Assembly: GCA_018065065.1 (NCBI GenBank)
Contig: JAGHTZ010000034.1
Location: forward strand, 1-40,269
Length of the DNA: 40,269 nucleotides
Direction of reading: 5' to 3'
From: Candidatus Equadaptatus faecalis
GTDB taxonomy: Bacteria; Synergistota; Synergistia; Synergistales; Synergistaceae
Made by a program: the position numbers and the translations under genes. Below the pieces are notes generated by a model, which did no database searches, had not been told where the DNA came from, and worked only from the letters and a program-made list of their open reading frames with translations. Below are positions 1 through 40,269 of this stretch, piece by piece. Numbering within the stretch: position 1 is the stretch's first letter; each line of letters begins with the position of its first letter.

Positions 1-99
1 TTTCAGATATTTTCTTTCGGAACCGCACAAATTAAGCAGCGCAAAAAACAGCAGCACCGCACACACAAGAATTATGAATATTTGTTTGTTAATTTTCAT
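1..99 (-). CDS. Partial exported or membrane-anchored protein (N-terminal 33 residues only)
   Basis: The ATG lies at 97-99 on the minus strand, preceded by GAGGT about seven bases upstream, and the frame runs open off the left edge. The visible residues start MKINKQIFIILVCAVLLFF and continue as a hydrophobic helix to about residue 25, followed by CGSERK. This is a signal peptide or membrane anchor; a Cys follows the helix, but the residues before it (L-N-L) are not a good lipobox. It starts 12 bases after the stop of the GNAT gene and probably belongs to the same transcript. The mature part is outside the window, so no function can be given. Confidence 0.6.
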   Translation of the reverse strand, partial: MKINKQIFIILVCAVLLFFALLNLCGSERKYLK

Positions 100-111
100 A
101 ACATGACCTCT

Positions 112-597
112 TTATTTTCCGTATTTATCAAGTTTATCCAGTTCTTTTCCGCTGAGCCGCCACGTTGTCCATTCGCTCATCGGTTTTGCGCCGTGCGCGC
201 GGTAAAACTCTATGCCCGGGGTATTCCAGTTCAGGCAGCACCATTCAAAACGTTTGCAGCCCCGTTCTTTCGCAACTCCGGCAAGGTAACTGAAAAGCGC
301 CTCCCCGCAGCCTTTTCCCCTGTGCTCCGGCAGAACGTACAAATCTTCGAGCCAAATGCCTGCCCTGCCCACAAAGGTTGAGAAATTCTGGAAAAATACC
401 GCAAAGCCGACGTCTTTCCCGTCAAGCGACACAAAGAGCGCTTCCGCCTCACGGCGCTCAAAAATTGACTTACGAAGCGTTTCGGCCGTTGCCTCAACCT
501 GATCTTCCATGTGTTCGTATTCGGCAATTTTTTTGATGAAATACAATATTTTTTCAGTTTCGCTTTCCTGCGCAAAGCGGACGTTAATTTTGCTCAT
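112..597 (-). CDS. GNAT family N-acetyltransferase (SSAT/diamine acetyltransferase-like)
   Basis: A 161-residue single-domain GNAT enzyme that would transfer an acetyl group from acetyl-CoA to an amine in the cytoplasm. The acetyl-CoA loop RGKGCG is at about residues 94-99, preceded by the strand LEDLYVLPEH. The stretches VGFAVFFQNFSTF and FEWCCLNWN followed by FYRAHGA match the spermidine/spermine and thialysine acetyltransferase branch as I remember it, so a polyamine or amino-acid-like amine is a plausible substrate. The length is normal. The start codon overlaps the end of pyrR by four bases, so the two are translationally coupled. Confidence 0.85.
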   Translation of the reverse strand: MSKINVRFAQESETEKILYFIKKIAEYEHMEDQVEATAETLRKSIFERREAEALFVSLDGKDVGFAVFFQNFSTFVGRAGIWLEDLYVLPEHRGKGCGEALFSYLAGVAKERGCKRFEWCCLNWNTPGIEFYRAHGAKPMSEWTTWRLSGKELDKLDKYGK

Positions 598-1136
598 AAC
601 ATTTCTCCGTACAGTTCTACTTCGTTTTTATCGTCTGTCGGCGTAATGCTGACGTGCACCCGTTCCTCGTGCGAGGTCGGCACGTTTTTGCCGACGAAAT
701 CGGGGCGTATCGGCAGTTCCCTGTGTCCACGGTCAACAAGCACCGCAAGGCGTATGACTGCCGGCCGTCCGAAATCAAGCAGCGCGTCCATTGCCGCCCG
801 CGCTGTTCTGCCCGTGTAAAGGACGTCGTCAACAAGTATAACGGTCTTTCTTTTCAGCTCGCAGGGAATACTGCTGTCAACCGTTTCAGGTTTGCTCGGC
901 AGTTCGTTAAGGTCGTCCCTGTGGAGCGTAACGTCTATCTCGCCCACAGGCACGTCAACGTCCGTGAATTTTCTGATATTTTCGGCAAGCAGCTTCGCCA
1001 AAGGAATTCCGCGCCGTTTAATGCCCACAAGGCAGATATTCTCCGCCCCGTTCGTCTTCTCAATTATTTCATGCGCCATTCTGGCAAGCGAACGCATCAT
1101 CTGCGCTTCGTCCATAAGTTTTGCTTTAAGCTCCAT
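594..1136 (-). CDS. pyrR: PyrR bifunctional pyr regulator / uracil phosphoribosyltransferase
   Basis: A 180-residue type I phosphoribosyltransferase. The PRPP-binding loop VILVDDVLYTGRT is at about residues 99-111, and the family's LVGIKRRGIPLA stretch is near residues 36-47. In Bacillus, PyrR binds pyr mRNA in response to UMP to attenuate the pyrimidine operon and also has weak UPRTase activity. Here no pyr biosynthetic gene is adjacent: it sits between lrgB and a GNAT gene. The ATG at 1136 is preceded by a GGGGCGAGGT stretch. I saw no PyrR-binding RNA consensus nearby, so its RNA targets must be elsewhere. Confidence 0.9.
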   Translation of the reverse strand: MELKAKLMDEAQMMRSLARMAHEIIEKTNGAENICLVGIKRRGIPLAKLLAENIRKFTDVDVPVGEIDVTLHRDDLNELPSKPETVDSSIPCELKRKTVILVDDVLYTGRTARAAMDALLDFGRPAVIRLAVLVDRGHRELPIRPDFVGKNVPTSHEERVHVSITPTDDKNEVELYGEML

Positions 1137-1160
1137 ACCTCGCCCCGCCTTGTCGTTGCA

Positions 1161-1178
1161 AGTCCGCAGCAGCGGACT
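1161..1178 (-). other. Short hairpin between lrgB and pyrR
   Basis: Arms AGTCCGC (1161-1167) and GCGGACT (1172-1178) enclose a four-base loop and overlap the lrgB stop codon. No U-run follows, so it is not a standard terminator. It could tune translation or stability between lrgB and pyrR; this is inference. Confidence 0.3.
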
Positions 1179-1863
1179 ACATTAATTTTGCAAAAAGATT
1201 TATTGCCCCGACGGAAATTATTCCGGTCACTATCAGCGACAGACTGCTGAACGCTCCCTCGACTTCTCCCATTTCCATAGCCTTGGCAGTGCCTATGACG
1301 TGGGAAGCCGTTCCCATGGCGACACCCTTTGCAATCGGGTTGTTAATTCCGCAAAGCTTGCAGAATTCTTTGCCGAACATATTTCCTGTTATGCCCGTCA
1401 CGCATATACCCGCAACCGTGAGAGGAACGCAGGCGGACAGCTGGCTGCTGACGGCTATGCCTATGGGCGTCGTGATGGACTTCGGAAGCAGGCTTACGTA
1501 ATCGTAACGCCCGAGCTTGAAAAGCAGGGCAGCTGCAAAAATAAAAATCCCGTTCGCAAGCACGCCGGAAATTATTGCAGCCAGAACAGGCAGCCAATTT
1601 TTCTTCAGCAGTTCAAACTGTTCGTAAAGCGACAGGGCAAGGCAGACCGTTGCCGGCGTCAGCAGAAAAGAGATAAACGCCGTGTCTTTCGCGTATTCGG
1701 CATAATCAATTTTGAGAAAGGATATTGCTCCGATTGAAATAAAAATACCGAAAATCATCGGATTCAGCAGCGGCGATTTGAAACGGCGCTGAACGGCGCA
1801 GCCGAACAGAAACGCAAAAATCGTTACTGCCGACGAACAAAACAGCGAATTAAAGCCGCTCAT
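1177..1863 (-). CDS. lrgB: LrgB family membrane protein
   Basis: A 228-residue polytopic membrane protein of the LrgB/CidB family. Family hallmarks are visible: KSITTPIGIAVSSQLS in the middle, then VAGICVTGITGN and AKGVAMGTASHVIGTAKAME towards the C-terminus. LrgAB proteins were first linked to murein hydrolase control and are now associated with pyruvate or glycolate transport in several bacteria and plastids. I chose the ATG at 1863 because GGAGG lies eight bases upstream; the longer open frame to 1920 only overlaps lrgA. It overlaps the lrgA end by 14 bases, the usual lrgAB arrangement. Confidence 0.88.
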   Translation of the reverse strand: MSGFNSLFCSSAVTIFAFLFGCAVQRRFKSPLLNPMIFGIFISIGAISFLKIDYAEYAKDTAFISFLLTPATVCLALSLYEQFELLKKNWLPVLAAIISGVLANGIFIFAAALLFKLGRYDYVSLLPKSITTPIGIAVSSQLSACVPLTVAGICVTGITGNMFGKEFCKLCGINNPIAKGVAMGTASHVIGTAKAMEMGEVEGAFSSLSLIVTGIISVGAINLFAKLM

Positions 1864-2221
1864 TGTCTTTGCCTCCGTCTGCTTTGTCGGCAAGATACTG
1901 CGCGGTTCTGCCTGATACAAACATTACAAAGAAAGTTGAGAAAAACGCCGCCGCGAAATAAACAACCCAGTGAGGCTGCAAATCGCGCCACACCTCGATA
2001 AGCGCGACCGCCGGGGGGATAAACAGCACGGGCATAATTTCTATGAAAAATTTTGCCGTTTCCTTTATTGCAGAGACTTTGACTACTTTAAATTCAAGGC
2101 AGAGGAACAAAATTCCAACGCCGTAAATTCCCGCAGGGACAGGAAAAGGAAGTATCGCGTGCAAAATTTCCCCTGCAAAACAGACGGCAAGTATGAGAGC
2201 AAACTGTTTCAGGAACTTCAT
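1850..2221 (-). CDS. lrgA: LrgA/CidA family holin-like membrane protein
   Basis: A 123-residue protein with about four membrane helices. The stretch FPVPAGIYGVGILFLCL followed by FFIEIMPVLFIPPAVAL matches the LrgA/CidA family. It is the partner of LrgB and is encoded immediately upstream. The ATG at 2221 is preceded by a GGGGTGAT Shine-Dalgarno about eight bases away and gives the usual length; the open frame to 2239 adds six residues without a ribosome site. It is probably the first gene of a lrgA-lrgB-pyrR-GNAT operon. Confidence 0.87.
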   Translation of the reverse strand: MKFLKQFALILAVCFAGEILHAILPFPVPAGIYGVGILFLCLEFKVVKVSAIKETAKFFIEIMPVLFIPPAVALIEVWRDLQPHWVVYFAAAFFSTFFVMFVSGRTAQYLADKADGGKDNERL

Positions 2222-2241
2222 ACGACAATCACCCCGCACAG

Positions 2242-2270
2242 ATTATAACGCAAAAAGGTTACGCGCAACA
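2242..2270 (-). promoter_or_regulatory. Candidate sigma-70 promoter for lrgA operon
   Basis: A perfect -10 TATAAT (2242-2247) lies about 20 bases upstream of the lrgA start. Seventeen bases further is TGTTGC (2265-2270) as a weak -35. Confidence 0.55.
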
Positions 2271-2313
2271 TTTTTTCGTACGAACTTTTGCGCAGCATTT
2301 GCAGAACAAAAAC

Positions 2314-2334
2314 AAAACCGCACTCGGCGGTTTT
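2314..2334 (-). terminator. Intrinsic terminator after the esterase-like gene
   Basis: AAAACCGC (2314-2321) and GCGGTTTT (2327-2334) form an eight-base-pair stem with a five-base loop. On the minus strand it is followed by a T-rich run, as expected at the end of the gene that stops at 2360. Confidence 0.75.
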
Positions 2335-2359
2335 GAAAACAGGTAAAAGAGCGTCTGTA

Positions 2360-4327
2360 TCAACCGTTCAGCAGAATTTCGTCGAATTTCCGGCAGTATT
2401 CGATTATGTCCTCCGCGCCGTATTCCGCGCTGTCTTCCGTGAACTCCATAACAGCCTCTTTTTTCGCAAAGGTCTGCCACTTTATTTCGCCGACGTTTTT
2501 AACCTCGTGCTGATACAGCGACGGATTGCCTTTTTTCATAAAGTTGACGAGGCACGCCTGAAGCGTTTCTTCCAAATCGGAACGGCAGAGATAGCCGCAT
2601 TTTTCTGCATATTCGCTGTTGCCCAAAAGATGGAACAGGCACGCGTAGCTGCTTGCCCCGAATTTTTCAATCGGAGAACCTGCTTTCCAGCGGAAACAGC
2701 GCGCCGCGCCCCCTGCCTTGCTCTGCAGTCTGCACGTCAGAAGCAGTCCAGCCTCGCAGCCGAAACGCGAGAAAATACACTCCAGGGCGTCTTCTTCCGC
2801 CGCACCCTGTTCAAGCTGTTCTTCATACAGTTTTTTCAGCAGTCTGCCTCTTTTAGAATCATCTTCAATCGCCGCTTTCAGATAGAAAGTAATCATTTCC
2901 GCGCTGTCTGCCTCACCCATGGAGGAAACCCACGAGCCGAATTCATTCTCAGCCATTCCGGCAAGAATATTGATATTCTTTGCAGCCCCGTCCGCAATTT
3001 CGCGGTACGGGCTGGAAGGAACAATTCCGTCGCAGACAGGCATCGTTACATCGCTGCCGAGCGCTTTCTGAGCGTCAAGAATTTGTTCCGGCGCAAGCGC
3101 AAGCAGCTGTTCCATGTTTTCGGCTCCGGCAGCTTTTGCAAATTTTAAGCAGAGTTCGTTCTGCTGTTCAGGCGTGTAAAGAGACTCGAAATTTCCTGCA
3201 AGGACAAAAATTTTGTCAAAAAGTCCTTCAGCCTGCTTTATAACGCCCAAAAGCAGTGCTGAAACGCCTCCGGCATGCTCGCCTGCTACGGTTATATTGT
3301 CAGGATCCCCGCCGAATGCCGCTATATTCTCCTTAATCCATTTCAGAGCTTCAATCTGGTCAAGCAGCCCCAGGTTTTGACTGTCGGGATATTCCTCCGC
3401 TCCGGAAATTCCCGCAAAATTTGCGAAACCAAGCAGCCCGAGCCTGTAATTTAACGACACGAATAAAACGTCCTTGTGCCTGCGGACAAAATCCCTGCCG
3501 TGATACAACGGGACAGCCGAGCTTCCGCAGGCAAAATCCCCTCCGTGAATATACACGAGCACGGGGCATTTTTTTTCAGACTTGCCTGCGGCAGTCCAGA
3601 CGTTAAGCGTCAGGCAGTCCTCCGACTGCGGAAGATACCCTGCATAGTTGCGGTTGCTTTGCGGCTGAACGGCAGAAGATCCAAAATAATACGCTTCAAA
3701 AACCGCATCGGAACTTTCAAGCGGCTGAGGCGCTTTCCAGCGTTCAGCCCTTGCATACGGTATTCCGAGAAACGCGCGGACTTTCTTCCTCTCTTTTCCA
3801 ACAAAAACACCCGTCCGCGTTTTGACGGCGCAGCTTTCGTCATACTCTCCTGTAATTGCGCTGTTTTCGCCGCAGGTGTCTTTAATTGACGCTATTTCAT
3901 CTTCGTCAAGCGTCACACCCTCCGTACCGTCTCCGTATTCGGCACGCATTTTCTTCGTTTTGTACGTGCGGACTGCAAACGACACTGCAAGAACAATAAT
4001 CGGGAAACCTACAACAAATTCCAGCATCTCTGCAAGATTATGGTAAATGCTGTATCCCCACAGCTTCATGCACAGCGCGTATGAAATAAGAAAACAAACG
4101 ACAACCGCCGCAAACAGCAGTTTTTTCCTGCGCGGAACAACTTGGAAATATTTTCGTGCCACAAGCTTATCTGCCGCAACAAACAGAACATCGCCGGCAA
4201 TTATTGAAACAATTCCGGAGAAAATTGTTTTGGCGCCGTACGCGTCAGGCACGCAAAAACCGACGCCGTAGCCTATGGCACTGACAAAAGCAACTATAAT
4301 ATCGTCAAAACTGAACAGTTTCCTCAT
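2360..4327 (-). CDS. Membrane-anchored carboxylesterase-like protein lacking catalytic Ser and His
   Basis: A 655-residue protein with about four hydrophobic helices (roughly residues 8-27, 36-53, 70-90, 103-121) followed by a type-B carboxylesterase fold from about residue 160. Fold landmarks are present: FLGIPYA, SEDCLTLNVW, the oxyanion-hole HGG at 261-263, and FGGDPDNITVAGE. The nucleophile elbow reads GEHAGG instead of GESAGG, with His351 (codon CAT at 3275-3277) in place of Ser. The triad His, found in HAVEL of the paralogue at 15486, is aligned with Ser560 here. The acid residue may remain (Glu462 in AENEF). It is thus probably not a serine esterase and may bind ligands or proteins, as neuroligins do in eukaryotes. 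The gene lies six bases after the amidohydrolase gene, probably in one transcript. Confidence 0.85.
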   Translation of the reverse strand: MRKLFSFDDIIVAFVSAIGYGVGFCVPDAYGAKTIFSGIVSIIAGDVLFVAADKLVARKYFQVVPRRKKLLFAAVVVCFLISYALCMKLWGYSIYHNLAEMLEFVVGFPIIVLAVSFAVRTYKTKKMRAEYGDGTEGVTLDEDEIASIKDTCGENSAITGEYDESCAVKTRTGVFVGKERKKVRAFLGIPYARAERWKAPQPLESSDAVFEAYYFGSSAVQPQSNRNYAGYLPQSEDCLTLNVWTAAGKSEKKCPVLVYIHGGDFACGSSAVPLYHGRDFVRRHKDVLFVSLNYRLGLLGFANFAGISGAEEYPDSQNLGLLDQIEALKWIKENIAAFGGDPDNITVAGEHAGGVSALLLGVIKQAEGLFDKIFVLAGNFESLYTPEQQNELCLKFAKAAGAENMEQLLALAPEQILDAQKALGSDVTMPVCDGIVPSSPYREIADGAAKNINILAGMAENEFGSWVSSMGEADSAEMITFYLKAAIEDDSKRGRLLKKLYEEQLEQGAAEEDALECIFSRFGCEAGLLLTCRLQSKAGGAARCFRWKAGSPIEKFGASSYACLFHLLGNSEYAEKCGYLCRSDLEETLQACLVNFMKKGNPSLYQHEVKNVGEIKWQTFAKKEAVMEFTEDSAEYGAEDIIEYCRKFDEILLNG

Positions 4328-4333
4328 CCTGAT

Positions 4334-5998
4334 TTACTGCTGAGCTTTATAGACCTCTTCTCCCTCAACAAGCGTGGCGACAAGCTTGGCAGTCGGAATT
4401 TCTTCAACGTCACAGTTGACAAAATCCGTGTCATACACCGTAAAGTTTGCAATTTTGCCCGTCTCTATTGTTCCGAGCCTGTTTTCTTCATGGTTCATCC
4501 ACGCAACGTTAACCGTCATCGCTTTCAGCGCTTCCATTCTGTCTATCGCCTGCTCCGCGCCGCGCTGCGATTTTGCCCCGCAGCTATTGGCTCCCAGCAG
4601 CGGCGCATAGCTGTAAGGCATCTGTCTCATATTCGCCATGTATATCTGTCCGGGCATATCAAAGCTCGGCGAAACAGGAAAATCCGTATGGAAAGCAATC
4701 GCCGCGCCATAATCCCTGAAAGCCTTTACGGGATAATCTCTTAACGCGCGTTCTTCGCCGACGTAGCCGCACTCCATATCGTAATACGGCTGAGCCTTTG
4801 CGCACCAGAGAGGGGCAACGACCGCGACGCAGTTCAAATCCGCCATACGCTTTACGTCTGCCGGACGAACCTGCTGAAGATGTGCAAGAGCGCAGCGCAT
4901 GCCGAAATTCCCCGTTTCAAGCTCCGCGTTCTCTATTGCGTCGAGGGCGCAGCGCGTAGCGGCGTCGCCAACGCTGTGTATATGCGAAGTCAGTCCGTTT
5001 TCAAAACCGGCTTTGATTGTCAGCGCAAGCTTTTCCCTGTCACAGAAACGCTTTGCGCCGAAATAGCCCGGCTGGTCGGCATATTCTTCTTCAAGCCAGC
5101 CTGTATGAGCTTCAATAACACCGTCCATAAAAAGCTTCAGCGCGTTTATTTTGAAATGTTCGCCGTTGTATTTTTTCGCGCGCTCCGCAATACGCTGTAC
5201 GTCTTCAACAGGAGTTTCCGTAGTTTCCATAACGCAGTGCATTCCGAAACTGCGAAGCTTGAGCTTTCCTTCCCTGTCAAGCTCCGAATAGGCGCGTATG
5301 CCGTTTTCTCCGCCGGCATCCGCATACGCCTCGCCCGCCGCCGTAACGCCGCGGCTGAAAGCATAGTCCTGCCATACAAGCAGCGCTTTTTTGTATTCCT
5401 CAACCGTGAATTTAAGCTTGCCCAAAACCAAAAGCAGCCCGTTTTCGCAGACGTAGCCCGTAGGATTGCCGTTTTCGTCAGCACGCACCAAAGCAGATCC
5501 GTATTCCTTAACAGCGTTCGCGTCGATGCCGAAATATTTCATTCCGGCACTGTTGAGCAGTCCTGAATGACAATCCGCACTGCGCATGAAAATCGGCTTG
5601 TCTGTTTTCACGGCGTCAAAAATCTCAGCAATCTTTCTCTGCGCCATCGGAGTTCCGCCTGTCTCTCCCCAGCCTGAACCGAGATATACGTTTCTGTCAG
5701 GGTTATCCGCAATGTAGCGGTTCATAATTTCAATCATGTCCTCGCAGCTTCTCGCAGCCGACAAATCGGCATTGAAACAGAACCTTTCCGCCGCGGAAAT
5801 TCCGTGGCAGTGAGCTTCCATAAAGCCGGGATAAACAAAATTCTCACCGTAATCGACAATCTCCGCTCCGTCTGAAAGCTTCTCGGCGTACTCGCGCGAA
5901 CCGGCGTATTTTATAATACCGTCCTCAATAATCAAAGCTTCCGCACGCGGCTTGTGTTCGTCAACCGTAATAATATTTCCGTAAATAACCTTCTTCAT
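4334..5998 (-). CDS. YtcJ-type metal-dependent amidohydrolase, cytoplasmic
   Basis: A 554-residue member of the amidohydrolase superfamily (Amidohydro_3 / YtcJ group). Metal-ligand motifs are visible: HCH at residues 63-65 after YPGFMEA, HIHSVGDAA in the central barrel, and HTDFPVSP near the C-terminus. The N-terminal beta-sandwich begins MKKVIYGNIITVDE and is completed by KIANFTVYDTDF at the end. No signal peptide is present, unlike the paralogue at 7422. The ATG at 5998 lies nine bases after GGAGG; the ATG three codons upstream directly abuts that GGAGG and is unlikely. Such enzymes hydrolyse N-acyl or cyclic amide substrates; the substrate here is unknown. Confidence 0.85.
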   Translation of the reverse strand: MKKVIYGNIITVDEHKPRAEALIIEDGIIKYAGSREYAEKLSDGAEIVDYGENFVYPGFMEAHCHGISAAERFCFNADLSAARSCEDMIEIMNRYIADNPDRNVYLGSGWGETGGTPMAQRKIAEIFDAVKTDKPIFMRSADCHSGLLNSAGMKYFGIDANAVKEYGSALVRADENGNPTGYVCENGLLLVLGKLKFTVEEYKKALLVWQDYAFSRGVTAAGEAYADAGGENGIRAYSELDREGKLKLRSFGMHCVMETTETPVEDVQRIAERAKKYNGEHFKINALKLFMDGVIEAHTGWLEEEYADQPGYFGAKRFCDREKLALTIKAGFENGLTSHIHSVGDAATRCALDAIENAELETGNFGMRCALAHLQQVRPADVKRMADLNCVAVVAPLWCAKAQPYYDMECGYVGEERALRDYPVKAFRDYGAAIAFHTDFPVSPSFDMPGQIYMANMRQMPYSYAPLLGANSCGAKSQRGAEQAIDRMEALKAMTVNVAWMNHEENRLGTIETGKIANFTVYDTDFVNCDVEEIPTAKLVATLVEGEEVYKAQQ

Positions 5999-6069
5999 TC
6001 TGTTCATCCTCCATACTTAAATTTCGTGCCGCTTTATCCCTGTAAAAACTGAATTATATCCACACGCTT

Positions 6070-6075
6070 ATTATA
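6070..6075 (-). promoter_or_regulatory. Candidate -10 element for the 5998 gene
   Basis: A TATAAT matches those upstream of the other hydrolase genes of this island and sits at the same place relative to the degenerate hairpin at 6083. Confidence 0.5.
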
Positions 6076-6082
6076 ACATAAA

Positions 6083-6104
6083 CGGGAGCGGCATAACCCG
6101 TCCC
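6083..6104. repeat. Degenerate copy of the island hairpin
   Basis: The arms GGGAGCGG and CCCGTCCC correspond to the perfect GGGGACGG/CCGTCCCC hairpins at 7300 and 9246 but carry mismatches. The flanking CGTCCCCGCAAAA and the following bases also match the 9263 region. Confidence 0.6.
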
Positions 6105-6134
6105 CGCAAAAAGCTACGCTTTATTCTCTCCGTT

Positions 6135-6224
6135 CTATTTCAGCTTGAAATCCCAGTATTTGCTGTAATCCTCGTGCATGGAAACGCGGAGCGTTTGCCT
6201 GCTCATGTCATACACCGAGCTGCT
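6135..6224 (-). pseudogene. 3' relic of an Ntn-type linear amide hydrolase gene
   Basis: On the minus strand the frame from 6224 to the TAG at 6135-6137 encodes a 29-residue tail ending HEDYSKYWDFKLK. This is nearly the C-terminus of the two full-length enzymes at 9298 and 10778 (YDKYWDFKLK and YSKYWDFKLK). Upstream it also carries SSVYDM and LRVSMHE, shared with those genes. The rest of the gene is missing: the barrel-protein gene stops at 6226, exactly where homology begins. It is the remainder of a third copy that was replaced by, or fused behind, the barrel gene. Confidence 0.85.
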
Positions 6225-6225
6225 A

Positions 6226-7248
6226 TTAAAATTCCCTTACAGCGGTCAGGGTTGCAGACAGGCTGTCCTGTTTTCCCGCAAAGCCCTGCAGCCCCAGATC
6301 AAATTTCCAGGGAGAACCCTGCTTTTTATACGTGATGCCGAACTCTGCCATACCGCTTCCGCCGGATATGTCAGGCGCCGTCACGTCTTCCGGATCTGCC
6401 CAAAGCGCGGAAGCAAGTGAAACGCCGGTGTTAAAGTTGAAACAGTATTCATAGGCAAGCCCGAAATAGCCGTTCAGGGCATTTTCTTTCCGCGTCTGAT
6501 ACCTGAAACCGGCGCGAAGCCTTGTCAAGTCCTGAGCCGCCACGTGAATGTCATAATCGTCCACGACCAGCGCGGCGCTGACACCAAGTTCGTCAAGCAA
6601 CTTAAAATACGTATTCAGTTCCCCGCCTTTAACCTCGGTAATCTTTCCAAAAGCAAAGTTAAAAATTCTGTATCCGCCTTTGTTGTAGTCGTAGGCGTAT
6701 CTTCCGCCCTCGGCAGTAATCATGTCGTCGCTCGCGAAATCTCCCCATGCGCGTCCGGCGGCAAAAGCCAACTGCGTGTACCAGCGTTTGGGCGAGTCGT
6801 ACCGCAGAAACAGCCCTCCGCCCATATAGGCGGCATCGCCTTTGGAAACGATGTAATCGTCGGTGCTTTCATAGCGTCCTCTGCCCGCCTGGAACAGAAT
6901 GCCGTACACAAATCTGTCCGAAGTCCGTTTTGAAAGACCGAATACGAAGTTGCTACTGTCCATACTCACTTCGCCCAGCGGTTTCATTTTGCTGTGCGTC
7001 CAGTTCGCGGCAAAAAACGGATTAAAATGTCCCTTTGATTCGTTTGCCGCCAGCACAGCGTTCTCCAGTCCGGCGCCGGAAAGCAGATTGTTCGCGTCTG
7101 AAATCGAATCTACCGTCGAAAATTTTGACTGAGCCAGAGCAAGCGTGTCTTTTGTAATACCCGGAATAATTTCCTCGCAGGATGCCGATGCGGCAAACAG
7201 CGCGATAAGAAAAAGCGCCGTCAAAAGCCGCACAATTTTTTTCTTCAT
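6226..7248 (-). CDS. Exported small autotransporter-like beta-barrel protein
   Basis: A 340-residue protein with a signal peptide (MKKKIVRLLTALFLIALFAA) and then about 300 residues of alternating, aromatic-rich strands typical of outer-membrane barrels, such as FVFGLSKRTSDRFVYGILF and AYMGGGLFLRY. It ends in Phe (AVREF), the usual last residue recognised by the Bam machinery. It resembles the barrel domain of autotransporters, but there is no room for a passenger between signal peptide and barrel beyond about 60 residues. I recognise no specific function. Its leader and signal peptide closely match those of neighbouring hydrolase genes, and its 3' end abuts a relic of an amide-hydrolase gene. 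Confidence 0.7.
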   Translation of the reverse strand: MKKKIVRLLTALFLIALFAASASCEEIIPGITKDTLALAQSKFSTVDSISDANNLLSGAGLENAVLAANESKGHFNPFFAANWTHSKMKPLGEVSMDSSNFVFGLSKRTSDRFVYGILFQAGRGRYESTDDYIVSKGDAAYMGGGLFLRYDSPKRWYTQLAFAAGRAWGDFASDDMITAEGGRYAYDYNKGGYRIFNFAFGKITEVKGGELNTYFKLLDELGVSAALVVDDYDIHVAAQDLTRLRAGFRYQTRKENALNGYFGLAYEYCFNFNTGVSLASALWADPEDVTAPDISGGSGMAEFGITYKKQGSPWKFDLGLQGFAGKQDSLSATLTAVREF

Positions 7249-7287
7249 TCTGTCGCCTCCACATAAAATTCAATCTGCCGCATACTT

Positions 7288-7293
7288 ATTATA
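7288..7293 (-). promoter_or_regulatory. Extended -10 promoter of the barrel gene
   Basis: TGCTATAAT is an extended -10 placed some 40 bases before the start codon. The same promoter and leader recur upstream of 9194 and 10458. Confidence 0.6.
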
Positions 7294-7299
7294 GCATAA

Positions 7300-7323
7300 C
7301 GGGGACGGAATGAACCGTCCCCG
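7300..7323. repeat. Perfect hairpin repeat (copy A)
   Basis: CGGGGACGG (7300-7308) and CCGTCCCCG (7315-7323) surround AATGAA. It is identical to the copy at 9246. No clear U-run follows on either strand, so although it lies between genes like a terminator, it is not a standard one. Confidence 0.8.
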
Positions 7324-7329
7324 CAAAAC

Positions 7330-7401
7330 AGGTTTATCAACAAGGTTTCTGCTATTCAGCAGTTCAACGCTCTCTGCCGCGATTATTTGCGCGTTATCCG
7401 T
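7330..7401 (-). pseudogene. Internal relic of an Ntn-type linear amide hydrolase gene
   Basis: The minus strand encodes DNAQIIAAESVELL followed by NSRNLVDKP. This corresponds to DNAGSAAEAVELL and RGKNLVDKP in the middle of the enzymes at 9298 and 10778. Only about 24 codons survive, squeezed between the stop of the 7422 amidohydrolase gene and the hairpin at 7300. It is a second, separate remainder of the same gene family. Confidence 0.75.
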
Positions 7402-7421
7402 GCAGTACGGCTTCGCGAACG

Positions 7422-9194
7422 TTATTTGTCTGTTTCGGACAGATCGATATGCTTGCCGGAGGAGAATACCGACAGCGGGAGTTTCGTACAGTCTAACGAA
7501 GCTACGGTGTCTTCATCCCTAAAGTCGGTGTCATAGACCACCAAGTCGGCACGCATTCCTTTCTTTATGCAGCCAAAGTTATCCTGCTCTTTCATTGTGT
7601 ATGCAGGGACAACTGACAGGCACTTCAATGCTTCGGCGGGTGAGACTTTTTCGTTCTCTCCCCGCACCTGGGGATTTAACGTTTTGTCCGGGTAACTTCT
7701 CGTGACAGCGCAATAAATCATTTTCGGTACAGTACCGGCTCCGTCGGTATGGAAGCTCGCAGTTATACCCTTGTTAATGAACGATTTGATCTTGTACATC
7801 TGTTTGGCTTTGTCTTCGCCGTAAATTTTCGTTTCGTCTCCCTTTGTGTCATCTTTCCACGCAGACCACTGAGGAGCGAGAAATACCGATATTTTATTGT
7901 CTTTGAGCCGATTCATATCCTCGTTCTCAATAAATGATACATGTGCAAAACCGTTGCGGTAGTCTTCATCAGGCATACCCTTGCGCGCTTCTTCAAAGCG
8001 GTCTGTCACATAATGAACAGCTCCCTCTCCCATAGCATGCGCATGTACAAGAAGTCCGTTTTTGTTTGCTTTCCTTACTATTTCGGTAAATGTTTCTTTA
8101 TTTGAGTCAGTCCACCTTTTGTAGCCGTAATAATTGTCACCCTTGCCTGCGGAAGCGGTGTAAGGCTTATTCGTCCAAGATGTGAGCGCTTCGGGGACGC
8201 CGTCAACGAAGATCTTGACCCCGGTTATTTTAAAATATTCGTCATTGCATTGTTTTGCAAGAGAAATGATACGCTCAACTTCTTTCAAAGGATCTTTAGT
8301 TGTCTCGGATATCTGACATAATGCTCTGATCTTTAATTTAAGTTTCTTTTCCTGCGCAAGCTCTTTGTAAGCGCTGACCATCGGAAGAGCCTCCGTCTCA
8401 AGGATTCCTGCCTCGCAAATGGTCGTGTAGCCGCGGGAAATATAGTCCTCCTGATTGTCAAGAATATATTGTTTCAAATCCTCTTTGCTTATGGACAAGC
8501 TCTCCACAATGTCAAAACGCGGTGTCTCAACAACGTATCCGGTAGGCTCTCCGTCAGCATCAACCTTTATACCGTCGCAGCCGTCCTTATTGTAAACCGG
8601 AATCAACTCTTTCAACTTAAAGTGTTCTATTGCCGCCTTATTGAGCAGCGCAGAATGACCGCCTCCGTCTACACATACAATCGGAACCGTAGTGGAAGCT
8701 CTGTCAAATATGCTATGGTCAAGTGAAGTCCCTTTATCTTTACCATCTGACAGATACCAGAAGCCGAAGCCTTTATAGACTTCTTTTCCCGGATTTTTTT
8801 CAATAAATTCTTTCATTTTAGCAGCATTTTCAATAAGCGGGTCTTCGGCTCGCAGCTGCAGACCATTGCATAACAACGTAGCCATAAGACCTATGTGGGA
8901 GTGTCCGTCAACGAAGCCAGGGTAAATGAAGTTATCTCCGTAATCAATGCTGCTTGTCTTTGCACTAATATATTTTTCTGCTTCATCTTTACTTCCTGCA
9001 AAGACAATCGTGCCGTTCTTCACCACTACCGCTTCACAGAGAGGATTGTCTTCGTCCATAGTAACAACGTTGCCGTAAAGAACCATGTCGTTAGCATTTT
9101 CTTTACCGCCGTCGCACCCTCCGGCGAATATCACCGCCGAAAACAGCGCGGTAAGCGCTAAAAACGCCAAAAGCCCTGTAAATTTTTTCTTCAT
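7422..9194 (-). CDS. Exported YtcJ-type amidohydrolase, probable lipoprotein
   Basis: A 590-residue amidohydrolase-superfamily protein. The signal peptide MKKKFTGLLAFLALTALFSA is followed by FAGGC, an acceptable lipobox, so the enzyme is probably lipid-anchored outside the cytoplasm. Metal motifs are HSH after YPGFVDG, HAHAMGEGA in the barrel and HTDGAG near the C-terminus. The sandwich strands MVLYGNVVTMDED and ADLVVYDTDFRDED bracket the barrel. It is a paralogue of the cytoplasmic enzyme at 4334 but diverged, for example in the insert before KIYGEDKAKQ. It likely hydrolyses an amide or cyclic substrate; the identity is unknown. Its base composition is a little more AT-rich than its neighbours. 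Confidence 0.85.
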   Translation of the reverse strand: MKKKFTGLLAFLALTALFSAVIFAGGCDGGKENANDMVLYGNVVTMDEDNPLCEAVVVKNGTIVFAGSKDEAEKYISAKTSSIDYGDNFIYPGFVDGHSHIGLMATLLCNGLQLRAEDPLIENAAKMKEFIEKNPGKEVYKGFGFWYLSDGKDKGTSLDHSIFDRASTTVPIVCVDGGGHSALLNKAAIEHFKLKELIPVYNKDGCDGIKVDADGEPTGYVVETPRFDIVESLSISKEDLKQYILDNQEDYISRGYTTICEAGILETEALPMVSAYKELAQEKKLKLKIRALCQISETTKDPLKEVERIISLAKQCNDEYFKITGVKIFVDGVPEALTSWTNKPYTASAGKGDNYYGYKRWTDSNKETFTEIVRKANKNGLLVHAHAMGEGAVHYVTDRFEEARKGMPDEDYRNGFAHVSFIENEDMNRLKDNKISVFLAPQWSAWKDDTKGDETKIYGEDKAKQMYKIKSFINKGITASFHTDGAGTVPKMIYCAVTRSYPDKTLNPQVRGENEKVSPAEALKCLSVVPAYTMKEQDNFGCIKKGMRADLVVYDTDFRDEDTVASLDCTKLPLSVFSSGKHIDLSETDK

Positions 9195-9233
9195 TCTGCT
9201 GCCTCCCTATAAAATTCAATCTGTCGCATACTT

Positions 9234-9239
9234 ATTATA
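9234..9239 (-). promoter_or_regulatory. Extended -10 promoter of the 9194 amidohydrolase
   Basis: TGGTATAAT lies in the same position and leader context as the element at 7288. Confidence 0.6.
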
Positions 9240-9245
9240 CCATAA

Positions 9246-9269
9246 CGGGGACGGAATGAACCGTCCCCG
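9246..9269. repeat. Perfect hairpin repeat (copy B)
   Basis: CGGGGACGG (9246-9254), AATGAA, CCGTCCCCG (9261-9269), identical to copy A at 7300. It sits between the stop of the amide hydrolase at 9298 and the promoter of the next gene. Confidence 0.8.
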
Positions 9270-9297
9270 CAAAAAACTTCGCTTTATTTTCTCCGTT

Positions 9298-10458
9298 CTA
9301 TTTCAGCTTGAAATCCCAGTATTTGTCGTAATCTTCGTGCATGGAAACGCGGAGAGTCAGTTTGTCCATATCATACACAGAGCTGTGAACCGTCTCCCAG
9401 AAACCGTCCGGCTTGTCGCGCGTGCAATGCGAAAATTTTTCCGTAACCTTTTCAATAAGCGGAGCCATCTCTTCTTTCGGCGTGTTCACGGTGTAATCCT
9501 TTCCCGTTGCGCTGTCGTACTGATAGTGCTCCGAATACCAGAACGGGTTTGTGCTCTTTTTGTACGACTGCGTATAATGCACGCTCTGCAGCAGACTGCG
9601 CATTCCCTCGACTGTATTTGCCCTGTCGTAATTTTTGTTAACGATGTCCATGCGCTCAATACCGCAGGCGTGAGGCGTATAACCGTCAACCGACAGATAA
9701 TAATTCGTCATTGCCTTCGGATTTTTAACAACGCGCAGTTCATTGTCAACTATTTCAACAACATAGCTCTCTTTCGTGTCGGCTATCATCCAGTGCAGAC
9801 CGAGATTTTTCGGCTTCTCAACAAGGTTTCTGCCCTTCAGCAGTTCAACCGCCTCAGCCGCGCTTCCGGCATTGTCAAGAATATAACGGTTCACCATCAT
9901 AAACGGCAGTTCTTCCGCCTTGGGATTTGTGCTGTCGTTCTTAACGTCGTAAGGAACGTAATTCATGTTGCACGTCACGCCTTTTTCGTTCATGCCGTCG
10001 GTGATCATAAACGGAAGCAGGCGTTTCATATCATCGGACAATTTTTCGCTCTCCATATCCTTATAATGCACGTTTGAAAGAATACCTACCGCGATACTTG
10101 CGTAACGCCCGTCTTTTCCGTCAACCCACACTATAACTTCAGGGTACTGTCCGATGTGATAGTCCAAATTGCGCCCGTAAATATTTCCGTTCACGACAGC
10201 GGTGCAGGCAAAGGCTTTCCCGTTTCCGGCATCTGCCCTTTTCTTAAAAAATCTGCTCAGCGCTTCAACGTCATTAACCGCGCTGTAGTCAGGCTCGGCA
10301 TAGCGAACCCTGTAAAGATAATCCGAGACCTTCTCGAATTTCAGCGCTTCGGCGGGCTTTGCCAAATATTCTGCATTGCAGGATTTATAAAGCGAGAAAC
10401 CAAAAACAGAAGCCCCTGCAAGAATTGCGATCAACAGCCATAAAAACTTTTTCTTCAT
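9298..10458 (-). CDS. Exported Ntn-type linear amide C-N hydrolase (choloylglycine hydrolase/NAAA-like), copy 1
   Basis: A 386-residue protein of the choloylglycine hydrolase / penicillin V acylase / acid amidase family, which hydrolyses N-acyl amides. A signal anchor (MKKKFLWLLIAIL) and a propeptide of about 60 residues precede Cys85, the expected N-terminal nucleophile exposed by self-cleavage in FAC-TAVV. The next hallmark is GRNLDY (Arg96, Asp99). Further family positions follow: DGMNEKGVTCNMNY, LHWMIADTKESYVVE and NPKAMTNYYLS. The internal Cys with a prosequence is more like acid ceramidase and NAAA than classic bile salt hydrolases, where Cys follows Met1. The substrate is unknown; bile salts, N-acyl amino acids and fatty acid amides are all possible. 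Confidence 0.87.
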   Translation of the reverse strand: MKKKFLWLLIAILAGASVFGFSLYKSCNAEYLAKPAEALKFEKVSDYLYRVRYAEPDYSAVNDVEALSRFFKKRADAGNGKAFACTAVVNGNIYGRNLDYHIGQYPEVIVWVDGKDGRYASIAVGILSNVHYKDMESEKLSDDMKRLLPFMITDGMNEKGVTCNMNYVPYDVKNDSTNPKAEELPFMMVNRYILDNAGSAAEAVELLKGRNLVEKPKNLGLHWMIADTKESYVVEIVDNELRVVKNPKAMTNYYLSVDGYTPHACGIERMDIVNKNYDRANTVEGMRSLLQSVHYTQSYKKSTNPFWYSEHYQYDSATGKDYTVNTPKEEMAPLIEKVTEKFSHCTRDKPDGFWETVHSSVYDMDKLTLRVSMHEDYDKYWDFKLK

Positions 10459-10497
10459 ATTGCCGCCTCCTTATAAAATTCAATTTTCCGCGCGCTT

Positions 10498-10503
10498 ATT
10501 ATA
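10498..10503 (-). promoter_or_regulatory. Extended -10 promoter of amide hydrolase copy 1
   Basis: TGCTATAAT in the shared leader about 40 bases upstream of the start at 10458. The hairpin present beside copies A and B is eroded here. Confidence 0.55.
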
Positions 10504-10658
10504 GCATAGCAGGGACGCAGAAAAACCTCCGTAAAATTACTCAAATCAAAGCTTCCACTGTATTAACCTGTTGCGTCCGTTCAGGACAGCAGACAACGGC
10601 TAATATAACCGCACAGTTCTCAGATACTTTCTGTACCTGCAGCATTCTCTCCCAGCCA

Positions 10659-10721
10659 TCAAAAACGGGCAAACATCGCGACAAGAAAAAGCGCCGCCAG
10701 ATTTTTTTTTGCGTTCTCCAA
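10659..10721 (-). pseudogene. Possible signal-peptide relic between the two amide hydrolases
   Basis: The minus-strand frame from a TTG at 10721 to the TGA at 10659 encodes KKNLAALFLVAMFARF at its end. At DNA level it resembles the signal-peptide region of the barrel gene around 7206-7245 (shared ACAAGAAAAAGCGCCG-like stretch). It is too short to be a mature exported protein and is best read as the start of a lost gene. The remaining 10504-10777 intergenic DNA holds nothing else I can identify. Confidence 0.4.
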
Positions 10722-10777
10722 TTTTGTTGTCCTCCGGTTCAAACGTTACAACAGGAAACAGTCTGTTCCGCCGTGCG

Positions 10778-11941
10778 CTATTTCAGCTTGAAATCCCAGT
10801 ATTTGCTGTAATCCTCGTGCAGGGATATTCTCACAGTCTGTTTGCTCATGTCATAGACAGAGGTGTACACAGTTTCCCAAAAACCGTCGGGGTTGTCGCG
10901 CGTACAGCGCGAAAATTCCTCGGCAATTTTGTCAACGTGCGCCTGTAATTCTTCCATCGGCGTACTTATATTGTAATCTTTCCCTGCCGCTTCATCGTAA
11001 AGGTAATGCTCTGAATACCAGAAAGGCTTGGTGCTTTTTTTGTACGCCTGCGTGTAATGCACGCTCTGCATAAGCCTGCGCATATCTTCTACGGAAGCTG
11101 CTTTGTCATAGCCCTTCTTAATGATGTCCATGCGCTCAATACCGCAGGCATGCGGCGTATAACCGTCAACCGACAGATAATAATTCGTCATTGCCTTCGG
11201 ATTTTTAACGACACGCAGTTCATTGTCTATAACTTCAACGACGTAAGATTCCTTCGGGTCTGCGATCATCCAGTGCAGTGTTGAAATTTTAGGCTTGTCA
11301 ACAAGATTTTTGCCGCGAAGCAGCTCAACAGCCTCCGCCGCGCTTCCCGCATTGTCAAGAATATAACGAACCACAGTAAAATACGGCAGTTCCTCTGCTT
11401 TCGGATTCGTGCCCTTATCATTTTCAACGTCTCTCGGAACGTAGTTCACGTTGCACGTTACGCCTTTTTCGTTCACGCCGTCCAAAACCATAAACGGAAG
11501 CAGCTTTTTCATATCTTCAGAAAGTTCCCCGCTGTCTGCTTCCGCGAGGGTGACAGCGTACATTATTCCGGCGCCCAGACTTGCGTAACGCTTGTCATTC
11601 CCCTCAACCCACACAACATACTTGGGACTGTGACCCATGAAAAGGTCAAGATTGCGCCCGTAAAAATTCCCGTTCACAACAGCGCTGCAGGCAAAAGCTT
11701 TTCCGTTGTACGCCGCAACCAGTTTTCCGAAAAACTTTTTTATCAGGTCAATATCGGAATAGACGCTGTTATCAAGGTCGTTATAGCGGATCTTATACAG
11801 ATAATCGGATACTTTTTCAATTTTCTGCGCTTCGGCAGGCTTTGCCAAATATTCTGCATTGCAGGATTTATAAAGCGAGAAACAAAAAACCGAAGCACCG
11901 ACAAGAATTGCAATCAACAGCCATAAAAACTTTTTCTTCAT
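10778..11941 (-). CDS. Exported Ntn-type linear amide C-N hydrolase, copy 2
   Basis: A 387-residue tandem paralogue of the 9298 enzyme. The first 49 residues differ at only four positions before Tyr50/Lys50, and the central DGYTPHACGIERMDI stretch is identical. The nucleophile is again Cys85 (FAC-SAVV), followed by GRNLDL with Arg96 and Asp99. Differences cluster around the probable substrate region (HIGQYPEVIVW versus FMGHSPKYVVW, and residues 55-75), which suggests different substrate preference. The ATG at 11941 follows AAAGGAGG with seven bases between; the open frame to 11965 starts inside the ribosome site and is rejected. Confidence 0.87.
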   Translation of the reverse strand: MKKKFLWLLIAILVGASVFCFSLYKSCNAEYLAKPAEAQKIEKVSDYLYKIRYNDLDNSVYSDIDLIKKFFGKLVAAYNGKAFACSAVVNGNFYGRNLDLFMGHSPKYVVWVEGNDKRYASLGAGIMYAVTLAEADSGELSEDMKKLLPFMVLDGVNEKGVTCNVNYVPRDVENDKGTNPKAEELPYFTVVRYILDNAGSAAEAVELLRGKNLVDKPKISTLHWMIADPKESYVVEVIDNELRVVKNPKAMTNYYLSVDGYTPHACGIERMDIIKKGYDKAASVEDMRRLMQSVHYTQAYKKSTKPFWYSEHYLYDEAAGKDYNISTPMEELQAHVDKIAEEFSRCTRDNPDGFWETVYTSVYDMSKQTVRISLHEDYSKYWDFKLK

Positions 11942-11979
11942 ACTTCCGCCTCCTTTAAAATTCAATCTTCCGCGCGCCT

Positions 11980-11985
11980 ATTGTA
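11980..11985 (-). promoter_or_regulatory. Extended -10 promoter of amide hydrolase copy 2
   Basis: TGATACAAT in the leader that matches those at 10498 and 9234, about 40 bases before the start codon. Confidence 0.5.
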
Positions 11986-12058
11986 TCATAAGCAAGAGGT
12001 CTCTGCTAACTACAGGCAGTCTCCCGCTTTTGTTCAGGCGCGGTATAAACCGGTGCCT

Positions 12059-13225
12059 TTATTCAGGGCTGACCGTTTTATAGTAACGCCCTTTCAGGTC
12101 ACTGCCGACTTTTAATATAACTGCGGGCTTGTTAATCAGGTTATGAGTCGCGGGGTCAACCGAAATTGTGCAGTGCGTCAGTTTCAGTTTTGTAGTTTCT
12201 TCAAGCGCTTTTGCGACAGCTTCCCCGTCTGTGCTGCCCGCGCGTTTAATTGCATCGACAAGCCATTTTGCGGCATCGTACGCCATCGTTATGTCCGTAA
12301 ATTCTTTGCCCTCGTCATGATATACCTTTCGGTATTTCGCAAAGACAGGAGCCATTTCAGGAGCTTCCTGATAGGTGTGATTAATCCAGTAACTGCCCTT
12401 CAGCGCGTCTCCTGCTATCTCGCTCATAAACTCCGCGTAGCCGTCTCCTCCGATAAAATTCACCTTGAGCTGCAGTTCTCTTGCCTGTTTGATTATGAGC
12501 GCCATATCTTTGCCCATGCCGGGCAAAAGGAGAACGTCGGCGCCGCTGTATTTGATTTTCGTCAGCTGCGCGCGGAAGTCAACGTCAGTATCGCGGTAGC
12601 CTTCATCTGCAACGATTTTGCCACCCTTGCCGGTAAATGATTTTACAAAATATTCCCGAAAACCGTGCGCGTAATCCGAGCCAACGTTGTACAGCAGTGC
12701 CGCTTTTCGGGCTTTCAGATCGCCGTATGCGAACTCTGCCGCGATTTTACCCTGATACGGGTCCGTGAAACAGATACGGAAAGCATACGGCCGCACAGCG
12801 CCGTGTTCATGCACCGTAACGTACGGATTTGTGCCCAGTGTTGAAATATGCGGCACTTTTTCCCTGTCCGCAATCGGCGCGACGGCAAGCGAAGTCCCGC
12901 TGGTGTCTGTTCCTATAAACGCGCAAACCTTGTCCGCAAGTATCATTCTGCGAACGGCGTTCACCGCGTCTTCACATTTGGATTTCGTATCTCCAACGAC
13001 AAGCACGAGCTTCTTGCCAAAAAGCCCGCCCTGCGCGTTCACTTCGTCAATAACAAGCCGAACCGCGTTCGCTTCTGTCGTGCCGTAAATCGCAAAATCA
13101 CCGGTAAGCGAGCCGAGATAACCAATTTTTATTGTATCTGCCTCTTTTTCCGGCTTATTACAGAACAAAAGACAAACACAAAGCAGAACAACGCAAACTG
13201 CCGCTGCCACAATCTTTTTATTCAT
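12059..13225 (-). CDS. ABC transporter substrate-binding protein, LivK-like (orphan)
   Basis: A 388-residue periplasmic binding protein of the branched-chain amino acid / amide type (Peripla_BP_6). The signal peptide MNKKIVAAAVCVVLLCVCLL ends at Cys22, but the residues before it (L-L-F) are an imperfect lipobox. The family's opening strand is IKIGYLGSLTGDFAIYG, followed by VNAQGGLFGKKLVLVVGDTKS and VCAFIGTDTSGTSLAVAP. No permease or ATPase gene is adjacent. In context it could capture amino acids or amides released by the surrounding exported hydrolases and work with a permease elsewhere; that is inference. Confidence 0.85.
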   Translation of the reverse strand: MNKKIVAAAVCVVLLCVCLLFCNKPEKEADTIKIGYLGSLTGDFAIYGTTEANAVRLVIDEVNAQGGLFGKKLVLVVGDTKSKCEDAVNAVRRMILADKVCAFIGTDTSGTSLAVAPIADREKVPHISTLGTNPYVTVHEHGAVRPYAFRICFTDPYQGKIAAEFAYGDLKARKAALLYNVGSDYAHGFREYFVKSFTGKGGKIVADEGYRDTDVDFRAQLTKIKYSGADVLLLPGMGKDMALIIKQARELQLKVNFIGGDGYAEFMSEIAGDALKGSYWINHTYQEAPEMAPVFAKYRKVYHDEGKEFTDITMAYDAAKWLVDAIKRAGSTDGEAVAKALEETTKLKLTHCTISVDPATHNLINKPAVILKVGSDLKGRYYKTVSPE

Positions 13226-13352
13226 TCCGGCTCACCTCCTGTATTTGCGGCACATAACGGCTCTGACAGCTGTCCGTGCTTTCTTCTGAACAGCTGGCAG
13301 AACACAAGGCAATGCACAGCACGTGCGTAAATATCAAACTTGATACAACAAG

Positions 13353-13358
13353 ATTATA
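13353..13358 (-). promoter_or_regulatory. Candidate -10 for the substrate-binding protein
   Basis: A perfect TATAAT on the minus strand about 130 bases before the start at 13225. No good -35 hexamer was found, so support is modest. Confidence 0.4.
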
Positions 13359-13406
13359 ACACGATAAAAACTTGAAAAAACAAAACAGCGGCGCCAAATA
13401 AAACGA

Positions 13407-13428
13407 GGCAGTGCGAAACCGCGCTGCC
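13407..13428 (-). terminator. Terminator downstream of the small ORF
   Basis: GGCAGTGCG (13407-13415), AAAC, CGCGCTGCC (13420-13428) form a nine-pair stem with one G-U. On the minus strand it is followed by TCGTTTTATTT. It sits 27 bases after the stop of the ORF at 13455. Confidence 0.6.
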
Positions 13429-13454
13429 CCGCATATAAAACGCTGAAAAAGTTA

Positions 13455-13610
13455 CTACTTCTTCTCCAGTTTTTTCACTCTTTCAAGCAATTCATTTACA
13501 AGACCTTTCAAAGCGGCATTTGCCCGAAAACTTACCGTCGCGAAACAAAAGGTCTGAGCCCCTTTGCAGACTGTTTCTGAACAACTATTATCACCCCCCC
13601 CCCTTGACAT
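13455..13610 (-). CDS. Small ORF, 51 residues, containing a G-tract; possible gene relic
   Basis: An ATG at 13610 opens a 51-codon frame. It reads through a run of ten G (13594-13603), giving MSRGGGDN, and ends NELLERVKKLEKK, a short coiled-coil-like tail. There is no Shine-Dalgarno before the ATG, which lies inside a perfect palindrome. The tail plus the terminator just downstream suggest it is the 3' end of a once longer gene, or a small gene whose frame depends on G-tract length. I do not recognise it. Confidence 0.35.
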   Translation of the reverse strand: MSRGGGDNSCSETVCKGAQTFCFATVSFRANAALKGLVNELLERVKKLEKK

Positions 13611-13620
13611 TTGTCAAGGG
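13594..13620. repeat. C10 homopolymer next to a perfect palindrome
   Basis: Ten consecutive C (13594-13603) run into CCCTTGAC-ATTT-GTCAAGGG (13601-13620). The next 110 bases (13621-13730) are rich in GATTTT and TTTTGG words and show no gene. It looks like an extragenic repeat element; other genome copies cannot be checked here. Confidence 0.7.
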
Positions 13621-13730
13621 TTTTGGGGATTTTTTGCCGATTTTCTGATTTTCTCTCATTTTGGCCTGTTTGGGGCGATCTTTCATTGCGTATTTTGGAT
13701 TTTCGCCAAAATTCCAGCCTCTGTCAAAAA

Positions 13731-13752
13731 CGGGACGGCTTATGCCGTCCCG
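13731..13752 (-). terminator. Intrinsic terminator of the amidase gene
   Basis: CGGGACGGC (13731-13739), TTAT, GCCGTCCCG (13744-13752), a nine-pair perfect stem followed on the minus strand by TTTTTG. It resembles the island hairpins at 7300 and 9246 but keeps a U-run. Confidence 0.8.
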
Positions 13753-13771
13753 CGGAATACGGTAATTCTTC

Positions 13772-15367
13772 TTATTTTTCTTTTCTGAAATCGGGGAACA
13801 GTCCGTCCGTATAGAGCTGTCTGTTTGTTTTTGAAAGCGCTGACGCTACGCGGAATGCCGCAAGGTCGTCGTAGGTGTTGCCAACAATCTGAATACCAAC
13901 TGGGACGTTTCTCGCCGACAGGCAGATTGGAACATTGACGACAGGATAGCGGCTGAGGAGATTCCACAGCGGCGTAAGGCAGATATCTATACTTTTGTGC
14001 TGTGTACCGTTAATATCCGCAAGCTTGTCAGGTGACGCTTCAAAATCCGCAGGGACTTTCGGCGTCGCAAGGCTTGGCATAACCAAAGCGATACAGCCTT
14101 TGGCAAACACTTTTTCCTGAATTTCCCCATGCATCGCGTTAAGCATGCGTCCGGCTTCAATAAGTTTTTTGGGACCAAAATCTTTCGCGCCGTTAAAGAA
14201 TACGCCGCAATAGCTGCACAGCTTGTCCTCGTGTCCCTCTGCCAAGGCAAACAGCTCGTACATCTCCGTTGACATCAGACCCTGAATGTAGGTCTTTCCA
14301 AATTTTTCCGCGCTCCAGTCAAGGTCAATAACAACAACCTCCGCTCCGGCTTTTTTCAGCAGTTCCGCCGTTTTGTCCATAGCGGCGTCAATTTCTTTGT
14401 CGCAGCCTCCGGGCAGCCAGTTTTTGAAGCGGCAGAGCGCAACTTTCTGCCCCTTGATTGGCGCGTATTCCGCCGGATATTCAAGCTTCGGGCGCAGCGA
14501 GGAATGAACCTTGGGACTTGGTCCGCAGATGACGTTCTGCATTAACCGCATATCGCCGAAGGTTCTCGCAAGGGGACCAAGTGTTTCGTAGGAAATTTCC
14601 GACGTCGGCACCCTGCCAAACGGAGGTTTGAAGCCATATACGCCGCACATTGCCGCGGGTATACGTATTGAGCCTCCCATGTCAGAACCTGTCGCAAGCG
14701 TGCAGAAACCCGCGGCAAGCGCAGCGCCCGAGCCTCCTGAGGAGCCTCCTACACCGTAGTACAAATTCCACGGATTGCGCGTAACGCCGTAAAGTTTGTT
14801 CCACGTCATTGAGCTGACGTAAAATTCAGGAACGTTTGTCGAGAATACGGGGATTGCGCCCGCACCTTTCAGTTTGTCAATTATTGCGCCGTCGTCTTCG
14901 CACACGGGTGCGTCTTTCAGTATCAGCGAGCCCATGTCAACGCGCCAGCCCTTGACTTCGTTTTCGTTCTTTATGCCAACGGTAATTCCTTCAAGGGGAC
15001 GCGCAGTTCCGTTTTTGTAGCGTCGTCCGGCTTCCTTTGCCGCTTTTCTCGCTTCGCCAAAACGGTCAAAGCAGATTGCGTTGACCTTGCCGTTAAAGTT
15101 CAGATAGTCCTTCAGCTCTTCGCGCGAGGTGTTGACAGGACCGTTAAACTTCTGAACCCTTGCTATCTGCGCCTCAAGCACGTCTGTCGGGGTTATCGTC
15201 CCTGCCTTAAAAAGCTTTATCTGCTCCGTTGCGGGCATGTAAGCAAGCTCAGCCTGTGTGTATTTTTTCGCCGCGCACGACGCGGGAGAAACCAAAAGCG
15301 CCGCAAGCGCAAACAACGCCAAAACAGCCGCCGGAATTTTCTTCAGCCGCAAAGATTTGTTCTTCAT
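13772..15367 (-). CDS. Exported amidase-signature family enzyme
   Basis: A 531-residue amidase (Ser-cisSer-Lys triad). Lys133 is in GITVGIKNENEVKG, the cis-Ser is about Ser209 in GVGGSSGGSGAAL, and the nucleophile is Ser233 in GSDMGGSIRIPA; the spacings of 76 and 24 match the family. A signal peptide (about residues 12-31, IPAAVLALFALAALLV) shows export; the Cys at 31 follows PAS and is a poor lipobox. Family members hydrolyse carboxamides, aryl amides or fatty acid amides; the gatCAB genes are absent, so it is not GatA. The ATG at 15367 lies eight bases after GGAGG; the in-frame TTG two codons upstream is too close to it. Confidence 0.88.
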   Translation of the reverse strand: MKNKSLRLKKIPAAVLALFALAALLVSPASCAAKKYTQAELAYMPATEQIKLFKAGTITPTDVLEAQIARVQKFNGPVNTSREELKDYLNFNGKVNAICFDRFGEARKAAKEAGRRYKNGTARPLEGITVGIKNENEVKGWRVDMGSLILKDAPVCEDDGAIIDKLKGAGAIPVFSTNVPEFYVSSMTWNKLYGVTRNPWNLYYGVGGSSGGSGAALAAGFCTLATGSDMGGSIRIPAAMCGVYGFKPPFGRVPTSEISYETLGPLARTFGDMRLMQNVICGPSPKVHSSLRPKLEYPAEYAPIKGQKVALCRFKNWLPGGCDKEIDAAMDKTAELLKKAGAEVVVIDLDWSAEKFGKTYIQGLMSTEMYELFALAEGHEDKLCSYCGVFFNGAKDFGPKKLIEAGRMLNAMHGEIQEKVFAKGCIALVMPSLATPKVPADFEASPDKLADINGTQHKSIDICLTPLWNLLSRYPVVNVPICLSARNVPVGIQIVGNTYDDLAAFRVASALSKTNRQLYTDGLFPDFRKEK

Positions 15368-15403
15368 ATCCAAGCCCTCCGTTATTTAATTAACCGTGTC
15401 CTT

Positions 15404-15447
15404 ATTATAGCACACGGCGCTGCACGGCTTTAATCTTATGGTATAAT
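15404..15447. promoter_or_regulatory. Divergent promoter pair
   Basis: On the minus strand TGCTATAAT (-10 at 15404-15409) faces the amidase. On the plus strand TATGGTATAAT (-10 at 15442-15447) faces the carboxylesterase. The two are only about 30 bases apart, so a regulator bound between them could act on both genes. No -35 is convincing on either side; both rely on the extended -10. Confidence 0.6.
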
Positions 15448-15485
15448 TGACGCAGTTCCAAATTTGACGCGAAGGAGATGTTCTC

Positions 15486-17273
15486 ATGAAGAAAAAATTT
15501 GTTTTGGCGGCGCTGGTAATCGCCTGTATTGCCGCCGCGCTGTTTGCTTTCCGCGGCGACGGATACAAAGAGGCGAAGCTTTTGGAATACGCGCCGAACA
15601 ATGAAATTACGGGAAACTATGACAAGGCTCTTGCCGCAAAGTGCGAGAACGGCACTTTTGTAGGAAAAAAGAACGGCAGCGTTATAGAATTCCGCGGCAT
15701 TCCGTTCGCGCAGCAGCCTGTCGGCGAACTGCGCTGGAAAGCTCCTCAGGAGCCGCTTCCGTCAGACAAGGTGTTTGAAGCGTATCACGATGGCAAAAGC
15801 TGTCTGCAAACGCCTGACCCGTACGAAAGGGCGTCGCTTTACGAGCAGGGAGAAGACTGCCTGTCGCTGAACGTGTTTGTAAGTTCAAAGGACAAAACCG
15901 CGAAGAAGCCCGTCATGGTTTTCGTTCACGGCGGAGGCTACGAGCAGGGCGGACACAGCGACCCTCTGTATGACGGCTATAATTTCGTGCGCGAAAATCC
16001 TGACGTCATTCTCGTAGTGACGACCTACCGCATGGGGCTTATGGGAATAGTGGATTTCTCGCAGGTTCCGGGCGGCGAAAATTATATGGACGCCTGCAAC
16101 CTGCCGCTGCTTGACCAAATAGCAACTCTCAAATGGGTTAAGAAAAACATAGCGGCGTTCGGCGGAGACCCTGACTGCGTTACAGTTTTCGGCGAATCCG
16201 CAGGCGGCGGAAGCGTTTCAAACCTTGTTGTCAGCCCGCTTTCAAAAGGGCTGTTCAAGCGCGCGATACCTATGAGCGGAGCCTGCACCTACGGCCAGAC
16301 AAGAGCGGACAGCCAGGTGCTGACCAAAGCTCTTATGGAACGTTTCAACGCGAAAAATATGGACGACCTTATGAAGGTCAGTTACGAAGACCTGCGCAAA
16401 TTCTGGGTTGACGAAGGCGGCATGACGAAATATAACTTCCCGATTATTGACGAGAGTATGCTGCCGGCAGACACGCTTGACGCATGGAACGGAGAGGCGA
16501 TAAAGGATATTGAAATTATGCAGGGCACCACAAAAGACGAGTGGCGCTATTTCATAGAAGTTTTTGCCGATGACCTCGATTTCTTCAACCTTGTCAACGA
16601 CGTTACCCAAAAAATGCTTGCGGAAAACGCCTCACCCGAATATCTTGAAGCCTCCGCAAAGCTTATGGCCTATCTGACGAAAAAATACGGCAAAGAATGG
16701 GCTCCTACGGAATTCGGCAACGGGCAGCTCTTCCGCGCCGGACAGATGTATCAGGCAATAGCCCACGCAAAGCAGGGCGGAAAGGAATTTTTCTACCGCG
16801 TGGACAAGGAAGTTGAGGGACCAAGACAGGAAATACTCAAGGCGTGCCACGCAGTCGAGCTGCCGTTCATTTTCGGCAACTTTGACAAGGAACAGGCAAA
16901 GAACACAAAGGAAAACCGCGTTTATTCAAAACAGCTGCAGAGAATGTGGGTCAACTTTGCAAAGACGGGCAATCCGTCGCTTTCGGCAAAGGATAATCCC
17001 GATGGAAAAGCTGTTGAGTGGCAGCCCTTCACCAATGACACAAGAAAAGTTATGATTTTAGCGCAGGGCAATCTGCACATGGAAGAAAATCCCGAGGCGG
17101 AACGCACCGAGCTTGAACAGAAGCTGATTGCGACAAACCCGCAGTACAAACATCTCCGCGGACTTGCGCCGGTGCTTGCCAGAATTGTGCAGATTCCGGG
17201 CAAAGAAGACAGTTTTAAGAAAGTAACGGAGAAACTCACAGAACACGCGCAGAAAGTAAAAAACGCCAAATAA
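15486..17273 (+). CDS. Exported type-B carboxylesterase (intact triad)
   Basis: A 595-residue serine esterase with signal anchor MKKKFVLAALVIACIAAALF. Family landmarks in order: FRGIPFAQQPVGELRW, QGEDCLSLNVFV, the oxyanion-hole HGGG (148-151), FGGDPDCVTVFGESAGG with Ser238, Glu352 in GTTKDEW, and His455 in HAVELPFIFGN. It hydrolyses carboxylic esters, probably in the periplasm; the substrate is unknown. The ATG at 15486 follows GAAGGAGATG with suitable spacing. It is the only gene clearly on the plus strand, divergent from the amidase. Its paralogue at 2360 keeps the fold but has lost the Ser and His. Confidence 0.9.
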   Translation: MKKKFVLAALVIACIAAALFAFRGDGYKEAKLLEYAPNNEITGNYDKALAAKCENGTFVGKKNGSVIEFRGIPFAQQPVGELRWKAPQEPLPSDKVFEAYHDGKSCLQTPDPYERASLYEQGEDCLSLNVFVSSKDKTAKKPVMVFVHGGGYEQGGHSDPLYDGYNFVRENPDVILVVTTYRMGLMGIVDFSQVPGGENYMDACNLPLLDQIATLKWVKKNIAAFGGDPDCVTVFGESAGGGSVSNLVVSPLSKGLFKRAIPMSGACTYGQTRADSQVLTKALMERFNAKNMDDLMKVSYEDLRKFWVDEGGMTKYNFPIIDESMLPADTLDAWNGEAIKDIEIMQGTTKDEWRYFIEVFADDLDFFNLVNDVTQKMLAENASPEYLEASAKLMAYLTKKYGKEWAPTEFGNGQLFRAGQMYQAIAHAKQGGKEFFYRVDKEVEGPRQEILKACHAVELPFIFGNFDKEQAKNTKENRVYSKQLQRMWVNFAKTGNPSLSAKDNPDGKAVEWQPFTNDTRKVMILAQGNLHMEENPEAERTELEQKLIATNPQYKHLRGLAPVLARIVQIPGKEDSFKKVTEKLTEHAQKVKNAK

Positions 17274-17296
17274 CCGTCTGCGGGAAAAACAGGCAC

Positions 17297-17328
17297 AAAA
17301 CGGGGAGAGCTTCACTCTCCCTGTTTTT
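17297..17328. terminator. Bidirectional terminator between esterase and MATE genes
   Basis: GGGAGAG (17303-17309), CTTCA, CTCTCCC (17315-17321) with AAAAC before and TGTTTTT after. It lies between convergent genes and can serve both. Confidence 0.75.
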
Positions 17329-17347
17329 ATTCAGCCGGCCTGTTTGC

Positions 17348-18715
17348 TTACGGTTTTCCGAGTTTTCTGTAAACAGTAAAGTACATACAGAGAAAGCAGG
17401 ACAGTCCGCCGATTAAGTTTGAAATCGGCTCTGCCCAGAAAACGCCCATTATTCCAAGCGACGGTATTCTCGGCAGAAGAAGCGTGAGAGGCACAACCAC
17501 GATAATTTTTCTCAGTATGGAGAAAAATACCGCCTGTTTTGCTTTTCCAAGCGAGGTAAACGCTGACTGCCCCGCAAATTGCAGTGTCATGAAGATAAAA
17601 CCGAGAAAATAGATTCTCATCGGTAAAATACCTGCGGAAAGCATTTGCCTGTCGCTGCTGAAAATGCCGATATAAAATCCGGACAAAAGCAGCGTGCTTA
17701 TCCAGAAAATCCCTGTGTAACAGAGCGCCAGCAGCGTTTCAAAACGAATACCGTTTTTTACTCTGTCAAATTTCGCCGCGCCGTAATTGTAGCTCAGAAT
17801 AGGCTGCGCACCGTAGGTTATGCCGTGAATAGGCAGTATTATCAGTTCGCGCACGGAGTTGATAACGGTCATTATTCCTATGTAGAGGTCGCCGCCGAAC
17901 ACGGAGAGCGCAGCGTTGCACACAGCCTGAACAGAGCAGTTTGTAGCGCCGACTATAAAGCCCGGCAGTCCAAGCGCAAGTATATTTTTTACCTCTGCGT
18001 GCGCTATGCGCGTATTGCGCACCGAAATACGCAGTTCTATCTCTTTTTTGTGCAGAAAAGCAAGCACCCACACTGCGGCACAGAACTGACTGATGACCGT
18101 GGCAGCAGCCGCGCCTTTTACGCCGAGATGAAACACGAAAATAAACAGCGGGTCAAGCGCAAGATTGATAACTGCGCCCAAAATTGTCGTGAACATTCCG
18201 ACTTTCGGAAAGCCTTGAAGATTTATAAAGAAATTCATTCCGGTGCTTACCGCGAAAAATATTGTTCCCAGCATATAAATATCAAGATATTCCGCCGCAT
18301 GGCGGTACGTTACGCCGCTTGCGCCGAGCAGATAAAGCAGCGGCGTTTTTACCGCAAACACAAGTACGGTAAGTACAAGACTGACAATAATTTCAAGCGA
18401 AAACGCTGTTGAAAGAATATTCTGCGCCTTTTGTCTGTTTCCGCTGCCTCTTGCCATTGAGCAGAGAGGCGAAGCGCCCATCGAAATCCAGTTGACAAAG
18501 GCTGAAACGAGAGTAATTATCGGAAAACAGAGCCCAAGCCCCGAAAGGGCGTTGCCTGCGTCAAACGCGCCCATGTGACCGATATAAACTCTGTCAACGA
18601 TGTTGTAGAGCAGCTGAACAAGCTGTGCCAGAGTAAGCGGAACTGCCTGCGACAAAATAAGGCGGCTGATACTGCCGTTTCCGAAATCGCCCTTGTTCAG
18701 CTGTCCTGACGCCAT
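17348..18715 (-). CDS. MATE family multidrug/sodium efflux transporter
   Basis: A 455-residue integral membrane protein with about 12 helices in two similar halves. Family features are visible: LILSQAVPLTLAQLVQLLYNIVDRVYIG in the first helices, and ITYGAQPILSYNYGAAKF opening the second half. MATE proteins export cationic drugs or metabolites in exchange for Na+ or H+. I chose the ATG at 18715 (MASGQLNKGDF); the open frame to 18766 adds 17 residues that read into the foreign island junction. The native upstream region appears to have been cut off by the defence island, so the present promoter is unclear. Confidence 0.87.
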   Translation of the reverse strand: MASGQLNKGDFGNGSISRLILSQAVPLTLAQLVQLLYNIVDRVYIGHMGAFDAGNALSGLGLCFPIITLVSAFVNWISMGASPLCSMARGSGNRQKAQNILSTAFSLEIIVSLVLTVLVFAVKTPLLYLLGASGVTYRHAAEYLDIYMLGTIFFAVSTGMNFFINLQGFPKVGMFTTILGAVINLALDPLFIFVFHLGVKGAAAATVISQFCAAVWVLAFLHKKEIELRISVRNTRIAHAEVKNILALGLPGFIVGATNCSVQAVCNAALSVFGGDLYIGIMTVINSVRELIILPIHGITYGAQPILSYNYGAAKFDRVKNGIRFETLLALCYTGIFWISTLLLSGFYIGIFSSDRQMLSAGILPMRIYFLGFIFMTLQFAGQSAFTSLGKAKQAVFFSILRKIIVVVPLTLLLPRIPSLGIMGVFWAEPISNLIGGLSCFLCMYFTVYRKLGKP

Positions 18716-18772
18716 AAAATCACTTCCCCGCCGCGCTTCTGTAAAAAGAGCATCGGGATCATTCACACGGCA

Positions 18773-18880
18773 CTAAGCAAGCAAGTGAACAATTTCAGAA
18801 CTTGTATACCCATTTCCAGTATCACCAATGATGCGAGCTATCTGTTCAATTTGATACGGTGTTGGTGACGGTAGCATCAT
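18773..18880 (-). CDS. Truncated ORF overlapping the reverse transcriptase 3' end (defence-partner remnant)
   Basis: Two ATGs at 18875-18880 open a frame of 35 codons, overlapping the last 35 bases of the reverse transcriptase gene in another frame, and ending at TAG 18773-18775. It reads PYQIEQIARIIGDTGNGY, then TSSEIVHLLA. From memory this closely resembles the N-terminus of TIGR02391/abortive-infection-type proteins (pattern DT-NGLTGSEI-LL), which normally continue for 200 or more residues. Here the sequence changes to MATE upstream DNA right after the stop. I infer a downstream partner of the reverse transcriptase that lost its body at the island edge. Whether the short peptide is made is unknown. 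Confidence 0.6.
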   Translation of the reverse strand: MMLPSPTPYQIEQIARIIGDTGNGYTSSEIVHLLA

Positions 18881-20417
18881 TAACTATTTCTTTCCTGATA
18901 AAACTTACACCTGCTTGCTTCATTAATGTCCATTGACCATGTAATTTACCCTTGGATAAAGCTTCATAGCAAAACAACCAGTAACGATCCATATCTGTGT
19001 CTTCTAGCTTCACAGCTACTTTATTAAGTGGCTTTACCTGCGTTGCGTTTCTTTTCCAATGATTCTGCTTCATAAAGTAAATCCATGTCAAAATCAGGAG
19101 CAGACAATCTTTACTTTTGATTATATAGTCCTGTGCTTCGGTATAATTATTCTCAAACTCAGCAAGCACGAAACCGAATCGAATTGCGAAATAAATTGAA
19201 TAACACAGACTCTCATAATCGTTTTTATTGACTGAATCCATATATATTGTGTCTGAAAGGAGCTTGATATCGCTTGCATCAACTTCATATGGTATAAACA
19301 CATACTCTTCCATCAAGTGCAAAAGGTATGGATAGAGCGCAGCCATATGCATAAATCGCTTTGTCGCCAATTTCTTTCCGTTACTAGAGAGCTTTGAACC
19401 TTTCAGCTTTTTGATGGCATAATTTATTATTGCGAAGTTGCCTGTTTCAGTTGCTATCATTAATGCCGTGTCAATAAACGTATTAACCTGCGGATATTCA
19501 ACCATTCCTGAAACACCCACTTTGGGTAAATCACTCAGTTGATGTTTCCAGTTCTTTTCTATGCCAATAGGGAGTTCAACAATCTTTGTCTTTTTGTGAT
19601 TTAAAGGTAAATCGAATTCACGAAGAGCTTCTTCAAGATCTCGTAGGAATCGTTGTGCCTTATCGTGACTGTCAACATAGCAATCGTAGTCATCTATGTT
19701 CCTGACATAACGGTATCCTTTATCATAAAGTTTCTTATCTACGACGGTCAAAACAATCTCAGAAAGCAGATTTGAAGTATGCGGTCCGACAAGAAGCCCA
19801 TGCGTTTCACCGTTACGCATATCTGAACACATTTTATCAATATTATTATACCAAATATCATCACTACGTGTTTGCTTTGCTTTTTCCTTTCCAACCAAAG
19901 CCCACGGTATTGAATGCGTGTAAATACTAGGGAAGCATGTGGAAATATCCGCTTGAACAATATAGCGGCTCATTCTTTTACCTTGTATCAGTAAATCCAA
20001 CTCTGGATTACCGTCTACTCGCCAGTCTTTATAATTCATCTCAAAGATACGCTTTTCGTTGTACTTTTTGCGAACGTGAATCCGGCTGACACGGTAACTC
20101 TGTCCATTTGTCTGTAAATGGAAATGGGCGCGTATCTTATCCCAGTTATCTCTGACTTCAGCACACACTCTCTGATACTTAAAAGGATTCGGAATTCCCA
20201 TAAGCCGTGGTATACCAATATTTCGCATTACCCGAAAGGTTATATATTCATTCCAGCCAGCTTCAAACGGATTAGACACTGTCTTGCAGTAATTGAAGAA
20301 AGGAACGGCAGTAAATACAGGTGGAAGTTTTTCAGCGAAGAAGCCATATGCAAGGAGCCCTTCGTAAAGTTCATCAGAAGATATTTCGTCCATAAAATCT
20401 ATATACTTTTTATCCAC
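18846..20417 (-). CDS. Abi/UG-type reverse transcriptase, probable antiphage protein
   Basis: A 523-residue protein with a reverse-transcriptase palm. Motif A is QADISTCFPSIYTHSIPWAL with Asp157; the FPSIYTHS form is characteristic of abortive-infection (AbiA/AbiK/UG) enzymes. Next is HGLLVGPHTSNLLSEI where group II enzymes have the QG-P motif. Motif C reads RNIDDY with Asp242-Asp243, where YxDD is usual, so Tyr is replaced by Asn240 (AAC). The N-terminus has LPPVF and GIPNPFKYQRV; the C-terminal 200 residues look all-helical, as in Abi enzymes. There is no maturase or integrase part. GGAGG lies 11 bases before the GTG at 20417, which I chose over the TTG at 20444. It neighbours a restriction-modification pair. 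Confidence 0.85.
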   Translation of the reverse strand: MDKKYIDFMDEISSDELYEGLLAYGFFAEKLPPVFTAVPFFNYCKTVSNPFEAGWNEYITFRVMRNIGIPRLMGIPNPFKYQRVCAEVRDNWDKIRAHFHLQTNGQSYRVSRIHVRKKYNEKRIFEMNYKDWRVDGNPELDLLIQGKRMSRYIVQADISTCFPSIYTHSIPWALVGKEKAKQTRSDDIWYNNIDKMCSDMRNGETHGLLVGPHTSNLLSEIVLTVVDKKLYDKGYRYVRNIDDYDCYVDSHDKAQRFLRDLEEALREFDLPLNHKKTKIVELPIGIEKNWKHQLSDLPKVGVSGMVEYPQVNTFIDTALMIATETGNFAIINYAIKKLKGSKLSSNGKKLATKRFMHMAALYPYLLHLMEEYVFIPYEVDASDIKLLSDTIYMDSVNKNDYESLCYSIYFAIRFGFVLAEFENNYTEAQDYIIKSKDCLLLILTWIYFMKQNHWKRNATQVKPLNKVAVKLEDTDMDRYWLFCYEALSKGKLHGQWTLMKQAGVSFIRKEIVNDATVTNTVSN

Positions 20418-20480
20418 TGAGATACTTACCTCCGATTCTATCAAATAATGGACATAGCATTTTGCCCACGCTTTTTGTAA

Positions 20481-20564
20481 TTATGCAGACTGAGCCAATT
20501 CTGCTATTTTATCAGCAATTTCTTCAACAGTTTTTTGTCTGGTATTTCTATCAACTTTATCTGC
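20481..20564 (-). pseudogene. Short coding relic between methyltransferase and reverse transcriptase genes
   Basis: The minus-strand frame from 20564 to TAA 20481-20483 has 27 codons, including TVEEIADKIAELAQSA, with no start codon after the preceding TGA. A weak ATG-initiated frame (from 20584, MNRYLYEQ) could join it through a one-base shift. It looks like the end of a small helical protein. The 170-base spacer (20418-20587) also could hold a structured RNA for the reverse transcriptase; I see no clear hairpin. Confidence 0.35.
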
Positions 20565-20587
20565 TCATAAAGATATCTATTCATTGT

Positions 20588-22132
20588 CTATTTTATATTA
20601 TGTCCACTAGCATATAAGGGCAATTTTATTTGTCCAAACTCAGGAAGGCATTTGAAATCTATGAGCATATTTTCATTAAATCTCTTTACTAAACCTAATT
20701 GCTTTTCTGTTTCGATTAAATCATCTACTGAAATCACATCTAACACTTTGCGAAAATCTATTTGGTCAAGTACTCTTTTTGTAAAAGGACGTTTAGAATC
20801 AAGAAACGCTATACTACATATGTATTTTTGTACAATAGACGAATTTAATATTAACATCGTTGTATATGCGGTATCGTATGTTGGAAGACAGATAAAATAA
20901 CTGGTATCGTCTGTCATTATTGGACAACCACTTTTTGCACTCAAAAGAGAAAATAATGGCTTTTTATAAAATCCACTAACTCCAACTTTATATGTAGCAT
21001 ATGAATACTCGCCAACACCAAACATAGCAAAAGCAGGTGTATTTTTATAAATTGCACTTTTCCTTTTTTCAAAAAATGCTTTATGTGAAAATAAATAATT
21101 CCATGTTTTTGGGGCATCTCTTTTTATATGTGATGTATCTTCTCCAATTGACTTTTGCGTTACAATTACATATCTATCCGACCTATCAATAATTACTGAT
21201 TTAAACATACTACTCTTTACCAAAGGATAAACAAAACAACTTTCTATGTCAACTTCTTCAGATAGTCCATTTATCATAGATTTATTCTGTAAAGACAACT
21301 CCATTATTTTAGAACAATCATGTTTAACACCTTGACGCCACTCAAAACAAGATTTTCCTAAAAAATTGTTAATATGTGTTACTTGATTTTGTAGCCGCCC
21401 TGAGTTATATAAAATTTTGTTCGTTATTATCTTTGGCTCATAAAATGAATATACATTACAAAAAGCAGAAGTAACATTATTATTGCTTAATTCGATTACC
21501 AGTAAACACGCGCTCGCATTAATACCAAATACTTTATTTGCATTAAATTCTAAAATATCACAAGCACTAAATGAAATATAATTGCGATGTAACTCGGAAA
21601 AGATGTTCCTAGCTACAGATGTTTTACATAGCATTGCAATAGTCGCACGTTTTCCACGTAAAGCTGATATCAACTGAAGAATAATATACTCGCAAATATC
21701 AAAATTACTAGCACCTGTAAGGGCATCAATCCCTCTTAATCCTTTAAAATTTACCTTTTGAGGAAGATTAATTGAGTTGAACGTCGATAATGTACTATTG
21801 GTAACCCAAGGTGGATTGCCAATAACAAGAATATCACTATCGTTTTTTATTATGTTTGATAGGTCAATTGAAAAAATATCTGCATTAATAATCTGGACTC
21901 TATTATCACTAATTTCATCTATACATGATTTACAATATTTAGGATTTAACTCAATTCCAATAATTTTTCTTGCACCAAAAATTAAACTATTCTTTATAAA
22001 ACTGCCAGTTCCACAAGTTGGTTCAATTACAATAGACGGATTAAGTTTTCTTGTATCTTTTAGATATTTACAGACATCAAAAGCAAAAGAATCCGGTGTC
22101 TGATAATCGCCATACTCTCGTTTACCATTCAT
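20588..22132 (-). CDS. Type II restriction-modification system N6-adenine DNA methyltransferase
   Basis: A 514-residue adenine methyltransferase of the gamma type (motif I before motif IV, like M.TaqI). It begins GDYQTP, has the SAM-binding motif EPTCGTGSF at residues 37-45, and the catalytic motif NPPW at 106-109. The remaining 350 residues would form the target-recognition region. It would protect host DNA against the nuclease encoded just upstream. The ATG at 22132 follows GGAG with nine bases between; the ATG five codons upstream contains that site. It overlaps the nuclease gene by 11 bases. The gene is far more AT-rich than the core genome around it. Confidence 0.88.
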   Translation of the reverse strand: MNGKREYGDYQTPDSFAFDVCKYLKDTRKLNPSIVIEPTCGTGSFIKNSLIFGARKIIGIELNPKYCKSCIDEISDNRVQIINADIFSIDLSNIIKNDSDILVIGNPPWVTNSTLSTFNSINLPQKVNFKGLRGIDALTGASNFDICEYIILQLISALRGKRATIAMLCKTSVARNIFSELHRNYISFSACDILEFNANKVFGINASACLLVIELSNNNVTSAFCNVYSFYEPKIITNKILYNSGRLQNQVTHINNFLGKSCFEWRQGVKHDCSKIMELSLQNKSMINGLSEEVDIESCFVYPLVKSSMFKSVIIDRSDRYVIVTQKSIGEDTSHIKRDAPKTWNYLFSHKAFFEKRKSAIYKNTPAFAMFGVGEYSYATYKVGVSGFYKKPLFSLLSAKSGCPIMTDDTSYFICLPTYDTAYTTMLILNSSIVQKYICSIAFLDSKRPFTKRVLDQIDFRKVLDVISVDDLIETEKQLGLVKRFNENMLIDFKCLPEFGQIKLPLYASGHNIK

Positions 22133-22778
22133 AGTTAACAACTCCATCTATCTGATTATTCAGTTCAATGACTCTAGCATATTGTAATCTCCACTGCAAC
22201 GCATTGCTAATAGTTAGATAACCTTGTGTAGGAGGACTACACAATATTTCATCTGCTAATTCATTATAGATTATTTCATCTCCAGGAACATTTCTATCCT
22301 CTAAAAAACCTACAATATCCTCTTTACGTGCACCATCATGTACCATTTCTATGAGTCGCTTTGTTATAGTAAAATCAGCTGTTCTTTTAGCAGCAATAAA
22401 AGTACAGTGTGTAAAGTGCAAATAGCATATATCCGTTGAATCTTTCTTATCGTAAACAAACACAATAATATTATATCCCAACCCATATATTTTTTGGCGA
22501 GCATTCTTGAAAGGGCAACTTGATTGTGGTTGAGTGATAGATGTAACTTTTATATCTGTACAAATATTCTCTCCCGGCAAATCAATACCTTTGGCACTAC
22601 TTCCAATAGTTACTATGTAACGCTCCTTCAAATAGTTTTGAAATCTATGCTCCACATATGTTCCAACAGCTTTTCCATCAGTAACACCCAGTAATTCTGA
22701 ATGGTTTTCTTGAGACATTAGTTCACAAAAAACTTTCGCAGCTTCTATCAAATTGTTTATAGTAAGTATTGGTTTCAC
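22122..22778 (-). CDS. Probable PD-(D/E)XK type II restriction endonuclease
   Basis: A 218-residue protein encoded next to, and overlapping, a DNA methyltransferase. A PD-(D/E)XK-like core is visible: the helix GTYVEHRF with Glu43, GIDLP with Asp66, and TDIKVTS with Asp75-Ile-Lys77, followed by QPQSSCPFKNARQKIYGLGY and the strand NIIVFVYDK. I do not recognise the exact type II family or target sequence. Translation starts with GTG at 22778, with GAGGAT upstream. Nuclease-first order with a short overlap suggests a single transcript. The low GC content matches the methyltransferase, so both came together. Confidence 0.75.
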   Translation of the reverse strand: MKPILTINNLIEAAKVFCELMSQENHSELLGVTDGKAVGTYVEHRFQNYLKERYIVTIGSSAKGIDLPGENICTDIKVTSITQPQSSCPFKNARQKIYGLGYNIIVFVYDKKDSTDICYLHFTHCTFIAAKRTADFTITKRLIEMVHDGARKEDIVGFLEDRNVPGDEIIYNELADEILCSPPTQGYLTISNALQWRLQYARVIELNNQIDGVVNYEW

Positions 22779-23375
22779 AGAATTATCCTCATTTCTTTAA
22801 ATTAACCGTTATATAGAATCAGTTATAATATATTATTTAAATCTCAACCATCACTTAATACATATTTTAGTAAAACTTTCACTATTACAGTTTCATTTTT
22901 ACTAGGTTTATCAATCAACCAATCGCTTACTCCTACGCATTTAGCAAGTTCTCTTCATTAATTGTTTAACCAATTAAAATTTCTATCACCTATTACAAGT
23001 TAATACATCAGTATCATTCAAATTCACACAGATAGCGTAGTATGAATAAATGGAAAATATAACTATAAAACTACATCTATTACATATTTATTTTTCAACT
23101 TGTTTTTGACATTTTAAAACTAACGACACTTGACAATATCTTTAACAATCCCAATTTGAATATCTTCCTGGGATTTTTGGTTATACTTAAATTATCGACA
23201 GTACTTAATGTCACTTCTCGTATTGTGTTTTATTCGTTACACACCTATCATCTACACTTCGAGTTTTCTATTCTTCTTTCATGTTCAGCAAATATCTCTG
23301 TTTACATTCGACCTTACCAAGCGCAAGTGTACATTTCATTCTTAAAAATCATGTATATTAAACAACTGTACTATT
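22779..23375. other. AT-rich gene-poor stretch at the island edge
   Basis: About 600 bases with strongly reduced GC and no convincing gene. On the minus strand at 22844-22954 a 36-codon open stretch encodes RELAKCVGVSDWLIDKP and ends KVLLKYVLSDG. It resembles a helix-turn-helix fragment but has no start codon and is preceded by two stops. A stem of AATCCCA with TGGGATT around 23144-23178 followed by TTTTGG could be a terminator on the plus strand. The stretch marks the boundary between the restriction-modification genes and the core gene guaA. Confidence 0.5.
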
Positions 23376-24353
23376 CTATTCCCACTCTATTGTTCCGCTG
23401 GGTTTCGGCGTGAGGTCGAACAGCACACGGTTGACGCCTTTCACTTCGGAGGTAATTCTTTTCGTAATGTGCTGAAGCAGTTCGAAAGGAACGTTTTCAA
23501 CCGTGGCGGTAACGGCGTCTGTAGTGTTGACGGCACGGATTACAACCGGCCAGTCGTAGGTGCGGAGACCGTCTGTAATGCCTGTTGATTTAAAGTCGGG
23601 AACTATTGTGAAGTACTGCCACACCTTGCCTGCGAGGCCGTTTTTGGCAAATTCTTCGCGCAGGATTGCGTCTGATTCGCGGACGGCTTCAAGCCTGTCG
23701 CGCGTGATTGCGCCTACGCAACGGACACCGAGTCCGGGACCCGGGAACGGCTGGCGGTACACCATATTGTTAGGCAGACCAAGCTGTTTGCCGACGACGC
23801 GGACTTCGTCCTTGTAAAGGAATTTAACGGGCTCTACAAGCTCAAATTCAAAATCATCAGGCAGTCCGCCGACGTTGTGGTGCGATTTGACGGGGCCGCT
23901 TTCAAGTATGTCGGGATAAATTGTTCCCTGCGCAAGGAATGAAATACCTTCAAGCTTGCGTGCTTCTTCTTCAAATACACGGATAAATTCCGCGCCGATG
24001 ATTTTGCGTTTCTTTTCGGGCTCCGCAACGCCTTCGAGTTTGTCAAGGAACCTGTCTGCCGCGTCAACGTAAATAAGATTCGCGTCCATCTGATTTCTGA
24101 AAACGTCAACAACCTGCTCCGGCTCGCCTTTGCGGAGAAGTCCGTGATTGACGTGAACGCAGACAAGCTGTTTGCCTACCGCTTTAATCAGAAGCGCGGC
24201 AACTACCGATGAATCCACTCCTCCCGAAAGCGCGAGCAGAACCTTTTTGTCTCCTATCTGTCTGCGCGCCGCCTCAACCTGTTCTTCAATAAACGCCTGC
24301 GCAAGCTCCGGCGTTGTTATGCGCTGCATTGTTTCCGGTCTTCTGTTCTCCAT
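23376..24353 (-). CDS. guaA: GMP synthetase ATP-pyrophosphatase subunit, without glutaminase domain
   Basis: A 325-residue protein that matches the second half of GuaA. The PP-loop SGGVDSS is at residues 43-49, HVNHGLLRKGE and EKKRKIIGAEFIRVFEEEA follow, then RQPFPGPGLGVR and the dimerisation end KPSGTIEWE. It adenylates XMP and aminates it to GMP using ammonia. Usual bacterial GuaA is about 510 residues with an N-terminal class I glutaminase; that domain is absent. The start at 24353 is firm, with AAGGAGG seven bases upstream, so it is not simply a missed start. A separate glutaminase subunit, as in archaea, must be encoded elsewhere, or free ammonia is used. No terminator was seen before the AT-rich island. 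Confidence 0.9.
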   Translation of the reverse strand: MENRRPETMQRITTPELAQAFIEEQVEAARRQIGDKKVLLALSGGVDSSVVAALLIKAVGKQLVCVHVNHGLLRKGEPEQVVDVFRNQMDANLIYVDAADRFLDKLEGVAEPEKKRKIIGAEFIRVFEEEARKLEGISFLAQGTIYPDILESGPVKSHHNVGGLPDDFEFELVEPVKFLYKDEVRVVGKQLGLPNNMVYRQPFPGPGLGVRCVGAITRDRLEAVRESDAILREEFAKNGLAGKVWQYFTIVPDFKSTGITDGLRTYDWPVVIRAVNTTDAVTATVENVPFELLQHITKRITSEVKGVNRVLFDLTPKPSGTIEWE

Positions 24354-24421
24354 GACACAACCTCCTTAAAGTTCTCTCAAAGCACTGCTGAATTATACAA
24401 CTGTTGGGCTGAAATGAAAAT

Positions 24422-24451
24422 AAAAAACGGGCTCTTGCGAGTCCGTTTTTT
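24422..24451. terminator. Intrinsic terminator after groEL
   Basis: A stem with ACGGGCTC and GAGTCCGT arms around TTGC, flanked by A6 and T6, works on either strand. It lies 18 bases after the groEL stop. Confidence 0.8.
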
Positions 24452-24468
24452 GTTATTTTTATTGCAGC

Positions 24469-26121
<1,653 letters not shown>

Positions 26122-26412
26122 TTATTTCGTGACTATTGCCAAAATATCTCTTTCGCTGAGAATGAGATATTCTTCGCCGTCAAGCTTAATTTCGGTGCCT
26201 GAATATTTACTGTAGACAACCCTGTCTTTTACCTTGACTTCCATTTTCTGGCGTTTGCCGTCATCTGTAATTCTGCCGTCGCCGACCGCAACAACTTCGC
26301 CCTCAAACGGTTTTTCCTTCGCTGAATCCGGAAGAACAATACCGCCCCTGGACATCTCTTCGTGTTCGAGCGCTTTGATTACTACTCTGTCGCCAAGTGG
26401 TTTGAGTTTCAT
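26122..26412 (-). CDS. groES: Co-chaperonin GroES (10 kDa)
   Basis: A 96-residue co-chaperonin beginning [11 protein letters not shown], with the mobile loop around [11 protein letters not shown] and the roof/base strands [17 protein letters not shown]. It caps the GroEL ring. The ATG at 26412 follows AGGAGGGG and gives the standard length; the open frame to 26475 would run through the CIRCE element. Confidence 0.97.
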
Positions 26413-26458
26413 AAAAACCCCTCCTGTATAATATAGTTTTGCAACTGGCTGCCTGCTG

Positions 26459-26485
26459 TTAGCACTCTTGAGCAACGAGTGCTAA
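26459..26485. promoter_or_regulatory. CIRCE operator (HrcA site)
   Basis: TTAGCACTC (26459-26467), nine bases, GAGTGCTAA (26477-26485), a perfect CIRCE match. HrcA represses groESL here at normal temperature; hrcA itself is not in the window. Confidence 0.97.
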
Positions 26486-26499
26486 AACTTAACGAACGT

Positions 26500-26528
26500 A
26501 GTGTAGTGCTTATTTAATAAAATGTCAA
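26500..26528 (-). promoter_or_regulatory. Sigma-70 promoter of groESL
   Basis: TTGACA (26523-26528), 17-base spacer, TACACT (26500-26505). The predicted start lies just before or at the CIRCE repeat, the classic arrangement for HrcA control. Confidence 0.8.
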
Positions 26529-26533
26529 TACAA

Positions 26534-26559
26534 AAATATCGGTAAAATTACCGATATTT
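26534..26559. terminator. Terminator between DUF362 gene and groESL promoter
   Basis: AAATATCGGTAA and TTACCGATATTT form a perfect 12-pair stem. On the minus strand TTTGTATTG follows, overlapping the region of the groESL -35. It would insulate groESL from the upstream gene. Confidence 0.75.
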
Positions 26560-26594
26560 ACTTATTTTTTTGTTCAGCGGCTGACCGCAGGAAG

Positions 26595-27728
26595 CTATTT
26601 GACGGAAATCAGCTCGTACTTTCTCGTTCCAAGCCCTATTTTTTCGCCGTGTACAAGCTGCGTTTCCCACTCCGATTCAGGTGTCGTGTTTCTGAAATGG
26701 TCGTGGTGGTCATGGAAGTTCTTATCAGCCATATTGTCACCGAGCACCGAATTTCTGATAGGCTCCGCTTTCAGGCAGGCGTCAGCGCAAGCCTGGTCAA
26801 GCGCCACAGGATCCGAGGACGCGAAAATCCCGATATTGGGAAGAATCGGCGCGTCATTCTCGGGGTGGCAGTCGCAGTACGGCGACACGTCAACGACAAA
26901 CGATATATGGAAACTGTCTCTTCCGGAAACAACCGCCTTCGCGTACTCTGCCATTTTAGCGTTGAGAAGCGGAACCGCGTTGTACTCGGAAAATTCTATC
27001 GCGTCAAAATTGCAGGCTCCCAGACAGCGTCCGCAGCCTACACAGCTGTTTTTGTCAACGCGCATCTTCTTCGTTGTTCCGTCAAACACAAGCCCGTTGT
27101 TGGCACATTCCCGCTGGCAGCGTTTGCAGCCGCGGCATCTGTCTGCGTCAATTTCAGGCTTGCCGTTGGAATGCTGCTCCGTCTTTCCCGCTCTTGAACC
27201 GCAGCCCATTCCGATATTTTTTATCGCGCCGCCGAAGCCCGTCATTTCGTGTCCCTTGAAATGCGTCAGGCTCACAAAAATATCCGCGTCCATAACGGCG
27301 TGGCCGATTAATGCTTTTTTAACGTACTCCCCGCCCTCAACGGGAACGGCAATATCATCTGTTCCTTTCAGTCCGTCCGCAATAATCACGGGGCACCCTG
27401 CCGAAAGCGGTGTAAAACCGTTTTCCCACGCACAGGCAAGATGTTCCAGCGCGTTCTTTCTTGACCCGGGATACATCGTGTTGCAATCTGTCAGAAAAGG
27501 CTTTCCGCCAAGTTCCTTAACAAGATCCGCAACAGCCTTTGCGTAATTCGGGCGCAGATAGCTGACGTTGCCAAGCTCGCCGAAATGCATCTTAATCGCG
27601 ACAAATTTTTCGTCCATGTCAATTTTCGCAAGCCCTGCCGTTTTCAAAAATCTTTTGAACTTATCCGGCAGACTCTCACCGAAATATCCCGTTCTGAAGC
27701 TTGTAAAATAAACCCTTGCCTTTTCCAC
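26595..27728 (-). CDS. DUF362 protein with two [4Fe-4S] ferredoxin clusters
   Basis: A 377-residue protein. The DUF362 domain fills the N-terminal half (AIKMHFGELGNVSYLRP, LTDCNTMYPGSR, FKGHEMTGFGGAIKN) and continues after the insert (GIFASSDPVALDQAC). Two bacterial ferredoxin motifs lie between: Cys198-201-204-208 (CRGCKRCQREC) and Cys229-232-235-239 (CVGCGRCLGAC). Such proteins occur widely in anaerobes and are assumed to do electron transfer; no reaction is established. It starts with GTG at 27728 after GGGAG. It appears monocistronic, with its own -10 and terminator. Confidence 0.87.
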   Translation of the reverse strand: MEKARVYFTSFRTGYFGESLPDKFKRFLKTAGLAKIDMDEKFVAIKMHFGELGNVSYLRPNYAKAVADLVKELGGKPFLTDCNTMYPGSRKNALEHLACAWENGFTPLSAGCPVIIADGLKGTDDIAVPVEGGEYVKKALIGHAVMDADIFVSLTHFKGHEMTGFGGAIKNIGMGCGSRAGKTEQHSNGKPEIDADRCRGCKRCQRECANNGLVFDGTTKKMRVDKNSCVGCGRCLGACNFDAIEFSEYNAVPLLNAKMAEYAKAVVSGRDSFHISFVVDVSPYCDCHPENDAPILPNIGIFASSDPVALDQACADACLKAEPIRNSVLGDNMADKNFHDHHDHFRNTTPESEWETQLVHGEKIGLGTRKYELISVK

Positions 27729-27771
27729 AATTACAGCTCCCTTCTGTCGTACAAAATTCTCAAACAGCGTT

Positions 27772-27777
27772 AGTATA
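27772..27777 (-). promoter_or_regulatory. Extended -10 promoter of the DUF362 gene
   Basis: TGCTATACT lies about 45 bases before the GTG start, close to the preceding tsaD terminator. Confidence 0.55.
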
Positions 27778-27814
27778 GCATTAAAAATCGGTTTTTGCAG
27801 AAGAATTGCAAAAA

Positions 27815-27836
27815 ACAGGCGGCTTTTGCCGCCTGT
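27815..27836 (-). terminator. Terminator of the tsaD operon
   Basis: ACAGGCGGC (27815-27823), TTTT, GCCGCCTGT (27828-27836), followed on the minus strand by TTTTTTGC. It ends the long transcript that includes murJ and tsaD. Confidence 0.85.
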
Positions 27837-27901
27837 TAAAATTCGTGCTTAAATCTTATTTATACCTGTTGTATTCAAAACCCAAAGCAAGCTTTTCAAC
27901 G

Positions 27902-28933
27902 TCAGTCCCACAGGCTCCAGCTTGGATTAGGCGAAAGGGACAAATCGGACGTTATTCCGCGCCGGAAGTTGTCAAAACCTGCGGCGGCTATCATTGTCGC
28001 GTTGTCCGTACACATGAATTTCGGCGGGAAGAATACGCTCCAGCCTTTTTTCGCTGCAAGCGTTTCAAGCTTTTCGCGAAGCCCGGAATTGGCAGCAACT
28101 CCTCCGGAAAGCGCAGCCGTTTTTACACCGGTCTGTTTTACGGCAAGTTCGATTTTTTTGCAGAGACATTCCGTAACGGCGTTCTGAAACGAGGCGCAGA
28201 AATCTGCAAGTTTGACCTGTTCCCCGTTTTCTTCAGCTTTTCTCACAATGTTGACGGCAGCCGTTTTAAGACCTGAGAAACTGAATTCAACTTCTTTCGT
28301 AAAAGCAAGCGGCAAAGGCAGTTTGTACGCGTTTTCGTTTCCTTCGTGCGCCAGTTTGTCTATCACAGGCCCTCCCGGGTAGCCGAGTCCGAGAATTTTA
28401 GCGACCTTGTCGTATGCCTCACCTGCCGCGTCGTCGCGCGTGGAGCCAAGCAGCTCATAATTACCGAATTCTTTTACCAGTACAAGCTCCGTGTGTCCGC
28501 CGGAAACAATCACGGATATAAACGGCGGTTTCAGTTTTTTTGCTCCCTGCGCGGCAACGTTGGCAAAGAGATGTCCTTCAAGGTGGTTAACACCGACCAT
28601 AGGTTTGTTCCAGCCGTATGCAAGCCCTTTGGCAGTCATTACCCCGACCATCAGAGAGCCTATAAGTCCGGGGCCTGAGGTTACTGCTATTAAATCTATC
28701 TGTTTTGCGGGATTGTCTATCCCTGCCTCTTCGAGTACCTCGTCAAGCAGCGGCAAAATCGCTTCCTGATGCATTCTGGAAGCAAGTTCAGGCACGACAC
28801 CGCCGTATTTGGAGTGCGAGGAAATTTGGCTTGCAAGCTTTGACGACAACACTTCGTCAGCGCCGCGCAAAACGGCAATGCCTGTGTCGTCGCAGCTTGA
28901 TTCTATTCCGAGAGTGATAAAGTTTTCGTTCAT
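27902..28933 (-). CDS. tsaD: tRNA threonylcarbamoyladenosine synthase subunit TsaD
   Basis: A 343-residue ASKHA-fold protein of normal length. It opens LGIESSCDDTGIAVL, has the metal-binding HLEGH (His117 and His121), SGGHTELVLV, and MCTDNATMIAAAG near the end. It transfers the threonylcarbamoyl group to A37 of tRNAs that read ANN codons, together with TsaB and TsaE, which are not in this window. It begins 14 bases after the exported protein gene at 28948. A different frame continues open past the stop (ending EYNRYK), but the C-terminus as given ends in the usual place. Confidence 0.95.
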   Translation of the reverse strand: MNENFITLGIESSCDDTGIAVLRGADEVLSSKLASQISSHSKYGGVVPELASRMHQEAILPLLDEVLEEAGIDNPAKQIDLIAVTSGPGLIGSLMVGVMTAKGLAYGWNKPMVGVNHLEGHLFANVAAQGAKKLKPPFISVIVSGGHTELVLVKEFGNYELLGSTRDDAAGEAYDKVAKILGLGYPGGPVIDKLAHEGNENAYKLPLPLAFTKEVEFSFSGLKTAAVNIVRKAEENGEQVKLADFCASFQNAVTECLCKKIELAVKQTGVKTAALSGGVAANSGLREKLETLAAKKGWSVFFPPKFMCTDNATMIAAAGFDNFRRGITSDLSLSPNPSWSLWD

Positions 28934-28947
28934 TGAAGCTATTTAGT

Positions 28948-29499
28948 TTATTTAATCGTCGGTACTTTGAATTTTTCAAGATATTTGTCGTAGCCTATTT
29001 CGATTTCCGTCCCGGGCTTGCAGTATTTTTTGGGCACCTGCACGCAGAATGACCACTCGTCTGCGAGCTGCGCGTTTACCCCTATCGGAATCCACGATTC
29101 CCGCGTCAGTATGTCTTCTCTTTTGAGATGGTAGCCGCCAATGTTGAATTTTTCCGCTTCAACTACCCACGGCTGGTTTGCGACAAGGTAGATTATAAAA
29201 TTCTCGTAGCCTCTTTTGCCAAAGCCCATGTCATTGTTTGCCGACTGAAGCCATGCAGGGGCCTCCTGTGATTTTGCTATCATTTCGGACATTGTCCCGC
29301 TGAGGTAAATAAAATGGATTGAGCCCCTGGCGCCCATAATGAACTCGTCGCCGACCGGAGTACCCTCGACAAAGGTTCTTATGCAGTGCGTATCAAGCAG
29401 TTTGACGTAACCCTCGTCAAAGTCCTTGTTGGGATTGTCAGCAAACGCCGTTCCGGCAAGCGCCAAAACAACCAGCAGAGCAAGAAGTATTTTTTTCAT
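28948..29499 (-). CDS. Exported protein of unknown function
   Basis: A 183-residue protein with a clean signal peptide (MKKILLALLVVLALAGTAFA, cleavage expected before DNPN). The mature part is soluble and compact, with two Cys (THCIRTF and FCVQVPKKYC) that could form a disulphide. I do not recognise the family. It lies between murJ and tsaD in an operon devoted to envelope assembly, so a periplasmic role near that machinery is possible but not shown. Confidence 0.75.
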   Translation of the reverse strand: MKKILLALLVVLALAGTAFADNPNKDFDEGYVKLLDTHCIRTFVEGTPVGDEFIMGARGSIHFIYLSGTMSEMIAKSQEAPAWLQSANNDMGFGKRGYENFIIYLVANQPWVVEAEKFNIGGYHLKREDILTRESWIPIGVNAQLADEWSFCVQVPKKYCKPGTEIEIGYDKYLEKFKVPTIK

Positions 29500-29531
29500 T
29501 TTAACTGCCTCCGTTTCAAATTAATTGCGTT

Positions 29532-31082
29532 TTATTTTTTCAAAGCCTGTTTCAGCCAGTCAAATTCGCTGCATTTCAGCAGGTATGCAGACACGAAATA
29601 AAGCACTGCCGCCAGAAGCATAAGTATTCCTATCCAAGCCGCGCGGAGCATAAGCGCTCCGTTCACGGGATAATTCCACAAAAATCTGACAGACAGAAGC
29701 CCTGCAAGCATTACTCCGATTGAAACAAGTATTTTTCTGCACCAGTCAAATTCAAACAGTTTCAGCGGAATTCCTATATTTTTTGACAGCGCCCGCGCAC
29801 CGTAGAAGCTTGAGCAGGTGAACGCGAGGGCTACCGACGCCGCGAGCCCCGCGTATTTAAAGAGCGGCATAAGCGTCAGACTCGCGCACAAGTTGACCAG
29901 AACCGTTACCCCCGTAACGCCTATCGCCGCTTTCGGCATGCGGCGTGCGTACATGGCGCGCAGAATTACCGTGCTGCTTGCCATTCCGGGCAGTCCGAGT
30001 CCGTAAAGCGAAAGTGCAACAGCCGTTGAGTGCCATGCCCATTCGTCAAAAGCTCCCCTGAAAAAGAGCAGGTGTATTGTTTCCTGCGAGAAAAGGAACA
30101 CCCCCGCCGTCACCGGCAAAACTATGAACAGGTTAAAGCGCAGCGCGTCGCGGATAAAGTCGCGGAATTCCTCCCTGTTTTCGGGGTCTATTCTTGAGAG
30201 CATGGGAAGTACCGCCTGAGAAATCGCTATTACAAACAGTCCGAGCGGAAGCTGAAGTACCCTGTCGGCATAATTCAGGACAGATATTGAACCGCCCTGA
30301 AGGAACGAGCCCATCATACGGCTTATCACGGGATTTATCTGATTAAGGGACAGCCCCGCCGCGTACGGCAGGAAAAGCGCCATCATATCGTGAAGTTCTT
30401 TGTTGTCTTTTTCAGGCTTCGCAGGGCGCAGCGGCATTTTGACTTTTCCGCACCAGTACCACTGGAGGCACATATTGCTTAAGCCGCCGATTAAAACGGC
30501 GATTGCAAGATTCCAAACACTTTTTTCTTTTGCTATGCAGAGAATATAGAATATAAACGCGGCGTTGCTCAGGGCAGGGGCAACCGCCGGCACAAAAAAA
30601 CTGCCCATTGAATTCAGCACCCCCATAGCAAGAGCCGAAAGAGACACAAGCAGAAGGAACGGGAAAAGCATCTGCGTAAGCCTGATGGCGGTTCTGTAGG
30701 TTTCTCCGCTGAATCCCGGCGCCATAAGCTTTACAAACAGAGGGGCACCGATAATTCCAAGCAAAACGACTAAGGAAGTACAGACTGCAAGCACGCTGAG
30801 AGCCTGACGCGCAAGTCTGTGCGCCGTTTCGTGTCCATCGGTTGAAAGAGTTCTGGAAAATACGGGAACAAACGCGGCAGAAAGAGCCCCCTCCGCAAGC
30901 AGCTGTCTTGCGAGGTTCGCAAGCGTATAGGCAACATAAAAAGCGTCCAGCTGACAGGTTGCGCCAAAATATGCCGCAGTAAGAACTTCCCTTGCAAGCC
31001 CCAAAATACGGCTTGCAAGTGTTCCGAACATCATTTTTGCGGCATAACGCACCATGCCGGACAAATTTTTATTTTCAGTCAT
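29532..31082 (-). CDS. murJ: Lipid II flippase MurJ
   Basis: A 516-residue MOP-superfamily membrane protein with about 14 helices. The start MMFGTLASRILGLAREVLTAAYFG is the family's first helix, with LDAFYVAYTLANLARQLLAEGALSAAFVPVF following. It flips lipid II across the inner membrane for peptidoglycan synthesis. Arg residues in the central cavity are in place (SRILGLARE). It follows lptB by four bases, in the same operon. Confidence 0.93.
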   Translation of the reverse strand: MTENKNLSGMVRYAAKMMFGTLASRILGLAREVLTAAYFGATCQLDAFYVAYTLANLARQLLAEGALSAAFVPVFSRTLSTDGHETAHRLARQALSVLAVCTSLVVLLGIIGAPLFVKLMAPGFSGETYRTAIRLTQMLFPFLLLVSLSALAMGVLNSMGSFFVPAVAPALSNAAFIFYILCIAKEKSVWNLAIAVLIGGLSNMCLQWYWCGKVKMPLRPAKPEKDNKELHDMMALFLPYAAGLSLNQINPVISRMMGSFLQGGSISVLNYADRVLQLPLGLFVIAISQAVLPMLSRIDPENREEFRDFIRDALRFNLFIVLPVTAGVFLFSQETIHLLFFRGAFDEWAWHSTAVALSLYGLGLPGMASSTVILRAMYARRMPKAAIGVTGVTVLVNLCASLTLMPLFKYAGLAASVALAFTCSSFYGARALSKNIGIPLKLFEFDWCRKILVSIGVMLAGLLSVRFLWNYPVNGALMLRAAWIGILMLLAAVLYFVSAYLLKCSEFDWLKQALKK

Positions 31083-31086
31083 GCAG

Positions 31087-31812
31087 TTACCAGGTAAAAT
31101 TCTCTCCCAAATACCATTTTTTAGCTTCTTCGTTATGCGCTATTTCATCAGGCAATCCCTCAAGAAACACCTTCCCGTCGTGTATAAGGTACGCCCTGTC
31201 TGTTATTGAGAGCGTTTCACGCACGTTGTGGTCTGTCAGAAGCACCCCGTAGCCGCGTTCGCGGAGAGCCTTTATCATTGACTGTATGTCAGCGACCGCG
31301 ATAGGGTCTATCCCGCTGAAAGGTTCGTCAAGCAGGATATACGAAGGCTCAAGGGCAAGACAGCGTGCTATTTCCACGCGGCGCCTTTCACCGCCCGAAA
31401 GCGATATTCCCTGTGTGTCTTTGATTTGTTCTATGCCGTATTCCTTCAAAAGCCGGCGTATTTTTTCATGACGTGCAGTTTTTTCCATTCCGGCTTCTTC
31501 AAGCACCAAATCAAGGTTCTGGAACACGGTAAGTCTGCGGAAAATTGAGTCTTCCTGCGGCAGATAGCCTAAACCGCATCTCGCACGCTTGTACATCGGC
31601 ATCTGCGTCATTTCCGTATCGCCTATAAAAACGCGCCCGCTGTCGGGAAGAATACGTCCGGTAATCATGTAGAACGACGTACTTTTGCCGGCTCCGTTAG
31701 GCCCGAGCAGCCCGACTATTTCTCCGGTTTTTATATGAATTGAAAGGTCATCGACAACCCTGCGTTTGTTGTATATTTTTACCAGATTTTCAGCACGCAG
31801 TATTTTCTCCAA
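31087..31812 (-). CDS. lptB: LPS export ABC transporter ATPase LptB
   Basis: A 241-residue ABC ATPase. Walker A GPNGAGKS is at residues 37-44, the signature LSGGERRR and Walker B YILLDEPFSGIDP follow, then the H-loop LLTDHNVRET. The LptB-specific GLGYLPQEDSIFRRLTV is present. It powers LPS extraction by LptFG, whose genes are not here. I chose the TTG at 31812 because GGGGGAG lies six bases upstream and the gene then begins 16 bases after lptA; the longer frame to 31845 overlaps lptA without a ribosome site. Confidence 0.93.
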   Translation of the reverse strand: MEKILRAENLVKIYNKRRVVDDLSIHIKTGEIVGLLGPNGAGKSTSFYMITGRILPDSGRVFIGDTEMTQMPMYKRARCGLGYLPQEDSIFRRLTVFQNLDLVLEEAGMEKTARHEKIRRLLKEYGIEQIKDTQGISLSGGERRRVEIARCLALEPSYILLDEPFSGIDPIAVADIQSMIKALRERGYGVLLTDHNVRETLSITDRAYLIHDGKVFLEGLPDEIAHNEEAKKWYLGENFTW

Positions 31813-31828
31813 AATAATCTCCCCCGAA

Positions 31829-32662
31829 CTATTTGTCCGTAACAAAGGTAATTTTGCTGTTTCCTTTTGCTTCTACCAGCTTAGTTATTTCATTGTAGAC
31901 AAGCATGTCGGCTTTTATCGTCTTGCCGTCCTCGCGAATACCGTGCGCGTTGCCGGTTACAACAAGATTGCCGCTTTTTTTGTCATAAACCGCTTTATCT
32001 CCGAAAAGCCTGCCTTTAACCCCTTTTTTGTCCGTATGGTCAAAAACAACTTTCCCGTGCGCTACAGCAGACTGCACCTCATCTTTGTCATTTATTTTGC
32101 CGTATATTTCATCTGCGGAAATTGCATATTTTTCTTTTCTGTTCTCAAGTTTCGCAACCTTAATTCCCCTAAAATCCTCTCCGCTGCGCATAAGGTCGGC
32201 AGCTTTGGCATATATGTTGTTGTACAGCAGTTCAACTCCCCCGTGAGCTTCGTACACCTTTCTTCCGGTAATAACTTTAACCTCCGGCGCATTGAGAAAA
32301 TTTACTTTGCCCTGTCTGATTTTGACCTCTCCGAAAGCTTCTACGCAGTCGGAATTTTCAACCTCGGGATCTGCTGTCCATACAGCTTTGGAAGCGCTTA
32401 CAGTCGCATTGCGGGAAACAATGTCGCCGCGCACCGGATTGCCGTACATGGTTATCTGTTTGTCTACAAAGCCTTCTGCCCTGTCGCCCTTAAGCACGTC
32501 CTGTCCTTTTGTGAAGACAACGCTGCCAACGGCAGACGCCGCCTTGGTATTTATATTGTAATTCAGTTCTTCAGCCTCAATTGAGCCGTTGGTCTGGGAA
32601 AACGCAACAGTTGCAACGCAGACTGCCGCAGCCGCAAAAAGCATAAACGCTGCCTTTTTCAT
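31829..32662 (-). CDS. lptA: LptA/OstA-like periplasmic LPS transport protein
   Basis: A 277-residue exported protein: signal peptide MKKAAFMLFAAAAVCVATVAFS, then repeated beta-strand units typical of the OstA/LptA jellyroll (IEAEELNYNINTKAASAVGSVVF, and YDKKSGNLVVTGNAHGIREDGKTIKADMLVY at the end). LptA bridges the inner and outer membranes for LPS. It is longer than E. coli LptA (185 residues), so it may contain an additional jellyroll module or combine LptA and LptC-like parts. The gene stands directly before lptB, the usual order. Confidence 0.85.
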   Translation of the reverse strand: MKKAAFMLFAAAAVCVATVAFSQTNGSIEAEELNYNINTKAASAVGSVVFTKGQDVLKGDRAEGFVDKQITMYGNPVRGDIVSRNATVSASKAVWTADPEVENSDCVEAFGEVKIRQGKVNFLNAPEVKVITGRKVYEAHGGVELLYNNIYAKAADLMRSGEDFRGIKVAKLENRKEKYAISADEIYGKINDKDEVQSAVAHGKVVFDHTDKKGVKGRLFGDKAVYDKKSGNLVVTGNAHGIREDGKTIKADMLVYNEITKLVEAKGNSKITFVTDK

Positions 32663-32705
32663 TCTTTGCCTTCCCCTTTCTGTTTGATAAATTTGTTTAG
32701 TATCT

Positions 32706-33461
32706 CTATTTATTAGTATCCTTAAAATATTTCAGCCGCTTTGCCGCATACCTGTATATGGACATCAGCGAGTTAAAATAGTTTTCTCCCGTTTCTGCCC
32801 GCGGCAGATATATTTTCTTTTTGTAATTCGCAAGACAGGCATTTACCTGAGGCGGCGTCCAGCCGTCCACAAGTATTACAGTGCCTTTCTGTTCAGACAT
32901 TTCCACAAGTTTTTTCAGCGATTCCGTGTCATCCGACTCCCAGCGCTTCCATTCGCTTTTGTCCGGCCGCACCGTCGCGTCGTGCGCCGAACTGATAAGC
33001 GCTCCCTCAATCCCCGTCAAATCCAAAAAAGCCACATCACCCGGCAGACAGTAGCGTCCGATATCCACGGCGCTGTCCAGGGCAGCCTGAAATTCCGCAA
33101 GCCTGCGCTGATAATATTTGTAATTTGCATTGTCAGCCGTGCTTGCAATGCGCATGACGGCATGCGCCACGTACGGAATACGCGCCGGATCGTAATAGGA
33201 GCGCAGTATTTCGTCCTGCGAAACGTCCGTATCTTTAAAAAGCCGTACTCCGCCGCGTCTGCGCAGCTCTTTTTCATTAAGCGCGACAAAGGCTGCCCTG
33301 CCTTTGCCTGCTTTGGTTCCTGAAATAAACGAAATAACCGTGTTGACGTACGGCGATGATGAAACAAACCGCGCGGCAGAAGCAGGCGCTGCCTGTACAA
33401 GCAGCAGGCTGGCCGCAAGCAGAAAATATATTTTTTTCAACAGTTTGCCGTACCTGTTCAT
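32706..33461 (-). CDS. Exported protein of unknown function upstream of lptA
   Basis: A 251-residue protein with a signal peptide (YFLLAASLLLVQAAPASAA, residues about 11-30). The mature part has FLDLTGIEGALISSAHDATVRPD, then GTVILVDGWTPPQVNACLANYKKK, suggesting an alpha/beta fold. I cannot place it in a named family. It begins one base after the rnc stop-to-start spacing and 43 bases before lptA, so it is co-transcribed with envelope genes. Confidence 0.75.
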   Translation of the reverse strand: MNRYGKLLKKIYFLLAASLLLVQAAPASAARFVSSSPYVNTVISFISGTKAGKGRAAFVALNEKELRRRGGVRLFKDTDVSQDEILRSYYDPARIPYVAHAVMRIASTADNANYKYYQRRLAEFQAALDSAVDIGRYCLPGDVAFLDLTGIEGALISSAHDATVRPDKSEWKRWESDDTESLKKLVEMSEQKGTVILVDGWTPPQVNACLANYKKKIYLPRAETGENYFNSLMSIYRYAAKRLKYFKDTNK

Positions 33462-33462
33462 A

Positions 33463-34149
33463 TCAGTTCCGAACCTTCAGAATATCCAGCGCGTTTCTTG
33501 CCGCCATAAATTCTGCGGATTTAATGTTTTTGCCGGTGCCCTGAGCTGTTTCTTTTCCGCCTATAAACACGGCGACCCTGAAAGGCTCACCGCTGTCCGG
33601 CTCAGGGCGGAAAAGCGTTGCATAGCGGGGCGTTTCCCCTTTGTATTTGGACTGCACATATTCCTGAAGCATGGTTTTGCTGTCAACATAGTTGAGGGAA
33701 ACGTGGTCTGCCTGCTCCAATAGGTAATTTTTAGCCGCTTTTTTGGCGGTTTCGTAGTCCGAATCAAGGAATACAGCGCCGAAAACTGCTTCTCCTGTAT
33801 TTTCCAGCATGGCTTTTGACACGCTGCCTTTAACTGATTTTCCTGTCCTGAGTATCGCGGCAAGACAGTGCTTTTCAGCCCAGTCGGACATCGTCTGACC
33901 GCATACGAGCTGTGACCGCACTTTGGTAAGCTGCCCTTCGTCAACCCCGCTCAGCATACCGTATATAATTTCGCTTGATATAAGTTCCAGTACAGCGTCG
34001 CCGAGAAATTCAAGGCGTTCGTTGTTGTACGCAAGACCGTTTTCATTGGCATAGGAGGCATGAGTCAGCGCTTCTTCCAGAAGCCTCATGTCTTTGAAAT
34101 GATATCCAATCTTTGTCTGAAAATTTTCAAGCAGTTCTTCTCTGTTCAT
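33463..34149 (-). CDS. rnc: Ribonuclease III
   Basis: A 228-residue double-strand-specific RNase. The catalytic signature ERLEFLGDAVL begins at residue 44, and the C-terminal dsRNA-binding domain covers about residues 155-224 (DSKTMLQEYVQSKYKGETPRYA to KSAEFMAARNALDIL). It processes rRNA precursors and structured mRNAs. It sits six bases after fabF, an arrangement common in fab operons. Confidence 0.96.
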   Translation of the reverse strand: MNREELLENFQTKIGYHFKDMRLLEEALTHASYANENGLAYNNERLEFLGDAVLELISSEIIYGMLSGVDEGQLTKVRSQLVCGQTMSDWAEKHCLAAILRTGKSVKGSVSKAMLENTGEAVFGAVFLDSDYETAKKAAKNYLLEQADHVSLNYVDSKTMLQEYVQSKYKGETPRYATLFRPEPDSGEPFRVAVFIGGKETAQGTGKNIKSAEFMAARNALDILKVRN

Positions 34150-34155
34150 TAACCT

Positions 34156-35394
34156 TTAGTCCCTGCATTTTTCAAGCGCGATAACAGCGTTGTGACCGCC
34201 GAACGCGAAAGCATTGACTATAACCCTGCGCACGTCCGCTCTGACCGCCTTTCCCGCAACAACGTTCAGCGCACATTCAGGGTCAGGCGTTTCGTAGTTC
34301 AGCGTCTGGTGAACTATGCTTTTGTCAACAGCCATAAGAGCCGCTATAAGGTCAAGCGCCCCGCTTGCGCCCAAGGCGTGTCCTATCATTGATTTTGTCG
34401 CCTGAACAAGCACTCTGCTGCCTGCTTCTTCTCCCATGAGTCTCTTGACTGCTTCTGTTTCCATTTTGTCATTTAAAGGGGTTGAAGTGCCGTGTGCGTT
34501 GACCAAATCTATGCTTTTCGGATCCCAGTCCGCCCGCTCAACAGCAAGCTTCATCGCCGTATAAGTGGCGTCTCCCGAAGGATCCGGAGCTGTAAAGTGA
34601 TAGGCGTCGCAGGTTGCGCCGTAACCCTTAATTTCGGCATAAATATGCGCGCCGCGCGCCTTTGCCGCTTCATATTCCTCAAGCATTATCACGCCTGCGC
34701 CTTCGCCGAGTACAAAACCGTCTCTGTCCGCGTCGAAGGGACGGCACGCTTTTTTTGCCTCAGGATTGCGTGAAATGGCTTTGGTGGCGCCGAAAGACGC
34801 TGCCCCAAACGGAATTATTGTGGCTTCTGTGCCTCCTGAAAGCATATAATCAGCGTCTCCGCGCACAATCGTGTGATACGCTTCGCCTATACTGTGGAGC
34901 GCTGTAGCGCATGCTGACGACACAGAGAAATTCGGCCCCTTCGCGTTATGCTTCATCGCAACGTAACCGGAAGGCATATCAACAATCATCATAGGTACGG
35001 TAAAAGGCGAAACACGGGCTTCGCCGCGTTCGCTGAGAACCGTTACGCTGTCAACAAGCGTGTGAATACCGCCCTGTCCGCTTCCTATACATACGCCGAA
35101 TCTGTACGGATCAACGTCTGTAAAATTGATATTTGCTTCTTCAAGCGCCTGACGCGCGCAGACTTCAGCAAACTGTACGGTTCTGTCAGTATGGCGCGCT
35201 TCTTTTTTATCAAACCAGAGCAGAGGATCAAAATTCCTGACCTCGCCCGCAATATTCAATCTGTAATCCGCTGCGTCAAAAGCAGAGATAAAATCTATGC
35301 CGTTTTTGCCCTCGGCAAGCGCATCCCAGTATTCGTTTCTGCCAATGCCTATAGGAGACACAACGCCAATCCCGGTTATAACAACCCGTCTCAT
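34156..35394 (-). CDS. fabF: 3-oxoacyl-ACP synthase II (FabF)
   Basis: A 412-residue condensing enzyme that extends acyl-ACP with malonyl-ACP. The triad is Cys162 (SSACATALHSIG), His301 (NAHGTSTPLND) and His339 (KSMIGHALGASG). I chose the ATG at 35394 (MRRVVITGIG), the usual FabF start; the upstream in-frame GTG at 35406 adds four residues. It follows acpP with a strong stem in between. FabH is not in this cluster. Confidence 0.96.
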   Translation of the reverse strand: MRRVVITGIGVVSPIGIGRNEYWDALAEGKNGIDFISAFDAADYRLNIAGEVRNFDPLLWFDKKEARHTDRTVQFAEVCARQALEEANINFTDVDPYRFGVCIGSGQGGIHTLVDSVTVLSERGEARVSPFTVPMMIVDMPSGYVAMKHNAKGPNFSVSSACATALHSIGEAYHTIVRGDADYMLSGGTEATIIPFGAASFGATKAISRNPEAKKACRPFDADRDGFVLGEGAGVIMLEEYEAAKARGAHIYAEIKGYGATCDAYHFTAPDPSGDATYTAMKLAVERADWDPKSIDLVNAHGTSTPLNDKMETEAVKRLMGEEAGSRVLVQATKSMIGHALGASGALDLIAALMAVDKSIVHQTLNYETPDPECALNVVAGKAVRADVRRVIVNAFAFGGHNAVIALEKCRD

Positions 35395-35427
35395 ACAAAA
35401 CTTCACTTCTCTTCCACTGAGTGTAAA

Positions 35428-35460
35428 ACGGCAGGAAGACAGAAAAATTCTTCCTGCCGT
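35428..35460 (-). terminator. Strong stem-loop between acpP and fabF
   Basis: ACGGCAGGAAGA (35428-35439), nine-base loop, TCTTCCTGCCGT (35449-35460), followed on the minus strand by TTTTACAC. This 12-pair stem with a short U-run likely acts as a partial terminator or processing site, allowing more acpP than fabF mRNA. Confidence 0.7.
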
Positions 35461-35472
35461 ACAATAACAACA

Positions 35473-35721
35473 CTATTCTGCGTCAAGTTTGCCTTTGATA
35501 TAGTTAGTCGCCTCACCGACTGTGGTAAGTTTTTCCGCGTCTTCATCAGGTATTTCAATGTCAAATTCTTCTTCTATACCCATGATAAGTTCGACGATGT
35601 CAAGTGAGTCTGCGCCAAGATCTTCGACGAAGGAAGCTTCAGGTTTAATTTGGTCTTCCTCAACGTTAAGACGATCCATAACTATTTCTTTAAGTTTCGC
35701 GTCAATTTCTGCTGCTGTCAT
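35473..35721 (-). CDS. acpP: Acyl carrier protein
   Basis: An 82-residue acidic carrier protein. The phosphopantetheine site is Ser39 in [14 protein letters not shown], and the helix-rich sequence and length are typical. It carries growing acyl chains for FabD, FabF, FabG and PlsX. I chose the ATG at 35721 ([10 protein letters not shown]) after GAAGGAGG; the open frame to 35754 is too long at the N-terminus. Confidence 0.96.
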
Positions 35722-35768
35722 ATCACAGTTCACCTCCTTCCGGAATTTTATCAATAAAACTGACTGAT

Positions 35769-36503
35769 TTAATACATTGTCAAGCCGCCGTCCACCGTAA
35801 GAACCTGCCCCGTTATGTAATCAGCGGCGTTAGACGCAAGAAACGCAACCGCTTTCGCGACATCTTCCGGCTGTCCCGCACGGGCAAGCGGTATCGCCTC
35901 AAGAGTTTTCTGCCGCGCCGTTTCAGGCATGCCGCGCGTCATATCCGTATCTATAAACCCGGGAGCAACGGCATTAACTGTAATGTTTCTTGATCCTGTT
36001 TCCTTTGCAAGAGTCTTAACAAGACCTATAATTCCTGCCTTGGCAGCCGAATAATTTGCCTGTCCAACGTTGCCGACAAGACCTGAAACTGAACTGACAG
36101 CTATAATTTTTCCCTTCCGCGCCTTAAGCATTGAACGCAGAACCTCTTTCGCACAGTAAAACACCGAGTTCAGGTCAACGTTAAGCACAGCCTGCCAGTC
36201 TTCGTCCTTCATGCGGAGGAAAAGTGCGTCGCGGTTTATACCGGCACTGCATACAAGCACTTCAACCGCGCCGAGCTTTTTCTCTGCCTCAGCGCACATG
36301 GCGGCAACATCTTCATGTTTTGAAACGTCCGCAGCAAAAAAATCGCACCTGACACCTTTTTCGCGAATTTCATTAACAGTGTTTGCAACTTCTTCAGAAG
36401 CCGCAAGGTCGTTCAAAGCAATGTCAAAACCTCTGGCTGCAAGCTCCAGAGCTATTGCTTTGCCTATTCCTCTGCCGGAGCCGGTTACAAGTGCCGTTGC
36501 CAT
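35769..36503 (-). CDS. fabG: 3-oxoacyl-ACP reductase (FabG)
   Basis: A 244-residue short-chain dehydrogenase. The NADPH-binding GSGRGIG is at residues 8-14, and the catalytic Ser138, Tyr151 and Lys155 have the same numbering as in E. coli FabG. It reduces the keto group after each condensation. It lies between fabD and acpP, in the standard order. Confidence 0.95.
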
Positions 36504-36528
36504 GTATATATCACTTCTTTCGTCAGAC

Positions 36529-37470
36529 TCAGCTTTTGATTACAGCCAGTGCCTTTTCAATATCCTCAGGAGAAGATACCGACACCGGCGTATTGCCTTT
36601 CAATATTTTTCTTATGAGACCTGACAAAACACTTCCGGGCCCCATTTCTATGTACTTCTCCGCCCCTGTTTCCTTCATTCTGAGCACGTCCTGCACCCAA
36701 AGCACGGGAGAAAACGTCTGCTCGTAAAGCGCACGGCGGATATCCTCAACAGTCCTGAGCAGAGTTGCTTCCGCATTGCTGACAACAGGACAGAGCGGAT
36801 TCTTCCATTCAAGCTTTTCAAATTCGGCTTTAAGTTTCTCCGCGACAGGACGCATAAGGCTGCAGTGAAAAGGTCCCGAAACACGCAGCGGAACGGTGCG
36901 CGCCCTGTGCTGTTCCTTTATAATTTTCTCGGTTCGGGCTACAGCTTCCGTGTGCCCTGAAATAACAATCTGCTCTGGCTGGTTGACGTTTGCCGCGCTG
37001 CAAACCTGTCCATTTTCAGCCTGTTTGCAGACAGCCATTACTTCGTCAAGAGGCATACCTATAACCGCAAGCATCGTTCCTCTGCCGGCAGGCACCACTT
37101 CCTGCATGAGCTTTCCGCGCAGCCTCACAAGACGCACACAGTCAGCAAGGGAAAGAACGCCGCTCGCAACCATTGCGGTATATTCTCCCAAGCTGTGTCC
37201 CGCCATACATACCGGCTTTAATATTCCGCCGATTTCTTCCTGAACAGCCCTGTAGACCGCTATACTGACCGTAAGGATAGCCGGCTGCGTTATTTCAGTC
37301 TGCATAAGCTCCTCCTGAGTACCGTTAAAAATAACATCACTCAACTTGAAACCAAGCGCCTCATCAGCTTCTTCAAAAACCTCAGCCGCCGCCCTGTATT
37401 TTTCCTTGAAAGCCTGTCCCATGCCGGGGCGCTGTGCGCCCTGCCCCGGGAAAACAACAGCATAACTCAT
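36529..37470 (-). CDS. fabD: Malonyl-CoA:ACP transacylase (FabD)
   Basis: A 313-residue acyltransferase. PGQGAQ is at residues 8-13, the nucleophile is Ser93 in GHSLGEY, and the catalytic His is in GPFHCSLM. It loads malonyl groups on to ACP. Twenty-eight bases separate it from plsX. Confidence 0.95.
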   Translation of the reverse strand: MSYAVVFPGQGAQRPGMGQAFKEKYRAAAEVFEEADEALGFKLSDVIFNGTQEELMQTEITQPAILTVSIAVYRAVQEEIGGILKPVCMAGHSLGEYTAMVASGVLSLADCVRLVRLRGKLMQEVVPAGRGTMLAVIGMPLDEVMAVCKQAENGQVCSAANVNQPEQIVISGHTEAVARTEKIIKEQHRARTVPLRVSGPFHCSLMRPVAEKLKAEFEKLEWKNPLCPVVSNAEATLLRTVEDIRRALYEQTFSPVLWVQDVLRMKETGAEKYIEMGPGSVLSGLIRKILKGNTPVSVSSPEDIEKALAVIKS

Positions 37471-37498
37471 GCAAAAACCTCCGCTGCAATGCGCTCCT

Positions 37499-38494
37499 TT
37501 ATCTTTTGGCTATCGCTTCCATAATTTTAACGAGACCGTCGCGTTTCACAAAATCGTCCGCTCCGAGAATTGCATAACAGAGCTGTGTTTTTCGCGATCT
37601 TCCGTGCACTTTTATAACGGTGCCGTTGACACCGAGAAGACAGGCGTGACCGATTTTGGTCCAGTCAATGCGTGCCGAAAACCGTTTTACTGCAGGAAGC
37701 ATAAACGGCAGACCGAGTTTTGGAAGCAGATGTTCCTTAAATTCCTTCTTAAATTCAGTCTTGATCAAATCCACAAGTCCTTCTGCAAATTTAATCATAA
37801 CGTTCCCTGTAAATCCGTCGCAGACAACAACGTCGCAGGACCCTTCCGAAAGCTCGTTTGCTTCTACAAAACCACAGTAATTGATATCGTCATCGGCTTT
37901 AAGCATTTCAGCGGCGGACAAAATCGCTTCATCGCCCTTAATGTCCTCTGTACCGATATTAAGCAATTTAACCTCAGGATTGTCGATATGCTCAAAAATC
38001 TGGGCGTAAATATGCCCCATCGCGGCAAACTGATAAAGATTTATCGGCTTGCAGTGAACAGTCGCCCCGACGTCAAGCAAAAGCACGGGACGGCTGACGG
38101 AAGGATAAACTATGCCGAGGGCAGGCCGGTCTATACCCTCAAGTCTTCCGAGAATAAGCACGCCGCCGGCGGCTACCGCCCCTGTATTTCCGGCGGTTAC
38201 AAGCCCGTCTGCCCTGCCTTCCTTAACCATTCGGAGCGCAACCACCAAACTTGAATCTTTTTTCTTGCGGATTGAAACGGAAGGATGGTCATCGCCCTGA
38301 ATGACTTCTGAAGTATGAATAATTTTAATTCTGCCAAGCACGTCCGCAGGGGCTTTGGCTATAAGCGGTTCAATCTGCGCTGAATCCCCCACGAGAGCCA
38401 CCTGTAAATTACTGCGTTTTGTACAGGCTTCTACAGCCCCCTCACAGGCAGCTTTCGGCGCAAAATCACCGCCCATTGCATCTATGGCAATCAT
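37499..38494 (-). CDS. plsX: Phosphate acyltransferase PlsX
   Basis: A 331-residue protein beginning MIAIDAMGGDFAP, the family's hallmark start, with TAGNTGAVAAGG and DGFTGNVMIKFAEG further on. It converts acyl-ACP to acyl-phosphate for phospholipid synthesis by PlsY. The ATG overlaps the stop of the fapR-like gene (ATGA at 38491-38494), so they are translationally coupled; the open frame to 38536 lies inside fapR. Confidence 0.95.
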   Translation of the reverse strand: MIAIDAMGGDFAPKAACEGAVEACTKRSNLQVALVGDSAQIEPLIAKAPADVLGRIKIIHTSEVIQGDDHPSVSIRKKKDSSLVVALRMVKEGRADGLVTAGNTGAVAAGGVLILGRLEGIDRPALGIVYPSVSRPVLLLDVGATVHCKPINLYQFAAMGHIYAQIFEHIDNPEVKLLNIGTEDIKGDEAILSAAEMLKADDDINYCGFVEANELSEGSCDVVVCDGFTGNVMIKFAEGLVDLIKTEFKKEFKEHLLPKLGLPFMLPAVKRFSARIDWTKIGHACLLGVNGTVIKVHGRSRKTQLCYAILGADDFVKRDGLVKIMEAIAKR

Positions 38495-39084
38495 TTTTTC
38501 AGACCTCCCGCCTGCGCTTTCTCCGTGCCGCTGCATCCGGCAGCGACAAAGCGTCCTGTAAAAATTTCTTTCCCCTCCACGCTGGCGTGAACGCTTACTA
38601 CATATTCCCCGTTCTTGTGTACGCCGACCTTCGCGCGGGCAACAACCCGCTCCCCTATCCGCACCGGTTCCTTATAAAATATTCTGGCGCCTTTTATTAC
38701 GACAGACTCACAGTCAATCGCGGAAACAGCCAGCGTCGATGCCTGCGTATATATATAATAGTCGCTTATTATGTCCGTATGGCGAAAACTTAAATCTCTT
38801 GTTCCGACAAGAACTGAAAGTGCTCCTTTATTTGGTTCGAGCTCAAGCAGTTCGCCTACAACGTCCTCTGTTTTCAGGGAGCGAAGCCTGCTGGTAGCCT
38901 TTTCTGCCATCAGCCTTGCGCGTTCGCGAACCTCAGGAACAGAAAGAAGCCCCCTGTCAAGACGAACAGTACTCACGCTGACACCAAGTGACGAAGCAAG
39001 CTCCTGATCTGTCAGGAGAGGATTAGTGCCTATTAAATCCAAAAGCTTCTTATGGCGTACTGCCCTTGCATTGTCCGTGCGCAT
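38491..39084 (-). CDS. fapR: FapR-like transcription factor (HTH plus hotdog domain)
   Basis: A 197-residue protein. The N-terminal DeoR-like helix-turn-helix includes LLTDQELASSLGVSVSTVRLD, followed by a linker helix (VRERARLMAEKA) and a hotdog domain (DLSFRHTDIISDYYIYTQAS to IDCESVVIKGARIFY). In Firmicutes, FapR represses fatty-acid genes until malonyl-CoA binds the hotdog pocket. Its place directly before plsX-fabD-fabG-acpP-fabF fits the same role. It starts with ATG at 39084 after GGAGG, and its own promoter carries a candidate operator, implying autoregulation. Confidence 0.85.
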   Translation of the reverse strand: MRTDNARAVRHKKLLDLIGTNPLLTDQELASSLGVSVSTVRLDRGLLSVPEVRERARLMAEKATSRLRSLKTEDVVGELLELEPNKGALSVLVGTRDLSFRHTDIISDYYIYTQASTLAVSAIDCESVVIKGARIFYKEPVRIGERVVARAKVGVHKNGEYVVSVHASVEGKEIFTGRFVAAGCSGTEKAQAGGLKK

Positions 39085-39105
39085 GAGGACCTCCGCGAAT
39101 CAGAA

Positions 39106-39122
39106 TTATGACCTGCTGCTAA
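39106..39122. promoter_or_regulatory. Candidate FapR operator
   Basis: On the minus strand TTAGCAGCAGGTCATAA has the 17-base size and the outer TTAG/TAA arms of the B. subtilis FapR site (TTAGTACCNGATACTAA), with about 11 matching positions. It lies 11 bases downstream of the -10, where a repressor would block transcription. The inner bases are poorly symmetric, so support is moderate. Confidence 0.45.
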
Positions 39123-39133
39123 CACTTGGACAT

Positions 39134-39161
39134 ATTATATGCCGATACGGAAAAAAGTCAA
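39134..39161 (-). promoter_or_regulatory. Sigma-70 promoter of the fapR-plsX-fab operon
   Basis: TTGACT (39156-39161), 16-base spacer, TATAAT (39134-39139). It lies just after the terminator at 39165-39190. Confidence 0.8.
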
Positions 39162-39164
39162 CAA

Positions 39165-39190
39165 AAAATGCGGACATTCGTCCGCATTTT
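39165..39190 (-). terminator. Terminator of the Ser-rich exported protein gene
   Basis: AAAATGCGGAC (39165-39175), ATTC, GTCCGCATTTT (39180-39190), a perfect 11-pair stem followed by TTTTTTG on the minus strand. Confidence 0.85.
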
Positions 39191-39209
39191 GATCCATTTT
39201 GACCGTTTC

Positions 39210-39704
39210 TCAGCGCTTTTTCTTCGCTGCAATTTCCATGGTTTTGTCATACAGTTTGTTCAGACAGTCTTCCTTGTCCGAAGGAAGCTGCTGCCAGTCG
39301 TCAATACCGCGCGTTCTTACAGACGAACTGCTGCCCTGACTGCTTTGCTGACTGTATGAAGAGCCTGAAAGCTTCGAACTTTCAAAGCTTGTCTCATCCA
39401 AAATTTTGTACTTTCTTTCAGTTTTGTGGAAAGCGTAGAGGAAGCGGTCTTCCCGTTTTGTCTCACGCGTTTCGCCTGGCTTGAACGTCTCTTTTATTTC
39501 CGAAACGGAAGCCGCCTGCGCCGTGTAATAACTGCCGCATTTTTTAACGGAGCTTTCATCCAGCGTCACTGTATAGTTTCTGCTGAAATCCCTGTCGCTC
39601 GTCTCACGTGAAACAACAGTCACATTTCCGGCAAAAGACGCAGCCGCAAAAACTGTTGAAAGACACACTGCGCCGGTCAGGACAATCAATTTTCTTCTGT
39701 TCAT
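39210..39704 (-). CDS. Exported Ser-rich protein of unknown function
   Basis: A 164-residue protein with a signal peptide (KLIVLTGAVCLSTVFAAASFA, residues about 5-25). The mature part has beta-like segments (RNYTVTLDESSV, EDRFLYAFHKTERKYKIL) and a Ser/Gln-rich stretch (SSYSQQSSQGSSSS) before a basic end. I do not recognise it. It is a separate transcript between rpmF and fapR, with its own terminator. Confidence 0.7.
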   Translation of the reverse strand: MNRRKLIVLTGAVCLSTVFAAASFAGNVTVVSRETSDRDFSRNYTVTLDESSVKKCGSYYTAQAASVSEIKETFKPGETRETKREDRFLYAFHKTERKYKILDETSFESSKLSGSSYSQQSSQGSSSSVRTRGIDDWQQLPSDKEDCLNKLYDKTMEIAAKKKR

Positions 39705-39840
39705 TACAGAACCACCTCACTGAATTTATTTTCATGGTAAATCTATTGTAGGCGTTTTAAAAAGAAATCGCATACGTAATTTACGCAGAATTTTTCATGT
39801 ACGTTCCCAGCTGAAATATTTTCCGGAGCACAGAAAACAA

Positions 39841-39866
39841 AATGAGAAACCTCGCGGTCTCTCATT
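39841..39866 (-). terminator. Terminator of rpmF
   Basis: AATGAGAAACC and GGTCTCTCATT form an 11-position stem with one mismatch around TCGC, followed on the minus strand by TTGTTTTC. The rest of 39705-39890 shows only a weak TACAAT -10 near 39745. Confidence 0.65.
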
Positions 39867-39890
39867 TATAAACTTACAGAACGGATTAAC

Positions 39891-40094
39891 CTATTCTTCA
39901 GCCGCTTTGGCTTCTTTTACGTCAAGGACTTTACGTCCTCTATAGTATCCGCAGGCAGGACATACGCAATACTGGCGCACTGTTTCGCCGCAGTGCGAGC
40001 AGGTTGTTGCTCCGCTTGTCGTGAGTTCGCCAAGGTACTGTGATTTACGCTTGTGTGAACGTGCATGTGAGACTCTTCTCTTCGGGACTGCCAT
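39891..40094 (-). CDS. rpmF: 50S ribosomal protein L32
   Basis: A 67-residue protein beginning MAVPKRRVSHARSHKRKSQY, with a zinc ribbon of four Cys (CSHC and CPAC). It is the zinc-binding form of L32. It follows a DUF177 gene and precedes the fatty-acid cluster, an order found in many bacteria. Confidence 0.97.
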   Translation of the reverse strand: MAVPKRRVSHARSHKRKSQYLGELTTSGATTCSHCGETVRQYCVCPACGYYRGRKVLDVKEAKAAEE

Positions 40095-40170
40095 CTTGTT
40101 CCCCCCTTAGTTCCTTAAACACAAAAATTACAGAGGTGATTATAGCACTTTTTTCTATTTTTGCATTAAG

Positions 40171-40269
40171 TTATTCTTTTTCTTCTTCAACAAACTGTCT
40201 TAAAACTTCAAAACGCGCATCGCCGGAAGATTTTTTGCAGCCGCAGATTTCGGTGTTCAGATTTGCTCC
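40171..40269 (-). CDS. DUF177/YceD family protein, C-terminal end only
   Basis: The last 32 codons and stop (TAA at 40171-40173) lie in the window; the frame is open at the right edge. It reads NTEICGCKKSSGDARFEVL and ends QFVEEEKE. DUF177 proteins nearly always precede rpmF and end with a Cys-containing segment; they assist 23S rRNA maturation or ribosome assembly. The 76 bases between it and rpmF hold only the L32 leader. Confidence 0.8.
   Translation of the reverse strand, partial: GANLNTEICGCKKSSGDARFEVLRQFVEEEKE

Follow-up and report, generated by a model that had tools for sequence, protein, structure and literature searches.

A subclade of DRT4-family reverse transcriptases (RTs) appears to have gained, on a single occasion, an overlapping downstream gene for a predicted HEPN protein of the Ymh (TIGR02391) family, which would be coupled to the RT and would supply an accessory second output; we give this reading a probability of roughly 0.55. 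In the window, i.e. the whole stretch of 40,269 nucleotides from Candidatus Equadaptatus faecalis that was analysed, the RT gene is intact and its partner survives as a 5' remnant ended by a nonsense mutation. DRT4 and the Ymh family are each known, and what seems to be new from the sequence comparisons is a DRT4 lineage with a coupled and repeatedly lost Ymh partner. No report of a DRT4 with a Ymh partner was found in the literature, of which the UG/Abi surveys and the work on the DRT4 mechanism were covered in part, and a prior mention is possible. In addition, the papers on the Ymh family that were consulted do not mention a Ymh-RT pairing. The features are collected in Table 1.

Table 1. 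Features of the RT/partner locus and its surroundings (positions refer to the window unless a locus is named)
Feature	Position	Strand	Remark
DRT4 (UG15) family reverse transcriptase	18846..20417	minus	523 aa, likely start GTG 20417
35-codon 5' remnant of TIGR02391/Ymh (predicted HEPN) partner gene	18773..18880	minus	TAG at 18773-18775
Overlap of RT 3' end and partner 5' end	18846..18880	minus	35 nt, partner in other frame
Shine-Dalgarno-like AGGAAAG within RT gene, upstream of partner ATG	18890..18896	minus	from sequence
Partner homology past the stop codon	18752..18772	minus	from search and alignment
MATE-family efflux transporter	17348..18715	minus	likely true start ATG 18715; absent from G001
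Type II DNA methyltransferase	20588..22147	minus	PADLOC MTase_II; upstream of RT
Type II restriction endonuclease	22122..22778	minus	NF052465, above cutoff; upstream of RT
guaA (GMP synthase ATP-PPase part)	23376..24353	minus	3' end borders the inserted segment
Segment absent from guaA/esterase junction of same-genus G001	about 17333..23373	unstranded	
guaA-3'-end or GAGTGGGAATAA sites	window 23376; L003 5872; L004 3374; L005 1616; L007 13132; L006 4072; L002 8555		

The longest RT ORF in the window lies on the minus strand, covers positions 18846-20444 and encodes 532 aa when counted from the TTG at 20444. The GTG at 20417 is preceded by GGAGG and agrees in sequence comparison with the RT start in relatives, including L002, and is likely the true start. 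The protein matches the PADLOC Drt4 model (PDLC02178) with 674.5 bits over model positions 2-504 of 506, and the NCBIfam Drt4 model NF041749 with 374.8 bits, which is under the equivalog cutoff of 450, so that by the latter model it is a divergent DRT4 member. The UG15 chain 21ou was among its best PDB matches in a phmmer search, and the motifs QAD(I/V)STCFP and NIDDY, aspartates included, are present in the window RT and the aligned RTs. With a dN/dS of 0.11-0.14 against its relatives, the window RT is, judged by its sequence, an intact DRT4-family enzyme. The AbiA model was absent among the 25 best PADLOC matches listed for it. A second RT in the same genome (L013, G000:C88 1442-1879) is a weak match with 31% identity. 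DRT4 has been described as a single-gene system that makes template-independent ssDNA, which becomes toxic once a phage protein protects it (PMC13213688). The window RT resembles this system in matching both the Drt4 model near full length and a solved UG15 chain, and untemplated ssDNA synthesis would by analogy be expected of it. However, the RT subclade described here has or had an overlapping Ymh gene, the start of which is overprinted by a C-terminal extension of the RTs.

Scanning a genome collection with the window RT yielded six loci with 79-85% best-segment identity (L002-L007). In half of them (L002, L003 and L005, from different Bacillota), the RT gene is followed by a full-length Ymh gene of 270-272 aa (N-terminus in L002: MTLPQLTPNQIEQIARI), and RT and partner overlap by exactly 35 nt, as in the window. 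The original prediction, made from the window alone, had claimed that the last 35 bases of the RT gene also encode the start of a second protein in another frame, and had proposed to look for a full-length gene overlapping close RT homologues; the overlap is indeed exactly 35 nt, with the RT ending at 18846, and such genes exist. Two opposite outcomes were also looked for, namely that no RT homologue is followed by such a gene and that the 35 residues match nothing, and neither occurred. A Shine-Dalgarno-like site lies inside the RT gene of each paired locus (AGGAAGG in L002 and L005, AGAAAGG in L003), and this internal site together with the overlap fits translational coupling. The RTs of the three paired hosts are 80-87% identical, with dS of about 0.6-0.8. 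The partner dN/dS of 0.08-0.11 in the intact loci indicates purifying selection, and the RT dN/dS is 0.07-0.15, alike in partnered and unpartnered loci.

The three intact partners match TIGR02391 with 112-122 bits (cutoff 39.45), which bears out the family named in the original prediction, PF09509 with 129-136 bits (cutoff 25), and PADLOC PD-Lambda-3_B with 220-231 bits; the RT beside the PD-Lambda-3_B-matching partner matches DRT models. They resemble other TIGR02391/PF09509 Ymh proteins, including PD-Lambda-3_B, in matching over the full length and in having RNxxAH, and differ from the known members, which occur solo, fused to paraMORC, AbiJ-NTD or AbiTii, or in PD-lambda-3. Anantharaman et al. 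2013 (PMC3710099) placed PF09509 (Ymh) among the HEPN RNase families, and the HEPN assignment of the partner rests on this classification and the PF09509 match. The catalytic-type motif RNxxAH is invariant across 12 aligned partner-family proteins, prophage copies included, and conforms to the HEPN motif R-X4-6-H. The partner has ~135 aa of mostly helical sequence at its N-terminus, followed by the predicted HEPN RNase domain at the C-terminus. Its predicted full structure is of moderate confidence (pLDDT 78, pTM 0.48); the C-terminal domain alone is predicted as mostly helical with pLDDT 81.5 and pTM 0.79. Fold searches of the predicted partner against the PDB and a viral library gave no significant match, and the best-TM PDB matches for the C-terminal domain included the HEPN toxins HepT (TM 0.48-0.50) and SO_3166 (TM about 0.5), all with E > 1. 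No relative of the partner was found by PDB sequence search, and no close viral copy by scans of viral contigs with the RT and partner alignments.

In the window, the partner ORF (18773-18880, minus strand) translates as MMLPSPTPYQIEQIARIIGDTGNGYTSSEIVHLLA followed by a stop. As an N-terminal part only, it cannot match the C-terminal PF09509/TIGR02391 model. The 35 residues alone match annotated plasmid TIGR02391 proteins (62% over 29 aa, E = 2e-3). Moreover, the full-length L002 partner matches positions 18728-18880 of the window genome with E = 1.2e-13 and one internal TAG, the similarity in frame reaching codon 51. The remnant is therefore a real homologue, and a chance overlap is ruled out. 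The TAG aligns with CAG (Gln36) in the three intact relatives and nucleotide similarity to the intact partners runs ~20 nt beyond it, to about 18752, so that the stop represents a nonsense mutation rather than a recombination junction. Thus, the partner is broken, as had been proposed, although its ORF does not stop exactly where the DNA changes: the junction between the remnant and the MATE upstream region lies between about 18752 and 18729, 20-45 nt past the stop and just before the MATE ribosome-binding site. Counted by partner codon position (1/2/3), the differences within the overlap number 4/2/13 when the intact loci are compared with one another and 8/9/8 between the window and these three loci (Fisher p about 0.03, with small numbers and non-independent pairs). 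This suggests that selection holds the partner frame in the intact loci and has relaxed in the window.

The MATE ORF as called begins with a GTG at 18766, inside the partner remnant; the ATG at 18715, preceded by GGGGAAG, is likely its true start from the sequence. In the same-genus genome G001, the esterase gene directly follows guaA, whereas in the window the esterase lies beyond MATE, and G001 has no match to the window MATE region. MATE therefore belongs to the extra segment, inside which the remnant/MATE junction lies. It follows that MATE is not a native island edge, and the placement of RT and remnant at such an edge in the original prediction has to be given up. GC content is 48% in MATE, 43% in the remnant, 38% in the RT gene, 30-34% in the restriction-modification genes and 52% in guaA. 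No tRNA genes were found within the window, which leaves no tRNA-linked integration. In L003, L004 and L005, too, guaA is found immediately upstream of the RT, and in L007 the sequence downstream of the RT includes a guaA 3' flank copy. The guaA 3' end or the similar motif GAGTGGGAATAA occurs near the DRT4 lineage in several phyla; in the loci that hold the motif away from guaA, it is expected 0.01-0.03 times per strand. The guaA 3' end is reported as an integration site of islands and ICEs, and the DRT4 lineage probably travels in guaA-targeting islands. Other genes found between guaA and the RT are one for Abi_alpha in L004 (4622-5377, other strand; PF14337, PADLOC PDC-S47) and one for a TIR-domain protein ahead of the RT-Ymh pair in L005 (2103-2681; PADLOC PDC-S66, 233 bits).

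The other three close homologues (L004, L006 and L007) have intact RTs, and partner homology ends within about 5-30 nt of the RT stop codon; they retain the overlap region despite partner loss, and the partner ATG is also gone in L004 and L006. Together with the window, four of the seven close RTs thus lack a working partner and are nevertheless intact, with purifying selection acting on them, which argues that the RT does not need the partner and that the partner is accessory. A further lineage from the window's phylum (L051 in G128) shows a decayed RT C-terminal part followed by a decayed partner. L006 has a same-strand 347-aa gene (2787-3830) with a partial weak YjcQ match after the RT, which is a possible replacement partner. 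The tree groups the seven close RTs together with 100/100 support, apart from the more distant solo DRT4s L066, L067 and L113, which are 45-49% identical. In genome G188, the paired DRT4 of L002 coexists with a solo one (L067) that is distantly related to it. A C-terminal tail of ~12-15 residues, which overprints the partner start, was found in the seven close RTs only, even where the partner is gone. The nearest solo DRT4s are without it; the solved DRT4 chains have more C-terminal residues beyond the aligned part, which narrows the comparison from all DRT4s to these nearest ones. We read the tail as a scar of a former pair. The RT/Ymh pairs all fall within one RT subclade and may stem from one joining event.

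According to the reading we prefer, the Ymh gene would have been gained once and would be read from inside the RT's own 3' end, with the overlap coupling translation so that RT and HEPN protein are produced jointly. Upon infection, the RT would produce ssDNA without a template, which is the activity known for DRT4. The HEPN protein would add an output of its own, most likely by cleaving RNA and thereby stalling the infected cell, or alternatively by dimerising and binding nucleic acid in the manner of AbiA's fused HEPN domain. As the RT persists without it, the partner would be accessory, and in the window only the RT arm could still work. Beyond the partner's existence, overlap, selection and loss, which are seen in the loci, we infer that RT and Ymh cooperate functionally.

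A serious competitor, though somewhat less probable than the accessory partner, is that recombination in a defence island brought together two self-sufficient defence genes, and that the accidental overlap couples expression of proteins that do not cooperate. DRT4 is described as a single-gene system (PMC13213688), an arrangement that is no sequence criterion; L002, L003 and L005 depart from it with an intact overlapping second gene, and in the window, L004, L006 and L007 the RT is the sole intact gene at the RT/partner position, which also speaks for a juxtaposition. The Ymh side points the same way. Partner homologues about 32-45% identical were found in 103 plasmid and 7 phage records, and those whose neighbourhoods were sampled are mostly solo, in defence-rich places or near prophage repressor genes, with neighbours such as Hachiman, Shedu, type I restriction and ABC-three-component systems; none of the sampled plasmid/phage homologues was coupled to an RT. 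In genomic loci, Ymh ORFs also overlap or abut hsdM (L056 and L058) or a DUF1016-like nuclease gene (L048). These are long Ymh proteins, lying between hsdM and hsdS in L056 (1492-2301) and L058 (1480-2556) and beside a DUF1016-like PDC-S02 gene in L048 (1489-1920), so Ymh proteins of one type occur coupled to several kinds of defence gene on their upstream side. For the gene ahead of the Ymh ORF in L048, the identity PD-lambda-3 A was rejected, since PADLOC calls it PDC-S02. What speaks against a mere juxtaposition is that the overlap, the ribosome-binding-like site and the gene order are kept in three diverged hosts, with the partner under purifying selection.

A tighter arrangement than an accessory partner is a two-component DRT4, in which the RT or its ssDNA senses a phage protein and the coupled Ymh HEPN RNase then cleaves RNA, a split-gene counterpart of the RT-HEPN fusion AbiA; from the sequences, we regard this as less likely than not. 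That an Abi RT can act jointly with a HEPN domain is known from AbiA, whose HEPN domain carries the motif but had no RNase activity in the in vitro assays used (PMC11077055). Both cases combine an untemplated-type Abi RT with a HEPN domain. However, in AbiA the domain belongs to another HEPN family, sits in the same polypeptide and is needed for polymerase activity, whereas here the HEPN-type domain is encoded by a separate, dispensable gene. DRT3 (two RT genes and an ncRNA) is likewise a multi-gene DRT system, but its second gene is another RT, and no Rfam family was found within the window at Rfam's thresholds. The two-gene system of RT plus effector put forward in the original prediction thus gains from the full-length partner in relatives, and is weakened because four of the seven RTs are intact without a partner, Ymh is mostly solo elsewhere and the pairs occur in one subclade; for the same reasons, an obligate RT-Ymh pair is unlikely.

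It is quite improbable that the locus behaves like a toxin-antitoxin pair, in which the RT or its DNA product would restrain a HEPN toxin that is freed by phage interference with the RT. Toxin-antitoxin loci commonly have an RNase-type gene that overlaps the gene ahead of it, and close relatives lose the downstream gene only, which would fit harm from a prior loss of the RT; however, Ymh homologues persist solo in many replicons that have no RT, which argues against a general need for it. Finally, the 35-residue ORF has an ATG, a Shine-Dalgarno-like site and 35 recognisable codons, but a working role for it in the window organism, as a short protein or a leader peptide, is very hard to reconcile with the homology past the TAG, the CAG in relatives, the partner-frame constraint in the overlap that is lost relative to the intact loci, and the lost start codon in the partnerless L004 and L006.

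How DNA made by DRT systems stops phages is still being worked out. If a DRT4 subclade did acquire a coupled, accessory Ymh gene, its paired and naturally unpaired members would offer a ready-made test of whether a protein effector reads or adds to the DNA signal. The case also illustrates how such a pair may form and decay, the overprinted RT tail outlasting the partner as a scar.
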